From contig CP070701.1 of the NCBI GenBank assembly GCA_020349885.1, forward strand, positions 1,425,178 through 1,489,177: a stretch of DNA of 64,000 nucleotides, read 5' to 3'. The notes beneath the pieces were generated by a model, which was given only the letters and a program-made list of their open reading frames with translations, did not search any database and was not told the DNA's origin. Below are positions 1 through 64,000 of the stretch, piece by piece. Each line of letters begins with the position of its first letter. The first letter of the stretch is position 1. Source of the stretch: Acidobacteriota bacterium (GTDB lineage: Bacteria; Acidobacteriota; G020349885). Both the position numbers and the translations under genes were made by a program.

Positions 1-2
1 CC

Positions 3-452
3 GCACCCAAGGAGCCGCCGAGGCCTCCGAGGCCGGCCGTCCTGCGCATCGTGCCCCAAAACGAGGCCATGAAAAAGGGCGAGGAACTTCAAATTAGTAT
101 CGTTATCGGAAACGGCGTGGACGTGGCCCATGCGCCCCTGGTGCTTGGCTACAACGCGGAGATTCTCCACGTGCTCGACGTGGTCGAACTCGGGTATCTG
201 CGGCAGGGCGGCGCGCCGATTACGTTCGTGCGCGACATTGATAACGACAAAGGCTCCGCGGTCGTCGGCTATTCACGCCAGGCTCCGCAGGGTGTGAGCG
301 GCGACGGCATGCTCGTGCGCGTGACCCTCAAGAGTGTGGGCGTGGGCGCGTCGCCTCTCTTTCTCACTAGGAGTGAGCTTCGCGATTCACAGAATCAGAG
401 AATTCCGGTTTCGCTCGTGCATGGGCGCATTAGGGTGAGTGAAGGAGAGTAG
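3..452 (+). CDS. C-terminal end of a cohesin-domain secretion/pilus protein (partial)
   Basis: The reading frame is open to the left edge, so this is only the C-terminal ~150 residues. After a Pro/Arg linker there is one beta-rich domain of about 130 residues. It resembles the cohesin-like domain found at the C-terminus of some GspD/PilQ-like proteins: alternating hydrophobic strands, a segment of the type LGYNAEILHVLDV, then a loop and GDGMLVRVTL. Three pseudopilin genes follow immediately, which supports a role in a type II secretion or type IV pilus-like outer-membrane machine. The stop codon lies 6 nt before the next ATG and the AAGGAG ribosome site of that gene overlaps the end of this one, so they are probably co-transcribed. 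The secretin part, if present, is outside the window. Confidence 0.6.
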   Translation, partial: APKEPPRPPRPAVLRIVPQNEAMKKGEELQISIVIGNGVDVAHAPLVLGYNAEILHVLDVVELGYLRQGGAPITFVRDIDNDKGSAVVGYSRQAPQGVSGDGMLVRVTLKSVGVGASPLFLTRSELRDSQNQRIPVSLVHGRIRVSEGE

Positions 453-458
453 AATCCG

Positions 459-1028
459 ATGGCCAATGACCAAATGACCAAATTCCCAAATGCCTGTCCT
501 GAGCGGAGCCGAAGGGACCGAATGCAACGTATTTGGTCATCCGGTCATCGGGTCATTAGGTCATTTAACTCACGGGGGCTGACACTGGTGGAGCTTGCGG
601 CGACGGTGGCGATCATTCTTATCCTCGCGGCCATTGCCCTTCCGCTTACGCGGGTGGCGCTCCAGCGCAGCAGAGAGGTCGAGCTCCGCCGGGCGCTGCG
701 CACCATCCGCACGGCCATTGACCAGTTCCACGAAGCCGCCATGGGGGGGCTGATCAATCCGCGCGAGATCGGCGACGTCGGCCAGATGAACTATCCCAAG
801 GACTTCGACCAGCTCGTCGAGGGCGTCGACGCCACCGTGGGAGTGGGCAGCAAGCTGAAGTTTTTGCGGCGCGTCCCCATCGACCCGATGATGAAGACGG
901 ACGAATGGGGCAAGCGCTCCTATCAGGACGACTTCGATTCGACCCTCTGGGGAAGGGAAAATCTTTACGATGTCTTTACGGAAAGCGACGGCGTGGCGCT
1001 CGATGAAACGGAATACAAGGAGTGGTGA
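459..1028 (+). CDS. Type II secretion/type IV pilus-like pseudopilin (GspG/H type)
   Basis: 189 residues. A prepilin-type N-terminus is visible: cleavage after SRG, then LTLVELAATVAIILILAA, with Glu at mature position 5 but Leu instead of Phe at +1. The C-terminal region has a P-x-DPM pattern and a Trp/Tyr-rich end, like major pseudopilins. The start is fixed by AAGGAG about 11 nt upstream of ATG 459. The leader is about 40 residues, far longer than usual for prepilins, because codons 3 to about 35 are made from an inverted word-repeat element with a nested palindrome (see 464-565). A prepilin peptidase would remove all of it. The product is likely a subunit of a short periplasmic pseudopilus. 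The stop codon lies 5 nt before the next gene's ATG. Confidence 0.75.
   Translation: MANDQMTKFPNACPERSRRDRMQRIWSSGHRVIRSFNSRGLTLVELAATVAIILILAAIALPLTRVALQRSREVELRRALRTIRTAIDQFHEAAMGGLINPREIGDVGQMNYPKDFDQLVEGVDATVGVGSKLKFLRRVPIDPMMKTDEWGKRSYQDDFDSTLWGRENLYDVFTESDGVALDETEYKEW
464..565 (+). repeat. Word-repeat hairpin element A, inside the pseudopilin leader
   Basis: The left arm is an array of AATGACC/AAATGACC-like words (464-493) and the right arm an array of GGTCATC/GGTCATT words (531-565); AAATGACC-type words of the left arm pair with GGTCATTT of the right. Between the arms sits a second palindrome, TGTCCTGAGCGGAGCCGAAG at 495-514, of the kind that recurs in many environmental genomes (encoding CPERSRR). 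The whole element is translated in frame as the prepilin leader. Confidence 0.8.
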
Positions 1029-1033
1029 GAAAA

Positions 1034-1483
1034 ATGACCGATTTCCGATTACCGGTTACCGATAAGAAAACGACGTTGGATTTAAAAAATCGGCCATTGG
1101 CGCGCGGCTTCACGATTCTTGAGCTTCTGGCGGTGGTGTTCATTATCTCGCTGATTGCGGCCATCGCCATTCCGAGATATCAGCGCGCCATCCTCAAGGC
1201 GCGCGAGGCGGCGCTCAAGCAAGACCTCCATGTCATGCGGTCCGTAATCGACCAGTACTTCGCCGACAAGAAGAAATACCCCGAAAGCCTCGAAGAGCTG
1301 GTGAGGGCGGGCTACCTGCGCTCCGTGCCCGTGGATCCGTTCACGGAGTCGAGCAACACGTGGCAGACGATTCCGGCCGAGTCGAATCCCTTCGGCCCTC
1401 CCGAGGAATCTGGAGGAATCTTCGACGTCAAAAGCGGCGCCTCGGGCGTCGGAACGAACAACATTTCCTATGGTGAGTGGTGA
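1034..1483 (+). CDS. Pseudopilin, GspG-like
   Basis: 149 residues from ATG 1034; in-frame GTG codons at 1022 and 1025 are possible alternative starts that overlap the previous stop. A typical prepilin signal is present: ARG cleaved before FTILELLAVVFIISLIAAIAIP, with Phe +1 and Glu +5. It is followed by the amphipathic KAREAALKQDLHVMRSVIDQYFADKKKYP helix region (split here: KAREAALKQDL then HVMRSVIDQYFADKK) and the YPESLEELV...YLRSVPVDP pattern typical of GspG major pseudopilins. The first codons after the start contain four CGATTAC-like 7-nt words (see 1039-1063), so the leader again comes from a word array. It lies between another pseudopilin and a lipoprotein gene, probably in one operon. 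Product: pseudopilus subunit anchored in the inner membrane before assembly. Confidence 0.8.
   Translation: MTDFRLPVTDKKTTLDLKNRPLARGFTILELLAVVFIISLIAAIAIPRYQRAILKAREAALKQDLHVMRSVIDQYFADKKKYPESLEELVRAGYLRSVPVDPFTESSNTWQTIPAESNPFGPPEESGGIFDVKSGASGVGTNNISYGEW
1039..1063 (+). repeat. Word-repeat element B, direct 7-nt words in the pseudopilin leader
   Basis: Four consecutive 7-nt words of the type CGATTAC (variants CGATTTC, CGATTAC, CGGTTAC, CGATAAG) directly after the ATG of the second pseudopilin. Unlike the other elements it shows one arm only; there is a small ACCGGT palindrome at 1051-1056. It is translated as part of the cleaved prepilin leader. Confidence 0.65.
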
Positions 1484-1498
1484 GGAAAGGATGATAGT

Positions 1499-2002
1499 AT
1501 GATGAAACGCGGAAAGAAAGGACGCAGGACGATAAAGCAAAGGAATTCTACATCCTACCGTCCTACGTCCTACGTCCTGTTTTTGGCCGTAGGGGCTTTC
1601 GTGTTTCTCCTTGCCGCGTGTGAGGGCGGTGACCCGACGACCGTCGGGGGTTGCGTCGGGGCGGATCTCGACGCGCCGGTCCTCTCGCAGCCCTCGGACG
1701 GGGGCACGGTGGCCTGGGATCCCGGCTTTCAGTGGACTGCCGCCAAGTCGGACAACGAACCGGACATAGACGTTGAAAAACACGTCGTCGAGATCTTCTG
1801 GGGGACGGCTTGCTCCGGAACGGTTGAACGCACGAGCGGTGATCTCGGGGCGGAGGCGACCTCGTACAAGCTTGGCGATTTCTTGGATCCGAGCACGACG
1901 TACGCTTGGCACGTCGAGGCGACGTTTACGAGCACGACGGACCAAACGACGTGCATTAAGAAGAGCGGATGCCGCATCTTCACGACGACGGCGACGCAAT
2001 GA
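1499..2002 (+). CDS. Small lipoprotein with fibronectin-III-like domain
   Basis: 167 residues. Start ATG 1499 follows AGGAAAGG at 8-nt spacing. A basic n-region and hydrophobic stretch lead to a lipobox LLAAC, so the mature protein should be lipid-anchored. The rest is a single beta-sandwich-like domain: DAPVLSQPSDGG, then a W-x-Trp core, PSTTYAWHVEA near the end, and C-terminal FTTTATQ. This is the pattern of FN3 domains that carry the Y-x-W-x-V signature. Four Cys residues in the mature part may form disulfides. It sits between pseudopilin genes and overlaps the next one by 4 nt (ATGA), so it may be a structural accessory of the same machine. No enzymatic motif is seen. Confidence 0.6.
   Translation: MMKRGKKGRRTIKQRNSTSYRPTSYVLFLAVGAFVFLLAACEGGDPTTVGGCVGADLDAPVLSQPSDGGTVAWDPGFQWTAAKSDNEPDIDVEKHVVEIFWGTACSGTVERTSGDLGAEATSYKLGDFLDPSTTYAWHVEATFTSTTDQTTCIKKSGCRIFTTTATQ
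1519..1578 (+). repeat. Word-repeat hairpin element C, in a lipoprotein signal n-region
   Basis: Left arm AGGACGCAGGACG at 1519-1531; right arm CGTCCTACGTCCT at 1559-1571 followed by another ACGTCCT word. The arms pair with a single mismatch around a 27-nt loop. The right arm is a tandem array of 7-nt words CCTACGT. It is translated as the positively charged n-region of the lipoprotein signal peptide. Confidence 0.75.
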
Positions 2003-2745
2003 TTCTCCGGGGCCGGATGAGCCATCGCGGCTTTACCCTCGTGGGGCTTCTCATCCTAATGGCGGTGATGTCCATCGGGCTTCTGGCGGCTGAGCAGGCG
2101 TGGAGCACCGTGCGCATGCGCGAGCGCGAGGAGGAGCTCATCTTCCGGGGCGAACAGTACGTGTTGGCCCTCTACTACTACAGCAAAAAGGTAGGCACCT
2201 ATCCCGTGGAAATGGAGCAACTTACGAAGAAGCCGCACCGGTTCATCCGCCAGCTCTACCCCGACCCAATGGTGGAGGACGGCGAGTGGCACGTCGTCCG
2301 CGTGGGGGACCCGAAGTATATGGAGTTCAAGCAGCAGCTCATGGGAAAGGGCCAGGGGAATAAACAGCCGGATCTGCCTAAGGGAAGGACGTTGACGCCG
2401 GGCGGCATCGGGAAAGGGTCGTCCGAGCGCACGACGGGCCCCATCTGGGGCGTCGTGTCCCGAAGCGAGGCGGAAGGGTTCCGGAGCTATTACGGCCGAC
2501 AGAAATACAGCGAGTGGTTCTTTGTGATGGAGAACGTCGCGGTAGAGGAACAAAAGAGGCAGCTTCGGAAGATGAGGCTTCGCAACATGCTGGCGAACGC
2601 CCCCCAGCCGCCGCCCCGCGTGCCTTTGGAGCAGCCGCTGGGCCTGGACTCTCTACAGGGGTTCATGTCTGGGGGGCAGACCGGGGGGCAGACGGGGGGG
2701 CAGACCGGGGGGCAGTCTAGGGGGCAGTCCGGGGGGTGGCGGTAG
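1999..2745 (+). CDS. Pseudopilin-like protein lacking Glu5, with Gly-Gly-Gln C-terminal repeats
   Basis: 248 residues. ATG 1999 overlaps the preceding stop (ATGA). Prepilin leader ending HRG before FTLVGLLILMAVMSIGLLAA: mature position 5 is Gly rather than the conserved Glu. That is a known trait of GspK-type tip pseudopilins, but this protein is shorter and otherwise unlike GspK. The body is charged (MREREEELIFRGEQYVLAL, then a YP-containing stretch). It ends in a low-complexity tail with GGQT repeats encoded by long G tracts (2665-2735). Its position as the last gene of the pseudopilin set suggests a minor pseudopilin or assembly initiator. Family assignment below the pseudopilin level is uncertain. 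Confidence 0.65.
   Translation: MILRGRMSHRGFTLVGLLILMAVMSIGLLAAEQAWSTVRMREREEELIFRGEQYVLALYYYSKKVGTYPVEMEQLTKKPHRFIRQLYPDPMVEDGEWHVVRVGDPKYMEFKQQLMGKGQGNKQPDLPKGRTLTPGGIGKGSSERTTGPIWGVVSRSEAEGFRSYYGRQKYSEWFFVMENVAVEEQKRQLRKMRLRNMLANAPQPPPRVPLEQPLGLDSLQGFMSGGQTGGQTGGQTGGQSRGQSGGWR
2665..2740 (+). repeat. G-tract tandem repeat encoding GGQT/GGQS units
   Basis: Six tracts of 5-7 G residues separated by CAGAC/CAGTC-type spacers, in 12-nt units, at the 3' end of the pseudopilin-like gene. Each unit encodes Gly-Gly-Gln-Thr/Ser. The G runs could form a G-quadruplex in the coding strand and are prone to slippage; a change of one base would alter the C-terminus. Confidence 0.8.
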
Positions 2746-2814
2746 CTATAGCGTTGCGCGGCGCTTTCTTAAAGCTCGCAGCGCGGGGGAGGCGCGACCA
2801 CAAAGAAATCTTCC

Positions 2815-2843
2815 TTGATTTTAGGCAGGGCGCTCGCTACACT
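2815..2843 (+). promoter_or_regulatory. Sigma70-like promoter of glnA
   Basis: TTGATT at 2815-2820, a 17-nt spacer, then TACACT at 2838-2843. Predicted transcription start near 2850, giving a leader of about 40 nt before ATG 2891. Confidence 0.6.
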
Positions 2844-2890
2844 TGGCTCTAACGTTTCGGGCTCGACCTTCGGAGGAAAGAAAGCAATCC

Positions 2891-4228
2891 ATGAGCGAAA
2901 ACCTAAAGAAGAAAGTCCTGGAGCAGGTAAAGCGCGACAAGGTGCGCCTCGTAGCGCTCCAGTTCGTGGACATAAACGGCATCGTAAAGAGCGTGACGAT
3001 TCCCATCCACCAGCTCGAAAGCTCCCTGAACCAGGGATCATGGTTCGACGGCTCGTCCATAGAGGGCTTCACTCGCATCTACGAGAGCGACATGTTCCTG
3101 ATGCCCGACCCCGCGACCTACGCCGTAGTGCCGTGGCTCGGGACCGACGAGGAAAAGGTGGCGCGGCTAATCTGCGACGTTCACAGGCCTAACGGCGACC
3201 CGTTCCCCGGAGACCCCCGCTACGTCCTCAAGCGCGCCATGCGGGAAGCCGAGAAGGAGGGGTTCGTCTTCAACACCGGCCCGGAGCTTGAGTTCTTCCT
3301 GTTCAAGCAGGAGGGGATAAAGCCCCTTCCGCAGGACCGCGCCGGCTACTTCGACCTCATCACGGACGACGCCTACCACATACGACACAAGATGGTCACC
3401 TCGCTCGAGAAATTGGGGCTCACCGTCGAGGCGAGCCACCACGAGGTGGCGCCCGGCCAGCACGAGATCGACTTCGAGTACGCCGACGCCCTCACGACGG
3501 CCGACCGCACCGTCACCTTCCGCTACGCCCTCAAGAGCATCGCCCAGGACCACGGCGTCTACTGCACCTTCATGCCGAAGCCCATAACCGGCGTGAACGG
3601 GAGCGGCATGCACGTCCACCAGAGCCTTTTCCACAAAAAGAACGGCAAGTCGGCCTTCTTCGACAAAAAGCACGACTACAAGCTGTCCAAGGCGGCGATG
3701 CAGTTCATCGCGGGGCAGCTGAAGCACATCCGCGGGATCTGCATCTTCCTCTCGCCGTGCGTCAACTCCTACAAGCGCCTCGTGCCGGGCTACGAGGCGC
3801 CCGTCTACATCTGCTGGGGGCAGGTTAACCGCTCGGCGCTCATCCGCATTCCGCGCTACACGCCGGGGCGCGAGCAGGCGACGCGCTGCGAGCTGCGGAG
3901 CCCCGACCCCTCGTGCAACCCGTATCTCGCGTTCGCCGCGATGCTCCGCGCCGGGCTCGATGGCATCCGCCGGAAGCTGAAGCTGCCCGCTCCGGTGGAG
4001 GAGAACGTCTATGACTTCGACGACAAGAAGCTCGAGGAGATGAGCATCGGAATGCTTCCCCAGACCCTGAACGAGGCGCTGCGCGAGATGCTAAAGAGCG
4101 ACCTCGCGCGCGACACGATAGGCGAGCACGCGTTCAAGGAGATCGCCCGCTCGGCCCGGGCGCAGTGGAACGACTTCCGCCACCAGGTCACCCCGTGGGA
4201 GATCGAGACGTACCTGCCCATTTACTGA
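2891..4228 (+). CDS. glnA: Glutamine synthetase, type I
   Basis: 445 residues, close to the usual GSI-alpha length. It condenses glutamate and ammonia to glutamine with ATP in the cytosol. Start ATG 2891 follows GGAGGAAAG; an upstream in-frame ATG at 2843 overlaps the -10 box and is unlikely. Visible motifs: beta-grasp N-terminus with WFDGSSIEGF; metal ligands in GPELEFFLF and PGQHEIDFEY; catalytic MPKP and NGSGMHVHQSL; the glutamate/ATP loop RLVPGYEAP; NRSALIRIP; and CELRSPDPSCNPYL. The adenylylation-site Tyr region of GSI-beta enzymes (NLYxLP) is not recognisable near the C-terminus, so feedback control rather than adenylylation is likely. A promoter lies directly upstream. A second, divergent GS paralogue follows. 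Confidence 0.95.
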   Translation: MSENLKKKVLEQVKRDKVRLVALQFVDINGIVKSVTIPIHQLESSLNQGSWFDGSSIEGFTRIYESDMFLMPDPATYAVVPWLGTDEEKVARLICDVHRPNGDPFPGDPRYVLKRAMREAEKEGFVFNTGPELEFFLFKQEGIKPLPQDRAGYFDLITDDAYHIRHKMVTSLEKLGLTVEASHHEVAPGQHEIDFEYADALTTADRTVTFRYALKSIAQDHGVYCTFMPKPITGVNGSGMHVHQSLFHKKNGKSAFFDKKHDYKLSKAAMQFIAGQLKHIRGICIFLSPCVNSYKRLVPGYEAPVYICWGQVNRSALIRIPRYTPGREQATRCELRSPDPSCNPYLAFAAMLRAGLDGIRRKLKLPAPVEENVYDFDDKKLEEMSIGMLPQTLNEALREMLKSDLARDTIGEHAFKEIARSARAQWNDFRHQVTPWEIETYLPIY

Positions 4229-4415
4229 ACCGCTTCGCACGAAGCGCGCGCATCCTCCTCCATATCCCGCCTCCGCTCCTCGCGGGACGGGAATCCGAGG
4301 GCCTTCCCGGGGGAGGAGACGATTGCCCGTTCGTTCGTTTCCTGCTATGCTCTCGCGCGGCGTCTCTTTAAGCTCTTGGATGAACTCGTAGGTGGCTCAA
4401 AAAGTGAGGTGAGTT

Positions 4416-5921
4416 ATGAAAGACACTCAGGTAGCAATGAATCCCAACAAAATAGTTCAGTATTTGGGAAAACCGCCGGAAGAATTTACCAAAGAAGACC
4501 TGATCAAGTTCGTAGAGGAGAATGAGATTAAGATGGTCAACTTCCGGTATGTAGGAGGAGACGGCAGGTTAAAGACCCTCAATTTTGTAATTACCAGCAA
4601 AGCTCAACTGGATCGATTGCTCTCAGCGGGAGAAAGGGTAGACGGCTCCAGTCTATTCTCTTATATCGATGCGGCCTCAAGCGATCTGTACGTTGTCCCC
4701 CGCTATAAAACCGCCTATGTTAACCCGTTCGCTGCTATTCCTACGGTAGATATACTTTGCTCTTACTATACAAATGAAGGGGTTCCGCTGCCGAGTTCTC
4801 CGGAAAATATTGTTAGAAAGGCTCATGAGGTATTGAAGAATAGCACCGGGTTAAGTTTCGAGGCTATGGGCGAGTTAGAGTATTATGTTTTTTACGACAG
4901 ACAGCATCTTTATCCGGGCATAGCTCAGAAGGGTTACCAGGAGTCTTCCCCATTTTTTAAATGGGAGAGCTTAAGATGCGAGGCTTTGCAAGCTATCGCA
5001 CAGGCGGGAGGAAAGATAAAGTACGGTCACTCTGAGGTGGGCTATGTTTGTGGAGGAGACCATGATATGGAGCAGCATGAGATTGAGTTCCTTCCCGTGC
5101 CTGTGGAAGATGCGGCTGATCAAATTGTTATCGCCAAATGGATGTTAAGGATGATCGGGTATAAACACGGGGTTACAATCAGCGCTGCTCCCAAGATTTT
5201 GGTTGGACATGCCGGCAGCGGCCTTCATGTTCATACGAAATTGGTCAAGGACGGGAAGAATGTGACGATTGAGGGAAGCCGCTTAAGCGACATGGCCAAA
5301 AAGACTATTGCAGGCTATTTAAGTCTGTCATCTTCCTTGACCGCCTTTGGTAATACCGTCCCTACTTCTTACTTGAGATTAGTTCCTCATCAGGAAGCGC
5401 CAACGAATGTATGCTGGGGTGATAGACACCGGTCTGTATTAGTAAGGGTCCCCTTGGGGTGGTTGGGTGTTAAGAATATGGTGAGAGATGCCAATCCGCA
5501 GGAAAAGGGAGAATTTTCGGAGCTCATCGATAGCCAGACGGTGGAATTTCGCTGTCCTGATGGTTCAGCTGACATTTATCTTTTACTATCCGGGCTGGCC
5601 GTAGCTGCTCGATACGGATTAGAGATGAAAGGCGCGTTAGAATTGGCTAAGAAACTCTATGTGGACGTGAATATCTTTTCCCCTGAATATAAGGAGGTTC
5701 AGGAGAAGCTGCCGCAGTTGCCCACCTCATGTTGGGAATCAGCCGAAAGTCTTCTGAAAGATCGTGAAATATACCAGAGGGACGGGGTCTTTCCTTCGAT
5801 GGTAGTTGATGGGATAGCGAAGAAGCTTAAGAGTTACGATGATAGGAACTTGAGTGAGAGATTATATGGTAAGGGAGGTGAGATTAAAAAGTTGGTTGAT
5901 GAACATCTCCACTGTTTGTAA
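4416..5921 (+). CDS. Divergent glutamine synthetase-family protein
   Basis: 501 residues, longer than GSI because of a ~30-residue N-terminal extension and an altered C-terminus. The catalytic framework is kept: GELEYYVF, EQHEIEFLP, GSGLHVH, RLVPHQEAP, HRSVLVRVP and VEFRCPDGSAD match the metal, ATP and glutamate positions of GSI, so it is probably an active ligase. MPKP is replaced by AAPK. Substrate may be ammonia/glutamate or another amine, as in GlnA-like enzymes; the sequence does not decide. SD-like TGAGGTGA precedes ATG 4416. The gene is visibly AT-richer in third codon positions than both neighbours, suggesting horizontal acquisition next to the resident glnA. Confidence 0.8.
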   Translation: MKDTQVAMNPNKIVQYLGKPPEEFTKEDLIKFVEENEIKMVNFRYVGGDGRLKTLNFVITSKAQLDRLLSAGERVDGSSLFSYIDAASSDLYVVPRYKTAYVNPFAAIPTVDILCSYYTNEGVPLPSSPENIVRKAHEVLKNSTGLSFEAMGELEYYVFYDRQHLYPGIAQKGYQESSPFFKWESLRCEALQAIAQAGGKIKYGHSEVGYVCGGDHDMEQHEIEFLPVPVEDAADQIVIAKWMLRMIGYKHGVTISAAPKILVGHAGSGLHVHTKLVKDGKNVTIEGSRLSDMAKKTIAGYLSLSSSLTAFGNTVPTSYLRLVPHQEAPTNVCWGDRHRSVLVRVPLGWLGVKNMVRDANPQEKGEFSELIDSQTVEFRCPDGSADIYLLLSGLAVAARYGLEMKGALELAKKLYVDVNIFSPEYKEVQEKLPQLPTSCWESAESLLKDREIYQRDGVFPSMVVDGIAKKLKSYDDRNLSERLYGKGGEIKKLVDEHLHCL

Positions 5922-5949
5922 TAGATAGAGATCGTTGCCATGCAACCCG

Positions 5950-5998
5950 ATGCTTAATGTTTAATGCCTAATACTATTAAACGTCAAACATTAAGCAT
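5950..5998 (+). repeat. Word-repeat hairpin element D, spanning the amidohydrolase start codon
   Basis: Perfect 13-nt inverted repeat: ATGCTTAATGTTT (5950-5962) and AAACATTAAGCAT (5986-5998) with a 23-nt loop. It is built from 7-nt words (GCTTAAT, GTTTAAT, GCCTAAT on one side; ACATTAA, GCATTAA on the other). The ATG of the downstream lipoprotein lies in the loop and the right arm encodes the first part of its signal peptide. Confidence 0.85.
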
Positions 5999-7697
5999 TA
6001 AACATTTCTTTTGGTGCTTCGCCGTCTGCTGCCTCCTGGGCTGCGGGGGAGGGAAGGAGCAGCCGAGGCCCGCCGACCTCGTTCTTCTCAACGCTACGGT
6101 TTACACCCTCTCGGAGAGTTCTCCATGGGCCGAGGCGGTGGCGGTCGCAGGCGGCCGGATCGTGTTCGTCGGAAGCGGACGCGACGCCTCCGCCTGGACG
6201 GGCCCCGCCACTCGAACGGTCGACCTCGAGGGCCGGATGGTACTTCCGGCGTTCCACGACTCCCACCTGCATCCCGTGACGAGCGGGATCGAGCTTGCGG
6301 AGTGCAGCCTGACCGACCTTGCCTCGCAGGAAGAAGCGCTCGAGGCGATTCGCCGGTACGCGGAAGAAAATCCCGGCCGGCCATGGATAAGAGGAGGGGG
6401 CTGGGAAATGACCCTTTTCCCCGGCGGGAACCCGAGCAAGGAGCCCCTGGACGAGGTCGTTCCCGACCGCCCGGTCTGCCTCATGTCGTCCGACGGGCAC
6501 TCGCTCTGGGTGAACTCGCGCGCCCTGGGGGCGGCCAGCATCGACCGCGACACGCCCGACCCTCCGGCGGGCCGCATCGAGCGTGACCCTTCCTCCGGGG
6601 AGCCGACCGGCGCGCTTCACGAAACCGCGATGGAGCTCATGGAAGAGCATCTGCCCGAGTACACGATGGACGACTACCTCGGGGGGCTGCGCCGCGCGTT
6701 GGATATGGCCGCCCGCTTTGGGATCACGTCGCTCCAGGAGGCGTCGGCGGACGAAGAAATTCTAGAGGCCTACGCCGAGCTCGACCGCCGCGGGGAGCTG
6801 AGCGCGCGCGTCGTCGTGTCGATGACCATAGACCCAGAGGAGTGGCAATCGCAGATTCCTAGGTTCATCGAGTGGCAAGACAAGTACCGCGGGCGGCGGC
6901 TTCGCGCCGACGCGGTCAAAATTTTCGTGGACGGCGTGGTCGAGAATTACACGGCCGCCGTCCTCGAGCCCTACGTTGACCGGCCGGGCGACCTCGGAAA
7001 ACCCACCATGTCGCCCGAGGCCCTCGACCGTATGGTGGCGGCGCTCGACAAGGAAAAATTTCAGATTCACGTCCATGCCATCGGGGACCGCGGCGTCCGG
7101 ATGACCCTGGACGCCTTCGAGAAGGCGCGCGCCGCGAACGGGAGCCGCGACTCCCGCCACCACATCGTCCACCTCGAGCTTATCCACCCCGACGACGTCC
7201 CGCGCTTCAAGCAGCTGGGCGTCGTGGCGAATTTTCAGCCCCTCTGGGCGTACGCCGACGAGTACATTACGGTTCTCACTGAGCCGCTGCTCGGGCCGGA
7301 GCGCTCGCAACGTCTCTACCAGATAGGAAGCCTCGTACGGAGCGGTGCAGGCGTGGCCTTCGGGAGCGACTGGTCGGTCTCTTCCATGAACCCGCTTGAG
7401 GGGATCGAGGTCGCCGTGACGCGCCGCGACCCGGAGACGGGGCCGGGGTCCGCGTGGCTTCCGGAGGAAATCATCGATCTTCCGACCGCCCTCGCGGCGT
7501 ACACCATCGAGGGAGCCCGCCTCGGCTTCCAGGAAGAGGAGACCGGCTCCATTGAGGTGGGCAAGGCGGCCGACCTCATCGTCCTCGACCGCAATCTTTT
7601 CGAGATCGAACCGCACGAGATCAACGAAACCAGGGTCGTCCTCACGCTCCTCGAAGGCGAGGAGGTTTTTCGCGACCCCGCCTTTACGGAGCTGTGA
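5964..7697 (+). CDS. Lipoprotein amidohydrolase, YtcJ/amidohydrolase-3 type
   Basis: 577 residues. Signal peptide with lipobox LLGC near residue 27, so the enzyme should be lipid-anchored outside the cytoplasm. Amidohydrolase TIM-barrel signatures: HDSHLHP with the HxH metal pair, a Lys-containing strand DAVKIFVDG, HVHAIGDRG, HLELIHPDD, and the final metal Asp in FGSDWSVSS, followed by the C-terminal beta segment GSIEVGKAADLIVLD. Length and motif order match the YtcJ-like metal-dependent hydrolase family; substrate is not predictable. The start ATG has no Shine-Dalgarno and lies in the loop of hairpin element D, which also codes for the n-region of the signal peptide. Confidence 0.85.
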   Translation: MPNTIKRQTLSIKHFFWCFAVCCLLGCGGGKEQPRPADLVLLNATVYTLSESSPWAEAVAVAGGRIVFVGSGRDASAWTGPATRTVDLEGRMVLPAFHDSHLHPVTSGIELAECSLTDLASQEEALEAIRRYAEENPGRPWIRGGGWEMTLFPGGNPSKEPLDEVVPDRPVCLMSSDGHSLWVNSRALGAASIDRDTPDPPAGRIERDPSSGEPTGALHETAMELMEEHLPEYTMDDYLGGLRRALDMAARFGITSLQEASADEEILEAYAELDRRGELSARVVVSMTIDPEEWQSQIPRFIEWQDKYRGRRLRADAVKIFVDGVVENYTAAVLEPYVDRPGDLGKPTMSPEALDRMVAALDKEKFQIHVHAIGDRGVRMTLDAFEKARAANGSRDSRHHIVHLELIHPDDVPRFKQLGVVANFQPLWAYADEYITVLTEPLLGPERSQRLYQIGSLVRSGAGVAFGSDWSVSSMNPLEGIEVAVTRRDPETGPGSAWLPEEIIDLPTALAAYTIEGARLGFQEEETGSIEVGKAADLIVLDRNLFEIEPHEINETRVVLTLLEGEEVFRDPAFTEL

Positions 7698-7761
7698 AAA
7701 ATACCGCTCTCCCTCGTGAAGGCACGTTTCCCGGCCGCCGTTTCCATGGCATCATAACGAC

Positions 7762-8811
7762 GTGAGCCAGGCTCAGGTTGGCGGAACCGACGGAAAATCC
7801 AGGCCGCAGCGCCGGTTCCTGGCGCTGTTTTTCGGCTTCGTGCTTGCGGCCCTGCTCCTGGGGCTGTTTTTCTGGCGGACCGACTGGGAGGGGTTCCGGT
7901 CGGCGTTCCTGAAGGCGCGGGTGGGGTACCTCGCGGCGGCGTTTTCAGTGGTGTTCATGTCCTTCTGGCTGCGCGCGGTGCGCTGGGGCTATCTTCTGGT
8001 GCCCCTCGGGCGCACCGCCCTTTGGAGCCGCCTTCGCACCTTCATGGAGGGCTACACCGTGACCAACCTTCTGCCCGGCCGCGTGGGCGAGGTGGTGCGT
8101 CCTTGGCTTTTGAGCCGCGACGAGCCGCACGTGCCCTTTTCCTCGGCGCTTGCGACCGTCGTCATCGAGCGGATCCTCGACATGCTCACGGTGACGGCGT
8201 TTCTGGGGGTTTATCTTGCGCTCTACGCCAAAGGGGTCGAGGATGAAGCGTTTCGATACACTCTGCGGACGGGGGCCATAGCGGCCTTGGCCAGCGTCGT
8301 CGCGGGCCTGGGGGTGCTTGGCTACGCTTTCTTTCGGCGCGAGGCCGCCGCACGGGCCATGGAAAAGCTTTTCCGTTTTTTTCCCGAGCGCGTGCGCACG
8401 CGCCTCGACGCGCCGCTTCACCGCTTCCTCGACGGCCTCGCCGTGTTCGGGCGACGCAAGCTTTTTGCGCCGCTCCTTTTCGGCTCGGCCGCCATGTGGC
8501 TCGTGATCGCCCTCTACACATGGCTCGCGCTCCTATCGGTGGGCGTGAATACCGGCTTTTCGAGCATGCTTCTTCTCATCCCCGTAAGCGCCATCGGTAT
8601 TATGCTTCCCACGCCCGGGGGCGTCGGCGGCTACCACGCCGCCGCCCAGGTGGTTCTCGTGGACGTCTGCGGCGTCGCGTCGGGCGAGGCGGCCGCCGGT
8701 ATCCTTCTTGCCCACGGCATAAGCTACTTGCCGCTCAGCGTATGGGGAGTGATCCTTCTCTCGAAGCGCGGCATGGGCTGGCGCGTGCTTTCGCCGGAAG
8801 TGGAAGCGTAG
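7762..8811 (+). CDS. Integral membrane protein, lysylphosphatidylglycerol synthase TM/flippase-like (UPF0104)
   Basis: 349 residues, GTG start. About eight hydrophobic segments with the characteristic early motif TVTNLLPGRVGEVVRPWLLS and a later LPTPGGVGGYHAAAQ, as in the LPG_synthase_TM (AglD/MprF N-domain) family. Members move or help modify lipid-linked intermediates in the cytoplasmic membrane. No soluble aminoacyl-transferase domain is attached, so it is not a full MprF. The gene is 64 nt downstream of the amidohydrolase in the same direction and converges with the minus-strand gene that ends at 8838. Confidence 0.75.
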   Translation: MSQAQVGGTDGKSRPQRRFLALFFGFVLAALLLGLFFWRTDWEGFRSAFLKARVGYLAAAFSVVFMSFWLRAVRWGYLLVPLGRTALWSRLRTFMEGYTVTNLLPGRVGEVVRPWLLSRDEPHVPFSSALATVVIERILDMLTVTAFLGVYLALYAKGVEDEAFRYTLRTGAIAALASVVAGLGVLGYAFFRREAAARAMEKLFRFFPERVRTRLDAPLHRFLDGLAVFGRRKLFAPLLFGSAAMWLVIALYTWLALLSVGVNTGFSSMLLLIPVSAIGIMLPTPGGVGGYHAAAQVVLVDVCGVASGEAAAGILLAHGISYLPLSVWGVILLSKRGMGWRVLSPEVEA

Positions 8812-8837
8812 GGGCCGACGGGAGCTTTTCCTTACGC

Positions 8838-9389
8838 CTACGCCCGCGGCGCGGTGGCAAAGACCGGAAAGCGCCGCTCGGCGAGAGCCAGGGCACCGAA
8901 CATGACGGCCGTGTAGAAGAGGTCGCCCGCGAGCGTGGGGCCGAAGAAGGGGATCGCCGCCGCGTAGCAGGCCGCAAGCCCCGCGGGCGTCGCCGCGTAC
9001 ATGCCGCTCGTCAGCCACACGGAAAAGTTCGTGGTGAGGTAGAAGAGCGTCGAGGACGCAAGCGCCGCGCCCACCACGGGAAGCGGTGCCGTCTTCCTCT
9101 TCCGGAGGAGGAGTCCGAGGCAGACGACCAGGGCAAAGGTTCCGTACACGGCGGGCATGCCGGAGTGAAATCCCCACCCGAACAGAAGCTCTAGCGCGGC
9201 GTCGCTCAGGAGCATAGCCGCGAGCGGCACGGCGAACGCCCACCGCTTGCGGTCGAAATAAGCTCCCCCGAAAAGCGCCATCGCCGCCACCGGCGCGAAA
9301 TTGGGCGGGTGCGGCACGATGCGAAGCACCGCCGCGGCGGCCACCATGCCCAGCATCAGCCAGAAGCGGGGTTTTCCGTTCTCAGCCAT
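8838..9389 (-). CDS. DUF6580-like integral membrane protein, downstream of a B12-regulated TonB receptor
   Basis: 183 residues from ATG 9389 (an ATG at 9401 overlaps a TATAAT box). Five or six hydrophobic helices. The N-terminus RIVPHPPNFAPVAAMALFGGAYF matches my recollection of the DUF6580 family; the pattern recalls ECF-transporter substrate-binding (S) components, but no coupling ATPase is nearby. The gene starts about 50 nt after the receptor stop, so riboswitch-controlled transcripts probably extend into it. A TATAAT 10 nt before ATG 9389 could also give an independent, nearly leaderless transcript. A part in cobalamin or corrinoid transport is inferred from context only. Confidence 0.6.
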   Translation of the reverse strand: MAENGKPRFWLMLGMVAAAAVLRIVPHPPNFAPVAAMALFGGAYFDRKRWAFAVPLAAMLLSDAALELLFGWGFHSGMPAVYGTFALVVCLGLLLRKRKTAPLPVVGAALASSTLFYLTTNFSVWLTSGMYAATPAGLAACYAAAIPFFGPTLAGDLFYTAVMFGALALAERRFPVFATAPRA

Positions 9390-9439
9390 GGTGTTCGCCA
9401 TTATAACAAATGCGGCGCGCGCGGGCGTTGAGAAAAAAG

Positions 9440-11569
9440 CTACGAAGCATCTTTTTTGTGCCACTCCGCTCGAACACCGAGTGAGATGCGGCGCGGCAAC
9501 GCCGGCGTGAAGAACGCCTGGCCGCCGGCCGTGATGCCGCGCGTGGCGTAGGTGCGGTCGAGCGCGTTGTGGACGTCCGCGAAGACGCTCCACGGGCCGC
9601 GCCCGAACCGGAGCCCCGCGCTCAGGAGGTTGTAGGAGGAAAGTTTTGGCCCCGCGTTTTGGTGGTCGCTCGTCGCGAACTGCCCGCTCACGTACACGTT
9701 GCGCGCGTAGAGGCTCCAGTGCTCGGAGACGGTCACGTCCAGGCCGGCGAGGATCTTGTGTTCGGGAATTTGCGGCAGGCGCTTTCCGGGCTCCACGCCC
9801 CCGCCTCCGAAGGACGTCTGGAAGGCCGAATCGAACTCGGCGTCGACGAAGGCGTAGGCGAGTTGCGCCCGGACGCGCTTCCACGCCCCATGCACGCCGG
9901 CCTCCACCCCGCGCCGGCGGGTTCTCGCGGCGTTCTCGTTTTGCCCTTTGAACATGGCGGGGTCGGTGACGACGAAGAAAATCTCGTTCTGGACCACGAC
10001 GGAGAAAAGGTTGAGCGAGGTCTCTACGTGCGTGCCCCAACGCTCGCTCCATCCCGCTTCCATGCCGCGGGAGCGCGCGGGCGCGAGGTTCTCGTTCGAG
10101 CCGAACGAGGGGAACGCGAACATCTGCTGCACCGAGGGCACGCGGAAGGCCCTGGAATAATTTACGAAGAGGCTGCGCCGAGGCTTCGGGTGCCAGCGCA
10201 CGCCGAAGTGGGGCGAAAGGCGGTCGAAGCTTTTCCGCTTGGAGAACGAGCGGGGTGCACCTCCGGAAACCTCGTCGCGCCGGAAGTCGAATCCGACGTA
10301 ATCCCCCCGCAGCCCCGAGCGCAGCGTCCACGCGTCGCGCCAGGTAATTACCTGTTCGGCGAAGAACCCCAGGGCCTCCTGCGTCGTGCGGGTTTCCGAG
10401 TCGAAGGCCAGCGCGTCGTCGGCGCAAAAATTTCCGAAGTTGGAAAACGCCGTGTCCTTGAAGCGGTCGCTCGCGGCGTCTGCGCCCGCGATCCACGCTG
10501 CGCGGGCGCGCCGGAATTTTTTCGAGAATGTGGCCTGGGAGACCAGGGACACGAGGTCCGCCGACTCGACGGGCCGGAACCGGCAGGGGCTTCGCCCCGT
10601 CGTGAGGGAGTCCGAGTCGAGCCGCCGCCAGGACAGCACCGAGATCGAGGAATGTTCTGCCCCTTCCCACCGGTGGGTGAGATCCGTGCGGTGCTCCAGG
10701 CGCTCGGTGAAGTCGAGCCGGTTGAAGGGACTCTGGGTCGGGTCCGCGTCCCACTCGCTTCGAAGAAGCGCGCCCGGCTGGCGGTAGTGGCCGTCGCCGC
10801 GGCGGTGGCCGAGCGTGAGCGTGTGGCCTCCCCGCCGGTAGCCCGCGCGGGCGAGGGCGCGCGTGGCGCGGTGGCCGCTGTTTTGCCGCCAGCCGTCCGA
10901 GAGCGAGCGGCTCGCCGAAGCGTTCGCAAACCAGCGCTCGCCACCCCACGCGGAGTGGGCGCGGTAGCGGTCCGTGTCGAACGCCCCTTGAGAAAACTCC
11001 ACAGAGCCGCGCTTTTCTCCGGGGGCCCCCGTCCTGGTGAGGATGAACACGGCGCCGCCCAGGGCGCCGCTTCCGTACAGGCCCGAGGCGGGGCCCCGGA
11101 TTATCTCGATGCGCTCGACGAAGGCGGGATCGAGCAATTCCCAGTTCATGGCGCCTAGGCGCGGCTCGTTGAAGCGCACGCCGTCCACGTACACGCTCAT
11201 TCCGGGGGTGCCGCCCTCGGAGTTGAACCCCCGGATGTCCACGGTGGACTGCACGCCGTTTCCGACCTCGTCGAACACGGTGAGCTCTGGGAGAAAGGTG
11301 AAGAATTCGGCGAGCGTGCGCGCACCCGAGTTGCGGATGTCCTCCTCCGTATAGACGGTCACGTGCGCGGCGAGCCGCTCCTTGCGGACGCCCCGGTCGC
11401 GTACGCGCTCTCCGGTCACGACGACGACCTCGGGCTCGCCCGGGGCGGCGGGCGATTCGCCTTCTCCCGCGAGGGCGGGCCACGCCGCGAGCGCGGCCAG
11501 CCCCGATGCGAGCGGAATAAACCTGCCGCGGCGGGTAAACGTTTTCGTAAGGCGTGCGGACGTCTTCAT
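9440..11569 (-). CDS. btuB: TonB-dependent outer-membrane receptor, cobalamin (BtuB) type
   Basis: 709 residues. Start ATG 11569 follows AAAGGAG at about 8 nt; a longer open frame to 11716 runs into the riboswitch terminator and is not used. Signal peptide LAALAAWPALAGEG, then EVVVVTGERVRDRG as a TonB-box-like segment, a plug domain (DIRNSGARTLAEFFTFLP, RGPASGLYGSGALGG) and a long beta-barrel rich in aromatic residues. The C-terminus does not end in Phe. The B12 riboswitch and terminator directly upstream are the main reason to call it a cobalamin or corrinoid receptor. Energised by TonB-ExbBD encoded elsewhere. The next gene, a small membrane protein, is probably in the same transcript. Confidence 0.85.
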   Translation of the reverse strand: MKTSARLTKTFTRRGRFIPLASGLAALAAWPALAGEGESPAAPGEPEVVVVTGERVRDRGVRKERLAAHVTVYTEEDIRNSGARTLAEFFTFLPELTVFDEVGNGVQSTVDIRGFNSEGGTPGMSVYVDGVRFNEPRLGAMNWELLDPAFVERIEIIRGPASGLYGSGALGGAVFILTRTGAPGEKRGSVEFSQGAFDTDRYRAHSAWGGERWFANASASRSLSDGWRQNSGHRATRALARAGYRRGGHTLTLGHRRGDGHYRQPGALLRSEWDADPTQSPFNRLDFTERLEHRTDLTHRWEGAEHSSISVLSWRRLDSDSLTTGRSPCRFRPVESADLVSLVSQATFSKKFRRARAAWIAGADAASDRFKDTAFSNFGNFCADDALAFDSETRTTQEALGFFAEQVITWRDAWTLRSGLRGDYVGFDFRRDEVSGGAPRSFSKRKSFDRLSPHFGVRWHPKPRRSLFVNYSRAFRVPSVQQMFAFPSFGSNENLAPARSRGMEAGWSERWGTHVETSLNLFSVVVQNEIFFVVTDPAMFKGQNENAARTRRRGVEAGVHGAWKRVRAQLAYAFVDAEFDSAFQTSFGGGGVEPGKRLPQIPEHKILAGLDVTVSEHWSLYARNVYVSGQFATSDHQNAGPKLSSYNLLSAGLRFGRGPWSVFADVHNALDRTYATRGITAGGQAFFTPALPRRISLGVRAEWHKKDAS

Positions 11570-11587
11570 GCTCGTGCTCCTTTGTGC

Positions 11588-11603
11588 CCCGACCAAAGTC
11601 GGG
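11588..11603. repeat. Short CCCGAC/GTCGGG hairpin in the btuB leader
   Basis: CCCGAC, loop CAAA, GTCGGG. It lies between the riboswitch terminator and the ribosome-binding site of the receptor gene and is one of several small CCCGA-type palindromes in the window. Confidence 0.55.
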
Positions 11604-11682
11604 ACGGTTTTTCGAAAGGAGCCCCGTTCCGTGGGGCGAAGCTTTTCCGCCGCAGGGCGGGCCCCGCCGGGGCGCGCCCTCC

Positions 11683-11722
11683 AAAAAAAACCCCCGATGA
11701 CCTTCAGAGCCGTCATCGGGGT
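11683..11722 (-). terminator. Intrinsic terminator, riboswitch expression platform
   Basis: On the minus strand CCCCGATGAC, a 10-nt loop, GTCATCGGGG, followed by eight T. It lies between the cobalamin aptamer and the receptor start, so B12 binding probably promotes termination of the btuB transcript. Confidence 0.9.
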
Positions 11723-11817
11723 TGAAATGTCCTATCGGTGCGACGCTGTGACGGCAGCCGGGCTGCGTCGCCTGTTCTCGCAGGCCCCCCCGACACGGTG
11801 GCGCATCGGGGCGCGTC

Positions 11818-12086
11818 GCGCCGCAGGCAGGTTTCCTGGCTTGCGCATCAACCTCCGCCCGGGCCTTCCCATTCCCGGCACGATGGGTGTCCGGGACCAG
11901 TGGCCGCCCCGGCTCCGTCCCGTCTGAAGGACGCAGTCAGGGCTTCCGGGCTTCGTCCGCGCTCACAGTGGCGGAACCGCCCCCGAATTGGAGCCTGCGC
12001 GGCGTCCGGAGGACGCGTCGAGGCCCCGCACGGGGTTCCCTTTTCAACCCCGGCTTTTCTCAGTCGGGGTCACCTACGTAACGGGA
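11818..12086 (-). promoter_or_regulatory. Cobalamin (B12) riboswitch
   Basis: On the minus strand the conserved aptamer blocks appear in order: AAAAGGGAACCCC (about 12040), GCCACTG (11966-11972) inside GGTTCCGCCACTGTGAG, and the B12 box AAGCCAGGAAACCTGCCT (11825-11842). The terminator at 11683-11722 is a suitable expression platform. It sits upstream of a TonB receptor gene, the usual position for B12 uptake control. Confidence 0.95.
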
Positions 12087-12144
12087 GACACTATCACGGG
12101 GATTTCGAAGATGCAAGCCAGCTTCCCCGTGTTGGCGGGGTGCG

Positions 12145-13128
12145 CTAATCCAGTCCCCTGTGCAGGCCGAAGGAGCGGGCGCACTCAACGGCCTCCCGCC
12201 ACTCCGAGGAGCGGATGGGGCGCGCGAGCTCCCGGTAGCTGTGCGCCTTGTTGGCGGGGCGGTACTGCGCCATCACGTTGACGTACGTGTGGGGGGAGAT
12301 TTCCTCGGCCAGAAACCGCATCACCGCTTCCGTCCCGGTCAGCCCACCGGGCAGGACCAGGTGGCGCACGAGGAGGCCCTTCGCGGCGAGCCCGTTTTCG
12401 TCCGTCACCAGGTCGCCGACCTGGCGGTGCATTTCCCTGACCGCCTCCCTGGCCCGGTCCGCGTAGTCCGGCGCGGAGGAGAACTTTTCCGCCGGGGCGT
12501 TCTCGGCGTACTTGAAGTCAGGCATGTAAACGTCCACGTAGCCCTCGAGAGCTTTGAGGGTGTCCACGTGGTCGTACCCGCCGGAGTTGTAGACGACCGG
12601 GACGCTCAGCCCCCCCCGGCGCGCCAGCACCAGGGCCTCGAGGGCCTGGGGCGCGACGTGGCTCGGGCTCACCCAGTTGATGTTGTGGCAGCCGAGAGCC
12701 TCCAGGCGAAGCATCACCGAGGCCAGCTCCTGCGGGCGGAGAATTTCTCCCGCATCGCGCTGGCTGATGTCGAAGTTCTGGCAGAACACGCACGCGAGGT
12801 TGCAGCGGGAGAAGAAGATGGTTCCCGACCCGCGCCAGCCGGTCAGGGGGGGCTCTTCGCCGAAGTGGCAGAACGCGCTCGCCACCCGCGCGTAGCGCCC
12901 CGTGCGGCAGAATTTCTCCTCGTCCTTCAGGCGGTCCACCCCGCACGCCCTCGGGCACACGCTGCACGCCCGGAGGCGCTCCAGGGCGGCCCGGACCCGC
13001 TCGGCGTCGCGGGCGGGGATTTCATCGGAAGGGCTTCTTTCTTCGTCCAATGCTCCTTCTCCAGTTTCATCCCCATGATAGCGCCCGGCGGGGGCGTGCG
13101 GAAGAGGGGGGAATCTTTCCCCCCGCAA
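12145..13128 (-). CDS. Radical SAM protein, PflX/COG1313-like
   Basis: Up to 327 residues from ATG 13128; a TTG at 13050 after GGAGAAGGAG would give 301 residues and trims a low-complexity start. An N-terminal Cys-rich block CSVCPRACGV is followed by a Cys before RTGRYARV. The radical SAM cluster motif is CNLACVFC, and a GG-E-like region lies downstream (YMPDFKYAE, LPGGLTGTEAVM). This is the layout of PflX, the uncharacterised relative of pyruvate formate-lyase activase. It binds a 4Fe-4S cluster and SAM; its target is unknown. Its stop is about 60 nt from the riboswitch 5' end, and rsmI is 13 nt upstream, so rsmI and this gene are likely one operon. Confidence 0.8.
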   Translation of the reverse strand: MRGERFPPLPHAPAGRYHGDETGEGALDEERSPSDEIPARDAERVRAALERLRACSVCPRACGVDRLKDEEKFCRTGRYARVASAFCHFGEEPPLTGWRGSGTIFFSRCNLACVFCQNFDISQRDAGEILRPQELASVMLRLEALGCHNINWVSPSHVAPQALEALVLARRGGLSVPVVYNSGGYDHVDTLKALEGYVDVYMPDFKYAENAPAEKFSSAPDYADRAREAVREMHRQVGDLVTDENGLAAKGLLVRHLVLPGGLTGTEAVMRFLAEEISPHTYVNVMAQYRPANKAHSYRELARPIRSSEWREAVECARSFGLHRGLD

Positions 13129-13141
13129 GAGCGCGGTGTGC

Positions 13142-13975
13142 CTACTTCCCGCCGCCTGCCTGGTGGGCCATCCTGTAAGCCTCGCGGCGCGGAATTCCGA
13201 AAAAATCTGACACCACGCGCGCCGCGTCCCGGCCCGACATCCCGGCCTGAAGGAGGCGCTCCATCAGGGCGGCCGGCGCTTCCTCTGACGCGGTCCGCGC
13301 GCCCTTCGGCGCCCCTTCAATGACGAGGGTTATCTCGCCGAGAATTTTTTCCCGGCCCTCAAGAATATCGCGGATGCTCGAGACGGAGCCGCGCAGGATT
13401 TCCTCGTGCACCTTCGTGAGTTCGCGCGCCAGGGCCGCCCGCCGGTCCCCCAAAACGGCTTCCACGTCCGATAAAGCCTCTAGAATGCGATGTGGAGATT
13501 CGAAACACACGAGTGTTTCCGCCTTCTGTTGAAAACCTGTTAGAAATTTTTTTCGTGCGGCGGCCTTGGAAGGCAGGAAACCCAGGAAAACGAAAGGCTC
13601 GGTGGGAAGCCCCGAGGCCTGCAGGGCGCACAGGATGGCGCTTGCTCCGGGAAGGGGCACGACGGGCACGCCCGCCTCGACGGCCTCCTGAACCAGCCGG
13701 TAGCCGGGATCGGAGATGCAGGGGGTGCCGGCGTCCGAAACGAGCACGACGCTCTGCCCGCTGCGCAAAAGTTTGAGGAGCTCCCGCGAGCGCCGCTTTT
13801 CGGTGTGCTCGTGGTAGGACACAAGGCGCTTGGGATGAATATCGTAGCGGCTCAGGAGCTTGCGCGTGCGCCGCGTGTCCTCGCAGGCCACGACGTCGGC
13901 GCTTTTTAGCGCCTCGATCGCGCGAAGCGTCATGTCACCGAGATTTCCGATGGGTGTTGGGACGAGAAAAAGCAA
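13142..13975 (-). CDS. rsmI: 16S rRNA (cytidine-1402-2'-O)-methyltransferase RsmI
   Basis: 277 residues, TTG start at 13975, since the family N-terminus LFLVPTPIGNLGDMTLRAIE begins right there. Motifs: CEDTRRTRKLL, YHEHTE, the SAM-site SDAGTPCISDPGYRL, LPGASAILCALQASGLP and FESPHRI, all diagnostic of RsmI (TIGR00096 type). It methylates the ribose of C1402 in the decoding centre of 16S rRNA. The promoter and first ~25 codons are present a second time upstream (14071-14240); the upstream copy is truncated. A CAATAA stop of that copy lies about 34 nt before the real start. Confidence 0.95.
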   Translation of the reverse strand: MLFLVPTPIGNLGDMTLRAIEALKSADVVACEDTRRTRKLLSRYDIHPKRLVSYHEHTEKRRSRELLKLLRSGQSVVLVSDAGTPCISDPGYRLVQEAVEAGVPVVPLPGASAILCALQASGLPTEPFVFLGFLPSKAAARKKFLTGFQQKAETLVCFESPHRILEALSDVEAVLGDRRAALARELTKVHEEILRGSVSSIRDILEGREKILGEITLVIEGAPKGARTASEEAPAALMERLLQAGMSGRDAARVVSDFFGIPRREAYRMAHQAGGGK

Positions 13976-14240
13976 AACTCTGAAGTTTTTTCTAATGGGT
14001 GTTGACGTTTATTGCCATGTAAGCTCTTGTCCTATGTAAGAGTACATCGAGATAATTTGAATCTTCCGTGTTTTTAGCACCTCGATCGCGCGAAGCGTCA
14101 TGTCACCGAGATTTCTGATAGGTGTCGGGACGAGAAAAAGCAAAACTCTGAAGTTTATCCTATATGGGTGTTGACGTTTATTGCCGTATACGTTCTTGCC
14201 CTGCATAAGGGAGCATCGAGACAATTTGATTTTTCCATTT
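13903..14240 (-). repeat. Tandem duplication (168-nt period) of the rsmI 5' end and leader
   Basis: Unit 1 is about 13903-14070 and unit 2 about 14071-14240. Each holds the first ~25 codons of rsmI plus about 95 nt of upstream sequence. Matching anchors include TTTTTAGC at 13903 and 14071. Nearly all differences between units are transitions, plus a short indel near 13988 versus 14157. Confidence 0.85.
14009..14224 (-). pseudogene. Truncated duplicate of the rsmI N-terminus
   Basis: The open frame contains LFLVPTPIRNLGDMTLRAIEVL, a near copy of residues 2-23 of RsmI, then diverges into ISMYSYIGQELTWQ and stops. The same TTG-start context as the intact gene precedes the copy. It lacks the SAM site and cannot be a functional methyltransferase. 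It may only be a by-product of the 168-nt tandem duplication, or act as a leader peptide or translated upstream ORF. Confidence 0.7.
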
Positions 14241-14830
14241 TATAGCTTGAGTATTTTTAGACATGGGCTTTTTTGGCGTTTTCTGAAAACTTGGTATGAA
14301 AAAGGGCAGTTTAAACGGCAATTTTTGCCATAAATTTCTGTCAAAAATTGCGCACATTTCACAATGCCGTAAAACCTTAAGTTAATTTGCCTGTTTTTCA
14401 AGGAATTTCACGCCAAAAAGCGCCCTCTGCTCCTAAAAAATATCCCCATTAATTTTTATATAAACCTGCAGTAGATTTTATGTAACTGCGCTTGATGAAA
14501 GTATAAATTCAATGCATTTTTTTATTTTGAGTACTTCCATTTTAAGCATCAGAAAAGATTTGCTTTAGATTTTAGTGTCATTTGCGCGTTTTCAACAAGC
14601 AAAATTCCATATTTTTTGGGGCTTTTAGTGACCCAAGCCGTTTCCTTGCGTATGATGGGTGTATTTCATACGGATTTGACCCTCGGAACAGCCAGAATAT
14701 AAAGTATTTCGCATATTTCACGGTCATAAATTGTAACATGAGCTATGCTTCATCCAGTATATAGCCTAAGAAAAAATTCAACGTTGCACAGCTCCATCCT
14801 GACAGGCCGAAAGAAGCTCACCGAGAGGCT
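14241..14830. other. AT-rich island without a recognisable gene
   Basis: About 600 nt, visibly AT-rich in a GC-rich chromosome. It contains several small palindromes: GGCAATTTTTGCC near 14318, CGTATGA/TCATACG near 14649-14672, and TTTTGGCGT near 14272 paired with ACGCCAAAA near 14411. A 60-codon plus-strand frame (14582-14764) shows no family resemblance. Possibly a decayed mobile gene or an untranslated RNA; nothing decides. Confidence 0.5.
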
Positions 14831-14877
14831 TAAACGGGCATGTCAGGGAGAAAACAGATCGCTTTACCCCACAAATT

Positions 14878-14935
14878 TGCCTGCCTTGGTGTGCCAAAGG
14901 TGAAGCATCGGCGGCTACGGCGTGCTCGGCAGGCA
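14878..14935. repeat. Structured palindrome downstream of atpE
   Basis: An 8-nt stem TGCCTGCC (14878-14885) pairs with GGCAGGCA (14928-14935), enclosing a GC-rich region that can fold further. It lies just after the atpE stop (minus strand). There is no clear T run, so it looks more like a dispersed palindromic repeat than a terminator. Confidence 0.45.
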
Positions 14936-14956
14936 CGTTTTCCCGACTGGCTTTTC

Positions 14957-15412
14957 CTAAATTGTGAACGCGATGACGAGCGCGTAAATGACCAGCGATT
15001 CGATGAGCGCGAGTCCAAGAATTAAGCTCAACCGGATGTCGGCGCTCGCGACCGGATTTCGCGCGATGCTCTCCACGGCCCTTGACGTTGCCATGCCCTG
15101 GCCGAAGGCTCCACCGAACACGGCGACGGCGATGGCCAGGGCTTTCGCAAGGTCGCTTAGGGGATTGCGTGGTGCTTTTTCTTCCTCGTGGGCTTCGGCG
15201 TCCTCCTCGGCGGATCCGGCGCCTTCCTCGGCCGCAGCAGCGCTTTCCTCGGCCGCAGTGCCTTCCTCGGCCGCGGCGCCTTCCTCGGCCGCGGCGCCTT
15301 CCTCAGCCGCGGCGCCTTCCTCGGCGACGAGCACCGTCGTGGGGAGCATGACCATGAACAGCGCGAAAAGCAGGATTCCGCTTCCGGCCAATACGAGAGT
15401 TAATTTTTTCAT
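14957..15412 (-). CDS. atpE: ATP synthase F0 subunit c with signal-like N-terminus and Glu/Ala repeats
   Basis: 151 residues, about twice the normal length. ATG 15412 follows AGGAGGT. Residues 1-28 form a hydrophobic signal-like segment; residues 31-65 are repeats of the type AEEGA; 66-85 are acidic. The normal c-subunit hairpin begins near residue 87: helix 1 ends FGGAFGQGMA, then the polar loop ESIARNP, and helix 2 carries the ion-binding LALIESLVIYALVI. Gln105, Glu138, Ser139 and Tyr143 align with the Gln32/Glu65/Ser66/Tyr70 ligands of Na+-type c-rings (Ilyobacter numbering). The extension is presumably cleaved. Last gene of the yggT-atpZ-atpI-atpB-atpE set. Confidence 0.9.
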   Translation of the reverse strand: MKKLTLVLAGSGILLFALFMVMLPTTVLVAEEGAAAEEGAAAEEGAAAEEGTAAEESAAAAEEGAGSAEEDAEAHEEEKAPRNPLSDLAKALAIAVAVFGGAFGQGMATSRAVESIARNPVASADIRLSLILGLALIESLVIYALVIAFTI

Positions 15413-15493
15413 AGTGTTACCTCCTGAAACAGTTGGGTAATGTTTCTCTCACCCTCCTTCCTTGCCCGGGGCGGGACTGTGGAGTGCGGGTGC

Positions 15494-16222
15494 CTAGTGT
15501 TCATGCGAGACAAAAAGCCCGATGTAAATCGAGGTCAAGAAGAAGAAGATGAAGGCCTGCAGAACCGAACCGAAGGCCCCGAGGGCCGACATGAGCAGGG
15601 GGGCGCCGAAGGGGGCGAGCGTGAGGAATTTCAGCGAGGCGACGTGCTCGGCGTGGATGTTGCCGAAGAGCCGGACCGAGAGCGTGAGGGCGCGCGAGAG
15701 GTGGGAAAGAATCTCGATGAACGGGAACAGGAGTCCCAGAAAGAGGTTCAGCGGGATGCTCATGGGCAGGGGGAATCCCCTCAGCGGCACGGGGCCGAAG
15801 TAGTGCTGGACGTAGGCCCGGGGGCCCGCGGCGAGGAAGCCCTGGGTCTGGTAATAGAAGAAGGCGAAAAACGAGAGGCCGAACGTGACGCCCGGACTCG
15901 TGCCCGTGGGGGTCCCGAGGCCCGGGACCATGCCGCAGAGATTGCAGAGCAGGATGAAGACGAAGAACGTCCCCGGGAGGCCGATGTACCTTCTCCCGTG
16001 GGGCCCGGCCACCTGCCGGAGGAGGTCTCTCATGAAGACGACGATCCCCTCGAGAACCTGCTGGCCCGCGCCCGGCTCCGAGACGCTGAAGCGGCGCCGC
16101 ATCAACGGCAGGGCGACGGCGCTTCCCAGGACGACGAGCGAGGCCATGACGAGCGTATCGGGGACCGGGTGCCCCGTCGCCTTCTCAATGAGCTGGGTCG
16201 GAAGGGAAAGTTCTTCGGACAT
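15494..16222 (-). CDS. atpB: ATP synthase F0 subunit a
   Basis: 242 residues from ATG 16222, 5 nt after the stop of the upstream gene. Forms the stator half-channel next to the c-ring. Motifs typical of subunit a: PGTFFVFILLCNLCGMVPGL early, and the helix with the essential Arg, ALTLSVRLFGNIHAEHV; the C-terminal IYIGLFVSHEH is also family-like. The first part contains AGQQVLEGIVVFMRDLL. A longer open frame reaches 16597 but overlaps the neighbouring gene and lacks family similarity. Subunits b, delta and the F1 subunits are not in the window, so the ATP synthase genes are split. Confidence 0.95.
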   Translation of the reverse strand: MSEELSLPTQLIEKATGHPVPDTLVMASLVVLGSAVALPLMRRRFSVSEPGAGQQVLEGIVVFMRDLLRQVAGPHGRRYIGLPGTFFVFILLCNLCGMVPGLGTPTGTSPGVTFGLSFFAFFYYQTQGFLAAGPRAYVQHYFGPVPLRGFPLPMSIPLNLFLGLLFPFIEILSHLSRALTLSVRLFGNIHAEHVASLKFLTLAPFGAPLLMSALGAFGSVLQAFIFFFLTSIYIGLFVSHEH

Positions 16223-16227
16223 CTCGC

Positions 16228-16623
16228 TTAGCGCCGTTTCCTCGCGGAGCGCACCGCTTGAAGCAGGAGCGCCGCCGCGGTCACGGTGAACCCCGCGGCA
16301 AACGCGGTCGCACCAAGGCGTGCCCCGATCGAAAGCCGGGGCAAACAGAGGGCGAGCATAACATAGATTCCCGCGACCAGCAACCCCAGGCGCAGGGGCA
16401 CGAAAAGAAGTAAAAGCGTCTTCTCCATCGCGCCCCGGTCGCGCGGGGGATGCAGTAGGAGCGCGGTGCTTTTCTCGATGCCCCAGACCATCCACAGGCC
16501 GAGGGCCGCGCCTCCCGCGGCCATCGCGGCCGCCGGCCAGCCGAGCCACACCCCGGACGCCAGGGCCGTCGCCGCGCCGAGCACCGCGCTCAAGCAAACC
16601 GTGTGCCAGGAGAGAATCGCCAT
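16228..16623 (-). CDS. AtpI-like small membrane protein
   Basis: 131 residues with four hydrophobic segments (residues ~5-25, 30-45, 65-90, 100-122) and a short basic C-terminus. Size, topology and place between atpZ and atpB match ATP synthase subunit I (AtpI), which helps c-ring assembly and Mg2+ supply; sequence conservation in this family is too low to be sure. Ends 5 nt before atpB and starts 25 nt after the atpZ stop, so all belong to one operon. Confidence 0.6.
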   Translation of the reverse strand: MAILSWHTVCLSAVLGAATALASGVWLGWPAAAMAAGGAALGLWMVWGIEKSTALLLHPPRDRGAMEKTLLLLFVPLRLGLLVAGIYVMLALCLPRLSIGARLGATAFAAGFTVTAAALLLQAVRSARKRR

Positions 16624-16648
16624 GGAGTGCTGTGCGCCGCCCGGGCGG

Positions 16649-16897
16649 TCACTCGTGATCCGTCCTCGAGGAGACCATGCGAACGAGGCGCACCATGTTG
16701 ACGTAGGCGGCCGCGGCGCCGAGCACCACTCCCGCGGCCGCGCCCCAGGGCCTCGTGCCGAGCCACGCGTCCGCCGCGTAGCCCAGCCCGTAGCCGGCGA
16801 GGAGGCAAGCGGGGAACATGAAGCCGAGCGCGAGGAGCGCCGCGGCGGATAGGCGTTTTTCCCCGGGCTCCGTGGGGCGGTCTTCCCGCGTCACCAT
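16649..16897 (-). CDS. atpZ: AtpZ/AtpI family F0 accessory protein
   Basis: 82 residues. ATG 16897 overlaps the yggT stop (ATGGTGA), so translation is coupled; a longer frame to 17149 is the shadow of yggT. Two transmembrane helices: LALGFMFPACLLAGYGLGYAADAWLG, whose GYGLG-x-x-D-x-WLGT signature is typical of the AtpZ family (PF09527), and a second helix with GAAAGVVLGAAAAYVNMVRL. Such proteins assist F0 biogenesis or metal supply. Neighbours confirm the assignment. Confidence 0.8.
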   Translation of the reverse strand: MVTREDRPTEPGEKRLSAAALLALGFMFPACLLAGYGLGYAADAWLGTRPWGAAAGVVLGAAAAYVNMVRLVRMVSSRTDHE

Positions 16898-17226
16898 GGC
16901 CCGCCGAGCCCTGCCGAAGTGTCCAGGGCAAGCATCAGGCGCCTCAGGAACGCCTGGATCAGAATCAAGATCAGCATCAGGATGAGCGGCCCCACGTCCA
17001 GAAACATCCCGCCGCGCCCGAGGGGCAGGAATTTCCGGAAGGGCTTTACCACGGGGTCCACCAGCCGGAAGAGCGTCCTCAGGACGTGGACGAACGGGGG
17101 GCGGTAGGCCTTGCGCACCAGGGGATTGTGGGGAAAATGGTCCGTCCACGACCAGAGCACGCGCACCAGGACGATGACGATGTAGAGCGAGACGAGGCGA
17201 TCGAGGACGTAAAGAATCCAGAGCAC
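16891..17226 (-). CDS. YggT family membrane protein
   Basis: 111 residues, two hydrophobic regions: an N-terminal helix in WILYVLDRLVSLYIVIVLVR and a C-terminal LILMLILILIQAFL. Between them is the YggT motif SWTDHFPHNPLV and LVDPVVKPFRKFLP, plus GGMFLDVGPLI. Family role is poorly understood; members are implicated in membrane or division-protein positioning and osmotic stress. First gene of the F0 operon here, with 7-nt overlap with atpZ. Divergent from selD, with a long GC-rich hairpin (17251-17290) in the shared upstream region. Confidence 0.8.
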   Translation of the reverse strand: MLWILYVLDRLVSLYIVIVLVRVLWSWTDHFPHNPLVRKAYRPPFVHVLRTLFRLVDPVVKPFRKFLPLGRGGMFLDVGPLILMLILILIQAFLRRLMLALDTSAGLGGPW

Positions 17227-17250
17227 GCCCCCATGTTACCCGCAGCGCCC

Positions 17251-17290
17251 CAAGGGCGGCAAGCCCCGACAGCGTCGGGGCAAGCCCTTG
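17251..17290. repeat. Two-tier GC-rich palindrome between yggT and selD
   Basis: Inner stem GCCCCGAC, loop AGC, GTCGGGGC (17263-17281); outer stem CAAGGGC (17251-17257) with GCCCTTG (17284-17290). It lies between two divergent genes, where a terminator has no obvious use. It may be a dispersed palindrome of the CCCCGA/TCGGGG family seen elsewhere in the window. Confidence 0.7.
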
Positions 17291-17324
17291 TTTTGCCCTC
17301 GGGGCTCTCCTATCCTATGGCGGT

Positions 17325-18383
17325 ATGGCACCGCGAAGCGTTCCGCTTACCTCCCTGAGCCGGGCCGCGGGTTGAGCGTCTAAGCTCCCGCCGGAGGCTC
17401 TGGCCGAGTTGTTGAAGAAGCTGCCGAAGGCCCGCGACAGGCGGGTCATGGTAGGGGTGTCTCTGCCGGACGACGCCGCCGTCTACCGCATCTCGAGGGA
17501 CACGGCGCTCGTGGCGTCGCTCGACTTCTTCACGCCCATCGTGGACGACCCCTACGCATACGGCGCCATCGCCGCCGCGAACGCCCTGAGCGACGTGTAC
17601 GCCATGGGCGCCGAGCCTCTCTTCGCGCTGAATATTCTGACGTTCCCGTGCGACGCGCTCCCGGAGCGCACGCTCACCGAGGTGCTGCGCGGCGGGGCCG
17701 AGAAGGCGCGCGAGGCGGGTGTCGCCGTCGTGGGGGGCCACAGCGTCCGCGACGCGGAGCCGAAGTACGGCCTCTGCGTCGTGGGCCGCGTGCATCCGGG
17801 GAAGCTGGTCACGGCGCGTGGCGCACGGCCGGGCGACGCGCTCGTCCTGACGAAGCCGCTCGGAACCGGCGTTCTCACGACGGCCATCAAGCAGGGCAGG
17901 GCGACGCGGGCGATGGTCCGGGACGTGACGCGCACGATGGTGGAGCTCAACCGCGGCGCCGCGCGCGCGATGGTGCGCGCCGGGGCCCGCGCTGCGACCG
18001 ACGTGACGGGCTTCGGCTTCCTCAACCACCTGCATACGATCCTGCTCTGCAGCAAGGCGGGCGCCGAGGTGTGGAGCGAGGAAATTCCGCTCCTTCGCGG
18101 CGCGCTTGAGCTCGCGCGCCGGGGCTGCGCCCCGGGCGGAAGCCTCAAAAACCTGCACCACGCCGCGAAGTTCACGCGCTTTGAGAAAGGGATTTCGAAG
18201 GAGGAGCGCCTCGTGCTCGCGGACGCCCAGACCTCGGGTGGTCTCCTTATCGCGGTATCGCAGCGCCGCAAGGCGCAGTTGCTGCGGGCGCTCCGGCGCG
18301 CGAAGACGCCCGCCGCGGCCGAGGTCGGGAAAATCGTCCGCTCGAAGAGGCCGCGCATCGAGGTGGTGCGGGCGGCGCCATGA
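17325..18383 (+). CDS. selD: Selenide, water dikinase SelD, a UGA-encoded selenoprotein
   Basis: Makes selenophosphate from selenide and ATP. The frame continues upstream of the TTG at 17409 through one in-frame TGA (17373-17375) to ATG 17325, giving 352 residues with selenocysteine at position 17. The N-terminus reads VPLTSLSRAAG-Sec-ASKLPPEAL, which fits the SelD catalytic motif AAG(C/U)A(A/S)K. Downstream: SLDFFTPIVDDPY, the DVYAMGAEPL core, VVGGHSVRD, DVTGFGF and QTSGGLL, all SelD signatures. Immediately after the UGA a short hairpin (AGCTCC, CGCC, GGAGGCT; 17383-17399) could be the SECIS. A conventional gene finder would start at 17409 and lose the active site. dsbD follows 42 nt later. 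Confidence 0.9.
17376..17402 (+). promoter_or_regulatory. Candidate bacterial SECIS hairpin in selD
   Basis: Directly after the in-frame UGA, AGCTCC (17383-17388) can pair with GGAGGCT (17393-17399; one bulged base) around a CGCC loop whose first base is about 14 nt past the UGA. Placement fits bacterial SECIS elements recognised by SelB; the fold was judged by eye. Confidence 0.45.
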
Positions 18384-18425
18384 GGAATACTTTCCCCCGC
18401 CCGCGCGTTTAAAGGACTTATGACG

Positions 18426-20324
18426 ATGAAACGCCGTATCTCGATAATCCTTCTGATGGTGCTGGCGCTCGGCGCGGCGGTGCAGGCGCAGCCCGTTGGA
18501 GGAAGACCCGCCGGAGGAAGGTTCCTCGACGAGGTGCCGATGGAGATGGAGCCCCTGTCGTTCGAGCTCGCGCCTGGCGGCGAGGCGCTTCTTTCCATCC
18601 GCTTCCTGCTTCCGCCCGGCGTGCACCTCAACTCCGTGCCCTTGCCGGAGGTCGGGTTTCCCGAAGCCGGGTGGCTCGAAGCGCCCAAGGCGGCCCTCGA
18701 GGGCCACAAGAGGTGGAGCAAGACGCTCGAGTCGGACGTCTACGGGGGCGACGTCGACATGGCGCAGCGGCTCATAGTCGCGGCGGACGCCCCAGAGGGC
18801 GCGCATGCGGTGAAAGTCGTTTTGGCCTACTTCCCCTGCGACGAGAAGGCCGGCGTCTGCTACCGCCTCGCGAAGGAATTTTCCCTTTCCGTCGAGGTGG
18901 CGGCGGGCGCGGCCCCGGCTCCGCCGGAGGGCGGCGGGGGCTTGGCGGCCCGCGTGGCGGCGGTGCTCGAGGGACGTGAAGAGATCCCGCTGCTTGCGCT
19001 TTTCGGCCTGGTGTTCCTGGGAGGGGTGCTCGCGAGCTTCACGCCGTGCGTCTACCCGATGATCCCCATCACGGTCGGCTTCTTCGGCGCGCGCGCGGGG
19101 CAGAGGCGCGCGAAGATTCTCCTGAGCATCGCCCTCTACATCCTGGGCATAGCGCTCGTCTACGCGGCGTTCGGCCTCGCGGCGGCGCTCGGCGGCAAGG
19201 CCTTCGGGTCGCTCACCCAGAACGCGCCGGTCCTCTTCGGCGTCGCGACGCTCCTGTTCGTGATGGGGCTAAGCCTGGTGGGGTTCTTCGACCTCGACTT
19301 CGCTTTCATGCGGGGCGTGCAGGCGAAGCCGCGCGAGGGCGTCCTCGGCGCGTTCGCCATGGGCGCCGTGGCGGGCCTCGTGGCGTCGCCGTGCGTGACG
19401 CCGATCCTGGTGGCGCTGCTGGCCTACGTGGCCACGCAGGCGAGTCCCGTGCTCGGCTTCTCGCTCCTCTTCGTTTTCGCCGTGGGCCTCGGGACTCTCC
19501 TGGGCGTGCTCGCGCTGTTTTCCTCGCTCACGGGCGCCATCCCGCGGAGCGGGGCCTGGATGGTGGGCGTCAAGGCGTTTCTCGGGGTAGTTCTGATGGG
19601 TGTTGCAGTGTATTACTACGGTAAAACAACCGAGATTCTGGGCCTGGAATTCTGGCCGGGCGGGGTGCTCGCCGCGGGCGTGGGGCTCGTCTTCCTGGGC
19701 TACGCGCTCGGGGGCCTCGTCTTCACGGCCGCCGGGACGCAGGGGGAAAGGTTCCGCCGCGCCGCGGGCCTCGTCCTCGTCGTCCTGGGCATTTCGCTCA
19801 CATTTCGGGGCGTCGGGGGCCTCGGCCCCTGGGCGGGCGCGGCTTCTTTCCGGGCGCCGGGCGAGGAAGAGGAGGCGCCGGGCGTCGCGTGGGAGAAGGA
19901 AGACCTCGACGCCGCCCTCGCGCTGGCCCGGGCGAGCGGGAAGCCCCTCGTCGTTGATTTCTGGGCCCCCTGGTGCGTCTACTGCCTCAAGATGGACAGG
20001 ACGACGTTCCGCGACGAGGACGTGGTGAATCTCGTCCACACGGCCTTCGTGCCCGTCAAGATCAACTACGACGAGATGCCCCGGGAGCTCGCCGCGGAGC
20101 TCGGGATCGCCGGCCTTCCCACGATTCTTTTCCTATCGCCCGACGGCGGGGAGCTCGAGCGCCTCACGGCCTACGTGGACGCCGAGGGATTTCTTCGCAT
20201 ACTGCGCGGCGTCCTCACGCGCTACGAGCCCCCTCAGAAAGAGGGCTTCGACTGGAGTGAGCCTTCCGGGGAGGAAGCCTCCCCGGGAGGAGAAATCGCC
20301 GACGCCGAGTGGGTGACGGAGTAG
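18426..20324 (+). CDS. dsbD: Thiol:disulfide interchange protein DsbD
   Basis: 632 residues; ATG 18426 has AAAGGA at better spacing than the ATG at 18420. Signal peptide, then a periplasmic alpha domain with the Cys pair in YFPCDEKAGVCYR; a membrane beta domain of about eight helices with the redox Cys in SFTPCVYPMIP (about residue 208) and ASPCVTPILV (about 323); and a C-terminal thioredoxin-like gamma domain with WAPWCVYC (about 517-520) and GLPTILFLSPDG. It carries electrons from cytoplasmic thioredoxin to periplasmic substrates. All six catalytic cysteines are present. An acidic tail follows the thioredoxin domain. Confidence 0.95.
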   Translation: MKRRISIILLMVLALGAAVQAQPVGGRPAGGRFLDEVPMEMEPLSFELAPGGEALLSIRFLLPPGVHLNSVPLPEVGFPEAGWLEAPKAALEGHKRWSKTLESDVYGGDVDMAQRLIVAADAPEGAHAVKVVLAYFPCDEKAGVCYRLAKEFSLSVEVAAGAAPAPPEGGGGLAARVAAVLEGREEIPLLALFGLVFLGGVLASFTPCVYPMIPITVGFFGARAGQRRAKILLSIALYILGIALVYAAFGLAAALGGKAFGSLTQNAPVLFGVATLLFVMGLSLVGFFDLDFAFMRGVQAKPREGVLGAFAMGAVAGLVASPCVTPILVALLAYVATQASPVLGFSLLFVFAVGLGTLLGVLALFSSLTGAIPRSGAWMVGVKAFLGVVLMGVAVYYYGKTTEILGLEFWPGGVLAAGVGLVFLGYALGGLVFTAAGTQGERFRRAAGLVLVVLGISLTFRGVGGLGPWAGAASFRAPGEEEEAPGVAWEKEDLDAALALARASGKPLVVDFWAPWCVYCLKMDRTTFRDEDVVNLVHTAFVPVKINYDEMPRELAAELGIAGLPTILFLSPDGGELERLTAYVDAEGFLRILRGVLTRYEPPQKEGFDWSEPSGEEASPGGEIADAEWVTE

Positions 20325-20331
20325 GCGGCAA

Positions 20332-20351
20332 CCCCGACGCACGCATCGGGG
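20332..20351. repeat. CCCCGA/TCGGGG palindrome after dsbD
   Basis: CCCCGA, 8-nt loop CGCACGCA, TCGGGG, followed 20 nt later by a second hairpin GCGGGGTTTACCCCGC. Located just after the dsbD stop with no T run. Confidence 0.6.
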
Positions 20352-20475
20352 CCGGCAATCCCGGCGAGTCGGAGCGGGGTTTACCCCGCCAAAAAACAGG
20401 GCCGGGAACCTCGCACGAGCGAGGGCTTTTTACAAAGTGGTATAATGATTTTTTCAGGGATTCGTCTCCCGTGTG

Positions 20476-20484
20476 TGCTATACT
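20476..20484 (+). promoter_or_regulatory. Extended -10 promoter of the vWA gene, leaderless
   Basis: TGCTATACT is an extended -10 box; only 8 nt separate it from ATG 20493 and there is no Shine-Dalgarno, so the mRNA may begin at or near the start codon. A second extended -10, TGGTATAAT, lies at 20438-20446. Confidence 0.5.
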
Positions 20485-20492
20485 TAGCTGAC

Positions 20493-22598
20493 ATGAGCTT
20501 CTGTAGAAGGATCCTTCCACTCGTCTTTCTGGCAGCCATCGCCGCCTGGGCGGCCCTGGCCGTCGCCCATCAGGCCTTCGGCGCGCAGCCCTCGGCGCAG
20601 TCGGGCAAGCTGAAGGTGAGCATCCACACCCCTTCCGAGGGGCTGCTCCTTACCAAGAGGGAAACCTCCATCGAGGTGGAGGGCATGGCGTCGGTCTTCG
20701 GCGGCGTCAAGTACCTCGACCTTTTCCTGGTGCTCGACACGTCGGGGAGCCTGGCACGCCGGGATCCTGAAAACTACCGCACCCAGGGCGCCGTCGCCCT
20801 CGTCGAGAATCTTTCCAAAAAGAGCGACATTCAAATCGGCGTCGTGGACTTCGACGACCGGTCCGACCTGGTGATGCAATTGACGGACGACCGGGAGGCG
20901 GTGGTCGAGGCGCTCCGCGGGTGCGACCAGAAGGGAGGGACCGATCTCGCCGCGGGAATCCGCACGGCGCTCGAGGGATTCAAGCAGGGCGCGCGGCCCG
21001 ACTCCTCGCGCGTGGTGCTCCTGTTCACGGATGGAATCTCCGAGGCCGAGCCCGCCCGCGACGCGGCCCGCGAGGCGCGTGAGCAGGGCGTAGCCGTCCA
21101 GACGCTTCTTCTCGGAAGCCGCGAGAAGGGCGAGGAGCTTCTTCAGGAAATCGCCGAGGCGACTGGCGGCTCCTCCCTCTACGTGACGGAGCCGGAAAGA
21201 CTTCCCAAGGCGTTCCTGAACCTCCGCACGACGGGCGTGGATTTCGTGAAGCTCAGCGTGAACAGCTCCGCGCCGATCGACACGGAGCTTACCGGCGGGT
21301 CGTTCCGCGGGAGCGTGCCGCTCAAGATGGGCGAGAACCGCATCGTGGCCGCCGCGACGAGCCTCGACGGCCAGACGGAGAAGGACGCCGTCACGGTCAT
21401 CGTTTCGAGCCCGGTTACCGTGGCCATCGAGCACCCCGCCGACGGGATGCTCTTTACGAGGCGGGAATCCGACACGGACGTGAAAGGCTCGGCGAGCATC
21501 TTTCTTGAGAAGGATGTGTCGGAAAGTCTCCTTGCGTCCTACCCGACGCTCGGCGTGGAGAGCGTCACGTTGAGAGTCAACAACTCGCCGCCCTACACGA
21601 CGCACCTCACAGAGGGAAAGTTCGTCGGGCGCGTCCCGCTTCAGATTGGGGGGAACATCATCGTGGCCACGGCGACGAGCATCGACGGCAAGACGGCGGA
21701 AGCCCGGACGCGCGTGACCGTCCGGCCGCCGGGCTGCGGCGCGCTGCTTATCGCGGCGGAGCGGGACGGGCACCCCGCGCTCTCCATCTCGGACCGCTCC
21801 GTCGAGATCGTCTTCGACGCCTCCGGAAGCATGTGGGGCCAGATCGGCGGCACGGCCAAGATTACCATCGCCAAGGAAATTCTCAGCGATGCCCTGGACT
21901 GGCTGCCGCGCGACCTCAGTCTCGCGCTCCGCGTGTACGGCCACCAGTCCCCCCGCGAGCGCAAGGACTGCCGGGACTCGCAGCTTCTCGTTCCCTTCGG
22001 GGAGGGGAACCGGGAAAGAATCCGGGCGGCCATCGCGCGCTTTCAGCCGAAGGGGCAGACGCCCCTCGCCTATTCGCTCAGGCAGGTGGTCGATGATTTC
22101 GGAGGTTTCGAGGGCGAGCGCGCCGTGGTGCTTCTCACCGACGGCATCGAAAGCTGCAACGGCGACCCGGCGCAGGCCGCCCGCGAGCTTCAACGCGAAG
22201 ACAGGGGCCTGCCCGTCCACGTCATCGGCTTCGGGCTTTCGGACCGGGAAAACAGGGAAGCCCTCGCGAGCCTCAGGGCCATCGCCGATGCCTCGGACGG
22301 GCAGTTTCTCACGGCGGGAAGCGCCGAGGCGCTCCGCGAGGCGCTTACGGTTACCGTGGGAACGCCGTTCGAGATACTGCGGGAGGAAGTAAGGATCGGG
22401 ACGGGCACGCTCGGAGTGAACGAAGTGTTTCAGCTTCCCGCGGGCGAGTACGTCGTCCGGCTCTACAGCACGCCTCCGAAGCAGGCGCGGCTCACCTTGA
22501 AGGGCGAGGAGAAGTTCACGCTGATCTGGAAGCGCGACGGCGACGCGGTCTCGCTGAGAGAGATGCACGAACCGCTGCCCTACACGCCCTGCGAGTGA
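20493..22598 (+). CDS. Secreted protein with two von Willebrand factor A domains
   Basis: 701 residues from ATG 20493 (an upstream ATG at 20445 is part of a -10 box). Signal peptide cleaved after AFGA. vWA domain 1 (about residues 75-250) has a full MIDAS: DTSGS, GGTDL, FTDGIS. A region of two Ig-like/glucodextranase-like repeats follows, each starting with a P-x-x-G-LLF/LLL-TKRE/TRRE motif. vWA domain 2 (about 445-620) again has an intact MIDAS: DASGSM, KGQTPLAYS, LTDGIE. The C-terminal beta segment is QLPAGEYVVRLYS. The protein probably binds a partner or matrix ligand through Mg2+ at the cell surface or in the periplasm; no enzymatic domain is seen. DUF3179 gene 31 nt downstream. Confidence 0.8.
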   Translation: MSFCRRILPLVFLAAIAAWAALAVAHQAFGAQPSAQSGKLKVSIHTPSEGLLLTKRETSIEVEGMASVFGGVKYLDLFLVLDTSGSLARRDPENYRTQGAVALVENLSKKSDIQIGVVDFDDRSDLVMQLTDDREAVVEALRGCDQKGGTDLAAGIRTALEGFKQGARPDSSRVVLLFTDGISEAEPARDAAREAREQGVAVQTLLLGSREKGEELLQEIAEATGGSSLYVTEPERLPKAFLNLRTTGVDFVKLSVNSSAPIDTELTGGSFRGSVPLKMGENRIVAAATSLDGQTEKDAVTVIVSSPVTVAIEHPADGMLFTRRESDTDVKGSASIFLEKDVSESLLASYPTLGVESVTLRVNNSPPYTTHLTEGKFVGRVPLQIGGNIIVATATSIDGKTAEARTRVTVRPPGCGALLIAAERDGHPALSISDRSVEIVFDASGSMWGQIGGTAKITIAKEILSDALDWLPRDLSLALRVYGHQSPRERKDCRDSQLLVPFGEGNRERIRAAIARFQPKGQTPLAYSLRQVVDDFGGFEGERAVVLLTDGIESCNGDPAQAARELQREDRGLPVHVIGFGLSDRENREALASLRAIADASDGQFLTAGSAEALREALTVTVGTPFEILREEVRIGTGTLGVNEVFQLPAGEYVVRLYSTPPKQARLTLKGEEKFTLIWKRDGDAVSLREMHEPLPYTPCE

Positions 22599-22602
22599 GG
22601 GC

Positions 22603-22629
22603 GGGGGCGCCCCCCTGCTGGATTTTTTT
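22603..22629 (+). terminator. Possible weak terminator between the vWA and DUF3179 genes
   Basis: GGGGGCGCCCCCC self-pairing block followed after TGCTGGA by seven T, ending at the ATG of the next gene. The loop is minimal and the T run is displaced, so attenuation rather than full termination is possible. Confidence 0.3.
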
Positions 22630-23691
22630 ATGAAGATACGCTGTTCGCCGTGTCTCGTGGTCTGGGGTCTCGCCGGGGGGCTTCTCGTCCTGTCGCTCTT
22701 TGTTTCCTTGATGCGCGCCCCGGATTCCGCGCCGGAGGGCAAGGAGGAGCAAGCGTCGCCAAGAGGAAACTCCGCGCCGCTCGCACCCATTCTGCGCCGG
22801 GCGTTCGGCTTCACCGAGGCGACGCCGCACCTCGTTCCGTGGGATGAGATTCACGAGGGCTGCCCCCGGCGCGACTGCATCCCCGCGCTCGACGAGCCCC
22901 GGTTCGTCCCCGCCGACGAGGCCGGTTTTCTCGGCGACGGGGACGCGGTGCTCGCGCTCGCGCTGGGCGGCGAGGCCAAGGCGTATCCCCTAAAAATTCT
23001 CAACTGGCACGAGCTCGTGAACGACACGGTCGGGAAAAAACCGGTCCTTATCTCCTACTGCCCGCTTTGCGGCTCGGGCGTCGCCTTCGAGCGGCGCGTC
23101 GAGGGGAAGACGGCGGAGTTCGGCGTCTCGGGCCTGCTCTACCGGAGCGACCTCGTCATGTACGACCGCGCCACGAACACGCTCTGGAGCCAGATCGAGG
23201 GCAGGGCCATCGCGGGCCCGCTTTCGGGAAAATTTCTCCGCACCCTGCCGCTCGCCCACACCTCGTGGGGCGAGTGGAAAAAGCACCATCCCGGCACGCT
23301 CGTCCTGTCCACGGACACCGGCTCCGCGAGCGACTACGACCGCTACCCCTACGGCGACTACGAGACGAATCAGGAAATTTTCTTTCCCGTCGCGGCCCGG
23401 GACGACAGGCTTCCGCCGAAAACGGCCGTCTACGGCGTGATGGTGGAGAATACGCCCATCGCCTACGAGGCGGCCTGGCTTAGAGAGAAGGGAAAGCTCA
23501 CCGACAACGTGGCAGGCCGCGAGCTCGCGGTGGAAGTGGAAGAAGACGGGAGCGTCACCGTCCGCGACGCCGGGACGGGCGAGGCGTTCACGGCGATGCG
23601 CCTTTTCTGGTTCGCCTGGTACGCTTTCCACCCCTCGACGGAGCTGCGGCCGGAGGCACGTCCGACGGCCCCGGCCGCCCCGGGGCCGTAG
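22630..23691 (+). CDS. DUF3179 domain-containing membrane-anchored protein
   Basis: 353 residues. An N-terminal hydrophobic segment (residues ~8-28) anchors or exports the protein. The DUF3179 domain covers most of the rest: FVPADEAGFLGDGDAVLAL, KAYPLKILNWHELVND, the signature SYCPLCGSG, FGVSGLLYRSDLVMYDR, TLWSQIEGRAIAGPL, and the C-terminal FWFAWYAFHP. Function of the family is unknown; the CPLCG pair and conserved His suggest metal or redox chemistry. ATG 22630 directly follows a T run after the vWA gene. It converges with the minus-strand TonB receptor. Confidence 0.85.
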   Translation: MKIRCSPCLVVWGLAGGLLVLSLFVSLMRAPDSAPEGKEEQASPRGNSAPLAPILRRAFGFTEATPHLVPWDEIHEGCPRRDCIPALDEPRFVPADEAGFLGDGDAVLALALGGEAKAYPLKILNWHELVNDTVGKKPVLISYCPLCGSGVAFERRVEGKTAEFGVSGLLYRSDLVMYDRATNTLWSQIEGRAIAGPLSGKFLRTLPLAHTSWGEWKKHHPGTLVLSTDTGSASDYDRYPYGDYETNQEIFFPVAARDDRLPPKTAVYGVMVENTPIAYEAAWLREKGKLTDNVAGRELAVEVEEDGSVTVRDAGTGEAFTAMRLFWFAWYAFHPSTELRPEARPTAPAAPGP

Positions 23692-23711
23692 GCGACGTTC
23701 GGAAGCGCCCC

Positions 23712-25796
23712 TTACCACCAAACGTTCAACGTGGCGAAGGCGCGGCGCTCCGGACGGGGCAGCCTCTTCCCGAGGCCGACGTCGCCTCCCTTGACGCGGT
23801 TATATCCTCCCAGATGATCGTAATGTTTCTTGTCCGCGACGTTCTCGACGCCCGCGGTGAGGGTCATCACGTCGGAGACCCTGAATCGCCCCCGGAGGTT
23901 GAGCAGGCCGTAGCCGCTGGTTTCCACCTCTCCGTTCGTCGCGGACACCTTGCACTGGCGCGCGTAGAACTCGCCCTCGGCCATGGCGAGCCACTTGCCC
24001 TTCTCCCAGCGCACGGCCGCCGAGCCGTTGAGGGGAGCGATGCGGTAGAGGTCGTCGTCCACGTCGCGCCGCTCGCCGCGCACATAGCTCACGACGCCCC
24101 CCACGCTCCAATTCCCGTAGAGGGCGACGTTCCAGTCGGCGTCGACGCCGTAGAGCTCGGCCTCGACGTTTCGGAACCTCAGCGGCGTGGGATCGCCCAT
24201 CATGGTGCTGACCATCACGACGCTCGCGTCGGAGGCGGGCGTTCCCTGGATGTAGTCGTCCACCCGGCGGTAGAAAACGTGGGGGTGGACGTACGCCCTC
24301 TTCCCGCCCCACTCGAGGCCGACATTTGCCTCGTGCGAGACTTCCGGGTCGAGCTCCACGTCGCCGACGTAGGTGTTGCCGTCCGCGAGGCCGCCGGTGG
24401 ATTGGAGCGGCAGCCACAGGTAGCGCTCCTGGTGGCTCGGAGAGCGGGTTTTTCGCGCCGCCTCGGCGGACCAAACCAGCCTCTTCGTGACGAAGCGCCA
24501 AAGCGAAAATACCCAGTCCACGTTGTGATCGGTCCTGCTACGGTCCGCGCCGTTGAAGCCGTCCGCGAGGACCTGCGCCATCCCCATCGACGTGGACACC
24601 GGCCCGCTGTGCGTTCTCACGAGGTTGTAGCGTAGCCCGGCCTGCACGCCCCACTTCCGCTCCGTCAGCGTTCTCCACTCCCCGTAGAGCCCGTAGCGCT
24701 CCCGGGTGGAGTCGCGGAAGTTCACCACCAGGAACATGGCGTTGTCCGGGTCCCGGATAACGGCGTCGTGCCTCGTGCGGTTCCCGTCGGCGCCCAGCTC
24801 CAGCCATCCTCTCCATGACGCGAGCCCAACCGAGAGTCTGTAGCCGACCAGGCGGTTGTCGGCGGCCGAAATGCGCTTCTTGGCCGGATCCATCGGCGGG
24901 CGCAGGCTGAAGTTGTCCATCTCGTGCTCCCCGGTGCTGTGATACAGCGCCGCCTCCAATTTCTTGCCGCTCCATACCCCGTCGTACTCGGCGTTCAGGA
25001 TGCTCACATCGTGAAAGAGAGTGTCCATCGGAAGGGACGGCGAGCCGGTTTTCCCGACCTGGTCGCGGCGAAAAGCAAAGTTCAACCGATGGTCCTCGAG
25101 CTTGAACCCGTATCCGGCGCCGTAGTGCGTGCGCTTGTAGCGGCTGGGAACGACGGTTCCGCCCGGAAAATCCGCGTCGCCGCCTTCCTCCCCGGCGCCG
25201 GTTGCGTGGAAGAGATGCCGGGCGTTCGCGAGCGACGCCGCCAGACCGGCGGAGCGCCCGTCGTTCACGCTCCCGTAGAAAGCGGCAAGGGTGCCGCGAA
25301 ATTCCCATTCTTCGCCCGCCCCGAAGTCGAGACTCCTCGACCGGGCGATGATCGTGCCCCCGAGCGTTTCCAGGCCCGAGCTGACCGGGGCGATCCCTCG
25401 ATGTACTTCGATCGACTCGAGTTGCAAGAGAGGGATGTAACCCAGCGGCGGGTCCATGTGGTTCGGGCATACGGGGGCCATGGGAACGCCGTCCACGACG
25501 ACGTTCAGCCGGTCGCCGAAAAGCCCGCGATACTGGGCGATGCCGGCCAGCGGGCCGTTTCGATTCACGTTCGCGCCCGGAACGCGCTTCAGGAATTCGG
25601 CGCTGTCGGCCAGCGCACCCAGGGCCAGCTCGTCCAGGCGCAGACGAAAACGCTCCTCCTCCCCGGTAACAACGACCTCCTCCCGGAAGGCCGGGTCCTG
25701 TGTTTTGTCTTGGGGCGCTTCCTGCGCCCCGGAAGCTGCGGCAACGGTGCCGAGCAGCGCGCATGCAGCTACGAGATATCGAGCATCGCGTATCAT
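23712..25796 (-). CDS. TonB-dependent receptor, copper (OprC/NosA) type
   Basis: 694 residues; ATG 25796 follows GGAGAAGGA. Signal peptide ends ASGAQE; TonB-box-like REEVVVTG; plug domain with NVVVDGVPMAPVCPNHMDPPLGYI. The CxxxM motif (Cys110, Met114) in CPNHMDPP is characteristic of the OprC/NosA copper receptor group, where these residues bind copper. A beta-barrel with alternating aromatic strands follows; the C-terminus ends WW rather than Phe. It probably imports copper, perhaps for cuproenzymes. A Cys-rich exported protein is encoded just upstream in the same direction (94 nt gap), which supports a metal-handling pair. Confidence 0.85.
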   Translation of the reverse strand: MIRDARYLVAACALLGTVAAASGAQEAPQDKTQDPAFREEVVVTGEEERFRLRLDELALGALADSAEFLKRVPGANVNRNGPLAGIAQYRGLFGDRLNVVVDGVPMAPVCPNHMDPPLGYIPLLQLESIEVHRGIAPVSSGLETLGGTIIARSRSLDFGAGEEWEFRGTLAAFYGSVNDGRSAGLAASLANARHLFHATGAGEEGGDADFPGGTVVPSRYKRTHYGAGYGFKLEDHRLNFAFRRDQVGKTGSPSLPMDTLFHDVSILNAEYDGVWSGKKLEAALYHSTGEHEMDNFSLRPPMDPAKKRISAADNRLVGYRLSVGLASWRGWLELGADGNRTRHDAVIRDPDNAMFLVVNFRDSTRERYGLYGEWRTLTERKWGVQAGLRYNLVRTHSGPVSTSMGMAQVLADGFNGADRSRTDHNVDWVFSLWRFVTKRLVWSAEAARKTRSPSHQERYLWLPLQSTGGLADGNTYVGDVELDPEVSHEANVGLEWGGKRAYVHPHVFYRRVDDYIQGTPASDASVVMVSTMMGDPTPLRFRNVEAELYGVDADWNVALYGNWSVGGVVSYVRGERRDVDDDLYRIAPLNGSAAVRWEKGKWLAMAEGEFYARQCKVSATNGEVETSGYGLLNLRGRFRVSDVMTLTAGVENVADKKHYDHLGGYNRVKGGDVGLGKRLPRPERRAFATLNVWW

Positions 25797-25889
25797 TCCT
25801 TCTCCAAAAATTGGCCCGGCGAGCCCTTCAGCCTGCAGGGCCGTTGGTTTTTGTAACTATGACACGGCCGGAATTTTTCCGGCTCTCGG

Positions 25890-26399
25890 TCAGGTGTTAA
25901 TCGCTTGGTTTCGGGAGAAGGGGCGGGGCACCTTGTCGATGGGGTCCGCAAAAACGTAAGGCAAGGTGTTTTCTTCAGGGAAAATCAGTTTCTCTGTGTC
26001 CGGGAGGAAAACAAGGAAAGAAACCGCCGCCAAGGTGTGCGAGTAATTCTTTTTTCCGGACGCCGCGCCGTCAAGCTGGCCGCTGCACGCCGCCGCCGAA
26101 AGGTAGCTTGCCTTCGAGACGCCCGGCTCGCTCCGCTGCTTGCCGGTTCCGTCCGAAGGTGCGGGATCGGAGGGCTTGGAGAGCTCGGGAAAGCAGCAAC
26201 ACTGCACGGCGCACTGCTCCGCGTCGCACCCGCACCCCAGATTCGCGCAGAGAGAACCGGCCTCGGCCGTCGGCTTTGCGGGCGGCGCGATCCAGTCAAA
26301 GGCGAGGAACACCGCGTTGGTGGAGAAGAGGAGATACCAGAGGCCCAGGGCGACGGCCGTGCTCCATCGCCGCGGGCACCGCTGTTTACGGTTCTCCAT
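25890..26399 (-). CDS. Cys-rich membrane-anchored or exported small protein next to the copper receptor
   Basis: 169 residues from ATG 26399; in-frame ATGs at 26408 and 26420 are alternatives. One hydrophobic N-terminal segment VALGLWYLLFSTNAVFLAF, then a cysteine cluster SLCANLGCGCDAEQCAVQCC with nine Cys within about 30 residues of the anchor, a Ser/Pro linker, AACSG, and a C-terminal LIFPEENTLPYVFADP. No family is recognised. The cluster could bind Cu or Zn outside the cytoplasm. A TACAAT box 7 nt before ATG 26399 and no Shine-Dalgarno suggest a leaderless transcript that may continue into the copper receptor gene. Confidence 0.55.
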   Translation of the reverse strand: MENRKQRCPRRWSTAVALGLWYLLFSTNAVFLAFDWIAPPAKPTAEAGSLCANLGCGCDAEQCAVQCCCFPELSKPSDPAPSDGTGKQRSEPGVSKASYLSAAACSGQLDGAASGKKNYSHTLAAVSFLVFLPDTEKLIFPEENTLPYVFADPIDKVPRPFSRNQAINT

Positions 26400-26687
26400 G
26401 GTAGCCATTGTAGCGCGCATAACCATGGTAACCGGCTTTCCAAGAACTTGCAAAGCGGGCCGCCGTTTGCGCGAAGGCGAAGCGGCCCGGCTCCCCTTTT
26501 TTTCTTTTCTTTCCGAGATATTTGCAATCGGGACGCAAATCGCGTATGATGACACGTTAAGTATCTGTAAGTATCTGTTAACCTCAAAAATAAGCACCTG
26601 AAAATTTTTTGGGCCTTGACATGGACCCGGGGGCTTCTCGCCCCACGGGGACTTGTCTTTCGCTTTGGCATGAAAGGAGGTTGAGTT
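26400..26687. other. Divergent upstream region of the Cys-rich protein and methyltransferase genes
   Basis: Holds the -10-like box TACAAT (26407-26412, minus) of the Cys-rich gene, a 10-nt direct repeat TAAGTATCTG (26558-26577) followed by TTAAC, and a GC hairpin (CCCGGGGGC with GCCCCACGGG) about 50 nt before the methyltransferase start. No gene seen. Confidence 0.4.
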
Positions 26688-27494
26688 TTGAAGACAACTC
26701 CGGACGGACGGAAGCTTGGCAAAGAGGAGAAATTCTCCCTTGAACTCCCCCAGGTCCACGCGGACAACATTTCCCAGGACGAGGAGTGGTGCGTCGTCGA
26801 ATTCAATGGGGAGCACAGGAAGATTCGGTTTCATGACTATCATGAGATTTACTCCATCCCCGGACTCTATGAGCATCTCTTCTACGACACGCTCCGGTGC
26901 ACCTCTCCCCGGACCGTTTGCTCTCTTTTGGAGCAGGAAATTGAGAAATCTTCCTTTGACTTCTCCGACTTGAAGGTTCTCGACCTCGGCGCCGGAAACG
27001 GCATGGTGGGCGAGCGGCTCGCCAGGCTCGACGTGGAGTCCCTCGTCGGCGTGGACATTATCAGGGAGGCCGCCGAAGCCGCGAAGCGGGACCGCCCCGA
27101 CGTGTACGACGACTACCATGTGGCCGACTTCACGGAGCTTTCGGAATCGTTGCGGGGGGAACTCGAAGGCGAAGAGTTCAACTGCCTTACGTCGGTCGCG
27201 GCCCTGGGGTTTGGAGACATTCCCCCGCTGGCCTTCGCGGAAGCCTACAATATCATCTCCACGCCCGGATGGGTTGCGTTCAACATCAAAGAGACGTTTT
27301 TGGGCGAAAGGGACACGACGGGTTTTTCCCGCCTCATACGACGCATGCTTCGCGACGGCATCATGCGCGCCCGGACCAGGGAGCGTTACCGCCACCGGCT
27401 CTCCATCACGGGGGACCCGTTGCACTACATCGCGATCATCGCCAGGAAGGAAGCCGACATTCCCCCATCGCTCGTCACGGAGTGCGCGTCTTAG
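26688..27494 (+). CDS. SAM-dependent class I methyltransferase
   Basis: 268 residues, TTG start at 26688 placed 7 nt after a strong AAAGGAGG. Rossmann methyltransferase motif I VLDLGAGNGMVGERLA (residues ~99-114), acidic end of strand 2 in LVGVDII, motif II region DDYHVADFTELSE, and CLTSVAALGFGDIPP as motif IV-like. The substrate is not evident; the N-terminal ~95 residues, including EIYSIPGLYEHLFYD, are specific to the subfamily and may bind the acceptor. Lies 92 nt before an osmoprotectant ABC operon, possibly unrelated. Confidence 0.75.
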   Translation: MKTTPDGRKLGKEEKFSLELPQVHADNISQDEEWCVVEFNGEHRKIRFHDYHEIYSIPGLYEHLFYDTLRCTSPRTVCSLLEQEIEKSSFDFSDLKVLDLGAGNGMVGERLARLDVESLVGVDIIREAAEAAKRDRPDVYDDYHVADFTELSESLRGELEGEEFNCLTSVAALGFGDIPPLAFAEAYNIISTPGWVAFNIKETFLGERDTTGFSRLIRRMLRDGIMRARTRERYRHRLSITGDPLHYIAIIARKEADIPPSLVTECAS

Positions 27495-27586
27495 CCGGTT
27501 CGCGCCGTGGGGACCTTTCGGAGGACAAGTCCCAACGTGAGCGTCGGAATGAGCCCGAACGCCGCGTCTCGGGATAGGCCGTAGCG

Positions 27587-28348
27587 ATGCTGCGCCTCGT
27601 GGACGTTTCAAAGTCGTTCGACGGCGGGCGCACCTACGCAGTGCATCGGATCTCCCTCGAGATTGCCCCGGGCGAAACGCTGGTTCTCCTGGGCTCTTCG
27701 GGTTGCGGCAAGACCACCACCCTCAAGATGATCAACCGCCTGGTGGAGCCGAGCGGCGGCCGCGTCGAGATGAACGGCCGGAGCATTCAGGAGATCGACG
27801 CGGTCCAACTGCGGCGCTCCATCGGCTACGTGTTCCAGGGCATCGGCTTGTTTCCGCACATGACGGTGGAGGAAAACGTCTCGGTCGTGCTTCGCCTCCT
27901 TGGAGCGCCGCGCACGGAGCGCCGCGAGCGGGCGCGGGAGCTCCTCGCCCTGGTCGAGCTCGACGCCGAGCGCTATGCCCCGCGCTTCCCGAGGGAACTT
28001 TCGGGTGGCGAGCAGCAACGCGTGGGCGTGGCGCGGGCGCTCGCGGCGGATCCCGCCACGCTGCTCATGGACGAACCCTTCGGCGCCCTCGACGCCCTGA
28101 CGCGCGACATGCTCCAGCAGGAGATGCTGCGGCTCAAGGAGAAGCTGCGCAAGACCATCATCTTCGTCACCCACGACATCTTCGAGGCACTGACGCTCGC
28201 CGACCGCATCGCCGTGATGCACCGGGGGCGGCTGGAGCAGGTGGGGACGAAGGAGGAAATTCTGGGGGCACCGGTGACCGCTTTTGTGCGGGAGCTTTTT
28301 GAAAAGCCGGCCAGGCAGCTTGCGGCCTTCCGGAAAGAATTGTCATGA
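27587..28348 (+). CDS. Osmoprotectant (betaine/choline-type) ABC transporter ATPase
   Basis: 253 residues. ATP-binding subunit with Walker A GSSGCGKTT, Q-loop YVFQGIGLFPHMTVEEN, signature LSGGEQQR, Walker B LLMDEPFGALD and the switch His in VTHDIFEAL. It is close to OpuCA/OsmV but lacks their C-terminal CBS pair, so it may not sense ionic strength through that module. Stop overlaps the permease start by 4 nt (ATGA). Confidence 0.9.
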   Translation: MLRLVDVSKSFDGGRTYAVHRISLEIAPGETLVLLGSSGCGKTTTLKMINRLVEPSGGRVEMNGRSIQEIDAVQLRRSIGYVFQGIGLFPHMTVEENVSVVLRLLGAPRTERRERARELLALVELDAERYAPRFPRELSGGEQQRVGVARALAADPATLLMDEPFGALDALTRDMLQQEMLRLKEKLRKTIIFVTHDIFEALTLADRIAVMHRGRLEQVGTKEEILGAPVTAFVRELFEKPARQLAAFRKELS

Positions 28349-28983
28349 CCGGCCAGCCGCTCGCGGAGTTCCTCGTCCAGAAGGCCCCGGAGCTGTGGGC
28401 CAAGACCCTGGAGCATCTTGCCCTCACGGGCGTTTCCACCGCCGCGGCGGTTCTCATCGGAATACCGCTGGGGGTTTGGATCGCGAGAAATTCGCTGGTG
28501 CGCGGCCCCGTGCTCGGCGCGGCCGGCGTCCTTCAGACCGTGCCGAGCCTCGCCCTCCTCGCGTTCCTTCTGCCGTTCCTTGGAATCGGTGCCAAGCCCG
28601 CCATCGCCGCGCTCACGCTCTACGCCCTTCTGCCCATCGTGCGCAACACGTTCACGGGCTTGAGCGGCGTCTCGGCAGACGTCATCGAGGCGGCGCAGGG
28701 GCTGGGATTCACCGACCGGCAGCGGCTCTGGATGGTCGAGATGCCGCTCGCGCTTCCCGTCATCGTGGCTGGCGTTCGAACGGCGGCGGTAATCGGCGTG
28801 GGCATTGCGACCCTCTCCGCGTTCATCGGGGCGGGAGGGCTGGGGGATTTCATCAACCGCGGCCTCGCCCTCAACAACACGCGCCTCATCCTGCTCGGCG
28901 CCGTCCCCGCGGCGACGCTCGCGCTGCTACTTGATTTTCTGATAGGCCTCGCCGAAAGGGCGCTCGGCCGCGGATCTCGCTGA
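28345..28983 (+). CDS. Osmoprotectant ABC transporter permease
   Basis: 212 residues with five to six transmembrane helices. Contains the binding-protein-dependent permease region QTVPSLALLAFLLPFLGIG and EAAQGLGFTDRQRLWMVEMPLALPVIVAGVRTA (split: EAAQGLGFTDRQRL, then MVEMPLALPVIVAG), typical of OpuCB/OsmW. Only one permease gene is present, where OpuC systems have two, so a homodimer is likely. 4-nt overlap with the ATPase gene. Confidence 0.9.
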   Translation: MTGQPLAEFLVQKAPELWAKTLEHLALTGVSTAAAVLIGIPLGVWIARNSLVRGPVLGAAGVLQTVPSLALLAFLLPFLGIGAKPAIAALTLYALLPIVRNTFTGLSGVSADVIEAAQGLGFTDRQRLWMVEMPLALPVIVAGVRTAAVIGVGIATLSAFIGAGGLGDFINRGLALNNTRLILLGAVPAATLALLLDFLIGLAERALGRGSR

Positions 28984-28991
28984 GAAAAGCC

Positions 28992-29927
28992 GTGAAAGCC
29001 CGTCGGGTCCTCCTCTGTTTCGTCTTTTCCTTCCTCGCTGCGGGGCTTCTCTGCTGCACCCGTCCCGGGGGGGGCGGGGCGCGCGACGCGGCGGAAAAAA
29101 GCGTCGTGCGCGTCGGCACGAAGAACTTCACCGAGCAGTTCATCCTAGGCGAGCTCATGGCACAGATGATCGAGGACCGGACCGATCTCGCGGTCGAGCG
29201 GCTGTTCAACCTAGGCGGAACGATGATTTGCCACGGCGCGCTCGTCAAAGGGGAGATTGACCTTTACGCCGAGTACACGGGAACGGGCCTGACGGCGGTG
29301 CTTCATCGCGAGGCTCTCGCCTCCCCGGAGGCCGCGTACGAGGCGGTAGCGGCGGCGTACCGGAAAAATTTCGACTGCGAGTGGCTCCGGCCGTTCGGCT
29401 TCAACAACACGTACACGATCACGGTTCGAAGGGCCGACGCCGAGGCGAACGGGTGGAAAACGATCGGCGACCTGCGCGAGGTTGCCTCGTCGCTCCAGGC
29501 GGGCTTTACCGCTGAGTTTTTCGAGCGTCCCGACGGCTACCCCGGCCTTCGGGCGGCCTACGGCTTCGGGTTCGGCTCGGCGCGCGACCTGGATCCCGGC
29601 CTCACCTATCGGGCCGTTGCCGGGCGCGAGGTGGACCTCATCAACGGGTTCGCCACGGACGGCCGCATCCCCGCCTACGACCTGGTTCCGCTGGAGGACG
29701 ATCGGAAATTTTTCCCACCCTACCATGCTGCGCCGGTCGTCCGCCAGCCAGCCCTCGAGGCCCACCCCGGACTCCGCGGGGCCCTCGACGCGCTTGCCGG
29801 CATAGCCGACGCCGCCGCGATGCAGCGCCTCAACTACGAGGTGGACGAGAAGAAGCGCGCGCCCGCCGACGTCGCGCGTGAATTTCTTGAAGCGAAGGGC
29901 CTTCTGGGAGGAGTGAAAGAAGAATGA
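28992..29927 (+). CDS. Osmoprotectant ABC transporter substrate-binding protein
   Basis: 311 residues, GTG start. Signal peptide with LLCC suggesting a lipoprotein, though the lipobox is atypical. Binding-protein core of the OpuCC/ProX/OsmF type: VRVGTKNFTEQFILGELMAQ, IDLYAEYTGTGLTAVL, FGFNNTYTITVRR, GLTYRAVAGREVDLINGFATDGR, and LNYEVDEKKRAPADVAREFL. It delivers glycine betaine, choline or a related compound to the permease in the inner membrane. Follows the permease by 8 nt. Confidence 0.9.
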   Translation: MKARRVLLCFVFSFLAAGLLCCTRPGGGGARDAAEKSVVRVGTKNFTEQFILGELMAQMIEDRTDLAVERLFNLGGTMICHGALVKGEIDLYAEYTGTGLTAVLHREALASPEAAYEAVAAAYRKNFDCEWLRPFGFNNTYTITVRRADAEANGWKTIGDLREVASSLQAGFTAEFFERPDGYPGLRAAYGFGFGSARDLDPGLTYRAVAGREVDLINGFATDGRIPAYDLVPLEDDRKFFPPYHAAPVVRQPALEAHPGLRGALDALAGIADAAAMQRLNYEVDEKKRAPADVAREFLEAKGLLGGVKEE

Positions 29928-30019
29928 AGGGGGAGGTTGCTGATAAAGCGGTTTATTTGCTGCTGTTTTCCTGTTACAATACGTTCTGCCGTGCGTAACG
30001 GCTGAAGATTGGACACACC

Positions 30020-32173
30020 GTGAAATCGACGCAGTTCAAAATCGTCTACATACTTCCCTCGCGCTACGACGACGAGGGGTATATATACCGCTACTGGCGG
30101 GGCGTGATGCCTTCCAACACGCTGTGCTGCTTGAAAAGTCTGACCTGCGACCTTGCGAACGCCGGCGAGCTCGGGGAAGACGTCGGCGTCTCGGTGGAGA
30201 TCTACGACGACTCCGTCCAGCGCATTCCCGTGCGGCGCATCATCCGCCGGAGCCGCCGGAGGGGCGAGCGGCTCCTCGTCGGCCTCGTGGGCGTCCAGAG
30301 CAACCAGTTCCCCCGCGCCGCCGACCTGGCCCTTCAATTCCGCGCCGAGGGCGTGCCGGTCATGATCGGGGGGTTCCACGTGAGCGGCGTGCTTGCCTTG
30401 TCGGACGGCCCCTCCCCCGAGCTCCAGCACCTCCTGGACAACGGCGTGACCCTCGTGCGCGGCGAGGTCGAGGGCCCCGGCGTGCTCGCGGGCATCCTCC
30501 GCGACGCGCTCAACGGCATGATGAAGCCCGTCTACAACATCGTCCATGCGCCCGACATCACCGAGGCGGCCGTTCCCCAGCCCGACGAGGAGTATCTGAG
30601 CCGGTTTGTTTACAAGGACACCGGCACGATCGACACGAGCCGCGGCTGCCCGTTCGACTGTTCCTTCTGCACCATCATCAACGTTCAGGGCCGCAAGATG
30701 CGGCACCGGTCCACGGCCCGCATGCTCAAGAGCATCGAGGAAGGTTACGCCCGGGGCATCACTTTTTACTTCTTTACCGACGACAACATCGCCCGCAGCC
30801 CCGTGTGGGAGGAGTTGTTCGACGGCCTCGCCCGGCTCCGGGAGCGCGGCATGGACATCCAGTTCATGATGCAGGTGGATACGCAGGCCTGGCGCATACC
30901 GCGCTTCGTCGAGAAGGCCGCGGCCGCCGGCTGCTACCTCGTCTTCATCGGCATGGAGACCATCAACCCCGAGAACGTTCTCGCCACCGGCAAGCGGCAG
31001 AACAAGGCGCATCAATTCGTCGAGATGGTGGAGACGTGGCACCGGGAGAAAATTCTCGTCTACGGCGCCTACATCATCGGCCTGCCCCACGATACGCCCG
31101 AATCGGTCCGGCACGAGCTTGCCACCCTGAGGGATCGCATAAAGGTGGACGAGGCCGCGTTTTTCATGCTCACGCCCCTGCCGGGCTCGCGCGATCACCT
31201 CGAAATGGTGCGCAAGCGCGTCCCGCTCGACGCGGACCTGAACAACTACGACAGCTTCCACGAAACGTTCCGTCATCCGAACATCGCCCCCGGCGAGTGG
31301 CGGGGCCTCTACAACGAGGCATGGGACATGTTCTACCTCAAGGAGCACATGGTCGACGTGTTGCTGCGGACCCCGCCCGAGCGCTACTGGAGGATGTTCT
31401 GGCTTTTCCTGTGGAATCGATATTCCACGCTCCTGCGGACCCACCCCATGATTACGGGTTTCATCCGGCTCAAGGACCGCAAGGGCCGCCGCCACACCTT
31501 TCCCCGCGAAAGCGTTCCGCGCTACGCCTGGCGCCGCGCCAAAGACATGCTCGAGCAGGCGCGCGTCATCGCGCACCTGTTCTTCGAGTTCCAGGAGATC
31601 TGGATGTTGACGAGAGAGCGCGAGGACCCGCGCTGGGCCGTGCTGGCGGACTTGCGCGCCAAGTGGGTCGAGGTACGGCAGCGCCTCCTCGAAAGCGGCA
31701 GCGCTGGCCGCTGCGGCGACGCGGCGCGTGAGCTTCGCGCCATGCTGCGCACCGCCTCGAAGCGCATGTACCAGCTCGCTTGCGCGGGCAAGCTCAGCGT
31801 CTCCGGCAGCGTCTTGAACCCGTCCAGTCTCAGGGGCGGGATCGAGAAAAACCGCGCCTTGCGCCGCGAGTTGCGCCGCAAGGCGCGGGAAATCGAAAAA
31901 TACCTGCGCACGTTCGAGCGGCAGATTCCGAACTGGAAGCACATCGTTCACGCCGAGCGCTTCGTCAAGGAGAACCTCCTCGCGGGCTACGAGGAGCTCG
32001 CCATCCGCTACGTCGCCAAGCGCCGCTGGCTCAACGCGTACCGGCGGGACGTCTTCCACCGCTTCCGGACCGGCCGCATCCTTACGCTGAACGTCTCGGC
32101 CATGCCCCGCACCGTATTTTTTGAGTTCTTGCTCGCTTTGCGGTTCGGCTTTGAGTGCCTGTGGCACTTCTAG
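30020..32173 (+). CDS. Large radical SAM protein with a long helical C-terminal extension
   Basis: 717 residues, GTG start. The N-terminal ~170 residues resemble the cobalamin-binding-type fold of class B radical SAM enzymes (GLVGVQSNQFPRAADLA, VMIGGFHVSG), but I do not see a clear DxHxxG. Radical SAM core: SRGCPFDCSFCTI near residue 210 binds the 4Fe-4S cluster, then FFTDDNIAR, QVDTQAWR, FIGMETINPE and YIIGLPHDTPES. Residues ~450-717 form a basic, Arg/Lys-rich helical extension with no family I recognise. TTTATT and TACAAT with 17-nt spacing lie about 40 nt upstream. tRNA-Arg follows 20 nt after the stop. Confidence 0.75.
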   Translation: MKSTQFKIVYILPSRYDDEGYIYRYWRGVMPSNTLCCLKSLTCDLANAGELGEDVGVSVEIYDDSVQRIPVRRIIRRSRRRGERLLVGLVGVQSNQFPRAADLALQFRAEGVPVMIGGFHVSGVLALSDGPSPELQHLLDNGVTLVRGEVEGPGVLAGILRDALNGMMKPVYNIVHAPDITEAAVPQPDEEYLSRFVYKDTGTIDTSRGCPFDCSFCTIINVQGRKMRHRSTARMLKSIEEGYARGITFYFFTDDNIARSPVWEELFDGLARLRERGMDIQFMMQVDTQAWRIPRFVEKAAAAGCYLVFIGMETINPENVLATGKRQNKAHQFVEMVETWHREKILVYGAYIIGLPHDTPESVRHELATLRDRIKVDEAAFFMLTPLPGSRDHLEMVRKRVPLDADLNNYDSFHETFRHPNIAPGEWRGLYNEAWDMFYLKEHMVDVLLRTPPERYWRMFWLFLWNRYSTLLRTHPMITGFIRLKDRKGRRHTFPRESVPRYAWRRAKDMLEQARVIAHLFFEFQEIWMLTREREDPRWAVLADLRAKWVEVRQRLLESGSAGRCGDAARELRAMLRTASKRMYQLACAGKLSVSGSVLNPSSLRGGIEKNRALRRELRRKAREIEKYLRTFERQIPNWKHIVHAERFVKENLLAGYEELAIRYVAKRRWLNAYRRDVFHRFRTGRILTLNVSAMPRTVFFEFLLALRFGFECLWHF

Positions 32174-32192
32174 GGGGCAAAAGGGATTGCTT

Positions 32193-32270
32193 GCGCCCAT
32201 AGCTCAGCCCGGATAGAGCACAGGCCTCCGGAGCCTGGTGTCGGGGGTTCAAATCCCTCTGGGCGCGCCA
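32193..32270 (+). tRNA. tRNA-Arg (anticodon CCG)
   Basis: 78 nt including encoded CCA. Acceptor GCGCCCA pairs with TGGGCGC; anticodon stem CAGGC/GCCTG with loop CTCCGGA gives anticodon CCG, reading CGG; T-arm GGGGG-TTCAAAT-CCCTC. CGG is a plausible frequent codon in this GC-rich genome. Confidence 0.97.
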
Positions 32271-32296
32271 CGGCTTTTTCCGCTATCGTTTAGGAC

Positions 32297-33796
32297 ATGA
32301 CCGGATTTATCTCACGACCCCGCATCGGATGGGTGTTTGGGCCGGTGCTTTTTCTGGCGCTGCTCCTGCTTCCCGAGGGGGCGGCCGGCCTCTCCCCGGC
32401 CCAGCGCACGATGCTCGCCGTCGTGGCCCTGATGGTCGTGTGGTGGGTTACCGAGGCGCTTCCGCTTGCGGCAACGGCCATGCTTCCCATCGCGCTTTAT
32501 CCGCTCCTGGGAATTCTTCCCGCGAAGGAGGCCACACGGTCGTACGCGCATCCCGTGCTCTTTTTGTTCATGGGCGGCTTCCTCATCGCGCTTGCGATGC
32601 AGAAGTGGCGCCTGCACGAGCGGCTCGCCATGGCCTTCATGCTTCGCGTGGGCACCGAGCCGCGGCGCATCCTCCTGGGCTTCATAGTGGTGACGGCCTT
32701 TCTTTCGATGTGGATCTCCAACACCGCGACCACGATGATGATGCTTCCCATCGTGCTCAGCGTTCTCGCCTGCTTCCCGGGCGAGGCGAAAGAGTTCGCG
32801 CTCGCGCTTTCGCTGTCCATCGCCTACGCGGCCAACGTGGGCGGGCTCGCAACGCCCATCGGCACGGCCCCGAACGCGGTGATGCTCGGCATGGTGGGCG
32901 AAATCTTTCCCGAGGCGCCGCGCATCTCGTTCGTCGGGTGGATGACGGCGGGGCTGCCCGTAAGCATCACCATGGCCCTTCTCATCTGGGGCTACTTCGC
33001 GTGGCGGATACGCCGCGTCGCCAAAGAGGCTGTTTCACCGCGCGAGGTGTTCGAGGAGCGGCTGCGCGCCCTGGGCCCCATGCGCACGGGCGAGCGCATC
33101 GTGGCCGTTGTGGGGGGGGCCACCGTGCTTTTGTGGATCTCTCGCGCCGACATCCGCTTCGGAGAGACGCTGACCTTTCGCGGCTGGGCGAACCTGCTTC
33201 CCTGGCCGGACATGGTGGGCGACGGCACGGTCGCCATGGCCATGGCGCTTCTCTTGTTCGCGCTGCCCGCCGGCGGCGGCGAGCGCGTGCTCGACTGGAC
33301 GTGGGCGGCGCGTCTTCCGTGGCACGTGATTCTCCTTCTGGGCGGCGGGTTCGCGCTCGCGCGGGGGTTTGCAGCCTCGACCCTGGACGAGTGGGTCGGG
33401 GAGCGGCTGCATGCCCTCGGCGCTCTGCCTCCGTGGGCACTGTTGCTCGGCGTGTGCTTTGCGCTCATTTTCATCACCGAGGTCACGTCGAATACGGCTA
33501 TCGCAACCACGACGCTTCCCGTGCTTGCCGCTCTTGCAAAGGCGATCTCCATACACCCGATTGCGCTCATGCTTCCCGCCACGTTCTCCTGCGAGTGCGC
33601 CTTCATGCTCCCCACGGCCACGCCGCCCAACGCCATCGTGTTCAGCTCCGGCCGCGTAAGCATTCCCCAGATGGCGCGCACGGGCTTCATCCTGAACCTG
33701 CTGGCGACGCTCGTGCTCACGCTCATGGCGTTCTTCGTCATCTATCCGATGTGGGGAATCTCCCTTTCCGAGGCGCCTGCATGGCTTTCCCATTAG
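32297..33796 (+). CDS. SLC13/DASS family Na+-coupled anion (dicarboxylate or sulfate) symporter
   Basis: 499 residues, about 11 hydrophobic helices. Two Ser-Asn-Thr motifs in re-entrant loops, ISNTATTMMMLP (about residue 135) and VTSNTAIATTTLP (about 396), form the substrate/Na+ sites of DASS transporters; GGLATPIGTAPNAVM and ATPPNAIVFSSG are the matching loops. The early motif WWVTEALPLAATAMLP is also typical. Likely imports C4-dicarboxylates or a related anion. The gene starts 26 nt after the tRNA and may share its transcript. Confidence 0.9.
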   Translation: MTGFISRPRIGWVFGPVLFLALLLLPEGAAGLSPAQRTMLAVVALMVVWWVTEALPLAATAMLPIALYPLLGILPAKEATRSYAHPVLFLFMGGFLIALAMQKWRLHERLAMAFMLRVGTEPRRILLGFIVVTAFLSMWISNTATTMMMLPIVLSVLACFPGEAKEFALALSLSIAYAANVGGLATPIGTAPNAVMLGMVGEIFPEAPRISFVGWMTAGLPVSITMALLIWGYFAWRIRRVAKEAVSPREVFEERLRALGPMRTGERIVAVVGGATVLLWISRADIRFGETLTFRGWANLLPWPDMVGDGTVAMAMALLLFALPAGGGERVLDWTWAARLPWHVILLLGGGFALARGFAASTLDEWVGERLHALGALPPWALLLGVCFALIFITEVTSNTAIATTTLPVLAALAKAISIHPIALMLPATFSCECAFMLPTATPPNAIVFSSGRVSIPQMARTGFILNLLATLVLTLMAFFVIYPMWGISLSEAPAWLSH

Positions 33797-33819
33797 GCGG
33801 CGCGAGGGAACTTGTCCGC

Positions 33820-33849
33820 TTGCGAAAGCTTACGAGAAGTTGCTATATT
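33820..33849 (+). promoter_or_regulatory. Sigma70-like promoter of the TPR gene
   Basis: TTGCGA (33820-33825), 18-nt spacer, extended -10 TGCTATATT (hexamer 33844-33849). ATG 33867 follows AAGAAGG at about 8 nt. Confidence 0.55.
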
Positions 33850-33866
33850 TTAAGAAGGCTATACCC

Positions 33867-35540
33867 ATGAAAGCTCAAGAGCCGTTTTCTGGTACTTCCA
33901 CCTCTCCCGCTTCCCCTCCATCTGAAGGCGGCGGGAAGAAGGGAGGGGCGGGGAAAATAATCCTGTGGGCGGTGGTCGTCGTATTGATCGTTGCGGCGGC
34001 GTGGTGGGGGTGGAAGAAATACGGCGGCGGCCTGGGTCCCGCGGACGCGGGGCGCGAGTCCGCGCAGCTTGAAGGAGCACGGGATGGAGTAAAATTCACC
34101 ATCGTGGTGGCGCCGTTTTGGGGCGCGGACAAAGAAGCCATGCGGGAGGGACGAGCCATGCAGGACTTGGTGGCGGAGACGTTTCATCGGGAATTGCCGG
34201 GGAAGGACGTCGTGATTTTGGCGGAAGGTATTTCCGAAGCGCCCGGCACCGACGAGGAAGCGGAAGCCCTGTGTATCAAGCTGCGTGCGGACATCGTGCT
34301 CTGGGGAGAGGTGAGCGTGTTTCCGGACTACGTGGAAATTCGGCCCCGCCTTGCCACGGTGACGCCGATCGAGTGGTTTCGGCAGAAGGAGAAATCCGTC
34401 AAGGAGGTCTATCTCCTGCACGGGGCGTCGAGGGAGGACAAGGTGGCCGAGCTGCGGAAGGCGGTGCTCCTCGTGGCGGCCGCGTACTACCAGGCCGAAC
34501 CCGAGCGGGCGCTCGGCTTCCTTGAGAAGATCACGCCCCCCACATCGGAGAGCCTGCGGTGGCAGGGCAACATTTATTACCGCGGGCAGCAGTTGGAGGA
34601 GGCGGAGCGGCTGTACCTCAAAGCCATCGCGCTGGCCAAGATAGAGGCCCTGGAGCGCGGCGGGCATGAGGTGCAGAGCGGCGACCTCGGGGAGGCGCTT
34701 TCGCTGTTTCATCAGGACAAGCCGAAGGAAGCGCTTGCGAAGTTTCAGGAAACCGTCAAGCTCAGCCCGAGCGACGCCATGCTCTATGCCGACTTGGCAT
34801 GGGTTTACTATTGGGAGGACGAGACCGAAAAGGCGTTTGCGGAGTTTCAAAAAGCCATCGAGCTCAATCCCCGGGACGTCGAACTGCGCGACGAACTGGC
34901 CTGGCTCTACTTCGAGGACGGCCAATACGAGGAAGCGCATGCGGAGTATCGCAAGGCGTTCGAGATCGCGCCGAACAATGTTTTTTTGCACAGCAACTTC
35001 GGATGGCTTTACCTCTTCGGGGGGGAATACGAGAAGGCGCTCGCGCAATTTCAAAAAACCCTCAAGCTCGACCCGAACTACGTGGAGGCCCAAAACGGCC
35101 TCGGCGACGTATACGATATTCTCGGCCGGCACGAGGAGGCCGTTTCGGTGTACCGGACAATGCTCGACCTCGACCCGGACGATCTCTATTTTCAGCTATA
35201 CCATATCGTTGCGCTCGAGAGGGCGGGCCGGTCCGATGAAGCCGCCCAGTATCGAAGCGAGCTGGCGCGCGTGGCCGAGAACCAGGTGTGGCCTGCGGCC
35301 GTTGCGCTCTTCTACGCGGGCGAGGCGTCCGAAAGAGACGTCCTTGAGGCTGTAAAGGAAGGCCCGGAGGGGGAGGAATACCGGCGGGAATGCGAGGCCT
35401 ACTACCACCTCGCCATGCGCCGCCTTGTCGACGGCGAGCGGGGAAAAGCTAAGGAGTATTTCAAAAAGAGCCTCGCGACGGAGTCCACTCAGAGCGACCA
35501 GTATTGCCTATCCCAAGCGGAGCTCGAGCGGCTGGAGTAG
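33867..35540 (+). CDS. Membrane-anchored tetratricopeptide-repeat protein
   Basis: 557 residues from ATG 33867. A Pro/Ser/Gly-rich start, one transmembrane helix IILWAVVVVLIVAAAWWGWKK (residues ~32-52), then an alpha/beta domain (about 70-200: FTIVVAPFWGADKEAM, LRADIVLWGEVSVFPDYVEI) reminiscent of TolB-like or FlgO-like domains that precede TPRs, then at least five TPR units (ALAKFQETVKLSPSD, AFAEFQKAIELNPRD, AHAEYRKAFEIAPNN, ALAQFQKTLKLDPNY, AVSVYRTMLDLDPDD). Orientation places the TPRs outside the cytoplasm. Likely a scaffold for protein assembly in the envelope. Word-repeat element E begins at its stop codon. Confidence 0.75.
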   Translation: MKAQEPFSGTSTSPASPPSEGGGKKGGAGKIILWAVVVVLIVAAAWWGWKKYGGGLGPADAGRESAQLEGARDGVKFTIVVAPFWGADKEAMREGRAMQDLVAETFHRELPGKDVVILAEGISEAPGTDEEAEALCIKLRADIVLWGEVSVFPDYVEIRPRLATVTPIEWFRQKEKSVKEVYLLHGASREDKVAELRKAVLLVAAAYYQAEPERALGFLEKITPPTSESLRWQGNIYYRGQQLEEAERLYLKAIALAKIEALERGGHEVQSGDLGEALSLFHQDKPKEALAKFQETVKLSPSDAMLYADLAWVYYWEDETEKAFAEFQKAIELNPRDVELRDELAWLYFEDGQYEEAHAEYRKAFEIAPNNVFLHSNFGWLYLFGGEYEKALAQFQKTLKLDPNYVEAQNGLGDVYDILGRHEEAVSVYRTMLDLDPDDLYFQLYHIVALERAGRSDEAAQYRSELARVAENQVWPAAVALFYAGEASERDVLEAVKEGPEGEEYRRECEAYYHLAMRRLVDGERGKAKEYFKKSLATESTQSDQYCLSQAELERLE

Positions 35541-35594
35541 CCGTCAGGGGCCAGGTACCAGCAACCAGCTACTGGCTACTGGAAGCCAGCGGCT
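35540..35594 (+). repeat. Word-repeat hairpin element E, encoding the DUF1287 C-terminus
   Basis: 7-nt words CCAGGTA, CCAGCAA, CCAG, then CTACTGG, CTACTGG: an imperfect hairpin (CCAGCAACCAG against CTGGCTACTGG, 9 of 11 pairs, 3-nt loop). It lies between the TPR gene stop (+) and the DUF1287 gene (-), and its right part supplies the last codons and the stop codon of the DUF1287 gene. Confidence 0.75.
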
Positions 35595-36237
35595 GATTTT
35601 CCCAGCGGTAGTGGCCCAGGATGGGCCACTTCGAGAGGCAGTCTTCCTCCGCCGGGTAGTCGGTGCCGCCGTGGCGCTTGCAGTTGTGGTGAATCACCAG
35701 GGGAACGCCGTCATCGCTGAGGCGGTCGGAGACGATGCCGGTGTGGTTCGGCGTGCCGGGGCTCGCCGCGGGCGTGAGATTCCAGACGACCACGTCGCCT
35801 GGCTGCCACGCGGGAAGCGTCTCCTTAGAAATTTCTTCGGGGAGAGCCAGGGCGTGACGCTCGAAGAGATTTTTCAGATTGCGCGTGCGGCGATGGTCGA
35901 TGTTCGCGTCGGGGGAGGAAATGCCGTAGATTTCGGGGGCGCGCGAGATGTCCTCGTGCACGAGGCGCTGCAAATCCACTCCAGCGTGCCGGAAGGCGCG
36001 GACGACGAGGTCGGTGCATGCGCCGCGCTCCCAGCCCGGGTCGCCGCCCGGGTAGGCGAGCCGCACGTAGCTCCGGTCGTAGCGCGGCGCGCGCTCGAGG
36101 GAGAGGCGCGCACCTTCCACGAGGCGCTCCGCGAACGAGGGCGCGCCGGGCGACGGTTCGCTTTGGGCGATTGCGGGCAGGAAAGAGAAGCACGAGAGCG
36201 AAACGCCGAGGAAACAAAAAGGAAGCCGCAGGTTCAT
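35569..36237 (-). CDS. DUF1287 exported protein (NlpC/P60-like)
   Basis: 222 residues from ATG 36237 (AAAGG 4 nt upstream; the frame stays open to 36369). Signal peptide ending AIAQ, then the DUF1287 domain: DRSYVRLAYPGGDPGWERGACTDLVVRAFRHAG with a probable catalytic Cys (ACTD), NIDHRRTRNL, QPGDVVVWNL, NHTGIVSDR with His, and VIHHNCKRHGG. The Cys-His arrangement suggests a cysteine-peptidase fold acting in the periplasm, perhaps on peptidoglycan, in keeping with its position after the dcw operon. The final residues PLASSSQ and stop come from hairpin element E. 35 nt downstream of pgeF. Confidence 0.8.
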   Translation of the reverse strand: MNLRLPFCFLGVSLSCFSFLPAIAQSEPSPGAPSFAERLVEGARLSLERAPRYDRSYVRLAYPGGDPGWERGACTDLVVRAFRHAGVDLQRLVHEDISRAPEIYGISSPDANIDHRRTRNLKNLFERHALALPEEISKETLPAWQPGDVVVWNLTPAASPGTPNHTGIVSDRLSDDGVPLVIHHNCKRHGGTDYPAEEDCLSKWPILGHYRWENQPLASSSQ

Positions 36238-36272
36238 TTGACCTTTCACACGGGGCGCCGCGCAGTTGTCGC

Positions 36273-37277
36273 TCAGCCCTCCCCCTTCACAATCACGCTC
36301 ATCATGCGCCCCGCGTACTCCCCGTCGCGGCGGTAGGAAAAGAAAAGCGACGCGTCGCACGACGTGCACCGGTCAACGACCTCGATGTTTCGGGGTGGAA
36401 GCCCCGCCGCGAGGAGCTGTAAAACATTGGCCTCGACGAGGTCGAGGCGCCACGAGGGTGCTTTGGCGTCACTTGCGGGGGGCGGGGCCTCGTCTGGATT
36501 CCCGTTTTCCTCGAACACGTCGAGGGGGAGCCCCGCGCCCTGGAACGCCTCGCGCACGTCCGAGCGCACGGGATAGCAACATTTATGGATGCACGGGCCC
36601 AGGCCCGCGAAGATGTCGCCGGCCTTCGTCCCATAGTGGGCGCACGCGTCTTTCACGGCCTTTTCGGCGATGCGCGCCGCCGTGCCGCGCCAGCCCGCGT
36701 GGACGGCGCTCACGAAGCGGTCATCCCGGTGGGCGAGTAGAATCGGCAGGCAGTCCGAGGTCGCCACGCCCAGGACGAGGCCTTCGCGGTCGGTGAACAC
36801 GCCGTCGCCCATAAGCGTCGCGGCGGGAAGGCGCTCGATGAAGTGCACCGTGTCGCCGTGCATCTGCCGGAGCGGCACCGTTGGAATTGCCGATAGATTG
36901 AGCGCGTCGAAGAAACGGCGGCGGTTTTCCTCGACGTTTTCCAAAGAGTCGTGGGAGGTGGAGCCCAGACTCAGCGCACGCTGAGCGAGAGGGCTCACAC
37001 CTCCCACTTTGGTACTGAAGGCGTGGGTTACGCTTTTGCATTGAAGGAGGGTTGTTGTGTGGAGGGTGGTGATGGTTCCTTCAGCACCGTGGCCTTCAAA
37101 ACTGTCGTTGGCATGCGGTTCAGCCGCCGTGTTGTCTTTCTCTTCCGGCTCCTCGGGAGAGGTTACCGCCTCGCTCCACGGCCACTGGCGCAGAACGCCC
37201 GGACTCCGGAGCACCGAGGCTTTCGGTTTTTTCCGTCTCGTCCGAGTCTTGGGGCGGGCCGACGTTTTCTTGCGCAT
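36273..37277 (-). CDS. pgeF: PgeF (YfiH) peptidoglycan editing factor, with N-terminal extension
   Basis: 334 residues; the family core (~245 residues) starts near residue 80 at SVTHAFSTKVGGVS. Core motifs: RQMHGDTVHF (His), ATSDCLPILLA, AVHAGWRGTAARIAEKAV, GLGPCIHKCCYPV and CTSCDASLFFSYRRDG, including the Cu/Zn-site Cys and His of this amidohydrolase-laccase fold. It hydrolyses mis-incorporated amino acids from muropeptide precursors in the cytosol and commonly lies after ftsZ. The first ~85 residues are a basic then acidic extension with no family. Promoter-proximal sequence and the first ~123 codons are duplicated between this gene and ftsZ (see 36915-37775). Confidence 0.9.
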   Translation of the reverse strand: MRKKTSARPKTRTRRKKPKASVLRSPGVLRQWPWSEAVTSPEEPEEKDNTAAEPHANDSFEGHGAEGTITTLHTTTLLQCKSVTHAFSTKVGGVSPLAQRALSLGSTSHDSLENVEENRRRFFDALNLSAIPTVPLRQMHGDTVHFIERLPAATLMGDGVFTDREGLVLGVATSDCLPILLAHRDDRFVSAVHAGWRGTAARIAEKAVKDACAHYGTKAGDIFAGLGPCIHKCCYPVRSDVREAFQGAGLPLDVFEENGNPDEAPPPASDAKAPSWRLDLVEANVLQLLAAGLPPRNIEVVDRCTSCDASLFFSYRRDGEYAGRMMSVIVKGEG

Positions 37278-37775
37278 GCCGAGGTTGTCGCTGCTTTATT
37301 TCATGTCATGGATTACGGTAAACATCGCTTTTCGAATGCGAAGCGGCAGTGGTTTCCTTCGATGTTTTCCAAAGAGTCGTGGGAGGTGGAGCCCAGACTC
37401 AGCGCACGCTGAGCGAGAGGGCTCACACCTCCCACTTTGGTACTGAAGGCGTGGGTTACGCTTTTGCGTTGAAGGAGGGTTGTTGTGTGGAGGGTGGTGA
37501 TGGTTCCTTCAGCACCGTGGCCTTCAAAACTGTTGTCGTTGGCATGCAACTCGGCCGCCGTGTTGTTTTTCTCTTCCGGCTCCTCGGGAGAGGTCACCGC
37601 CTTGCTCCACGGCCACTGGCGCAGAACGCCCGGACTCCGGAGCACCGAGGCTTTCGGTTTTTTCCGTCTCGTCCGGGTCCTGGGGTGGGTCGACGTTTTC
37701 TTGTGCATGCCGAGGTTATCGCTGCTTTATTTCATGTCATGGCTTGCGGTAAGCACCGCTTTTCGAATGCGAAAG
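36915..37775 (-). repeat. Tandem duplication (428-431-nt period) of the ftsZ 3' end and pgeF 5' end
   Basis: Unit 1 about 36915-37344, unit 2 about 37345-37775. Each contains the last ~10 codons of ftsZ, the spacer and the first ~123 codons of pgeF. Over about 400 aligned nt I count 17 transitions, one transversion and a 3-nt indel. In unit 1 a fossil of the FtsZ tail (SKSDVYRNP then stop) remains beside the intact tail SKSGAYRKP of unit 2. Confidence 0.9.
37313..37708 (-). pseudogene. Truncated duplicate of the pgeF N-terminal region (open frame kept)
   Basis: 131 codons, nearly the same as residues 1-123 of PgeF with a few substitutions and one inserted Asn. It ends in the remnant of the FtsZ tail read in another frame (AFEKRCLP). 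It lacks the metal site, so cannot act as PgeF. The frame has no stop despite ~5 percent divergence, which may just reflect the transition bias. It follows ftsZ directly and may be translated as a leader ORF. Confidence 0.75.
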
Positions 37776-39188
37776 AGCGGCGGAAGAAGCCGCCGGATTC
37801 TTGCCGAGAGCGAACGTCGGACTGCGTTTCGGGGACACTGCGGAAGCCGCCGCGGCCTCGGAAGATCCCTTGACGCTCTTGGGGGTGGGAATCTCGTGCT
37901 CGGCGAGCGGGCGCCCGCCCATGGCGTAGATTCGCGGCCCCGCGAGGCGCGCCGCTCCGGCCTCCTCCGAGAAGCCCGCGGCAATCACCGTGGCACGGAA
38001 TTTTCCGTTAAACTCGGGAATATGAGCGCATCCCCAGTTCACGAACGTCTGCTCGTTTTTGATGGCGTCGTGAATAGTCTCGATGGCCTTGCTCATTTCC
38101 TGGAACGTGCCGTCCTCTCCCGTGGTGATGTTGACCAGGAGGGCGCTTGCTCCTTCGATGCTCTGCTCGCCGAGGAGCGGGTTGTGGAGCGCCGCTTCGA
38201 CGGCTTGGGAGGCGCGGTCTTCGCCCTCCGCCTCGCCCGTTCCGATGAAAGCCTTGCCGCGGTCTTTGAGGGTTCGGCGGACATCGGCGAAGTCGAGGTT
38301 CACCTCGCCGGGGACGGTGATGAGGTCCGAGACGCTTCGGACGGCTTGGCAGAGCACCTCGTCGGCACGTGCAAAGGCCGCGGGAATGGTCATCTCCTGG
38401 GGAATGATTCCGGGAAGCCTTTCGTTGGGTATGACGATGACGGTGTCCACGTTTGTGCGAAGCTCGGCGAGGCCCGCTTCGGCCTGTTGCATCTTGAACG
38501 TGCCTTCGAACTTGAAGGGCGTGCAGACGACGGCCACGACGAGGCAGTCAAGCTCGGCGGCGAGCGCCGCGATGTAGGGCGAAGCCCCCGTGCCGGTACC
38601 TTTGCCAAGTCCGGCGGTAATAAAGACCATGTCCGAACCCTGCAGGGGATCGAGGAGCTGGTCGTAGGCCTCTTCGGCGGCCTTGCGGCCCAGTTCGGGA
38701 TTCGAGCCGGCGCCCAGACCCTTCGTGCACTTTTTGCCAAGCTGAATTTTGGTGTTCGCGCGCGCGCTGCGCAGGCTCTGTAAATCGGTGTTCGCGGCGA
38801 CAAACTCGACGCCATGCACGCCCGCTGCGACCATGCGATTGATGGCGTTGCAACCTGCGCCGCCCACGCCGACCACACGAAGCTTGGCCAGCGGCGCCGA
38901 TTCCTCTTCCACCATCGAAATGGCCAAAGATGTGTTATGAGGGCGTGGTGATTTGGGTTTCGCCGCGGCCGCTTGCGCTTCCGCGCGAGGAGGCGCAAGA
39001 GTTTCTTTTGCGCCTGCCCTGGTGCCCGCGTCGGGGTCTTGCGGAGCGGACGGCTCTTCCGGAGAAGCGCCTTCGGAATCCGCAGAGCCTGCGCCGGTCG
39101 GTGGACTCGGAGCAGCTTGCGCCTCATCGTCCGTCGATAAGATAAGCCCGCTCAGGTCGCTGCCTGTCAGGTCGTTGTCGTGCTTCAT
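37737..39188 (-). CDS. ftsZ: Cell-division tubulin FtsZ with long N-terminal extension
   Basis: 483 residues; ATG 39188 follows AGGAGG at 9 nt. A ~100-residue Ala/Pro/Glu-rich extension precedes the GTPase core, which starts LRVVGVGGAGCNAINRM. Core motifs are kept: VEFVAANTDLQSL, TKGLGAGSNPELGRKAAEE, PFKFEGTFKM, and the T7 loop GEVNLDFADVRR. The tubulin signature GGGTGTG reads GKGTGTG, with Lys in place of the middle Gly. The C-terminal tail (after HEIPTP) ends SKSGAYRKP and lacks the usual conserved FtsA/ZipA-binding peptide. Last gene of the dcw set; the 3' end is inside a tandem duplication. Confidence 0.95.
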   Translation of the reverse strand: MKHDNDLTGSDLSGLILSTDDEAQAAPSPPTGAGSADSEGASPEEPSAPQDPDAGTRAGAKETLAPPRAEAQAAAAKPKSPRPHNTSLAISMVEEESAPLAKLRVVGVGGAGCNAINRMVAAGVHGVEFVAANTDLQSLRSARANTKIQLGKKCTKGLGAGSNPELGRKAAEEAYDQLLDPLQGSDMVFITAGLGKGTGTGASPYIAALAAELDCLVVAVVCTPFKFEGTFKMQQAEAGLAELRTNVDTVIVIPNERLPGIIPQEMTIPAAFARADEVLCQAVRSVSDLITVPGEVNLDFADVRRTLKDRGKAFIGTGEAEGEDRASQAVEAALHNPLLGEQSIEGASALLVNITTGEDGTFQEMSKAIETIHDAIKNEQTFVNWGCAHIPEFNGKFRATVIAAGFSEEAGAARLAGPRIYAMGGRPLAEHEIPTPKSVKGSSEAAAASAVSPKRSPTFALGKNPAASSAALSHSKSGAYRKP

Positions 39189-39218
39189 GGGTGATGACCT
39201 CCTAAAGTGGTTTTTCGG

Positions 39219-40442
39219 TTAAAAGAGCGTTTTGAGCCATCCCGCGACCCGCTCCCCGAGCTGGGAAAGAGACGGCCGGGACAGCTTCTTTTGTTCCTCG
39301 GCATGGCCATGGAGCACAAGCCCCACGCCCACGCCGTACTCCGGATTCTTTACGACGTCCACGAGCCCGCCGATGCCCGTGGGGACGGCCCGGCGAACGG
39401 GCGCACCGAGGATGGATTCTCCGATTTCGGTCAGGCCTTCGAGGGCCGAGCCGCCGCCGCTCAGGACGAAGCCCGCGTTGAGAGCACGGTCGAACCCCGC
39501 CGTGTGGGTTTCCTCGAGGATAAGACGGAAAATCTCGTCCACGCGGTGCTGGATGATGTCGGCAAGGAGCCGCCGCGTTGCCACCCGCGGCTTGGTGCGC
39601 CCGAGGCCCGTGACCTCGAACGTCTCATCCTCGCTGACGAGGCTTGTCATTGCGCAGCCGTAGCGCTTTTTAATCTTTTCGGCCTCCTCGATGGAAGCGC
39701 GCAGGCCGATGGAGACGTCGCTCGTGATGTTGTCGCTTCCCACGGCAAGCACCGCGGTGTAGATGGGGCTGCCGCGCTCGAAAATGGCGACGCCGGTCGT
39801 GCCCCCGCCGAGCTCTAGGAGGCCAACTCCCAGTTCCTTTTCGTCGTACGTGAGGACGGCCTCGCTCGCCGCAAGGGGGCTTACGACCAGTTGCGCCACC
39901 GCGTGGCCAGCGCGGTTTATGCACGTTTCGATGTTCTGCACCGCCGTGCGCGAGCCGGTGACGATGTGCACACTAGCCTCGAGGCGGCTTCCCGTCATGC
40001 CGAGCGGGTCGCCGATACCGTCCTGGTCGTCCACGACGAACTCCTGCGGAATGACGTGGATGATTTCACGGTCGGGAGGAATTGGGATGGCGCGTGCACC
40101 CTCGATGACGCGGCGGATGTCCTGCTCGCCCACGCCCTTGGCCCGGTTCGAGACGGCGATGACACCGCGGCTGTTGACGCCTTTCATGTGCTGGCCGCTT
40201 GCGGAGGCGTACACGCGATCCACCGTAATGCCCGCCATGAGCTCCGCCTCCTCGATTGCGCGGCGGATGCCTTCCGTAGTGCGCTCCAGGTTGACGATGG
40301 CGCCTTTGCGAACGCCCTCCGAGTGCGCGCTGCCCAGGCCGATGACGTCGAGGCCGCCGTCGTCACGGGCTTCGGAAATAAGCACGTTGATTTTGGAGGT
40401 TCCGATGTCTAAGCCTGTAATGTGTTTTCCCTTTTTGGCCAT
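39219..40442 (-). CDS. ftsA: Cell-division protein FtsA
   Basis: 407 residues; AAAGGG before ATG 40442. Actin-like ATPase that tethers FtsZ to the membrane: TGLDIGTSKINVLI (phosphate 1), YASASGQHMKGVNSRGVIAV, IHVIPQEFVVDDQDGIGDPLGM with the 1C-domain region, and GVGLLELGGGTTGVAIF (phosphate 2), then LSGGGSALEGL (adenosine motif). The C-terminal LSQLGERVAGWLKTLF is an amphipathic helix, the membrane-targeting sequence. 30 nt upstream of ftsZ. Confidence 0.97.
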   Translation of the reverse strand: MAKKGKHITGLDIGTSKINVLISEARDDGGLDVIGLGSAHSEGVRKGAIVNLERTTEGIRRAIEEAELMAGITVDRVYASASGQHMKGVNSRGVIAVSNRAKGVGEQDIRRVIEGARAIPIPPDREIIHVIPQEFVVDDQDGIGDPLGMTGSRLEASVHIVTGSRTAVQNIETCINRAGHAVAQLVVSPLAASEAVLTYDEKELGVGLLELGGGTTGVAIFERGSPIYTAVLAVGSDNITSDVSIGLRASIEEAEKIKKRYGCAMTSLVSEDETFEVTGLGRTKPRVATRRLLADIIQHRVDEIFRLILEETHTAGFDRALNAGFVLSGGGSALEGLTEIGESILGAPVRRAVPTGIGGLVDVVKNPEYGVGVGLVLHGHAEEQKKLSRPSLSQLGERVAGWLKTLF

Positions 40443-40454
40443 TTCGGTATCCCT

Positions 40455-41342
40455 TTACATTATCTTGAGGCGTGGCGAGGCCGCGTTCTTGGTTTGGGCC
40501 TCCCAAGGCTTGTCCGGTCTCTGACCGGGCTTGTCCGCCGCGGTGGGCATGACGACAATCTGGTTGCGCCACCTCAGGTCCACGTACGCCGGGGCAGGGT
40601 GGCGCCTGGAGAGCACCCCCCACACGGCTTCGAGATTCGCCACGTTCCGGAGTACGTCCTCGGAGTGGAACCAGAAGGGGCCGCCGTAGTCTTTAAGATG
40701 AACAACGAGGTATGTTCCGTGCGACACGTCAAGCGAAGCAAGGCGCTGGTAAAAAGCGGGAAAATTTCGGCGTAGCTCATCAAGCGCCGACGCACCGCGC
40801 CGCAAGCGGCCTTTTTGCGTTTCCCCCGAGCCGCATCCCACGAGAAGGGGGACGTCCACGCCGTGCACGAGCTCGTTCGCCGCGACAGCCTCGATGAAAT
40901 TTCCTTCGGCGTCCACCCAGACCATCGTGCCGTCCTGCTCCACGAGAGCCGTCGGCACGGGCTCCTCAATCGCGATGCGCAACCGGTTGGGAAGCGCACG
41001 GTAGATGACAACCTCGCGCGCCCAAGGATGCTTCAGCGCTTCGGCCCGCAGCTCTTCAAGCGGGAGCAAAAAGAGATTCTTTCCAAGCGCTTGAGACGCG
41101 ATGCTCTTGAAGTCCGAGGCCGGCGTACGCTCGCCGCTTGCGAACTCGACGCGCTCGATGAAAAAGAACTCCAACGTCGTGAGGCCCCGCCAGGCGGCCG
41201 CGGCCGCGGTGCCGAAGAGGAAAAGCACCGCCAGCGCTCCCATGCTTCGGCGCAAGATGCGCCACGCCTTGCGCATCCAGCGTTCCTTCGTGGCCGAGAC
41301 GAGCCGGTGCTGTCGCGTGAACGAATCGTGGCGGGCTACCAT
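40455..41342 (-). CDS. ftsQ: Cell-division protein FtsQ (POTRA domain)
   Basis: 295 residues. ATG 41342 overlaps the murB stop by 7 nt. Basic cytoplasmic N-terminus, one transmembrane helix GALAVLFLFGTAAAAAWRG (about residues 34-54), then FFIERVEFASGERT as the POTRA start and the FtsQ region KHPWAREVVIYRALPNRLRIAIEEPVPTALV (split: HPWAREVVIYR, LPNRLRIAIEEPVP). Bitopic divisome protein bridging to FtsL and FtsI. The Pro/Lys-rich tail is poorly conserved. Confidence 0.92.
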   Translation of the reverse strand: MVARHDSFTRQHRLVSATKERWMRKAWRILRRSMGALAVLFLFGTAAAAAWRGLTTLEFFFIERVEFASGERTPASDFKSIASQALGKNLFLLPLEELRAEALKHPWAREVVIYRALPNRLRIAIEEPVPTALVEQDGTMVWVDAEGNFIEAVAANELVHGVDVPLLVGCGSGETQKGRLRRGASALDELRRNFPAFYQRLASLDVSHGTYLVVHLKDYGGPFWFHSEDVLRNVANLEAVWGVLSRRHPAPAYVDLRWRNQIVVMPTAADKPGQRPDKPWEAQTKNAASPRLKIM

Positions 41343-42244
41343 ACGACAATTTCCTCTTGGAGTGTGACGCCCTGCTTCTCGCGCACGGTGCGTTTAATGG
41401 CGTCCACGAGCGAGAGGACGTCCTGCGCCGTGGCCCCGTCGCTTACGATGTAGTTTGCGTGAAGCGTCGAAACAGACGCGCCGCCCGCGCGCATGCCCTT
41501 GAACCCCAGCGCGTCGATGATGCGCCCCGCCGAATCGCCGGGCGGGTTTTGGAAAATGCATCCCGCGCACTGCGAGGCCACCGGCTGGGTGCGGTTTCGG
41601 CTCTCCTGATGCTCGCGCATGGCGGCGAAGATGGCCTCGCGCTCGCCCCGCTCGAGCGAGAACCTCGCGCGCAGCACGACCTCTCCGCTTTGCCTAAAGC
41701 GCGACGTTCGGTAGCCGAATTCGCATTCCCCGCGCTCGAGCCAGTACGGGTTTCCTTCCCGCCCGAGCGCGTAGACGCCTTCCACCACGTCCTTCGTTTC
41801 ACGGCCGAACGCCCCCGCGTTCATGCACACGGCACCTCCGAGCGAGCCTGGAATGCCCACGGCGAACTCGAAACCCGTCAAGTTCTTCTCGGCGAACGCG
41901 TGCGCCAGCTTGGACATCCGCCAGCCGGCGCTCGCCTCGGGGCGCGTGTCCTTGGTGCAAAGGGTCTCTTCGAGTTCGCGGACGTTGAGAACGACGTCCT
42001 CGGTGCCCTCGTCGTGCACGAGCAGGTTCGTCCCGCCCCCGAGGACGCGCCATGGGACGCGGCGCTCCCGGAGGAACGCCGCCGCACGCGCGAGCGCCTC
42101 TTCGTCCTTGGGGAAGATCATGTAAGGGCAGGGGCCGCCGATGCGGAGCGTTGTGTAGGGCGCGAGCCGCTCGTCCTCGGCCACGCGATACGAGAGACCC
42201 TGCATGGCTTGGTCGAGCTCCGCGCGCGTGAACGGTTTTTTCAT
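41336..42244 (-). CDS. murB: UDP-N-acetylenolpyruvoylglucosamine reductase MurB
   Basis: 302 residues from ATG 42244, overlapping the murC stop (ATGA). FAD/NADPH enzyme making UDP-MurNAc. Motifs: TTLRIGGPCPYM (FAD site), VLGGGTNLLVHDEG, FEFAVGIPGSLGGAVCMNAGAFGRE, a GYRTSRFR Tyr/Arg pair and QPVASQCAGCIFQNPPGDSAGRIID, with SGG-like NYIVSDGATAQDVLSLV at the end. Type I-like MurB length. Frame is open upstream but only inside murC. Confidence 0.95.
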   Translation of the reverse strand: MKKPFTRAELDQAMQGLSYRVAEDERLAPYTTLRIGGPCPYMIFPKDEEALARAAAFLRERRVPWRVLGGGTNLLVHDEGTEDVVLNVRELEETLCTKDTRPEASAGWRMSKLAHAFAEKNLTGFEFAVGIPGSLGGAVCMNAGAFGRETKDVVEGVYALGREGNPYWLERGECEFGYRTSRFRQSGEVVLRARFSLERGEREAIFAAMREHQESRNRTQPVASQCAGCIFQNPPGDSAGRIIDALGFKGMRAGGASVSTLHANYIVSDGATAQDVLSLVDAIKRTVREKQGVTLQEEIVVW

Positions 42245-43635
42245 GCCGCTTTGCCCTCGAGGTGCTTCAAAAAAACCTCGCCGACGCGCCACACGTCACC
42301 CGCCCCAAGCGTGATGACCATGTCGCCTTCCCGGGTCAGGGTTTCGAGCGCGCGGGCGGCTTCGTCGCGACCGGGGGTGAAGTGGACCGACGGGTGTCCG
42401 GCTTCTTTCATTTCGCCGGATAACTTTTCCGCGCTTACGCCTTCCATCGGCGCCTCGCCCGCCGGGTAGATAGGCATCACGACCACGACCGCCGTATCGT
42501 CAAAGGCGTGCGCGAATTCCTTGTGCAGGTCCCGCACGCGCGTGTAACGGTGGGGCTGGAACACGGCGACGAGGCGCCGCTCGGGCCAGCCTTCGCGCGC
42601 GGCGCGTAGCGTCGCGCGGATCTCCGTCGGGTGGTGGCCGTAATCGTCCACCACCATGATCCCGCCCTTTTCGGACGGGGCTTCGCCCTTGAGCTCGAAG
42701 CGGCGGTCGGCGCTCGGGCAGCCCTCGAGCGCCCCGCGTATCGTCTTGAAAGAGATTCCCAGGTCGAGTCCCACGGTGACGGCGGCGAGCGAATTCTGGA
42801 TGCTGTGGCGGCCGGGCATCTGGAGCGCAATCCGTCCGAGCGGCTTTCCGCGCCACGAGGCGGCGTAGGAGCTTCGAAACGCCTCGAACTTGGCGTCTCC
42901 CGCGCGTGCGTCCGCGTCTTCCGAGAATCCATAAGTGAGGACGCGGCGCGTGGCCTTCGGGCGGAGCGCCCGCACCACGTCGTCGTCGAAACACAAGACG
43001 CTCGCGCCGTAGAAAGGCACCGTGTTAAGAAAATCGAGAAAGGCCTGCCGTAGCGCGTCCATCGAGCCGTAGTAATCCATGTGCTCGCGGTCGATGTTCG
43101 TGACGACCGCGAGCGTGGGCGTAAGGAGCAGGAACGAGCCGTCGCTCTCGTCGGCCTCGGCCACGAGGAAATCGCCCTTCCCGAGGCGAGCGTGGCTTCC
43201 AAGCGTTCGGAGGCGCCCGCCGATAACCACCGTCGGATCCAGGCCGCCCGCCTGAAGCACCGAGGCGACCATCGAGGTCGTGTTCGTCTTGCCGTGGGTG
43301 CCCGCCACGGCGACGCTGTACTTCATGCGCATGAGCTCGGCGAGCATCTCGGCCCGCGGTATGACGGGAACGTTGGCCCGACGCGCGGCGCGTGCTTCGG
43401 AATTATCCGCCGGGACGGCGCTTGAAAGCACCACGACGTCGGCGTCTTCCACGTGGCGGGCGTCGTGGCCGAGGTTCACCGTGCAACCGATTTGCTGCAG
43501 GTGCTCGGTCGCCGGCGAGGCCTTCAAGTCGCAGCCGCTCACCCGGTAGCCCAAATTCCGGAGCACCTCGGCGATGCCGCTCATCCCTGCGCCTCCGACG
43601 CCCACGAAGTGAACGTGCTCGGTGCGTTTAAACAC
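42241..43635 (-). CDS. murC: UDP-N-acetylmuramate-L-alanine ligase MurC
   Basis: 464 residues from GTG 43635, which overlaps the murG stop by 8 nt. Adds L-Ala to UDP-MurNAc. Motifs: HFVGVGGAGMSGIAEVL, VAVAGTHGKTNTTSM (P-loop), DESDGSFLLLTPTLAVVTNIDREHMDYYG, PGRHSIQNSLAAV, VDDYGHHPTEIRATL and FQPHRYTR. The long upward frame (to 43887) is a murG shadow. Confidence 0.96.
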   Translation of the reverse strand: MFKRTEHVHFVGVGGAGMSGIAEVLRNLGYRVSGCDLKASPATEHLQQIGCTVNLGHDARHVEDADVVVLSSAVPADNSEARAARRANVPVIPRAEMLAELMRMKYSVAVAGTHGKTNTTSMVASVLQAGGLDPTVVIGGRLRTLGSHARLGKGDFLVAEADESDGSFLLLTPTLAVVTNIDREHMDYYGSMDALRQAFLDFLNTVPFYGASVLCFDDDVVRALRPKATRRVLTYGFSEDADARAGDAKFEAFRSSYAASWRGKPLGRIALQMPGRHSIQNSLAAVTVGLDLGISFKTIRGALEGCPSADRRFELKGEAPSEKGGIMVVDDYGHHPTEIRATLRAAREGWPERRLVAVFQPHRYTRVRDLHKEFAHAFDDTAVVVVMPIYPAGEAPMEGVSAEKLSGEMKEAGHPSVHFTPGRDEAARALETLTREGDMVITLGAGDVWRVGEVFLKHLEGKAA

Positions 43636-44734
43636 GACCTTTTGCCCCCGCAAGTTTTTCGAGAATCTCCACCACTCGCTCCGCGGCGCCGGGCTGCCCG
43701 AGCGAGCGGCTCCGACTCTGCATGAGTCGGAGCCGCTCCGGGTTCTCGAGCATGGAGACAATCGCTTCGGCGAGGCTTGCCCCCGCTTCCTCGAGGCTTT
43801 GGCCTCCCGCGTCGGGGTCGAGCATATGGGCTGCCCCCGCCCTCTCGAACGCCAAAGCGTTGTCTCGCTGGTGGTGTCCCGCGGCATGTGGAAAAGGAAT
43901 CAGAACGGCCGGCTTGCCAAGGAACGCGAGCTCCGCGAGCGTCGTGGCTCCGGCGCGCGCGACGACCAAGTCGGCCTGCGCGTAGGCCCAGGCCATGTCC
44001 TTGATGTATTCCACGACGCGCGCTTCGAGTCCCGCCGACTCGTAAGCCGATTCGAGCTCCTCGCCTTTGCCGCGGCCGCGCATATGGATGACGAAAAGCC
44101 GCGACGCGTGGGGAGCGAGAAGCGGCGCGGCGTGCTGCATCATTCGGTTGAGGCTTTCCGCTCCCTGGCTTCCTCCTACGATGAGGAGGCCGAATTTCTC
44201 GTGCTCGCGCGCCGGCTCGCCGAGCGCCCGCACGGGCGTTCCCGTCCAGTGGGCGCGCGGGCCCGCATCCTGAAGGGTTTCCTCGAACGAGACCGTCGTC
44301 GCGTCCGCGAATTTTTTCAGGATGCGGTTCGCAAGGCCCAGCGTGCGGTTCACCTCGAGCACCAGTGTGGGAATGCCGAGCGTGCAGGCCGCGAGCGTCG
44401 GCGCGAACGACGCGTACCCGCCCGCGCCCAGCACGGCCACCGGCCGGATTTCTCCAAGCAGCGTACGGGATTTCTTGAAGCTCATGGCGGCGCTCCAGAG
44501 CCCCCGAAGAGCGGCGAGCGGGTTTTTTCCCACAACGCCGCGTGCGGGGAGCGGGCGAAGCTCGAATCCTTCGCGCGGCACCGCCGTGCGCTCCAGTCCG
44601 CGCTCCGTGCCCAGAAAGACGATGCGGTCGCCCGGATGGCGGGCAAGCCAGGCCCGCGCCACGGCCACAGCCGGATAGACGTGGCCGCCCGTTCCGCCCG
44701 CGGCCATAACGAGCGCGCGCATCCCTTGTTCCAT
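43628..44734 (-). CDS. murG: N-acetylglucosaminyltransferase MurG
   Basis: 368 residues; ATG 44734 has GGAG 9 nt upstream, a second ATG (44722) starts MRALVMAAGGTGGHVYPAVAVA. Forms lipid II from lipid I on the inner leaflet. Glycine-rich MAAGGTGGHVYP, TLVLEVNRTLGLANRIL, LLIVGGSQGAESLNRMM, RAGATTLAEL and IPFPHAAGHHQRDNA (UDP-GlcNAc site), all family motifs. 3 nt after the ftsW stop. Confidence 0.95.
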   Translation of the reverse strand: MEQGMRALVMAAGGTGGHVYPAVAVARAWLARHPGDRIVFLGTERGLERTAVPREGFELRPLPARGVVGKNPLAALRGLWSAAMSFKKSRTLLGEIRPVAVLGAGGYASFAPTLAACTLGIPTLVLEVNRTLGLANRILKKFADATTVSFEETLQDAGPRAHWTGTPVRALGEPAREHEKFGLLIVGGSQGAESLNRMMQHAAPLLAPHASRLFVIHMRGRGKGEELESAYESAGLEARVVEYIKDMAWAYAQADLVVARAGATTLAELAFLGKPAVLIPFPHAAGHHQRDNALAFERAGAAHMLDPDAGGQSLEEAGASLAEAIVSMLENPERLRLMQSRSRSLGQPGAAERVVEILEKLAGAKGRV

Positions 44735-44737
44735 GGG

Positions 44738-45826
44738 CTACGACTCCGTATGCGATGAAACATTTAAAAGCACTCCTATGCCGGCGCAGTTCATCACGAG
44801 CGATGAGCCGCCGTAGGAAAGGAACGGGAGCGGAAGGCCCTTTGTGGGAAGAAGATTGAGCGTGACGCCCATGTGGAGAAGCGCCTGTGCCACGACGGAC
44901 ACGGTGAACCCGGCCGCCAAAAGCATGCCGAGCGAATCGGGCGCCTTCCAGGCGGTGCGCAGCCCGCGCCACAGGATGAGCAGGAACGCCCCGAGGACGG
45001 CCAGGCCCCCCCAGAGGCCGAGCTCCTCGCAGATGATGGCATACATGAAATCAGTGTGCGGCTCGGGCAGGAAGAAAAGTTTTTGCTCGCTTCCTCCCAG
45101 TCCCTTGCCGAAGATGCCGCCCGAGCCAATGGCCAGGAGGGACTGTCGAATCTGGAACCCCTCGCCCAGAGGATCGGAGTTTGGATCCAGGAACGTCAAG
45201 ATTCTCTTGATGCGATAGGGGGCCGCAAAGAGGAACACCACAAGGGCAGCCGCACTCATGGCGCCCAGGGAAAAAACGTATCGCCACGGCATGCCACCCA
45301 GGAAAAACATCGCTCCGGCGACGAGCGTAAGAAGCGCCACCATGCCGAAGTCCGGCTGGAGGCCGATGAGAACGAGCAGCATGCTCAGGACGGCGAGGCT
45401 TACCAGATAGCCTCGAAGGGATTGAAGATCCTCGCCGCGGCTGGAAACGGAATAGGCGAGAAAGCCGATGAAGGCCCACTTGGCAAATTCCGAGGGCTGG
45501 AAGCTGAAGCCGTGGAAAAAAATCCAGCGCTGGGCCCCGTGCACGTCGCGGCTCAGGAGCGCCACAACGAGGAGCACCACAGACACAAGGATGAGCATGT
45601 AGGCCACGAGGGGCGAGGAAAGTACGCGGTAGGGCACGAGGCTCGAAGCGAGCATGACGGCGATGCCGAGCAGAAACCACACACCCTGCCTTGCGAGAAA
45701 ATAGGTGGGCGACTCGAACGCGTGCGCCGCGAGCGCGCCCGACGTTGAGAACACCATCAGGAGGCCGAAGACGATCAGCCCCGCCACCGTGAAGAGCAGT
45801 ATGCGATCGGAGCCGTGGTGAATCAT
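44738..45826 (-). CDS. ftsW: Lipid II polymerase/divisome protein FtsW
   Basis: 362 residues, 10 hydrophobic helices, SEDS family. ATG 45826 overlaps the murD stop (ATGA). Motifs: VFSTSGALAA, PSEFAKWAFIGFLAYS, LIGLQPDFGMVALL, GEGFQIRQSLLAIGSGGIFGKGLG, KLFFLPEPHTDFMYAIICEE and the C-terminal LPTKGLPLPFLSYGGSSL. Works with FtsI at the septum. Confidence 0.96.
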   Translation of the reverse strand: MIHHGSDRILLFTVAGLIVFGLLMVFSTSGALAAHAFESPTYFLARQGVWFLLGIAVMLASSLVPYRVLSSPLVAYMLILVSVVLLVVALLSRDVHGAQRWIFFHGFSFQPSEFAKWAFIGFLAYSVSSRGEDLQSLRGYLVSLAVLSMLLVLIGLQPDFGMVALLTLVAGAMFFLGGMPWRYVFSLGAMSAAALVVFLFAAPYRIKRILTFLDPNSDPLGEGFQIRQSLLAIGSGGIFGKGLGGSEQKLFFLPEPHTDFMYAIICEELGLWGGLAVLGAFLLILWRGLRTAWKAPDSLGMLLAAGFTVSVVAQALLHMGVTLNLLPTKGLPLPFLSYGGSSLVMNCAGIGVLLNVSSHTES

Positions 45827-47223
45827 GCGCGAACCCCCGAGCGGAGTTTTTTCACGGCCTCGGAAAAAACCCGGCCGCGCTCGCGGTAGTCTTGAAACAT
45901 GTCGAAGCTGGCCGCCGCAGGCGCAAGGAGCACGGTGTTGCCCGCTTCGAGTCCCGCCGCGCCGCGCACGACGGCCTCTTCAAGCGAGTCGCAGACGACC
46001 AGTTCCGCACCCGTACCGTTTAGAATTTTTCGGAGCGCCTCCCGGTTCTCGCCCATCAGGACCAGACGCTTTACGGTGCGCGGAATCACCTCGAGGAGGG
46101 GGGCGTAGTCGCCTCCCTTGTCACGCCCGCCCAAAAGAAGCACGACGCGGCGCTCGCCCGCCTCGGCGGGCGGGGTTTCGAGGGCCTCGAGCGACTTGAC
46201 GGCCGCCGCGACGTTCGTGGCCTTCGAGTTGTCGTAGAAGGCAACGCCTCCGACGTCGGCCACGAACTCCATAACATGGGGAAGCCCATGAAAGGAGCGG
46301 ATCTCCTTGCGGATGCTTTGAAGGGGAACGCCACGATCCTGCGCCATCAAGGCCGCCGCCATGATGTTTTGAAGGTTGTGCCGCCCCAGAAGCTTAGTCT
46401 CAGAAAGCGAAATAAGCTCCTCGACGTGCCGGCCCTCATTCGTCGTCACGAAAACGGTGTCGTTCCGGACGACGGCGCCCTGGCCTTTGACAACGTCGCC
46501 CATGGCGAACCACCACACCCTGGCCGTAGCCTTTTCTGCCAGGGCGCGCTGCCACGGCTCGTCGGCGTTCAGGAGGGCCAGGTCGCCTGCCTCCTGATTC
46601 AGGAAGACGTGCGCCTTCATCTCCCGATACGCTTCAAACGAGGCATAACGCTCCAGATGGTCGGGCGTGACATTCAGGATGACGGCGGAGCGAGCGTGGA
46701 ATTGCTCGATCGTCTCGAGCTGGAAACTGGACACCTCCACGACGAACACCTCGGCGTCCGGCTGCTCCTCGACGGCGCGCAGGAGCGGGCGCCCGACGTT
46801 TCCCGCGAGGACGCTCTTGACTCCGTTTCGCGCGAGGATGTGGTGCAGAAGGGACACCGTGGTGCCCTTGCCGTTTGTGCCGGTCACGGCGAGAAGCGGC
46901 GCCTTGGCCTCGCGCGCCCCGAGCTCCAGCTCCCCGGTGACGGAAATACCCTTTCGGCGGGCTACCTCGAGGGAGGGAATCGTCGGGGGAACACCGGGGC
47001 TCAGGACGATTCGGTCGGCCGAGACGAACGTCTCCTCGCGGTGCCCGCCGCATTCGAGCGCGGCGCCGCGCTCGCGCAATGCCTGCGCGCACGCGATTTC
47101 GGATTCGGCGCGAAGGTCGGTGGCCGTGACCCGGGCGCCGCGCTTGAGAAAATGTTCGCAGGCCGCCGCGCCGCTTTCCCCGAGGCCCACCACCAGAATT
47201 TTTTCGCCCTGCATTTCGTTCAT
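45823..47223 (-). CDS. murD: UDP-N-acetylmuramoylalanine-D-glutamate ligase MurD
   Basis: 466 residues. Adds D-Glu to UDP-MurNAc-L-Ala. N-terminal ILVVGLGESGAAACEHFL, LSPGVPPTIPSL, P-loop VTGTNGKGTTVSLLHHI, EVSSFQLETIEQF, LNVTPDHLERYASFEAYREMK, HNLQNIMAA, and FYDNSKATNVAAAVKSLEAL with LLGGRDKGGDYAPL. Starts 5 nt after the mraY stop on the transcript. Confidence 0.96.
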   Translation of the reverse strand: MNEMQGEKILVVGLGESGAAACEHFLKRGARVTATDLRAESEIACAQALRERGAALECGGHREETFVSADRIVLSPGVPPTIPSLEVARRKGISVTGELELGAREAKAPLLAVTGTNGKGTTVSLLHHILARNGVKSVLAGNVGRPLLRAVEEQPDAEVFVVEVSSFQLETIEQFHARSAVILNVTPDHLERYASFEAYREMKAHVFLNQEAGDLALLNADEPWQRALAEKATARVWWFAMGDVVKGQGAVVRNDTVFVTTNEGRHVEELISLSETKLLGRHNLQNIMAAALMAQDRGVPLQSIRKEIRSFHGLPHVMEFVADVGGVAFYDNSKATNVAAAVKSLEALETPPAEAGERRVVLLLGGRDKGGDYAPLLEVIPRTVKRLVLMGENREALRKILNGTGAELVVCDSLEEAVVRGAAGLEAGNTVLLAPAAASFDMFQDYRERGRVFSEAVKKLRSGVRA

Positions 47224-47227
47224 CGCG

Positions 47228-48313
47228 CTACCTCACCTTGAGCGTGCTCAGGCTTGCGAGCGAGAAGATGATGCAAAGAATCCAGAAGCGAATCACAATC
47301 TTCGACTCCGGCCATCCGGAAAGCTCGAAATGGTGGTGCAGGGGCGCCATCTTGAAAAGGCGTTTTCCCTGGAAGCGGAACGACACCACCTGGAGAATCA
47401 CGGAAAGCGCCTCCACCACGAAGAGGCCGCCCACGAGGATGAGAAGAAATTCCTGCTTGATGATGAGCGCCACCACGCCTACTGCCCCGCCCAGGGCGAG
47501 CGCGCCCGTGTCGCCCATGAAGATTTCGGCCGGATGCGCGTTGTACCACAAAAACCCCAGGCACGCTCCCACCAGGGACGCGCAGAACACCGTTACTTCG
47601 CCCGCGCCCTTGATGTTAACGACGTGCAGGTAGTCGGCGACGATGGCATGGCCCGCGACGTAGGCGAGCACCGTGTAGGTGGCCGAGACGATGAGCATCG
47701 AGCCCACGGCTAGGCCGTCGAGGCCGTCGGTCAGGTTCACGGCGTTCGAGGAGCTCGCCAGCACCAGCACGGCAAACGGCACGTAGAACCAGCCGAGCTT
47801 CAGAGCGACTTCTTTGAAGAACGGCATCTGGAGGCTCGTGGAATACGTTCCGTGGGCCGCGAGCATCACCAAGGCGACACCTACGGTGACCGCCGCAAGA
47901 ATCTGCAGTGAGAATTTCGCGCGCGCCGAAAGGCCCTGAGAGCGCCGCCGCACCGTTTTGCGGTAGTCGTCGAGAAAGCCGATGACGCCGAAGGCGAGCA
48001 TCGTCAGCAAGGCGAACCATGCGTATGGGTTTCTCAGGTCGGCCCAAAGGAGCGTGGCGAGCGCGACGGCGGCGAGAATTAAAAGACCGCCCATGGTGGG
48101 CGTCCCCGTTTTGGCGTGATGCGCCTTCGGGCCTTCCTCGCGGATGTGCTGGCCGATCTGGAGGTCGCGCAGTTTTCGGATGACGAACGGTCCCAGAACG
48201 AACGCGCACAGCATGGCCGTCAGGATGGCTCCCGCCGAGCGGAACGTGATGTAGCGGAAGATGTTGAACGGTCCCCAGACTTCGTGCAGCGGATAGAGGA
48301 GGTGGTAGAGCAT
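47228..48313 (-). CDS. mraY: Phospho-MurNAc-pentapeptide translocase MraY
   Basis: 361 residues from ATG 48313, sharing one base with the murF TGA. Ten transmembrane helices. Makes lipid I on the inner membrane. Motifs: RSAGAILTAMLCAFVLGP, GPKAHHAKTGTPTMGGLLIL, DDYRKTVRRRSQGLSARAKF (Asp-Asp Mg2+ site), SSNAVNLTDGLDGLAVG, NAHPAEIFMGDTGALALGG and HHHFELSGWPESKIVIRFWI (the HHH loop). Confidence 0.97.
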   Translation of the reverse strand: MLYHLLYPLHEVWGPFNIFRYITFRSAGAILTAMLCAFVLGPFVIRKLRDLQIGQHIREEGPKAHHAKTGTPTMGGLLILAAVALATLLWADLRNPYAWFALLTMLAFGVIGFLDDYRKTVRRRSQGLSARAKFSLQILAAVTVGVALVMLAAHGTYSTSLQMPFFKEVALKLGWFYVPFAVLVLASSSNAVNLTDGLDGLAVGSMLIVSATYTVLAYVAGHAIVADYLHVVNIKGAGEVTVFCASLVGACLGFLWYNAHPAEIFMGDTGALALGGAVGVVALIIKQEFLLILVGGLFVVEALSVILQVVSFRFQGKRLFKMAPLHHHFELSGWPESKIVIRFWILCIIFSLASLSTLKVR

Positions 48314-49743
48314 CAGCAACGCTCCTCCGCACCGAGGCGCTCGCGCAGCGCCGCGAGAGCTTCTTCCATCCGCATGCCCCGCGAGCCTTTGACGAGCACG
48401 AGGTCGCCCTCGCGCAGAAACGAGGCGAGCGCTTCGCCCGCCTCTTCCGCAGTGGTGAATTCCCGTACGTTCGGGACGCCGCCCTTCCGCGCGACCGCGG
48501 CCATGCGGCGCGACCGTTCGCCCACGGCGAAAAGCGCGTCCACCTCGCACGAGGCCGCCAAGGCCCCGACATCCTCGTGAAAGGCGTGCTCCCCGGGACC
48601 GAGCTCCAGCATGTCACCCGCCGCGAGGACGTTGCGGCCCCGCCCCGTGGACGGGGGCGTCTCCTTGAGCGCCTCGAGCGCCGCGCGAAATGATTCAGGG
48701 TTGGCGTTGTAGGAATCGTCCACGACGCGGATGTTTCCCGGAAGATGCAGCATCCGCCCCCGTCCTTCGAGGGGAGCAAGCGACACCGCTTTCTCCGCCA
48801 TTGCCTCGGCGCTCACGCCCAGGCTCCACGCCGCGGCCGCCGCTCCTAGGGCGTTCCGGGCGTTCGCACGCCCCGGGAGCATCAGGCGAAGCGACGCGCC
48901 TTGTCCGTCCGGGAAGGAAACCTTGAAAGACGATCCCTCGAATCCCCTGGATTCCACGTCGGAGGCCCGCACGTCGCAGGACTGCGAAAGCCCGTACGCG
49001 ATGACGCGGCCCTGGAACGCGCTTGCACCGGCAAGCTCATCGCAGACACGGACCAGAAAGGCATCGTCGCCGTTTACCACAGCCGTGCCATTCGCGCCCA
49101 TGCGCTTGAGGACGGAGGTCTTTTCGCGGTAGATGGCCTCAACGGAATCGAAGGATTCCAAGTGCGCGGGTGCGATGCACGTGAAAAGCATGACATCGGG
49201 CGTGTAAATTTCCACGAGGCGCTCCATCTCCCCGGGCGTGCTGATGCCCATCTCGCAGACGAGCGCGTCGTGGCGTGGCTCTCGGCGGGTGAGCGAAAGC
49301 GGCAGCCCGTAGAGGTTGTTCAGGTTGCCCTCGGAGGCGAACACTTCGTACCAGGCGGAGAGAAACGCCTTCAGAATTTCTTTCGCCCCCGTCTTGCCGG
49401 CGCTTCCCGTGACGCCGACCGAGACGCAGGGCCAACGGTCCTTGAAGGCGCGGCCCAGGCGCCCGAGCGCCCGCGTCGTGTCGTCCACGCCCACGAGGGG
49501 CCATTGCGGAAATTCCGCGGACACGGGAGGCGCGGTTTTCCCTGAGACGACGGCGCCGGCGGCACCCTTCGAGGCCGCTTCGCCCAAGAAGGCGTGGCCG
49601 TCGAAGCGCGGGCCCTCGACGGCGAAGAAAAGCTCGCCCCGGCGAATCGTGCGCGAATCAATCGAGACGCCCTGCACCTCCGCCTTCGCGGAGCCCTGGA
49701 GAAGCGTTCCTTCCATGGCTTGGATCATCTCTTCGAGTCTCAT
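48313..49743 (-). CDS. murF: UDP-MurNAc-tripeptide-D-Ala-D-Ala ligase MurF
   Basis: 476 residues from ATG 49743, sharing one base with the murE stop (a TTG one codon upstream is a possible alternative). Motifs: GVSIDSRTIRRGELFFAVEGPRFDGH, VTGSAGKTGAKEILKAF (P-loop, with the usual TGSxGKT form), NNLYGLPLSLTR, NARNALGAAAAAWSLGV, VVDDSYNANPESFRAAL and AAGDMLELGPG. Adds the D-Ala-D-Ala dipeptide. No ddl gene is found between murC/murB and ftsQ in this cluster. Confidence 0.96.
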   Translation of the reverse strand: MRLEEMIQAMEGTLLQGSAKAEVQGVSIDSRTIRRGELFFAVEGPRFDGHAFLGEAASKGAAGAVVSGKTAPPVSAEFPQWPLVGVDDTTRALGRLGRAFKDRWPCVSVGVTGSAGKTGAKEILKAFLSAWYEVFASEGNLNNLYGLPLSLTRREPRHDALVCEMGISTPGEMERLVEIYTPDVMLFTCIAPAHLESFDSVEAIYREKTSVLKRMGANGTAVVNGDDAFLVRVCDELAGASAFQGRVIAYGLSQSCDVRASDVESRGFEGSSFKVSFPDGQGASLRLMLPGRANARNALGAAAAAWSLGVSAEAMAEKAVSLAPLEGRGRMLHLPGNIRVVDDSYNANPESFRAALEALKETPPSTGRGRNVLAAGDMLELGPGEHAFHEDVGALAASCEVDALFAVGERSRRMAAVARKGGVPNVREFTTAEEAGEALASFLREGDLVLVKGSRGMRMEEALAALRERLGAEERC

Positions 49744-51221
49744 CAAAGAGTCTTTAAAATTTCTTCCACCACCTGTTGGTCGTCGAAAGCCACGGTGCGG
49801 TCGGCCAGGATTTGGTGCGTCTCGTGCCCTTTGCCCGCCACGACGACCAGGTCGCCCGGCCGTGCGGCGCGGAGCGCGAGCTTGATGGCGCGGCGCCGGT
49901 CCGCCTCCATCACGTATTCTCCGGGAGCGCGGAATTCCCGTACGCCGGGCTCCACGTCCTCGAGAATTTTTTGGGGGCCTTCGCCGCGGGGATTATCGGA
50001 AGTCAGAAATACAAGGTCGCTCCACTCGCCGGCGGCGCGCCCCATGGGAATGCGTTTACCCTTGTCGCGGTCACCGCCGCACCCGAACACCGTGAGCACC
50101 CGCTTGGGCCGAAGCGAGCGCGCCGAGCGCAGAAGGTTTCGAAGCGCATCGTCTGTGTGGGCGTAGTCCACGAGGACGTCGAACCCCTGCTGCGCGCGTA
50201 TGTGCTCGAAGCGCCCGCGCACGGGCGGCGCCTGGGCGAGCGCGTTGAGGGCGTCCCGGAACGGAAGCTCGAGCATCTCCGCGGCGGCGGACGCGGCGAG
50301 AAGGTTCGAGACGTTCGGCATGCCGATGAGCGGCGAGTGAATTCGCCTGCGCCCCCGCGGCGAGACGACGTCGAAGCGCAGCCCGTCGAGCGCGAGAGAG
50401 ACCGACTCGGCGCGCACCTGCGCCCCGGCGTCCAGGCCGTAGGTCAGGGTGCGTCCGCGGCAGGCTTTTTGCATCGGCTCGGCGTGCTCGTTGTCGGCGT
50501 TGAGCACGGCCCAGGCGTCCTCCGGAAGCGCCTCGAACAGCCGGCGCTTCGCCTCGAAATACGCTTTCATCGAGCCGTGGAAGTCGAGGTGGTCGCGGGT
50601 GAGGCCGGTAAATACGGCGCCCGCGAAGCGCGTGCCCTCCACGCGTCCCAAGCTGAGCGCGTGGGACGAGACCTCCATGGCCGCGTAGGGTACGCTCCGG
50701 CTGGCCAACTGGAAAAGCATTTCCTGCAGATCCGGGGCCTGGGGCGTCGTGTTTTCGGCCGGGAGGGCTTCGCCGTCGAGGTCGTATCCGAGCGTCCCCA
50801 GGACACCGCAGGGGCTGCCCAGGGCGCGCAGCATGTGGCCCAGGAGATGGACGACGGTTGTCTTTCCGTTCGTTCCCGTGACTCCCAGCACCTTGAGGCG
50901 GCGGGAAGGATGCTCGTAGACAAGGCAGGCCGCTCGGGCCATGGCGCGCCGCGCATCGGACGCCGTAATCCATGGAAGGTCCCGCTGCGGCGCCTCTTCG
51001 CTCAGGACGGCCTTCGCGCCGCGCTTGAGGGCCTCGTCGAGAAACGCGTGGCCGTCGAGGTGTTCACCGCGAATCGCGCAAAAGAGCGCCCCCGCCCTTA
51101 CTCGGCGTGAATCGCATGCCACGGAGCGCACCTTGACGCGCGTCCGGCCGTGCGCCCGGGCTCCCTCGATTTCTTTCGCTATCGCCTGCACCGTTCGACC
51201 TCGCGGTTCCTCACTGGTCAT
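49743..51221 (-). CDS. murE: UDP-MurNAc-tripeptide synthetase MurE, meso-diaminopimelate type
   Basis: 492 residues; the start overlaps the ftsI 3' end by 11 nt. N-terminal VACDSRRVRAGALFCAIRGEHLDGH, P-loop VTGTNGKTTVVHLLGHML, TTPQAPDLQEML, MEVSSHALSLGRV, FTGLTRDHLDFHGSMKAYFEAK and VDYAHTDDALRNLL. The substrate motif LTSDNPRGEGP contains DNPR, diagnostic of meso-DAP addition, so the peptidoglycan is DAP-type. Confidence 0.96.
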   Translation of the reverse strand: MTSEEPRGRTVQAIAKEIEGARAHGRTRVKVRSVACDSRRVRAGALFCAIRGEHLDGHAFLDEALKRGAKAVLSEEAPQRDLPWITASDARRAMARAACLVYEHPSRRLKVLGVTGTNGKTTVVHLLGHMLRALGSPCGVLGTLGYDLDGEALPAENTTPQAPDLQEMLFQLASRSVPYAAMEVSSHALSLGRVEGTRFAGAVFTGLTRDHLDFHGSMKAYFEAKRRLFEALPEDAWAVLNADNEHAEPMQKACRGRTLTYGLDAGAQVRAESVSLALDGLRFDVVSPRGRRRIHSPLIGMPNVSNLLAASAAAEMLELPFRDALNALAQAPPVRGRFEHIRAQQGFDVLVDYAHTDDALRNLLRSARSLRPKRVLTVFGCGGDRDKGKRIPMGRAAGEWSDLVFLTSDNPRGEGPQKILEDVEPGVREFRAPGEYVMEADRRRAIKLALRAARPGDLVVVAGKGHETHQILADRTVAFDDQQVVEEILKTL

Positions 51222-53070
51222 ATAGCGGCGCTGCCCCCGCCGTTCGTCCCGCTGAGCGCACCGTGATTTCCGCCGTGCGGCTCACGGTGTTCTCGGCGCT
51301 GGTGTAGGCCGCCGTGAGCACGCGGTTTCCGAACGAAGGCGGCACCCCCAGCTGGAGCATGATTTCTTTTCCCAGGCGGCTGAAGGCCGGCGCCGCCACG
51401 TCGCTTGCGTAGTAGAAGCCGCGCGACGGCTCGTCCACGAGCACGACGATCACGGCTCGCGGCTCTTCCACCGGCAGGAATCCGGCAAACGACGCCACGT
51501 AGCGTCCCTCGGCGTAGCGTCCCGTGGCCGGGTCCACTTTCTGGGCCGTGCCGGTCTTTCCGGCCACCGTGTAGCCCTCGACGCGCGCCAGCTCGCCCGT
51601 GCCGTACTCGACCACTTCCTCCATCATGTGCCGAATGGCGGAGAGCGCGCGGGTGCCGAGAATTTTTACCACTGGTCCCGGCTGCGCCTCGCGGTGCTCC
51701 ACCTCACCGTCCGGGCTCGTGCTTTCCTGGACGACGTAGGGCATGACGAGGTGGCCTCCGTTTGCGAGCACGGCCGTCGCGCGCGCGAGTTGGAGCGCGG
51801 AGGCGCTCATCTCCTGGCCGATCGAGAGCGCCGCCCGGGAGAGCGCCGACCACCGGCGCGGCTTGCGCAGGATGCCCGCGCTCTCGCCCGAAAGCTCTAT
51901 ACCCGAAGGTGCACCGAAGCCGAACGCCCTCAGGCGGCGGTACAGGGTTTCACGGTGCTTGAACCGTCTGCCGATCTTAATGGCGCCCACGTTGCTCGAA
52001 TGCGCTATGATCTCCGAGACGGAGAGTGTGGCGAAGGGCTTGTGGTCACGGATGCGAAAGCCGGCTACCTGGGTGGAGCCGTTTTCGCAGAAAATTAACT
52101 CGCGCGAGCCGACGAGCTTTTCGTCGAGCGCCGAAGCCGCGATAAAAATTTTCATAACCGACCCGGGCTCGTAAGCGTTTTCAATCGCCGCGTTGTGCCA
52201 GGCGGCTTCGGGGTACTCGGCGTGGGAGCGGTTGGGATTCGCAGCGGGGCGGCTGGCCATCGCGAGCACGGCGCCGGTGTCAGGGACTAATACAACGATG
52301 GAGGCGCTGCGCGGGTTGTGCTCCGAGACGATGCGGTCGAGCTCCCGCTCCGCGTAGTGCTGCACCACATGGTCGAGCGTGAGCGTGACGTGTCCCCCGG
52401 TGGACGGCTCTTCAAAAAACTGGGGAGGCAGGAGCGCCACGCGACCGCTCGGGCGCTTGGCCACGACGAGGCGGACGGGCGTTCCGCTCAGGTGCTCATT
52501 GAAGGCGTACTCCACGCCCCCGAGGCCGACATCGTCCACGCTCACGTAGCCCACGACATGGGAGGCGAGGGTCTCTTTCGGGTAACGGCGGCGGTACTCG
52601 CTCAGGACGCCGAAACCGGTTTCTTCCGAGAATCCCCGCGCCTCAAGGGTTTTCCATGTCTCCTTTGAAATCTTGCGTGCGATCCATACGAAGGATGCCT
52701 TCTTGCGCAGGCGTGCCTCCATCTCACGAACCGGGCGCTCAAGTACTTTCGCGAGCGTTCGCGCGCGGCCCTTGGGGTCATCCACGTGCGCCGGGATGGC
52801 GTAGAGCGATACGGCGTCCACGCTCAGGGCCAGCTCTTCGCCGTGGCGGTCGTAGATGGTGCCGCGCCGGGAAGGAATCTTCAAGATGCCTTGGCGCTGC
52901 TCCCGGACGCGCTCGGCGTAGTCCTCGTGTGCAAAGACCTGCACCTCGACCAAGCGCCAGCCTATGGTGCTCACTGCGGCAAGAAATCCCACCGCCACCA
53001 TGGCAAGCCGCACGCGCGAAACACGGGTTTTTGCGGCCCCGGCTGACTGACGGTTTTTTCGTGCCTTCAT
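51211..53070 (-). CDS. ftsI: Septal transpeptidase FtsI (PBP3)
   Basis: 619 residues; ATG 53070 overlaps the ftsL stop (ATGA). Short basic cytoplasmic start, one transmembrane helix VRLAMVAVGFLAAVSTIGWRL (about residues 20-41), pedestal domain with PSRRGTIYDRHGEELALSV and VGYVSVDDVGLGGVEYAFNEHL, and transpeptidase domain: active Ser in YEPGSVMKIF (SxxK with Val-Met between), SSN in AHSSNVGAIKIG and KTG in VAGKTGTAQK. No C-terminal PASTA domain, which separates it from SpoVD-type proteins. Confidence 0.96.
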   Translation of the reverse strand: MKARKNRQSAGAAKTRVSRVRLAMVAVGFLAAVSTIGWRLVEVQVFAHEDYAERVREQRQGILKIPSRRGTIYDRHGEELALSVDAVSLYAIPAHVDDPKGRARTLAKVLERPVREMEARLRKKASFVWIARKISKETWKTLEARGFSEETGFGVLSEYRRRYPKETLASHVVGYVSVDDVGLGGVEYAFNEHLSGTPVRLVVAKRPSGRVALLPPQFFEEPSTGGHVTLTLDHVVQHYAERELDRIVSEHNPRSASIVVLVPDTGAVLAMASRPAANPNRSHAEYPEAAWHNAAIENAYEPGSVMKIFIAASALDEKLVGSRELIFCENGSTQVAGFRIRDHKPFATLSVSEIIAHSSNVGAIKIGRRFKHRETLYRRLRAFGFGAPSGIELSGESAGILRKPRRWSALSRAALSIGQEMSASALQLARATAVLANGGHLVMPYVVQESTSPDGEVEHREAQPGPVVKILGTRALSAIRHMMEEVVEYGTGELARVEGYTVAGKTGTAQKVDPATGRYAEGRYVASFAGFLPVEEPRAVIVVLVDEPSRGFYYASDVAAPAFSRLGKEIMLQLGVPPSFGNRVLTAAYTSAENTVSRTAEITVRSAGRTAGAAPLYDQ

Positions 53071-53480
53071 GGCTGCGTCTTTTCCTCGGGAAGAACGCGT
53101 GCGCCGTGTCCGGCAAGCTCGGCGCGCCGCAGCTCATTTTCGGAAAACACGAGCGTCACGTTCTGCGCCGTCGAGTCCACCATGTGGAGCTCCGCATGCG
53201 CCGTGGCCTCGACACGATTCAGGGATTCGAGGCGGGCCTTTTCCACCCGAAGCATCCGGTTTTTCTCCCGGAGCGTGAGGGTCTCCCGCTGGATCTTGTC
53301 GATCGCGGTGAGGAGCCGCATGCGCTCGACACGGAAGCCGATGTAAAGAAGGAGCGGCACGGCCACGAGTACCGCAAGGACGAAAAACACAAGCACCTCG
53401 CGGCCGCGCTTGCGGTTGAGCTGCATCCAAAGGGTGCGGTTTCTAGTCGTGTGGTGCTGGACGTAGCGGCGGTGACGCAT
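53067..53480 (-). CDS. ftsL: Cell-division protein FtsL-like
   Basis: 137 residues from ATG 53480 (the frame stays open to 53648 within rsmH but without family similarity). Basic N-terminus, one transmembrane helix VLVFFVLAVLVAVPLLLYIGF (about residues 30-50), then a coiled coil with leucine heptads (AIDKIQRETLTLREKNRMLRVEKARLESL, in parts IDKIQRETLTL, NRMLRVEKARLESL) as in FtsL/FtsB. Assigned from size, topology and position between rsmH and ftsI. 4 nt after the rsmH stop. Confidence 0.8.
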   Translation of the reverse strand: MRHRRYVQHHTTRNRTLWMQLNRKRGREVLVFFVLAVLVAVPLLLYIGFRVERMRLLTAIDKIQRETLTLREKNRMLRVEKARLESLNRVEATAHAELHMVDSTAQNVTLVFSENELRRAELAGHGARVLPEEKTQP

Positions 53481-53484
53481 GGGG

Positions 53485-54423
53485 CTAGATTCGCTCGCAG
53501 GCGCGAAGCTTGGCGCTCCGGGCGCGAGGGTTGCGGGCGATTTCGGCCTCCCGGGGCTCCACGGGCCGCTTCGTAAGGATCTTGGCGGCGCGCACTTTCC
53601 CGCACTCACACTGGGGCTGGCGCGGGGGGCAAACGCACGTTCGCTCAAGGTACTGGAAAGCGTGTTTTACGAGGCGGTCTTCGAGGGAGTGGAACGACAG
53701 GATGACCATTCGGGCCCCGGGGCTCAGGCGCTCGGCCGTTTTGTCGATCCAGGCGGCGAGGCCGTCTAGCTCGCGGTTCACGGCGATGCGGAGCGCCTGG
53801 AAAGTCTTCGTGGCCGGATGGATGGCTCCACCTTGAGGGGGCTTCGCGCGCTCCACGATTTGCCGAAGCTCCAAGGTACGCTTGATGGGCTTTTTCGCGC
53901 GTTCCTCGACCAAGGTCCGCGCTATGCGGCGTGCGAAGGGCTCTTCACTGAACTCAAAAATTAAATCCGAAAGCGCCCGCTCGTGAAGCGTGTTTACCAA
54001 ATCCGCGGCGGTCGTGCCGAGCGCTTGATTCATCCGCATGTCGAGAGGGCCGTCCCGCATAAAAGAAAATCCACGCTTTTGATCCTCAAGCTGGAGCGAC
54101 GAAACACCCAGATCGGCAAGAACGCCCGAGACACGCTCGATTTTAAGCTCATCCAGGGCCTCGGGCAGTTCCTTGAAGTTGCGCTGGAGAAACGTCACGC
54201 GCCCCGCTTTCTCCTCCTTCTTGAGGGCCTTTCGGGCGGCCTTGATAGCGGCCTTGTCCACGTCGATGCCGAGGAGCTTCGCCGAGGCACCCGCGCGGCG
54301 CAGGATTTCCGCGGCGTGTCCACCGCCACCCACGGTGCAGTCCACGAAGACGCCGTCCCGCTCGCCGGGGGCAAGGTAATGCATCGCCTCCTCCAAGAGC
54401 ACGGGTTCGTGTGTCGTGGTCAT
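53485..54423 (-). CDS. rsmH: 16S rRNA (cytosine-1402-N4)-methyltransferase RsmH (MraW)
   Basis: 312 residues. Motifs: HEPVLLEEAMHYL, FVDCTVGGGGHAAEILRRAG (SAM site), LLGIDVDKAAI, VLADLGVSSLQLEDQKRGFSFMRDGPLDMRMNQ (in parts DLGVSSLQL, RGFSFMRDGPLDMRM), TKTFQALRIAVNREL and ILSFHSLEDRLVKHAF. Methylates N4 of C1402, the same nucleotide whose ribose is methylated by RsmI, also encoded in this window. 4 nt between mraZ and this gene. Confidence 0.97.
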   Translation of the reverse strand: MTTTHEPVLLEEAMHYLAPGERDGVFVDCTVGGGGHAAEILRRAGASAKLLGIDVDKAAIKAARKALKKEEKAGRVTFLQRNFKELPEALDELKIERVSGVLADLGVSSLQLEDQKRGFSFMRDGPLDMRMNQALGTTAADLVNTLHERALSDLIFEFSEEPFARRIARTLVEERAKKPIKRTLELRQIVERAKPPQGGAIHPATKTFQALRIAVNRELDGLAAWIDKTAERLSPGARMVILSFHSLEDRLVKHAFQYLERTCVCPPRQPQCECGKVRAAKILTKRPVEPREAEIARNPRARSAKLRACERI

Positions 54424-54427
54424 GGGC

Positions 54428-54904
54428 TTACGTTTTCTGTTCGCCCCCGTCGTCCCAGACGGGATACTGGCTTAAGCGGTGCAGGGTTTTGTTCGTCGAG
54501 GGGGTCCTTCTGAGGCGCTGCTTGAAGGCCGCGAGCCTCCAGACTTCGAGAAAATTACCCTTGCCGAGGACGCATACCTCCTGGCCTTCCACCTGGGACG
54601 TCTGGCGCAGGATCTGCGAAACGAGTACGCGCCCCTGGGGGTCCATCTTGCTCTCGAGGCCGTAGTAGCTTACGGCGTCCTCGAACGGCTGGCGCGCGGG
54701 CTCGGTGAGCGGAATGCGGGATAAGCTTTGCTCGATGCGCTGCCACACCGAAAGCGGATAGACGCGCAGATACTCACCCTTCGTCGAGAAGCAGGTTACG
54801 TAGACCTCGTCGCCGTACTGCTTGCGCAGGATGTCGCGAAAACGGGTCGGGATTTTAAGCCGCCCTTTCTCGTCTACCTTCGCCTGAAAATTTCCGCGAA
54901 ACAT
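54428..54904 (-). CDS. mraZ: MraZ, transcriptional regulator of the dcw operon
   Basis: 158 residues. Two SpoVT/AbrB-like MraZ domains: FRGNFQAKVDEKGRLKIPTRFRD and YYGLESKMDPQGRVLVSQILR, each with the D-x-K/Q-GR turn that binds DNA as a ring oligomer. ATG 54904 follows GGGGGAGAAGG. First gene of the dcw operon. A promoter with 10-nt direct repeats of the MraZ-box type is found about 470 nt upstream, in keeping with autorepression. C-terminal ~25 residues are an Arg/Asp-rich tail. Confidence 0.95.
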   Translation of the reverse strand: MFRGNFQAKVDEKGRLKIPTRFRDILRKQYGDEVYVTCFSTKGEYLRVYPLSVWQRIEQSLSRIPLTEPARQPFEDAVSYYGLESKMDPQGRVLVSQILRQTSQVEGQEVCVLGKGNFLEVWRLAAFKQRLRRTPSTNKTLHRLSQYPVWDDGGEQKT

Positions 54905-55106
54905 TTACCTTCTCCCCCGCCGCTTGAGCGGGACAGAACAAACAGGCGCCGCGCCCCGTTGAAGCGCCCGCCATGTTTTCTCGTTTTTCGAGGAGTTCCG
55001 AGGGGCGCATAGGCTGTGCGCCACCGGGGGAGGCAATATCATGCATCTAAAAAAGCGTTGCCCGCCTTAAGCAAACTTGCCCTCAGGGCACGCTCCGCCG
55101 CCGCCC

Positions 55107-55128
55107 GTCCCGATGCACCTACCGGGAC
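55107..55128. repeat. GTCCCGAT/ACCGGGAC palindrome in the dcw leader
   Basis: Stem of eight with one G-T type mismatch, 6-nt loop. Next to a second palindrome, GTCCACC/GGCGGAC (55155-55175). Same CCCGA-type family as the palindromes at 11588, 17263 and 20332. Confidence 0.55.
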
Positions 55129-55340
55129 AACTCCCGCTTTCCCCGTCCCTACCCGTCCACCTTACTGCGGCGGACGAGCGCCGGGACGGAAAAGCCACCT
55201 CTTGCGGAAGGCTCCGAAACGAGGCTTGCCAATCGCGTCCCATACCGCTGAAGCGGAACGGCTCGCCCTAGCTTCGGCCTGCCTCTCTCGGGGGGCACTC
55301 GGCCTTCCCAAAAGGGGAATGGGGTCAAGGTCCACTCGAA

Positions 55341-55380
55341 GCGGGTGTGTTTTAGTCCACTTTTGACCACATTCGACCCC
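55341..55380 (-). promoter_or_regulatory. Putative MraZ operator (three to four direct repeats)
   Basis: On the minus strand consecutive 10-nt units of consensus GTGGWCWAAA: two good copies (55361-55370 and 55351-55360), one weaker copy ahead of them (55371-55380) and a degenerate one after. Directly downstream of the -10 box and overlapping the predicted transcript start, as expected of an MraZ autorepression site (known boxes have TGGG/AAAGTGG-type repeats at 10-nt period). Confidence 0.7.
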
Positions 55381-55381
55381 A

Positions 55382-55410
55382 AGGATATATGGTCAATTCC
55401 GGTTTGTCAA
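55382..55410 (-). promoter_or_regulatory. Sigma70-like promoter of the dcw operon
   Basis: On the minus strand TTGACA (55405-55410), exactly 17 nt, then TATCCT (55382-55387). Start expected near 55375. The only strong promoter upstream of mraZ; it precedes the MraZ-type repeats. Confidence 0.7.
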
Positions 55411-55441
55411 GAAAAAAAGCAAAAAAATCCTGAATGCCGGC

Positions 55442-55488
55442 GGGGGGGTGCAACAGGCAAGCCCCCTCGTTCTCGCTTGCACCCCCCC
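55442..55488. repeat. Perfect 12-nt inverted repeat with G7/C7 ends
   Basis: GGGGGGGTGCAA (55442-55453) and TTGCACCCCCCC (55477-55488), loop 23 nt. Between two divergent promoters (dcw and M16). No T run follows, so not a standard terminator. Confidence 0.7.
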
Positions 55489-55528
55489 TTTCCTCAAGCT
55501 TCCTTCGCCCGGTGCTGGAGCCCGCGTT

Positions 55529-55557
55529 TGCGGAAAAAGCCAGTCTCTGATAAACTT
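55529..55557 (+). promoter_or_regulatory. Promoter of the M16 peptidase gene, leaderless
   Basis: TTGCGG (55529-55534), 17-nt spacer, TAAACT (55552-55557) with the extended -10 TG (TGATAAACT). Only 8 nt lie between the -10 and ATG 55566 and there is no Shine-Dalgarno, so the mRNA probably starts at or next to the ATG. Confidence 0.6.
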
Positions 55558-55565
55558 TCCCTACC

Positions 55566-57152
55566 ATGCATGGCCGGACGCTCGCCGGAACGCTGGCCTT
55601 TTTTTTGGCCGCGCCGCTTCTGGGCCAGAGCCTTGAAGAAAAGGTCAGCGAGTTCACGCTCCCGAACGGCTTCCGTTTCCTCATCGTGGAGAGGCACGAG
55701 TCGCCGGTGTTCGTGGGCCTGGTGCGCTTCAAGGTGGGAAGCGTGGACGAGGTGCCGGGCATCACGGGCCTCGCGCACTTGTTCGAGCACATGGTCTTCA
55801 AGGGCACGACGGCGATTGGGACGCGCGCGTGGGAGAAGGAGCGCGCGGTGCTCGACGAGATCGAGCGCGTGGGCGAAGCCCTCTCGCGCGCCGTGGTGGA
55901 AGGCGACGAGGAGACGGTCAAGGCTTTGAGGGAGGAACTCGAGGCGCTGGAGGAAAAGCATCAGACTCTGATTGTTCCCGGCGAGTTCGACACCGTGTAC
56001 GACGAAAACGGCGGCACCTTCCTGAACGCCACCACCGGCGCGGACCTCACCACGTATTTCGTGGCGCTTCCCTCGTCGCGCCTCGAGCTTTGGATGCTCA
56101 TGGAGTCGGAGCGCTTCAAGCACCCCGTGATGCGCGAGTTTTACAAGGAGCGCGACGTGGTGGCCGAGGAGCGCCGCATGAGGATCGAGACGAGCCCCGG
56201 GGGTGCGCTCTACGAGGCGCTGATCCATGCCGCGTTCACGGTGCATCCTTACCGAATCGAGACGGTGGGCTACATGTCGGACCTGAAGACCGTCACCGTC
56301 GGCGACGCGGAAAAATTCTTCGCCGAACACTACGTGCCCCAGAACAGTGTCGTGGCGCTCGTGGGCGACGTGGACCCCGCCCACGCCGCAGAGCTCGCCC
56401 AGAAATATTTCTCCGACATTCCCAAGGCGCCCGATCCGCCGCCGGTACGCACCGTGGAGCCGGAGCAGAAGGGGGAGCGGCGCGTCAGGCTGGAGTTCGA
56501 CGCCGAGCCGGGGCTGATGGTGGCCTACCACGTGCCGACGTGGCCGGACGAGGACTTCTACGCGCTGCGGGCGCTTTCCTACGCGCTTACGGAGGGACGC
56601 GCCTCGCGCCTCGAAAAGGCGCTTGTTAAGGAAGGTGTGGCGTCCGACGTCGACGCATGGTTCGGTCCCGGCGAGCGCTATCCGCACCTTTTTATGCTTA
56701 GTGCCGACCCCATTGCGCCGCACACGACCGAAGAGGTCGAGCGGATTCTCTACCGCGAGTTCGAGCGCCTCGAGCGCGAGCCGCTCACGAAGCGCGAGCT
56801 CGAGCGCGTCCGCAACAATCTTCAGGCCAACGCGGTGCGGCGCCTCGGCTCGAACTTCTGGCTCGCCTTTTCCATGACGGAGTACGAGCTTCTCACGGGC
56901 TCGTGGCGCAACATGCTGACCTACGTTGACAAGGTGGGGAGCGTGACGGCGGAAGACGTTCAGCGCGCGGCGAAGGCGTACTTGACGGAATCGAACCGCA
57001 CGGTCGCGGTGCGGGTGAGAAGAGCGGTCAAAGGTGCAGAAGGCGCAGAGAGGATGAGGGCTTCTGTATTTTCCGCACCTTCTGTACCTTCCGCACTTGG
57101 CTTTGGATGGCTTTACCCAGCGGAGCCTGCGAGGGAAACAGACGCACCATGA
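55566..57152 (+). CDS. Secreted M16 family zinc metallopeptidase (catalytic subunit)
   Basis: 528 residues. Signal peptide ending LLGQS, then an M16 domain: LPNGFRFLIVERHESP, catalytic HLFEH (His71, Glu74, His75; inverted zinc motif) and the third ligand Glu in VVAEERRM (about residue 201). An unusual charged insertion of about 55 residues separates the HxxEH helix from the conserved NGGTFLNATTGADLTTYF. The second M16 half includes FYALRALSYALTEGRASRLEKAL. The C-terminal ~40 residues, after VRRAVKG, are from word-repeat element F and low complexity. Overlaps the next gene by 4 nt; the pair probably forms a heterodimer in the periplasm. Confidence 0.88.
   Translation: MHGRTLAGTLAFFLAAPLLGQSLEEKVSEFTLPNGFRFLIVERHESPVFVGLVRFKVGSVDEVPGITGLAHLFEHMVFKGTTAIGTRAWEKERAVLDEIERVGEALSRAVVEGDEETVKALREELEALEEKHQTLIVPGEFDTVYDENGGTFLNATTGADLTTYFVALPSSRLELWMLMESERFKHPVMREFYKERDVVAEERRMRIETSPGGALYEALIHAAFTVHPYRIETVGYMSDLKTVTVGDAEKFFAEHYVPQNSVVALVGDVDPAHAAELAQKYFSDIPKAPDPPPVRTVEPEQKGERRVRLEFDAEPGLMVAYHVPTWPDEDFYALRALSYALTEGRASRLEKALVKEGVASDVDAWFGPGERYPHLFMLSADPIAPHTTEEVERILYREFERLEREPLTKRELERVRNNLQANAVRRLGSNFWLAFSMTEYELLTGSWRNMLTYVDKVGSVTAEDVQRAAKAYLTESNRTVAVRVRRAVKGAEGAERMRASVFSAPSVPSALGFGWLYPAEPARETDAP
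57031..57098 (+). repeat. Word-repeat hairpin element F, in the C-terminus of the M16 peptidase
   Basis: Left arm of 9-nt words AAGGTGCAG, AAGGCGCAG (57031-57049) and right arm TTCCGCACC, TTCTGTACC, TTCCGCAC (57071-57096); arms pair with mismatches that are all transitions. Read in frame it encodes KGAEGAERMRASVFSAPSVP at the protein's end. Confidence 0.75.
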
Positions 57153-58555
57153 AACGCCAATCCTTTTTTTTACTCTTAGTCGCGGCGGGGCTCGCCGGAG
57201 GCGCGGCGTGGGCGCAGCTCCACCCCTCGACTCTCGAATACCCCGACGAGGTCTTTGAGCCCCGCAAGGCCGAGCGGGCTTCGCTCTCGAACGGCATGCT
57301 CGTCTTCCTCGTGGAGAACCACGAGATCCCCATCGTTTCGGTGCAGGCCTTTGTGCGGGCGGGAAGCGTCTACGACCTTCCGGGCAAGGAGGGGCTGGCG
57401 GAACTCGCAGCCAAATCCATGCGTGCGGGCGGCACCAAGCGGTGGAAACCGGAGGTGCTCGACGAGGAGCTCGAGCAACGCGCCGTAAAACTCTCCGTTG
57501 ACATGGAAGAAGAGATGCTGTGGGTCGGCGTGGAGGCGCTCAAGAAGGATTTCGAGTGGGCCCTTTCGGTCGCCGCCGACGTGTTGCGCAATCCCGCGTT
57601 CCGCACCGGGCCCGTCAAGGTGGAAAAAGGAAAGATGCTCGACTGGGTCTGGCGCCGCTGGGATTATCCGCGGGTCGTCGCGTCGCACAAATTCGGCGAG
57701 CTCGTTTACGGAAAGCAAAGCCCCTGGGCGCGCTACGAAACCGAAGAGTCCCTCGAGCGCATTTCGCAAAAGGATTTAAGGGATTTTCACCGGCGCGTCT
57801 TCGTTCCCGAAAACATCCTTCTTGGCGCCTACGGGGATTTCAAGCCCGAAGCGATGCTTCAAAAGCTGGAGGAAGCGTTCGGAGACTGGGAGCCGCGCGA
57901 AGCCGTGCTCCCGGAGCTTCCGAAAGTGGAAGACCGCCTTGCACGCCGCGTATATTACATCCCGCGCACGAATTTGAAGCAGACGAGCATCCGCATCGGC
58001 CACTTGGGCGTTAATCGTCATGATCCGGACATACGGCGCATCGAAGTGATGAATCATATTTTTGGCACCAGCATGTCGTCCCGCCTTTTTATGAAGGTGC
58101 GCTCCGAGAAGGGGCTGGCCTACAGCGTGGGGGGAGGCGTCCGGGACGGACTCGACCGGGGAACGTTTTCGGTCGGATGTTCCACCAAGCCCGAGACGAC
58201 GGTCGAGGCTATCGAAGCCATCCTCGTGGAGATCGAGCGCCTCCGCGTGGAACCGCCCACGGAGGAGGAGCTTCTGCGGGCCCGGCGCTCCACCGTGAAC
58301 AGCTTTGTCTTTCAATTCGAGGGTGCGAGCGACGTTCTTTGGAAAAGCATCGAAAACCACTTTTTCGGCTATCCGGAAGATTACTGGGATACGTATCTCG
58401 AAAAAATTCGTGCCGTTACGGCGGAGCAGGTGCTTGACATGGCCCGCAGGCACATGAATCCCGAAAAAACGGTAATCCTCGTGGTGGGGGACGAGGCAAA
58501 GTTCGACAAGCCCCTCTCCACCTTGGGCGAGGTCACGACCCTCTCGCTGGAGTAG
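57149..58555 (+). CDS. Secreted M16 family protein, non-catalytic partner
   Basis: 468 residues from ATG 57149 (ATGA overlap with the previous gene). Signal peptide QSFFLLLVAAGLAGGAAWAQ. M16 fold with LSNGMLVFLVENHEIPIV, but the zinc helix reads GLAELAAKSM in place of HxxEH, so both His and the Glu are lost. Later motifs are intact (FGTSMSSRLFMKVRSEKGLAYSVGGG, in parts GTSMSSRLFMKVR, GLAYSVGGG), including the substrate-clamp Arg/Tyr region of the C-terminal domain. Typical of alpha-type partners in bacterial two-subunit M16 peptidases. Same arrangement known for many tandem M16 pairs. Confidence 0.88.
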   Translation: MKRQSFFLLLVAAGLAGGAAWAQLHPSTLEYPDEVFEPRKAERASLSNGMLVFLVENHEIPIVSVQAFVRAGSVYDLPGKEGLAELAAKSMRAGGTKRWKPEVLDEELEQRAVKLSVDMEEEMLWVGVEALKKDFEWALSVAADVLRNPAFRTGPVKVEKGKMLDWVWRRWDYPRVVASHKFGELVYGKQSPWARYETEESLERISQKDLRDFHRRVFVPENILLGAYGDFKPEAMLQKLEEAFGDWEPREAVLPELPKVEDRLARRVYYIPRTNLKQTSIRIGHLGVNRHDPDIRRIEVMNHIFGTSMSSRLFMKVRSEKGLAYSVGGGVRDGLDRGTFSVGCSTKPETTVEAIEAILVEIERLRVEPPTEEELLRARRSTVNSFVFQFEGASDVLWKSIENHFFGYPEDYWDTYLEKIRAVTAEQVLDMARRHMNPEKTVILVVGDEAKFDKPLSTLGEVTTLSLE

Positions 58556-58565
58556 CTCTTTCCCC

Positions 58566-59309
58566 ATGCTTCGCAGGGGTTTGTCGACGGGCCTTTTTCT
58601 TGCGGTGCTTGCCGCCGCGGCGGGAGTTGCGGCAGGTGCCAAGCCCCAACAGGTCGAGGGCAAGCGTGGCCCCAAGGCGGTGTTCGAGGAAACGTTCAAG
58701 GACCTCGGCGCCCAGCATCTTACCCAGGAGGTCGAACACGCCTTCCCCGTGCGCAACGAGGGGGACGCCGTCCTTCGGATCGAGGGCGTTTTTCCCTCAT
58801 GCGACTGCACCGTGGTTGACTTTACGGAGAAGATCAAGCCCGGCGAGACGGGAACGGTCACGCTGAGGCTCAAAGGGGAGGAAGGCCCGTACCAAAGCTA
58901 TGCCCGGGTTCAGACGAACGAACCCGAAGGTCAAAACGAGCATCGGCTTGAATTGCGCGTGCTCCTGATGGGGCCCATAGAGTTCGACCCAGAGCCCTTC
59001 GTCTACTTTGAAGGGCCGTCGCCACCCAAGTGGCAGGTCGTGCACATCCGGAGCCTCGACCCTCACGAAACGCTCTTCGTCGACCGGGTTGTCGTGACGC
59101 CGGGCCTTCGGAGCTACGTGGATGCGCACACTGAGCCCGTTAAGAACGAGCGGGAGTACGCCGTCGTGCTCACGCTTCTAAAACTTCCGCCTCCCGGGGA
59201 GCGCGTCCAAGCGAATGTGCAGGTGCCGGTGAGGCGCTCCAAAGGATGGCGCAACTACGACATCCAGGTACGGATTATTGCGTCGCACGATTCCCCTCCC
59301 CAAAACTAA
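58566..59309 (+). CDS. Exported DUF1573 domain protein
   Basis: 247 residues. Signal peptide LFLAVLAAAAGVAAGA. DUF1573-type Ig-like domain: HLTQEVEHAFPVRNEGDAVLRI, the signature FPSCDCTVVDF (double Cys), KPGETGTVTLRLKG and YQSYARVQTNEP; the second half is another beta-rich segment ending QVRIIASHD. Members are often envelope proteins of unknown function; the CxC may bind metal. Starts 10 nt after the M16 gene, so probably co-transcribed. Confidence 0.8.
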   Translation: MLRRGLSTGLFLAVLAAAAGVAAGAKPQQVEGKRGPKAVFEETFKDLGAQHLTQEVEHAFPVRNEGDAVLRIEGVFPSCDCTVVDFTEKIKPGETGTVTLRLKGEEGPYQSYARVQTNEPEGQNEHRLELRVLLMGPIEFDPEPFVYFEGPSPPKWQVVHIRSLDPHETLFVDRVVVTPGLRSYVDAHTEPVKNEREYAVVLTLLKLPPPGERVQANVQVPVRRSKGWRNYDIQVRIIASHDSPPQN

Positions 59310-59334
59310 AGGTGAAACCGGCGGATGTTACGGC

Positions 59335-59362
59335 GTAAAAAATCCCGCCTGAAAGGCGGGAT
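59335..59362 (-). terminator. Intrinsic terminator of the aminotransferase operon
   Basis: On the minus strand ATCCCGCC, loop TTTCA, GGCGGGAT followed by TTTTTA. Located 35 nt past the stop at 59396 and right after the convergent DUF1573 gene. Confidence 0.85.
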
Positions 59363-59395
59363 TAAAGCTGGGGACGCTGGCGTGTCTTAGGCGGT

Positions 59396-60733
59396 CTAGG
59401 CGATGGCCTGCAGGCCGGATTCCATAATTTCCAGGCCCTCTTCGAGCTGGTCCGGCTCCGTCACGAGCGGCGTGAGCAGGCGCACGACGTTGTTGTACGT
59501 TCCCGCCGATATGACGATGAGGCCGCGCTCGTAGCAATAGTCGAGGAGCTTATTCACCTTCTCGGGATCCGGCTCTTTGCTCCTGCGGTCTTTCACGAAC
59601 TCCATCGCCTGCATCGAGCCCATTCCCCGCACGTCACCGATGAACTTGTATTTTTCCTTCCAGGCGGCAAATCGCGGTTCGAGCGTTTTCCCTATCTTAC
59701 GCGCATTCTTGACGAGCGAGCCGCTCTTGAACAAGTCCAGGGTGGCGAGCGCCGCGGCGCTGGACACGGCGTTGCCGCCGTAGCTGCCGCACTCGATGCC
59801 GTCCTCGCCCGCCGCGTCCATGACCTTCGCCCGGCCGACCACGGCGCCGATCGGCATCCCGCCGCCGATGCCCTTGGACAAGATCATGATATCCGGCTCC
59901 AAGCCGAGCTGCTCGCAGGCGAAGAGCGTTCCAGTGCGGCCGAAGCCCGTTTGGATCTCGTCGACCGCGAAGACGATGCCGTGCTTGCGGCAGAAGGCCT
60001 GGAGTTTCTGCAGGAATTTCTTGGGCGCGGGGACGAAGCCGCCCTCGCCGAGCATCGGCTCGATGATGACGGCCGCGATCTGGCCCGGCGACGTCCTGGC
60101 GGCGATGTCCGAGAAGAACTGGAAGCACTCGTCCGCTACGACGTCGGAATCCTTGTTTCCCGGCCAGCGATAGACGTAGGGATAAGGCGCGCGGTGGACG
60201 TCGGTGCAGAACGGGCTGTAGCCCATCTTGAAGGGATTGGCCCTGTGCGTGAGGGTCATGCTCATGTAGGTGCGCCCGTGGAAGGCGTGCTCGAAGCAGA
60301 GGATCGAGGGTCGTTTCGTCGAGGCGCGCGAGATCTTGACGGTGTTCTCGACGGCTTCGGCGCCGGAATTCACGAGGAGCGCTCTCTTGGTAAAGGAGCC
60401 CGGGGTTAAGCTGGCCAGGCGCCCGGCGAGCTCCACGGCTCGCTCGTAGGGCGCAATGTTGAAATTCGTGTGCATGGCGCGCGCCGCCTGCCTCTGGACC
60501 GCTTTGACGACTTTCTCCGCACAGTGGCCCACGTTGGCGACGGCTACGCCGGAGGCGAAATCCAGCAGATGGTTGCCGTCCACGTCCTCGAGGATCGCTC
60601 CGCGGGCCTTCGCCACGACGATGTTCGTGTACTGGCCCAGCCCGCGCGGAACGTACTTTTTGCGCTTTTCCATCAGGGCGCGGCTCTTCGGCCCCGGAAG
60701 CTCGGTTTTGAGTTTTATGTGCTTTGAGCTCAT
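59396..60733 (-). CDS. PLP-dependent class III aminotransferase (4-aminobutyrate/omega-amino acid type), copy 2
   Basis: 445 residues. N-terminal VPRGLGQYTNIVVAKARGAILEDVDGNHLLDFASGVAV, catalytic region LVNSGAEAVENTVKISRASTKR (in parts NSGAEAVENTVKI, RASTKR), IIEPMLGEGGFVPAP, FAVDEIQTGFGRTGTLFACEQLG, PLP-Lys in ILSKGIGGGMPIGAVV. Resembles GabT and related class III enzymes; substrate is not decided. About 8 nt after its paralogue (stop at 60742), forming a two-gene operon. The terminator follows it. Confidence 0.88.
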   Translation of the reverse strand: MSSKHIKLKTELPGPKSRALMEKRKKYVPRGLGQYTNIVVAKARGAILEDVDGNHLLDFASGVAVANVGHCAEKVVKAVQRQAARAMHTNFNIAPYERAVELAGRLASLTPGSFTKRALLVNSGAEAVENTVKISRASTKRPSILCFEHAFHGRTYMSMTLTHRANPFKMGYSPFCTDVHRAPYPYVYRWPGNKDSDVVADECFQFFSDIAARTSPGQIAAVIIEPMLGEGGFVPAPKKFLQKLQAFCRKHGIVFAVDEIQTGFGRTGTLFACEQLGLEPDIMILSKGIGGGMPIGAVVGRAKVMDAAGEDGIECGSYGGNAVSSAAALATLDLFKSGSLVKNARKIGKTLEPRFAAWKEKYKFIGDVRGMGSMQAMEFVKDRRSKEPDPEKVNKLLDYCYERGLIVISAGTYNNVVRLLTPLVTEPDQLEEGLEIMESGLQAIA

Positions 60734-60741
60734 GGAACCGG

Positions 60742-62097
60742 TTATTTCCTCGATTTTTGGATGGACTTGAGCACGGTTTCCGCAATTTCGAATCCCTGCT
60801 CGAATTGCTTCGGCTCGATCGTGATCGGCGGGACCAGGCGCACAAGGTTGTCATACGTTCCGGCGGGCAGGATGACCAGGCCGCGCTTATAACAGCCGGT
60901 GAGCATTTCCTCGCATGCTTCATCGTCGGGCTCCTTGGTCGTGCGGTCTTCCACGAATTCTATTCCCCACATGGCGCCGAGGCCCCGTACGTTGCCGATG
61001 ACCGGATAGTTATCTTTGAAGTACCGAAGCTTCTTTTCCAGAGTTTTTCCGAACTCCCGCGCCTGCCTGAGGAGCGTGCCGTCCTCTAGCATATCCAGGA
61101 CGGCGAGCGCCGACGCGCACGCGACGGGATTGCCGCCGTACGTGCCGCCGCCGAGGCAGTCCACGTCCGGCACGTCCATGATCTCCGCCCGGCCGACAAC
61201 GCAGGAAATCGGCATGCCGCTGGCGAGGCCTTTCGATAGGATCATCATGTCCGGCTCAGCTTCCAGCGGCTCGCACGCGAAGAGCGCACCCGTGCGGCCG
61301 AAGCCGGTCTGAATCTCGTCGGCCGCGAAGACGATGCCGTGCTTGCGGCAGAAGGCCTGGAGCTTTTTCAGAAATTTCTTGGGCGCGGGGACGTATCCGC
61401 CTTCGCCCAGCACAGGCTCGATGATGACGCCCGCCACCTTCTCCGGGGTGATGCTGGTCACGACGAGGTCTTCGAAATGGCGGAAGCACTCCTCGGCCAC
61501 CACGTCAGGATCCGCCCCCTCTTCTCCCCCTCCAGGCCAGCGATAGGGATAGGGGAAGGGCGCGCGGTAGACTTCGGGGCAGAAGGGGGCGAAGCCGCGC
61601 TTGAAGGGCTTGGCCTTGTCCGTCAGGGTCATGGCCATGTAGGTGCGCCCATGGTAGGCGTGGCTGAAGCAGACGATGGCGGGCCGGCCCGTGGCGGCAC
61701 GGCAAATCTTGACGGCGTTCTCGACGGCCTCGGCGCCCGAGGTTGCGAACATCGCTTTCTTGGGGAAGTCGCCCGGCGTCGCGTTACATAGGCGTTCGGC
61801 GAGCTCCAGGTACGGCTCGTATGGGGTGACGAAGAACCCCGGGTGCAGGATGCGTTCCGCCTGCTTCTGGATCGCGCGGACGACCGGCTCGGGCGTGTGG
61901 CCCAGATTGACGACGGCGAAGCCGCATGTCCAATCCATCAGGTGGTTCCCGTCCACGTCTTCCACGATGGCACCGTGGGCTTTTGCCACGAAGACGGGAG
62001 GGAGCCAGTGGGCGACGCCGCGCGGAACATGCTTTTTCCGCTCAGCCATCATGGCCCGGTTCTTGGGCCCCGGCAATTTTGTTTTTAGCTTAATCAT
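60742..62097 (-). CDS. PLP-dependent class III aminotransferase, copy 1
   Basis: 451 residues, clearly paralogous to the next gene (same motifs, moderate divergence). VFVAKAHGAIVEDVDGNHLMDW, FATSGAEAVENAVKICRAATGR, IIEPVLGEGGYVPAP, FAADEIQTGFGRTGALFACEPLE, PLP-Lys in MILSKGLASGMPISCVVG. A ~10-residue Glu/Asp insert (EEGADPDVVAEECF) is unique to this copy. An excellent TTGACT-17-TATACT promoter precedes it and gives a leader of about 8 nt without a Shine-Dalgarno. Confidence 0.88.
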   Translation of the reverse strand: MIKLKTKLPGPKNRAMMAERKKHVPRGVAHWLPPVFVAKAHGAIVEDVDGNHLMDWTCGFAVVNLGHTPEPVVRAIQKQAERILHPGFFVTPYEPYLELAERLCNATPGDFPKKAMFATSGAEAVENAVKICRAATGRPAIVCFSHAYHGRTYMAMTLTDKAKPFKRGFAPFCPEVYRAPFPYPYRWPGGGEEGADPDVVAEECFRHFEDLVVTSITPEKVAGVIIEPVLGEGGYVPAPKKFLKKLQAFCRKHGIVFAADEIQTGFGRTGALFACEPLEAEPDMMILSKGLASGMPISCVVGRAEIMDVPDVDCLGGGTYGGNPVACASALAVLDMLEDGTLLRQAREFGKTLEKKLRYFKDNYPVIGNVRGLGAMWGIEFVEDRTTKEPDDEACEEMLTGCYKRGLVILPAGTYDNLVRLVPPITIEPKQFEQGFEIAETVLKSIQKSRK

Positions 62098-62112
62098 ACA
62101 AAAGCGCAGGCC

Positions 62113-62141
62113 AGTATACGTGGAGCATAGTGAAGAGTCAA
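62113..62141 (-). promoter_or_regulatory. Sigma70-like promoter of the aminotransferase operon
   Basis: On the minus strand TTGACT (62136-62141), 17-nt spacer, TATACT (62113-62118). Only 15 nt from the -10 to ATG 62097, so the leader is very short. Confidence 0.8.
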
Positions 62142-62189
62142 GCCCAAAAATACCCGAAAGTCTCTAAAAAAAATGCCTTTATTTACGCC

Positions 62190-62319
62190 ACTTATTGGCG
62201 TTTCTCAAAAAAAGCGCCTTTTTAGGGTTTTTTTCAATTCCCGGTTGCCTGGCCCCGCCAGGAGCGGGCCATCCCTCAACATAGGGCAGGCCCGCCAAGG
62301 TCGTCGGGGCGGGCAGGCT
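62190..62319. other. Intergenic palindrome-rich stretch after the AsmA-like gene
   Basis: Includes GCCCGCC/GGCGGGC-type palindromic segments around 62285-62313. No gene or clear terminator for the AsmA-like gene. Confidence 0.4.
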
Positions 62320-64000
62320 TCAATCCCCTCCGAAAATCCCGAAAATTTTTTTCTTGATCTCTTTCTTAATCTCTTTCTTTACTTCTTTTTGGACGCGTTT
62401 TCGGATGAATTCCATGTCGAGTGTCGTTTTGGGCTCGTAGATCGTGCCCTTCACGTAGGCTGGAATCGTGGCCCGGCCGTCGTCGCTCGTGAAGAACGTC
62501 TTCGCGTCCGATTCCTTGATCTGGGCGGTGAGCTCCTTGGAAAGGTACGTCGTGACGTGGAAGTCGAGGTTGCCTTCGAAGTCCATCGAGCCGCGGACGC
62601 GCGAGTCGAGGTCCTCCGAGACGAGCCGGGTGTTTTCTGTCGTGAAGCGCCTGCCGCCGATCTTGAAGTCTCCGTCCATCACGTCAAACCTGGTAGTGTT
62701 GGGATCGATGCCTTCCTTGATGCCGACGAGGCCTCCCACTTTCCGAATCTGCTCTAGGAGGCTGAACGACGTGAGCGCTCCGTCCTTGACCTCGAAGTGA
62801 GACTGCCCGCGCAGGCGCTTCCCCATGGCTCCTTCCTCGAACCCCTCGCCCTTTGCGTCGAGCTTCATGAAGAGTCTGCCCTTCAGAAGATCCTTGTGCT
62901 CCGTGGCGCTTTCGACCATCTGTTTGATGTCAACGCCCTCGAGCGTGCTCGCGAGGCGGAAGGGCAGCACGTCGCTCGTCAGATTCATCTCGAACAAGTG
63001 GTCCGCTCGGCCTTGATAAAGCACGAGGGAGAGGGGCTCGACGTGGAACAGGCCGCGCTCCATGCGGACGCTCGCCTTGACATCGGTGAACGTGAGTCCA
63101 CCGTAGAGCGCCTTCGGCGTCTCGAACGTGCCTCGAAGGGTTGTCTTCTTGAGCGGGCTCTCGGTTTGAGACGGCGTCTCGGGGGAAGGCGCGGGCTCGG
63201 CCTGAGTATCCTCCGCCGGAAGAAGGGCGAACAATTTTCCGATGTCCAGCTCGGGCGAGCGCAGCGCGAAATTAATGTCGGGTGCGTCGAGTCCCTCGAG
63301 CACGACGCGCCCCTCGAATGACGTTTCGCCGAGCGCGAGATGCACCGGCTCGAGCGTAAAGGTTTCGCCTTCGAAGGCCGCTTCGAGGCGCGGGAACGCA
63401 ATGGGCGCGGCGAGGTAGTCCGTCCGGACGGAAAAGTCCACGAGGGATGCTTTTCCCGAAAAGAGCGGTTTTTTCGTCGTGCCGCTCGCCTTCACCTCCG
63501 CGTCGGCTCGGCCCTTGAGGCTTGAGAAGTCGACACCGCCCAGGAGGCCCGCCTCGGAGAGCGCGGCCGCTTCTTCGAGGCGCGTGTTTTTAGCGGAGAG
63601 CTCGAGGTTGAGCTTCGGAGCCTTCGAGGAAAGCGACGCGACGCTTCCGCGGACGGAGATGTCCGCCGCCTTGGTGCTCACTGAAAGGTGCTTGATATCG
63701 AGGCGCTCGCCCTCGTCCGAGAGCGCGGCGTCGTAATCCACGGCCAGCTCGACGGCGCGCGGCGCGCGAAGCGTCAACGAGGCCGTGCCCCGCGACGCCC
63801 ACGCCGAGGGCTTTCCGTCGAGGTCCGCGTCGAGGCTCGCCGTCCCCTCGATTTTGGGAAGCCCCAGCTTCGCAAGGAGCGGCTCGAGCGTGGCCACCTC
63901 GAACGGCTCCACTTCAAGCTCGGCCGATTCGACCGACACGGCCTTTTCCTGGAGGCCCAGGCGGTAACGGGCGCGAAGGCTTGTGTTTTGAGGCTTCAGG
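62320..64000 (-). CDS. AsmA family inner-membrane protein (C-terminal part; 5' end outside the window)
   Basis: The frame stays open through the right edge, so the start is outside; a GTG at 63939 is not the true start. Long, repetitive beta-structure with alternating charged and hydrophobic strands: LRAPRAVELAVDYDAALSD, LNLELSAKNTRLEEAA, LVDFSVRTDYLAAPI, then an AsmA-2 C-terminal domain: LHVEPLSLVLYQGR-like FHVEPLSLVLYQG, MNLTSDVLPFRLASTLEGVDIKQM, RLRGQSHFEVKDGAL and DFHVTTYLSKEL. Such proteins span the periplasm and are linked to phospholipid transport to the outer membrane. The Lys-rich end (RKRVQKEVKKEIKKEIKKK) may touch the membrane. Confidence 0.85.
   Translation of the reverse strand, partial: LKPQNTSLRARYRLGLQEKAVSVESAELEVEPFEVATLEPLLAKLGLPKIEGTASLDADLDGKPSAWASRGTASLTLRAPRAVELAVDYDAALSDEGERLDIKHLSVSTKAADISVRGSVASLSSKAPKLNLELSAKNTRLEEAAALSEAGLLGGVDFSSLKGRADAEVKASGTTKKPLFSGKASLVDFSVRTDYLAAPIAFPRLEAAFEGETFTLEPVHLALGETSFEGRVVLEGLDAPDINFALRSPELDIGKLFALLPAEDTQAEPAPSPETPSQTESPLKKTTLRGTFETPKALYGGLTFTDVKASVRMERGLFHVEPLSLVLYQGRADHLFEMNLTSDVLPFRLASTLEGVDIKQMVESATEHKDLLKGRLFMKLDAKGEGFEEGAMGKRLRGQSHFEVKDGALTSFSLLEQIRKVGGLVGIKEGIDPNTTRFDVMDGDFKIGGRRFTTENTRLVSEDLDSRVRGSMDFEGNLDFHVTTYLSKELTAQIKESDAKTFFTSDDGRATIPAYVKGTIYEPKTTLDMEFIRKRVQKEVKKEIKKEIKKKIFGIFGGD

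Follow-up and report, generated by a model that had tools for sequence, protein, structure and literature searches.

Selenide, water dikinase (SelD, selenophosphate synthetase) ranks second in size among the known selenoprotein families of prokaryotes and is, with the formate dehydrogenase alpha subunit (FdhA), one of the two commonest selenocysteine (Sec) proteins. Two kinds of SelD are the closest described counterparts of the gene analyzed here, one with Sec and one with Cys at the catalytic position. In the tabulation of Sec families, SelD is listed with the motif UxxK, while UHxP is the known Sec motif of FdhA (PMC13188914). The Cys-containing form is exemplified by the solved structure PDB ID 3u0o, which has a Cys where the present protein has Sec and needs no recoding.

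The window, a stretch of 64,000 nucleotides, belongs to an Acidobacteriota genome of 2.4 Mb assembled as one contig (95% complete). The selD gene lies at 17325-18383 on the + strand and encodes, with TGA translated as U, a protein of 352 residues whose position 17 is Sec. A single frame runs from ATG 17325 and ends with the stop codon TGA 18381-18383, its sole interruption being TGA 17373-17375. It had been claimed in an earlier note on this DNA that the SelD frame continues upstream of 17409 through this TGA as far as ATG 17325, and both frame and translation bear this out. The table 11 ORF starts at TTG 17409 and is 324 amino acids long, as anticipated for a standard annotation, and lacks the active site. 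The N-terminal 28 codons missing under that start (17325-17408, + strand) encode MAPRSVPLTSLSRAAGUASKLPPEALAE. These residues had been proposed to be the SelD N-terminus with Sec in an AAG-U-ASK motif; with them included, the match to the SelD equivalog model TIGR00476 now reaches profile position 2.

The read-through product matches TIGR00476 over profile positions 2-310 with 368 bits (E-value 5e-110), the cut-off of this model being 125 bits, and it contains the AIRS and AIRS_C Pfam domains. Aligned with 3u0o from the first residue of each protein, it places the recoded position 17 (UGA 17373-17375, + strand) opposite Cys17 of the solved protein; a second structure, PDB ID 2yye, has a Cys in the same column. 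Residues 17-20, UASK, pair with the C-x-x-K of both structures: the catalytic Cys/Sec and the Lys of the N-terminal loop are thus present. With Cys-containing SelD the present protein shares family, length, and the number of the catalytic residue, 17. Its resemblance to Sec-containing SelD (TIGR00476; PMC13188914, UxxK) is more extensive: a complete SelD in which Sec occupies the catalytic position of the loop, the flanking AAG-U-xxK, a downstream hairpin as putative SECIS, and a host possessing selA, selB, and tRNA-Sec. There is no difference of note, as the Ser found here (UAS), where the Cys-x-Cys form has its second Cys, occurs likewise in many relatives. Given the size of the family, the gene is therefore one more ordinary member, of interest mainly for its annotation. 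It is a correct example of a well-known arrangement, common to most relatives checked: the annotation of one gene is corrected, as a start at TTG 17409 drops the catalytic residue, and existing knowledge of selenium use is unaffected.

A Sec-containing SelD implies a selenium machinery elsewhere in the genome, and all three components named in the earlier note are found on the same single contig. The selA gene is located at 597314-598663 (564 bits) and the tRNA-Sec gene, with anticodon UCA, at 731798-731893 (68 bits). SelB is encoded at about 1889.9-1891.8 kb by a 649-residue ORF that includes the C-terminal domain; it scores 318 bits, or 349 with the C-terminal piece. The absence of selB and tRNA-Sec, named beforehand as the observation that would speak against Sec, is thus contradicted by a SelB match of 318 bits and a tRNA-Sec of 68 bits. 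Besides SelD, the genome encodes a formate dehydrogenase alpha (TIGR01591, 845 bits) interrupted by one in-frame UGA, in the motif NCARTUHAP, with its molybdopterin domain at 347919-349190; with FdhA, the number of selenoprotein genes thus rises to at least two. To note, this formate dehydrogenase (L129:913-3576; about 347.3-350.0 kb of the genome) carries a NuoG-like ferredoxin region at its N-terminus.

Frame, homology, position of the UGA, machinery, and second selenoprotein gene point together to a selenocysteine-containing SelD, in which UGA 17373 is almost certainly decoded as Sec by the genome's own machinery, most likely guided by a hairpin. The ribosome would decode this UGA using the SelA, SelB, and tRNA-Sec of the genome, and the hairpin located just 3' of the codon most likely guides this step. 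Sec17 would then sit in the selenide-binding N-terminal loop, at the Cys position of other SelD proteins, and the enzyme, most likely acting like every other SelD, would convert selenide and ATP to selenophosphate with the participation of Sec17. Selenophosphate would in turn be used by SelA in the formation of Sec-tRNA, which would serve at least FdhA and SelD itself. Actual insertion of Sec, a SECIS function of the hairpin, and enzyme activity are inferred from the sequence. A further role of SelD in selenouridine synthesis was considered and dropped, since no TIGR03167 match, and hence no mnmH (SelU), was found in the genome.

The hairpin is the weakest part of this reading. The putative SECIS (17383-17410, + strand) was obtained by constrained folding (-12.6 kcal/mol) and comprises a 5-bp lower stem (17383-17387/17406-17410) and a 6-bp upper stem (17390-17395/17399-17404), capped by the apical loop GGC (17396-17398) 20 nt past the UGA. 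The claim of a hairpin at SECIS distance stands as far as the fold and its 20-nt spacing are concerned, but taken alone the hairpin is no better than chance recoding (10-22%), and a signal emerges only class-wide. Indeed, 48 of 500 synonymous recodings fold as well or better, and repeating the test with a different codon table gave p = 0.22. The plain fold of the stretch lies at the mean of dinucleotide shuffles (z = -0.08), and an Rfam scan of 17200-17700 returned no SECIS match, its single chance hit lying far below the gathering score. When the synonymous-recoding measure was applied to 47 UGA-SelD genes, 38% fell below p = 0.1 (combined p of 1e-8, the genes not being independent), as compared to 13% of 23 Cys-SelD genes (combined p of 0.15); the two groups differ with p = 0.008. 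The optimal loop of several relatives within the phylum is positioned either 17 or 20 nt past the UGA. The present gene exhibits the 20-nt register, and three pairs of the 17-nt register seen in several relatives are absent from it. One tentative and rather doubtful interpretation is that the SECIS hairpin of SelD exists in this phylum in two registers one codon apart, that lineages may have shifted the signal while keeping the protein, and that the gene described here would be one of the shifted forms.

The conservation of the UGA was assessed in a set of 149 genomes from the same phylum, 106 of which possess a SelD above the curated cut-off. Exactly one internal TGA is found in 82 SelD matches from 80 of the 149 genomes (hand count, own genome included). 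The position of the TGA was read directly in the fetched loci of about 20 of these roughly 80 genomes, and in all of these about 20 it occupies the Sec17 site. Across the fetched loci, which come from the same phylum and from named genomes, the codon at this site is TGA in 46 cases, TGC in 15, and TGT in nine; UGA and Cys codons thus occur at the same site among relatives, in agreement with the statement that SelD exists in Cys and Sec forms. The flanking A/G-G-U/C-x-x-K is kept around the site, and relatives devoid of the N-terminal motif, which had been put forward as a possible counter-argument, were not what the survey revealed: the motif is retained, with a UGA or a Cys codon in it. The SelD of one relative (L028) is very similar to those of two acidobacterial records (L099 and L100).

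These data bear directly on the possibility that the UGA is a true stop, or else a recent nonsense mutation or sequencing error in a Cys codon, the gene being either broken or started at TTG 17409. Automatic ORF calling does pick TTG 17409, TGA is one base away from TGC and TGT, and the hairpin is weak taken alone. Yet many relatives display UGA at the same site with the flanking motif kept, the genome has the full Sec machinery together with a second UGA-containing gene, and a start at 17409 would delete a conserved active-site loop; this reading is very improbable. Even less probable is a genome-wide reassignment of TGA (of the code 4 or 25 type) to an ordinary amino acid in SelD, for which nothing speaks beyond the open frame across the TGA: the SelD frame reaches TGA 18381 and stops there with the length expected of it, the two genes with an interruption among the named families examined, those for SelD and FdhA, encode the two commonest Sec proteins and are broken at their known Sec sites, and the tRNA with a UCA anticodon is tRNA-Sec.

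With Sec17 retained as the reading of UGA 17373, read-through of the second UGA, at 18381, into the next gene was also considered and rejected, as SelD has already its normal length there and 12 GC-rich codons lead to ATG 18420. That the frame past the stop is open over 18381-18420, into the ATG of a DsbD-like gene, is taken as chance. The DsbD-like protein (18420-20324 of the window), directly 3' of selD, has a C-terminal thioredoxin domain whose motif, CVYC, contains no UGA; the NCBIfam model that it matches best is that of the selenoprotein TsoB, far under the cut-off. The search for selenoproteins covered named families, the window, and stretches of 20 kb surrounding selA, selB, and tRNA-Sec; a crude motif scan of the window and these stretches revealed no further convincing selenoprotein.

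Two genomes of the phylum, G038 and G054, encode UGA-SelD, selA, and tRNA-Sec, with no SelB above the cut-off in either. Decoding without SelB was considered for them, and assembly gaps are probably the better explanation: a fragment resembling SelB is found where a contig of G038 ends, and G097, a genus-mate of G054 (itself rated 99% complete), has SelB. Finally, in three loci (L016, L017, and L020) a cysteine desulfurase domain is followed by SelD in one fusion with an active-site Cys, seen in full for L020 (746 amino acids). The three source genomes (G012, G068, and G089) also carry a separate UGA-SelD.
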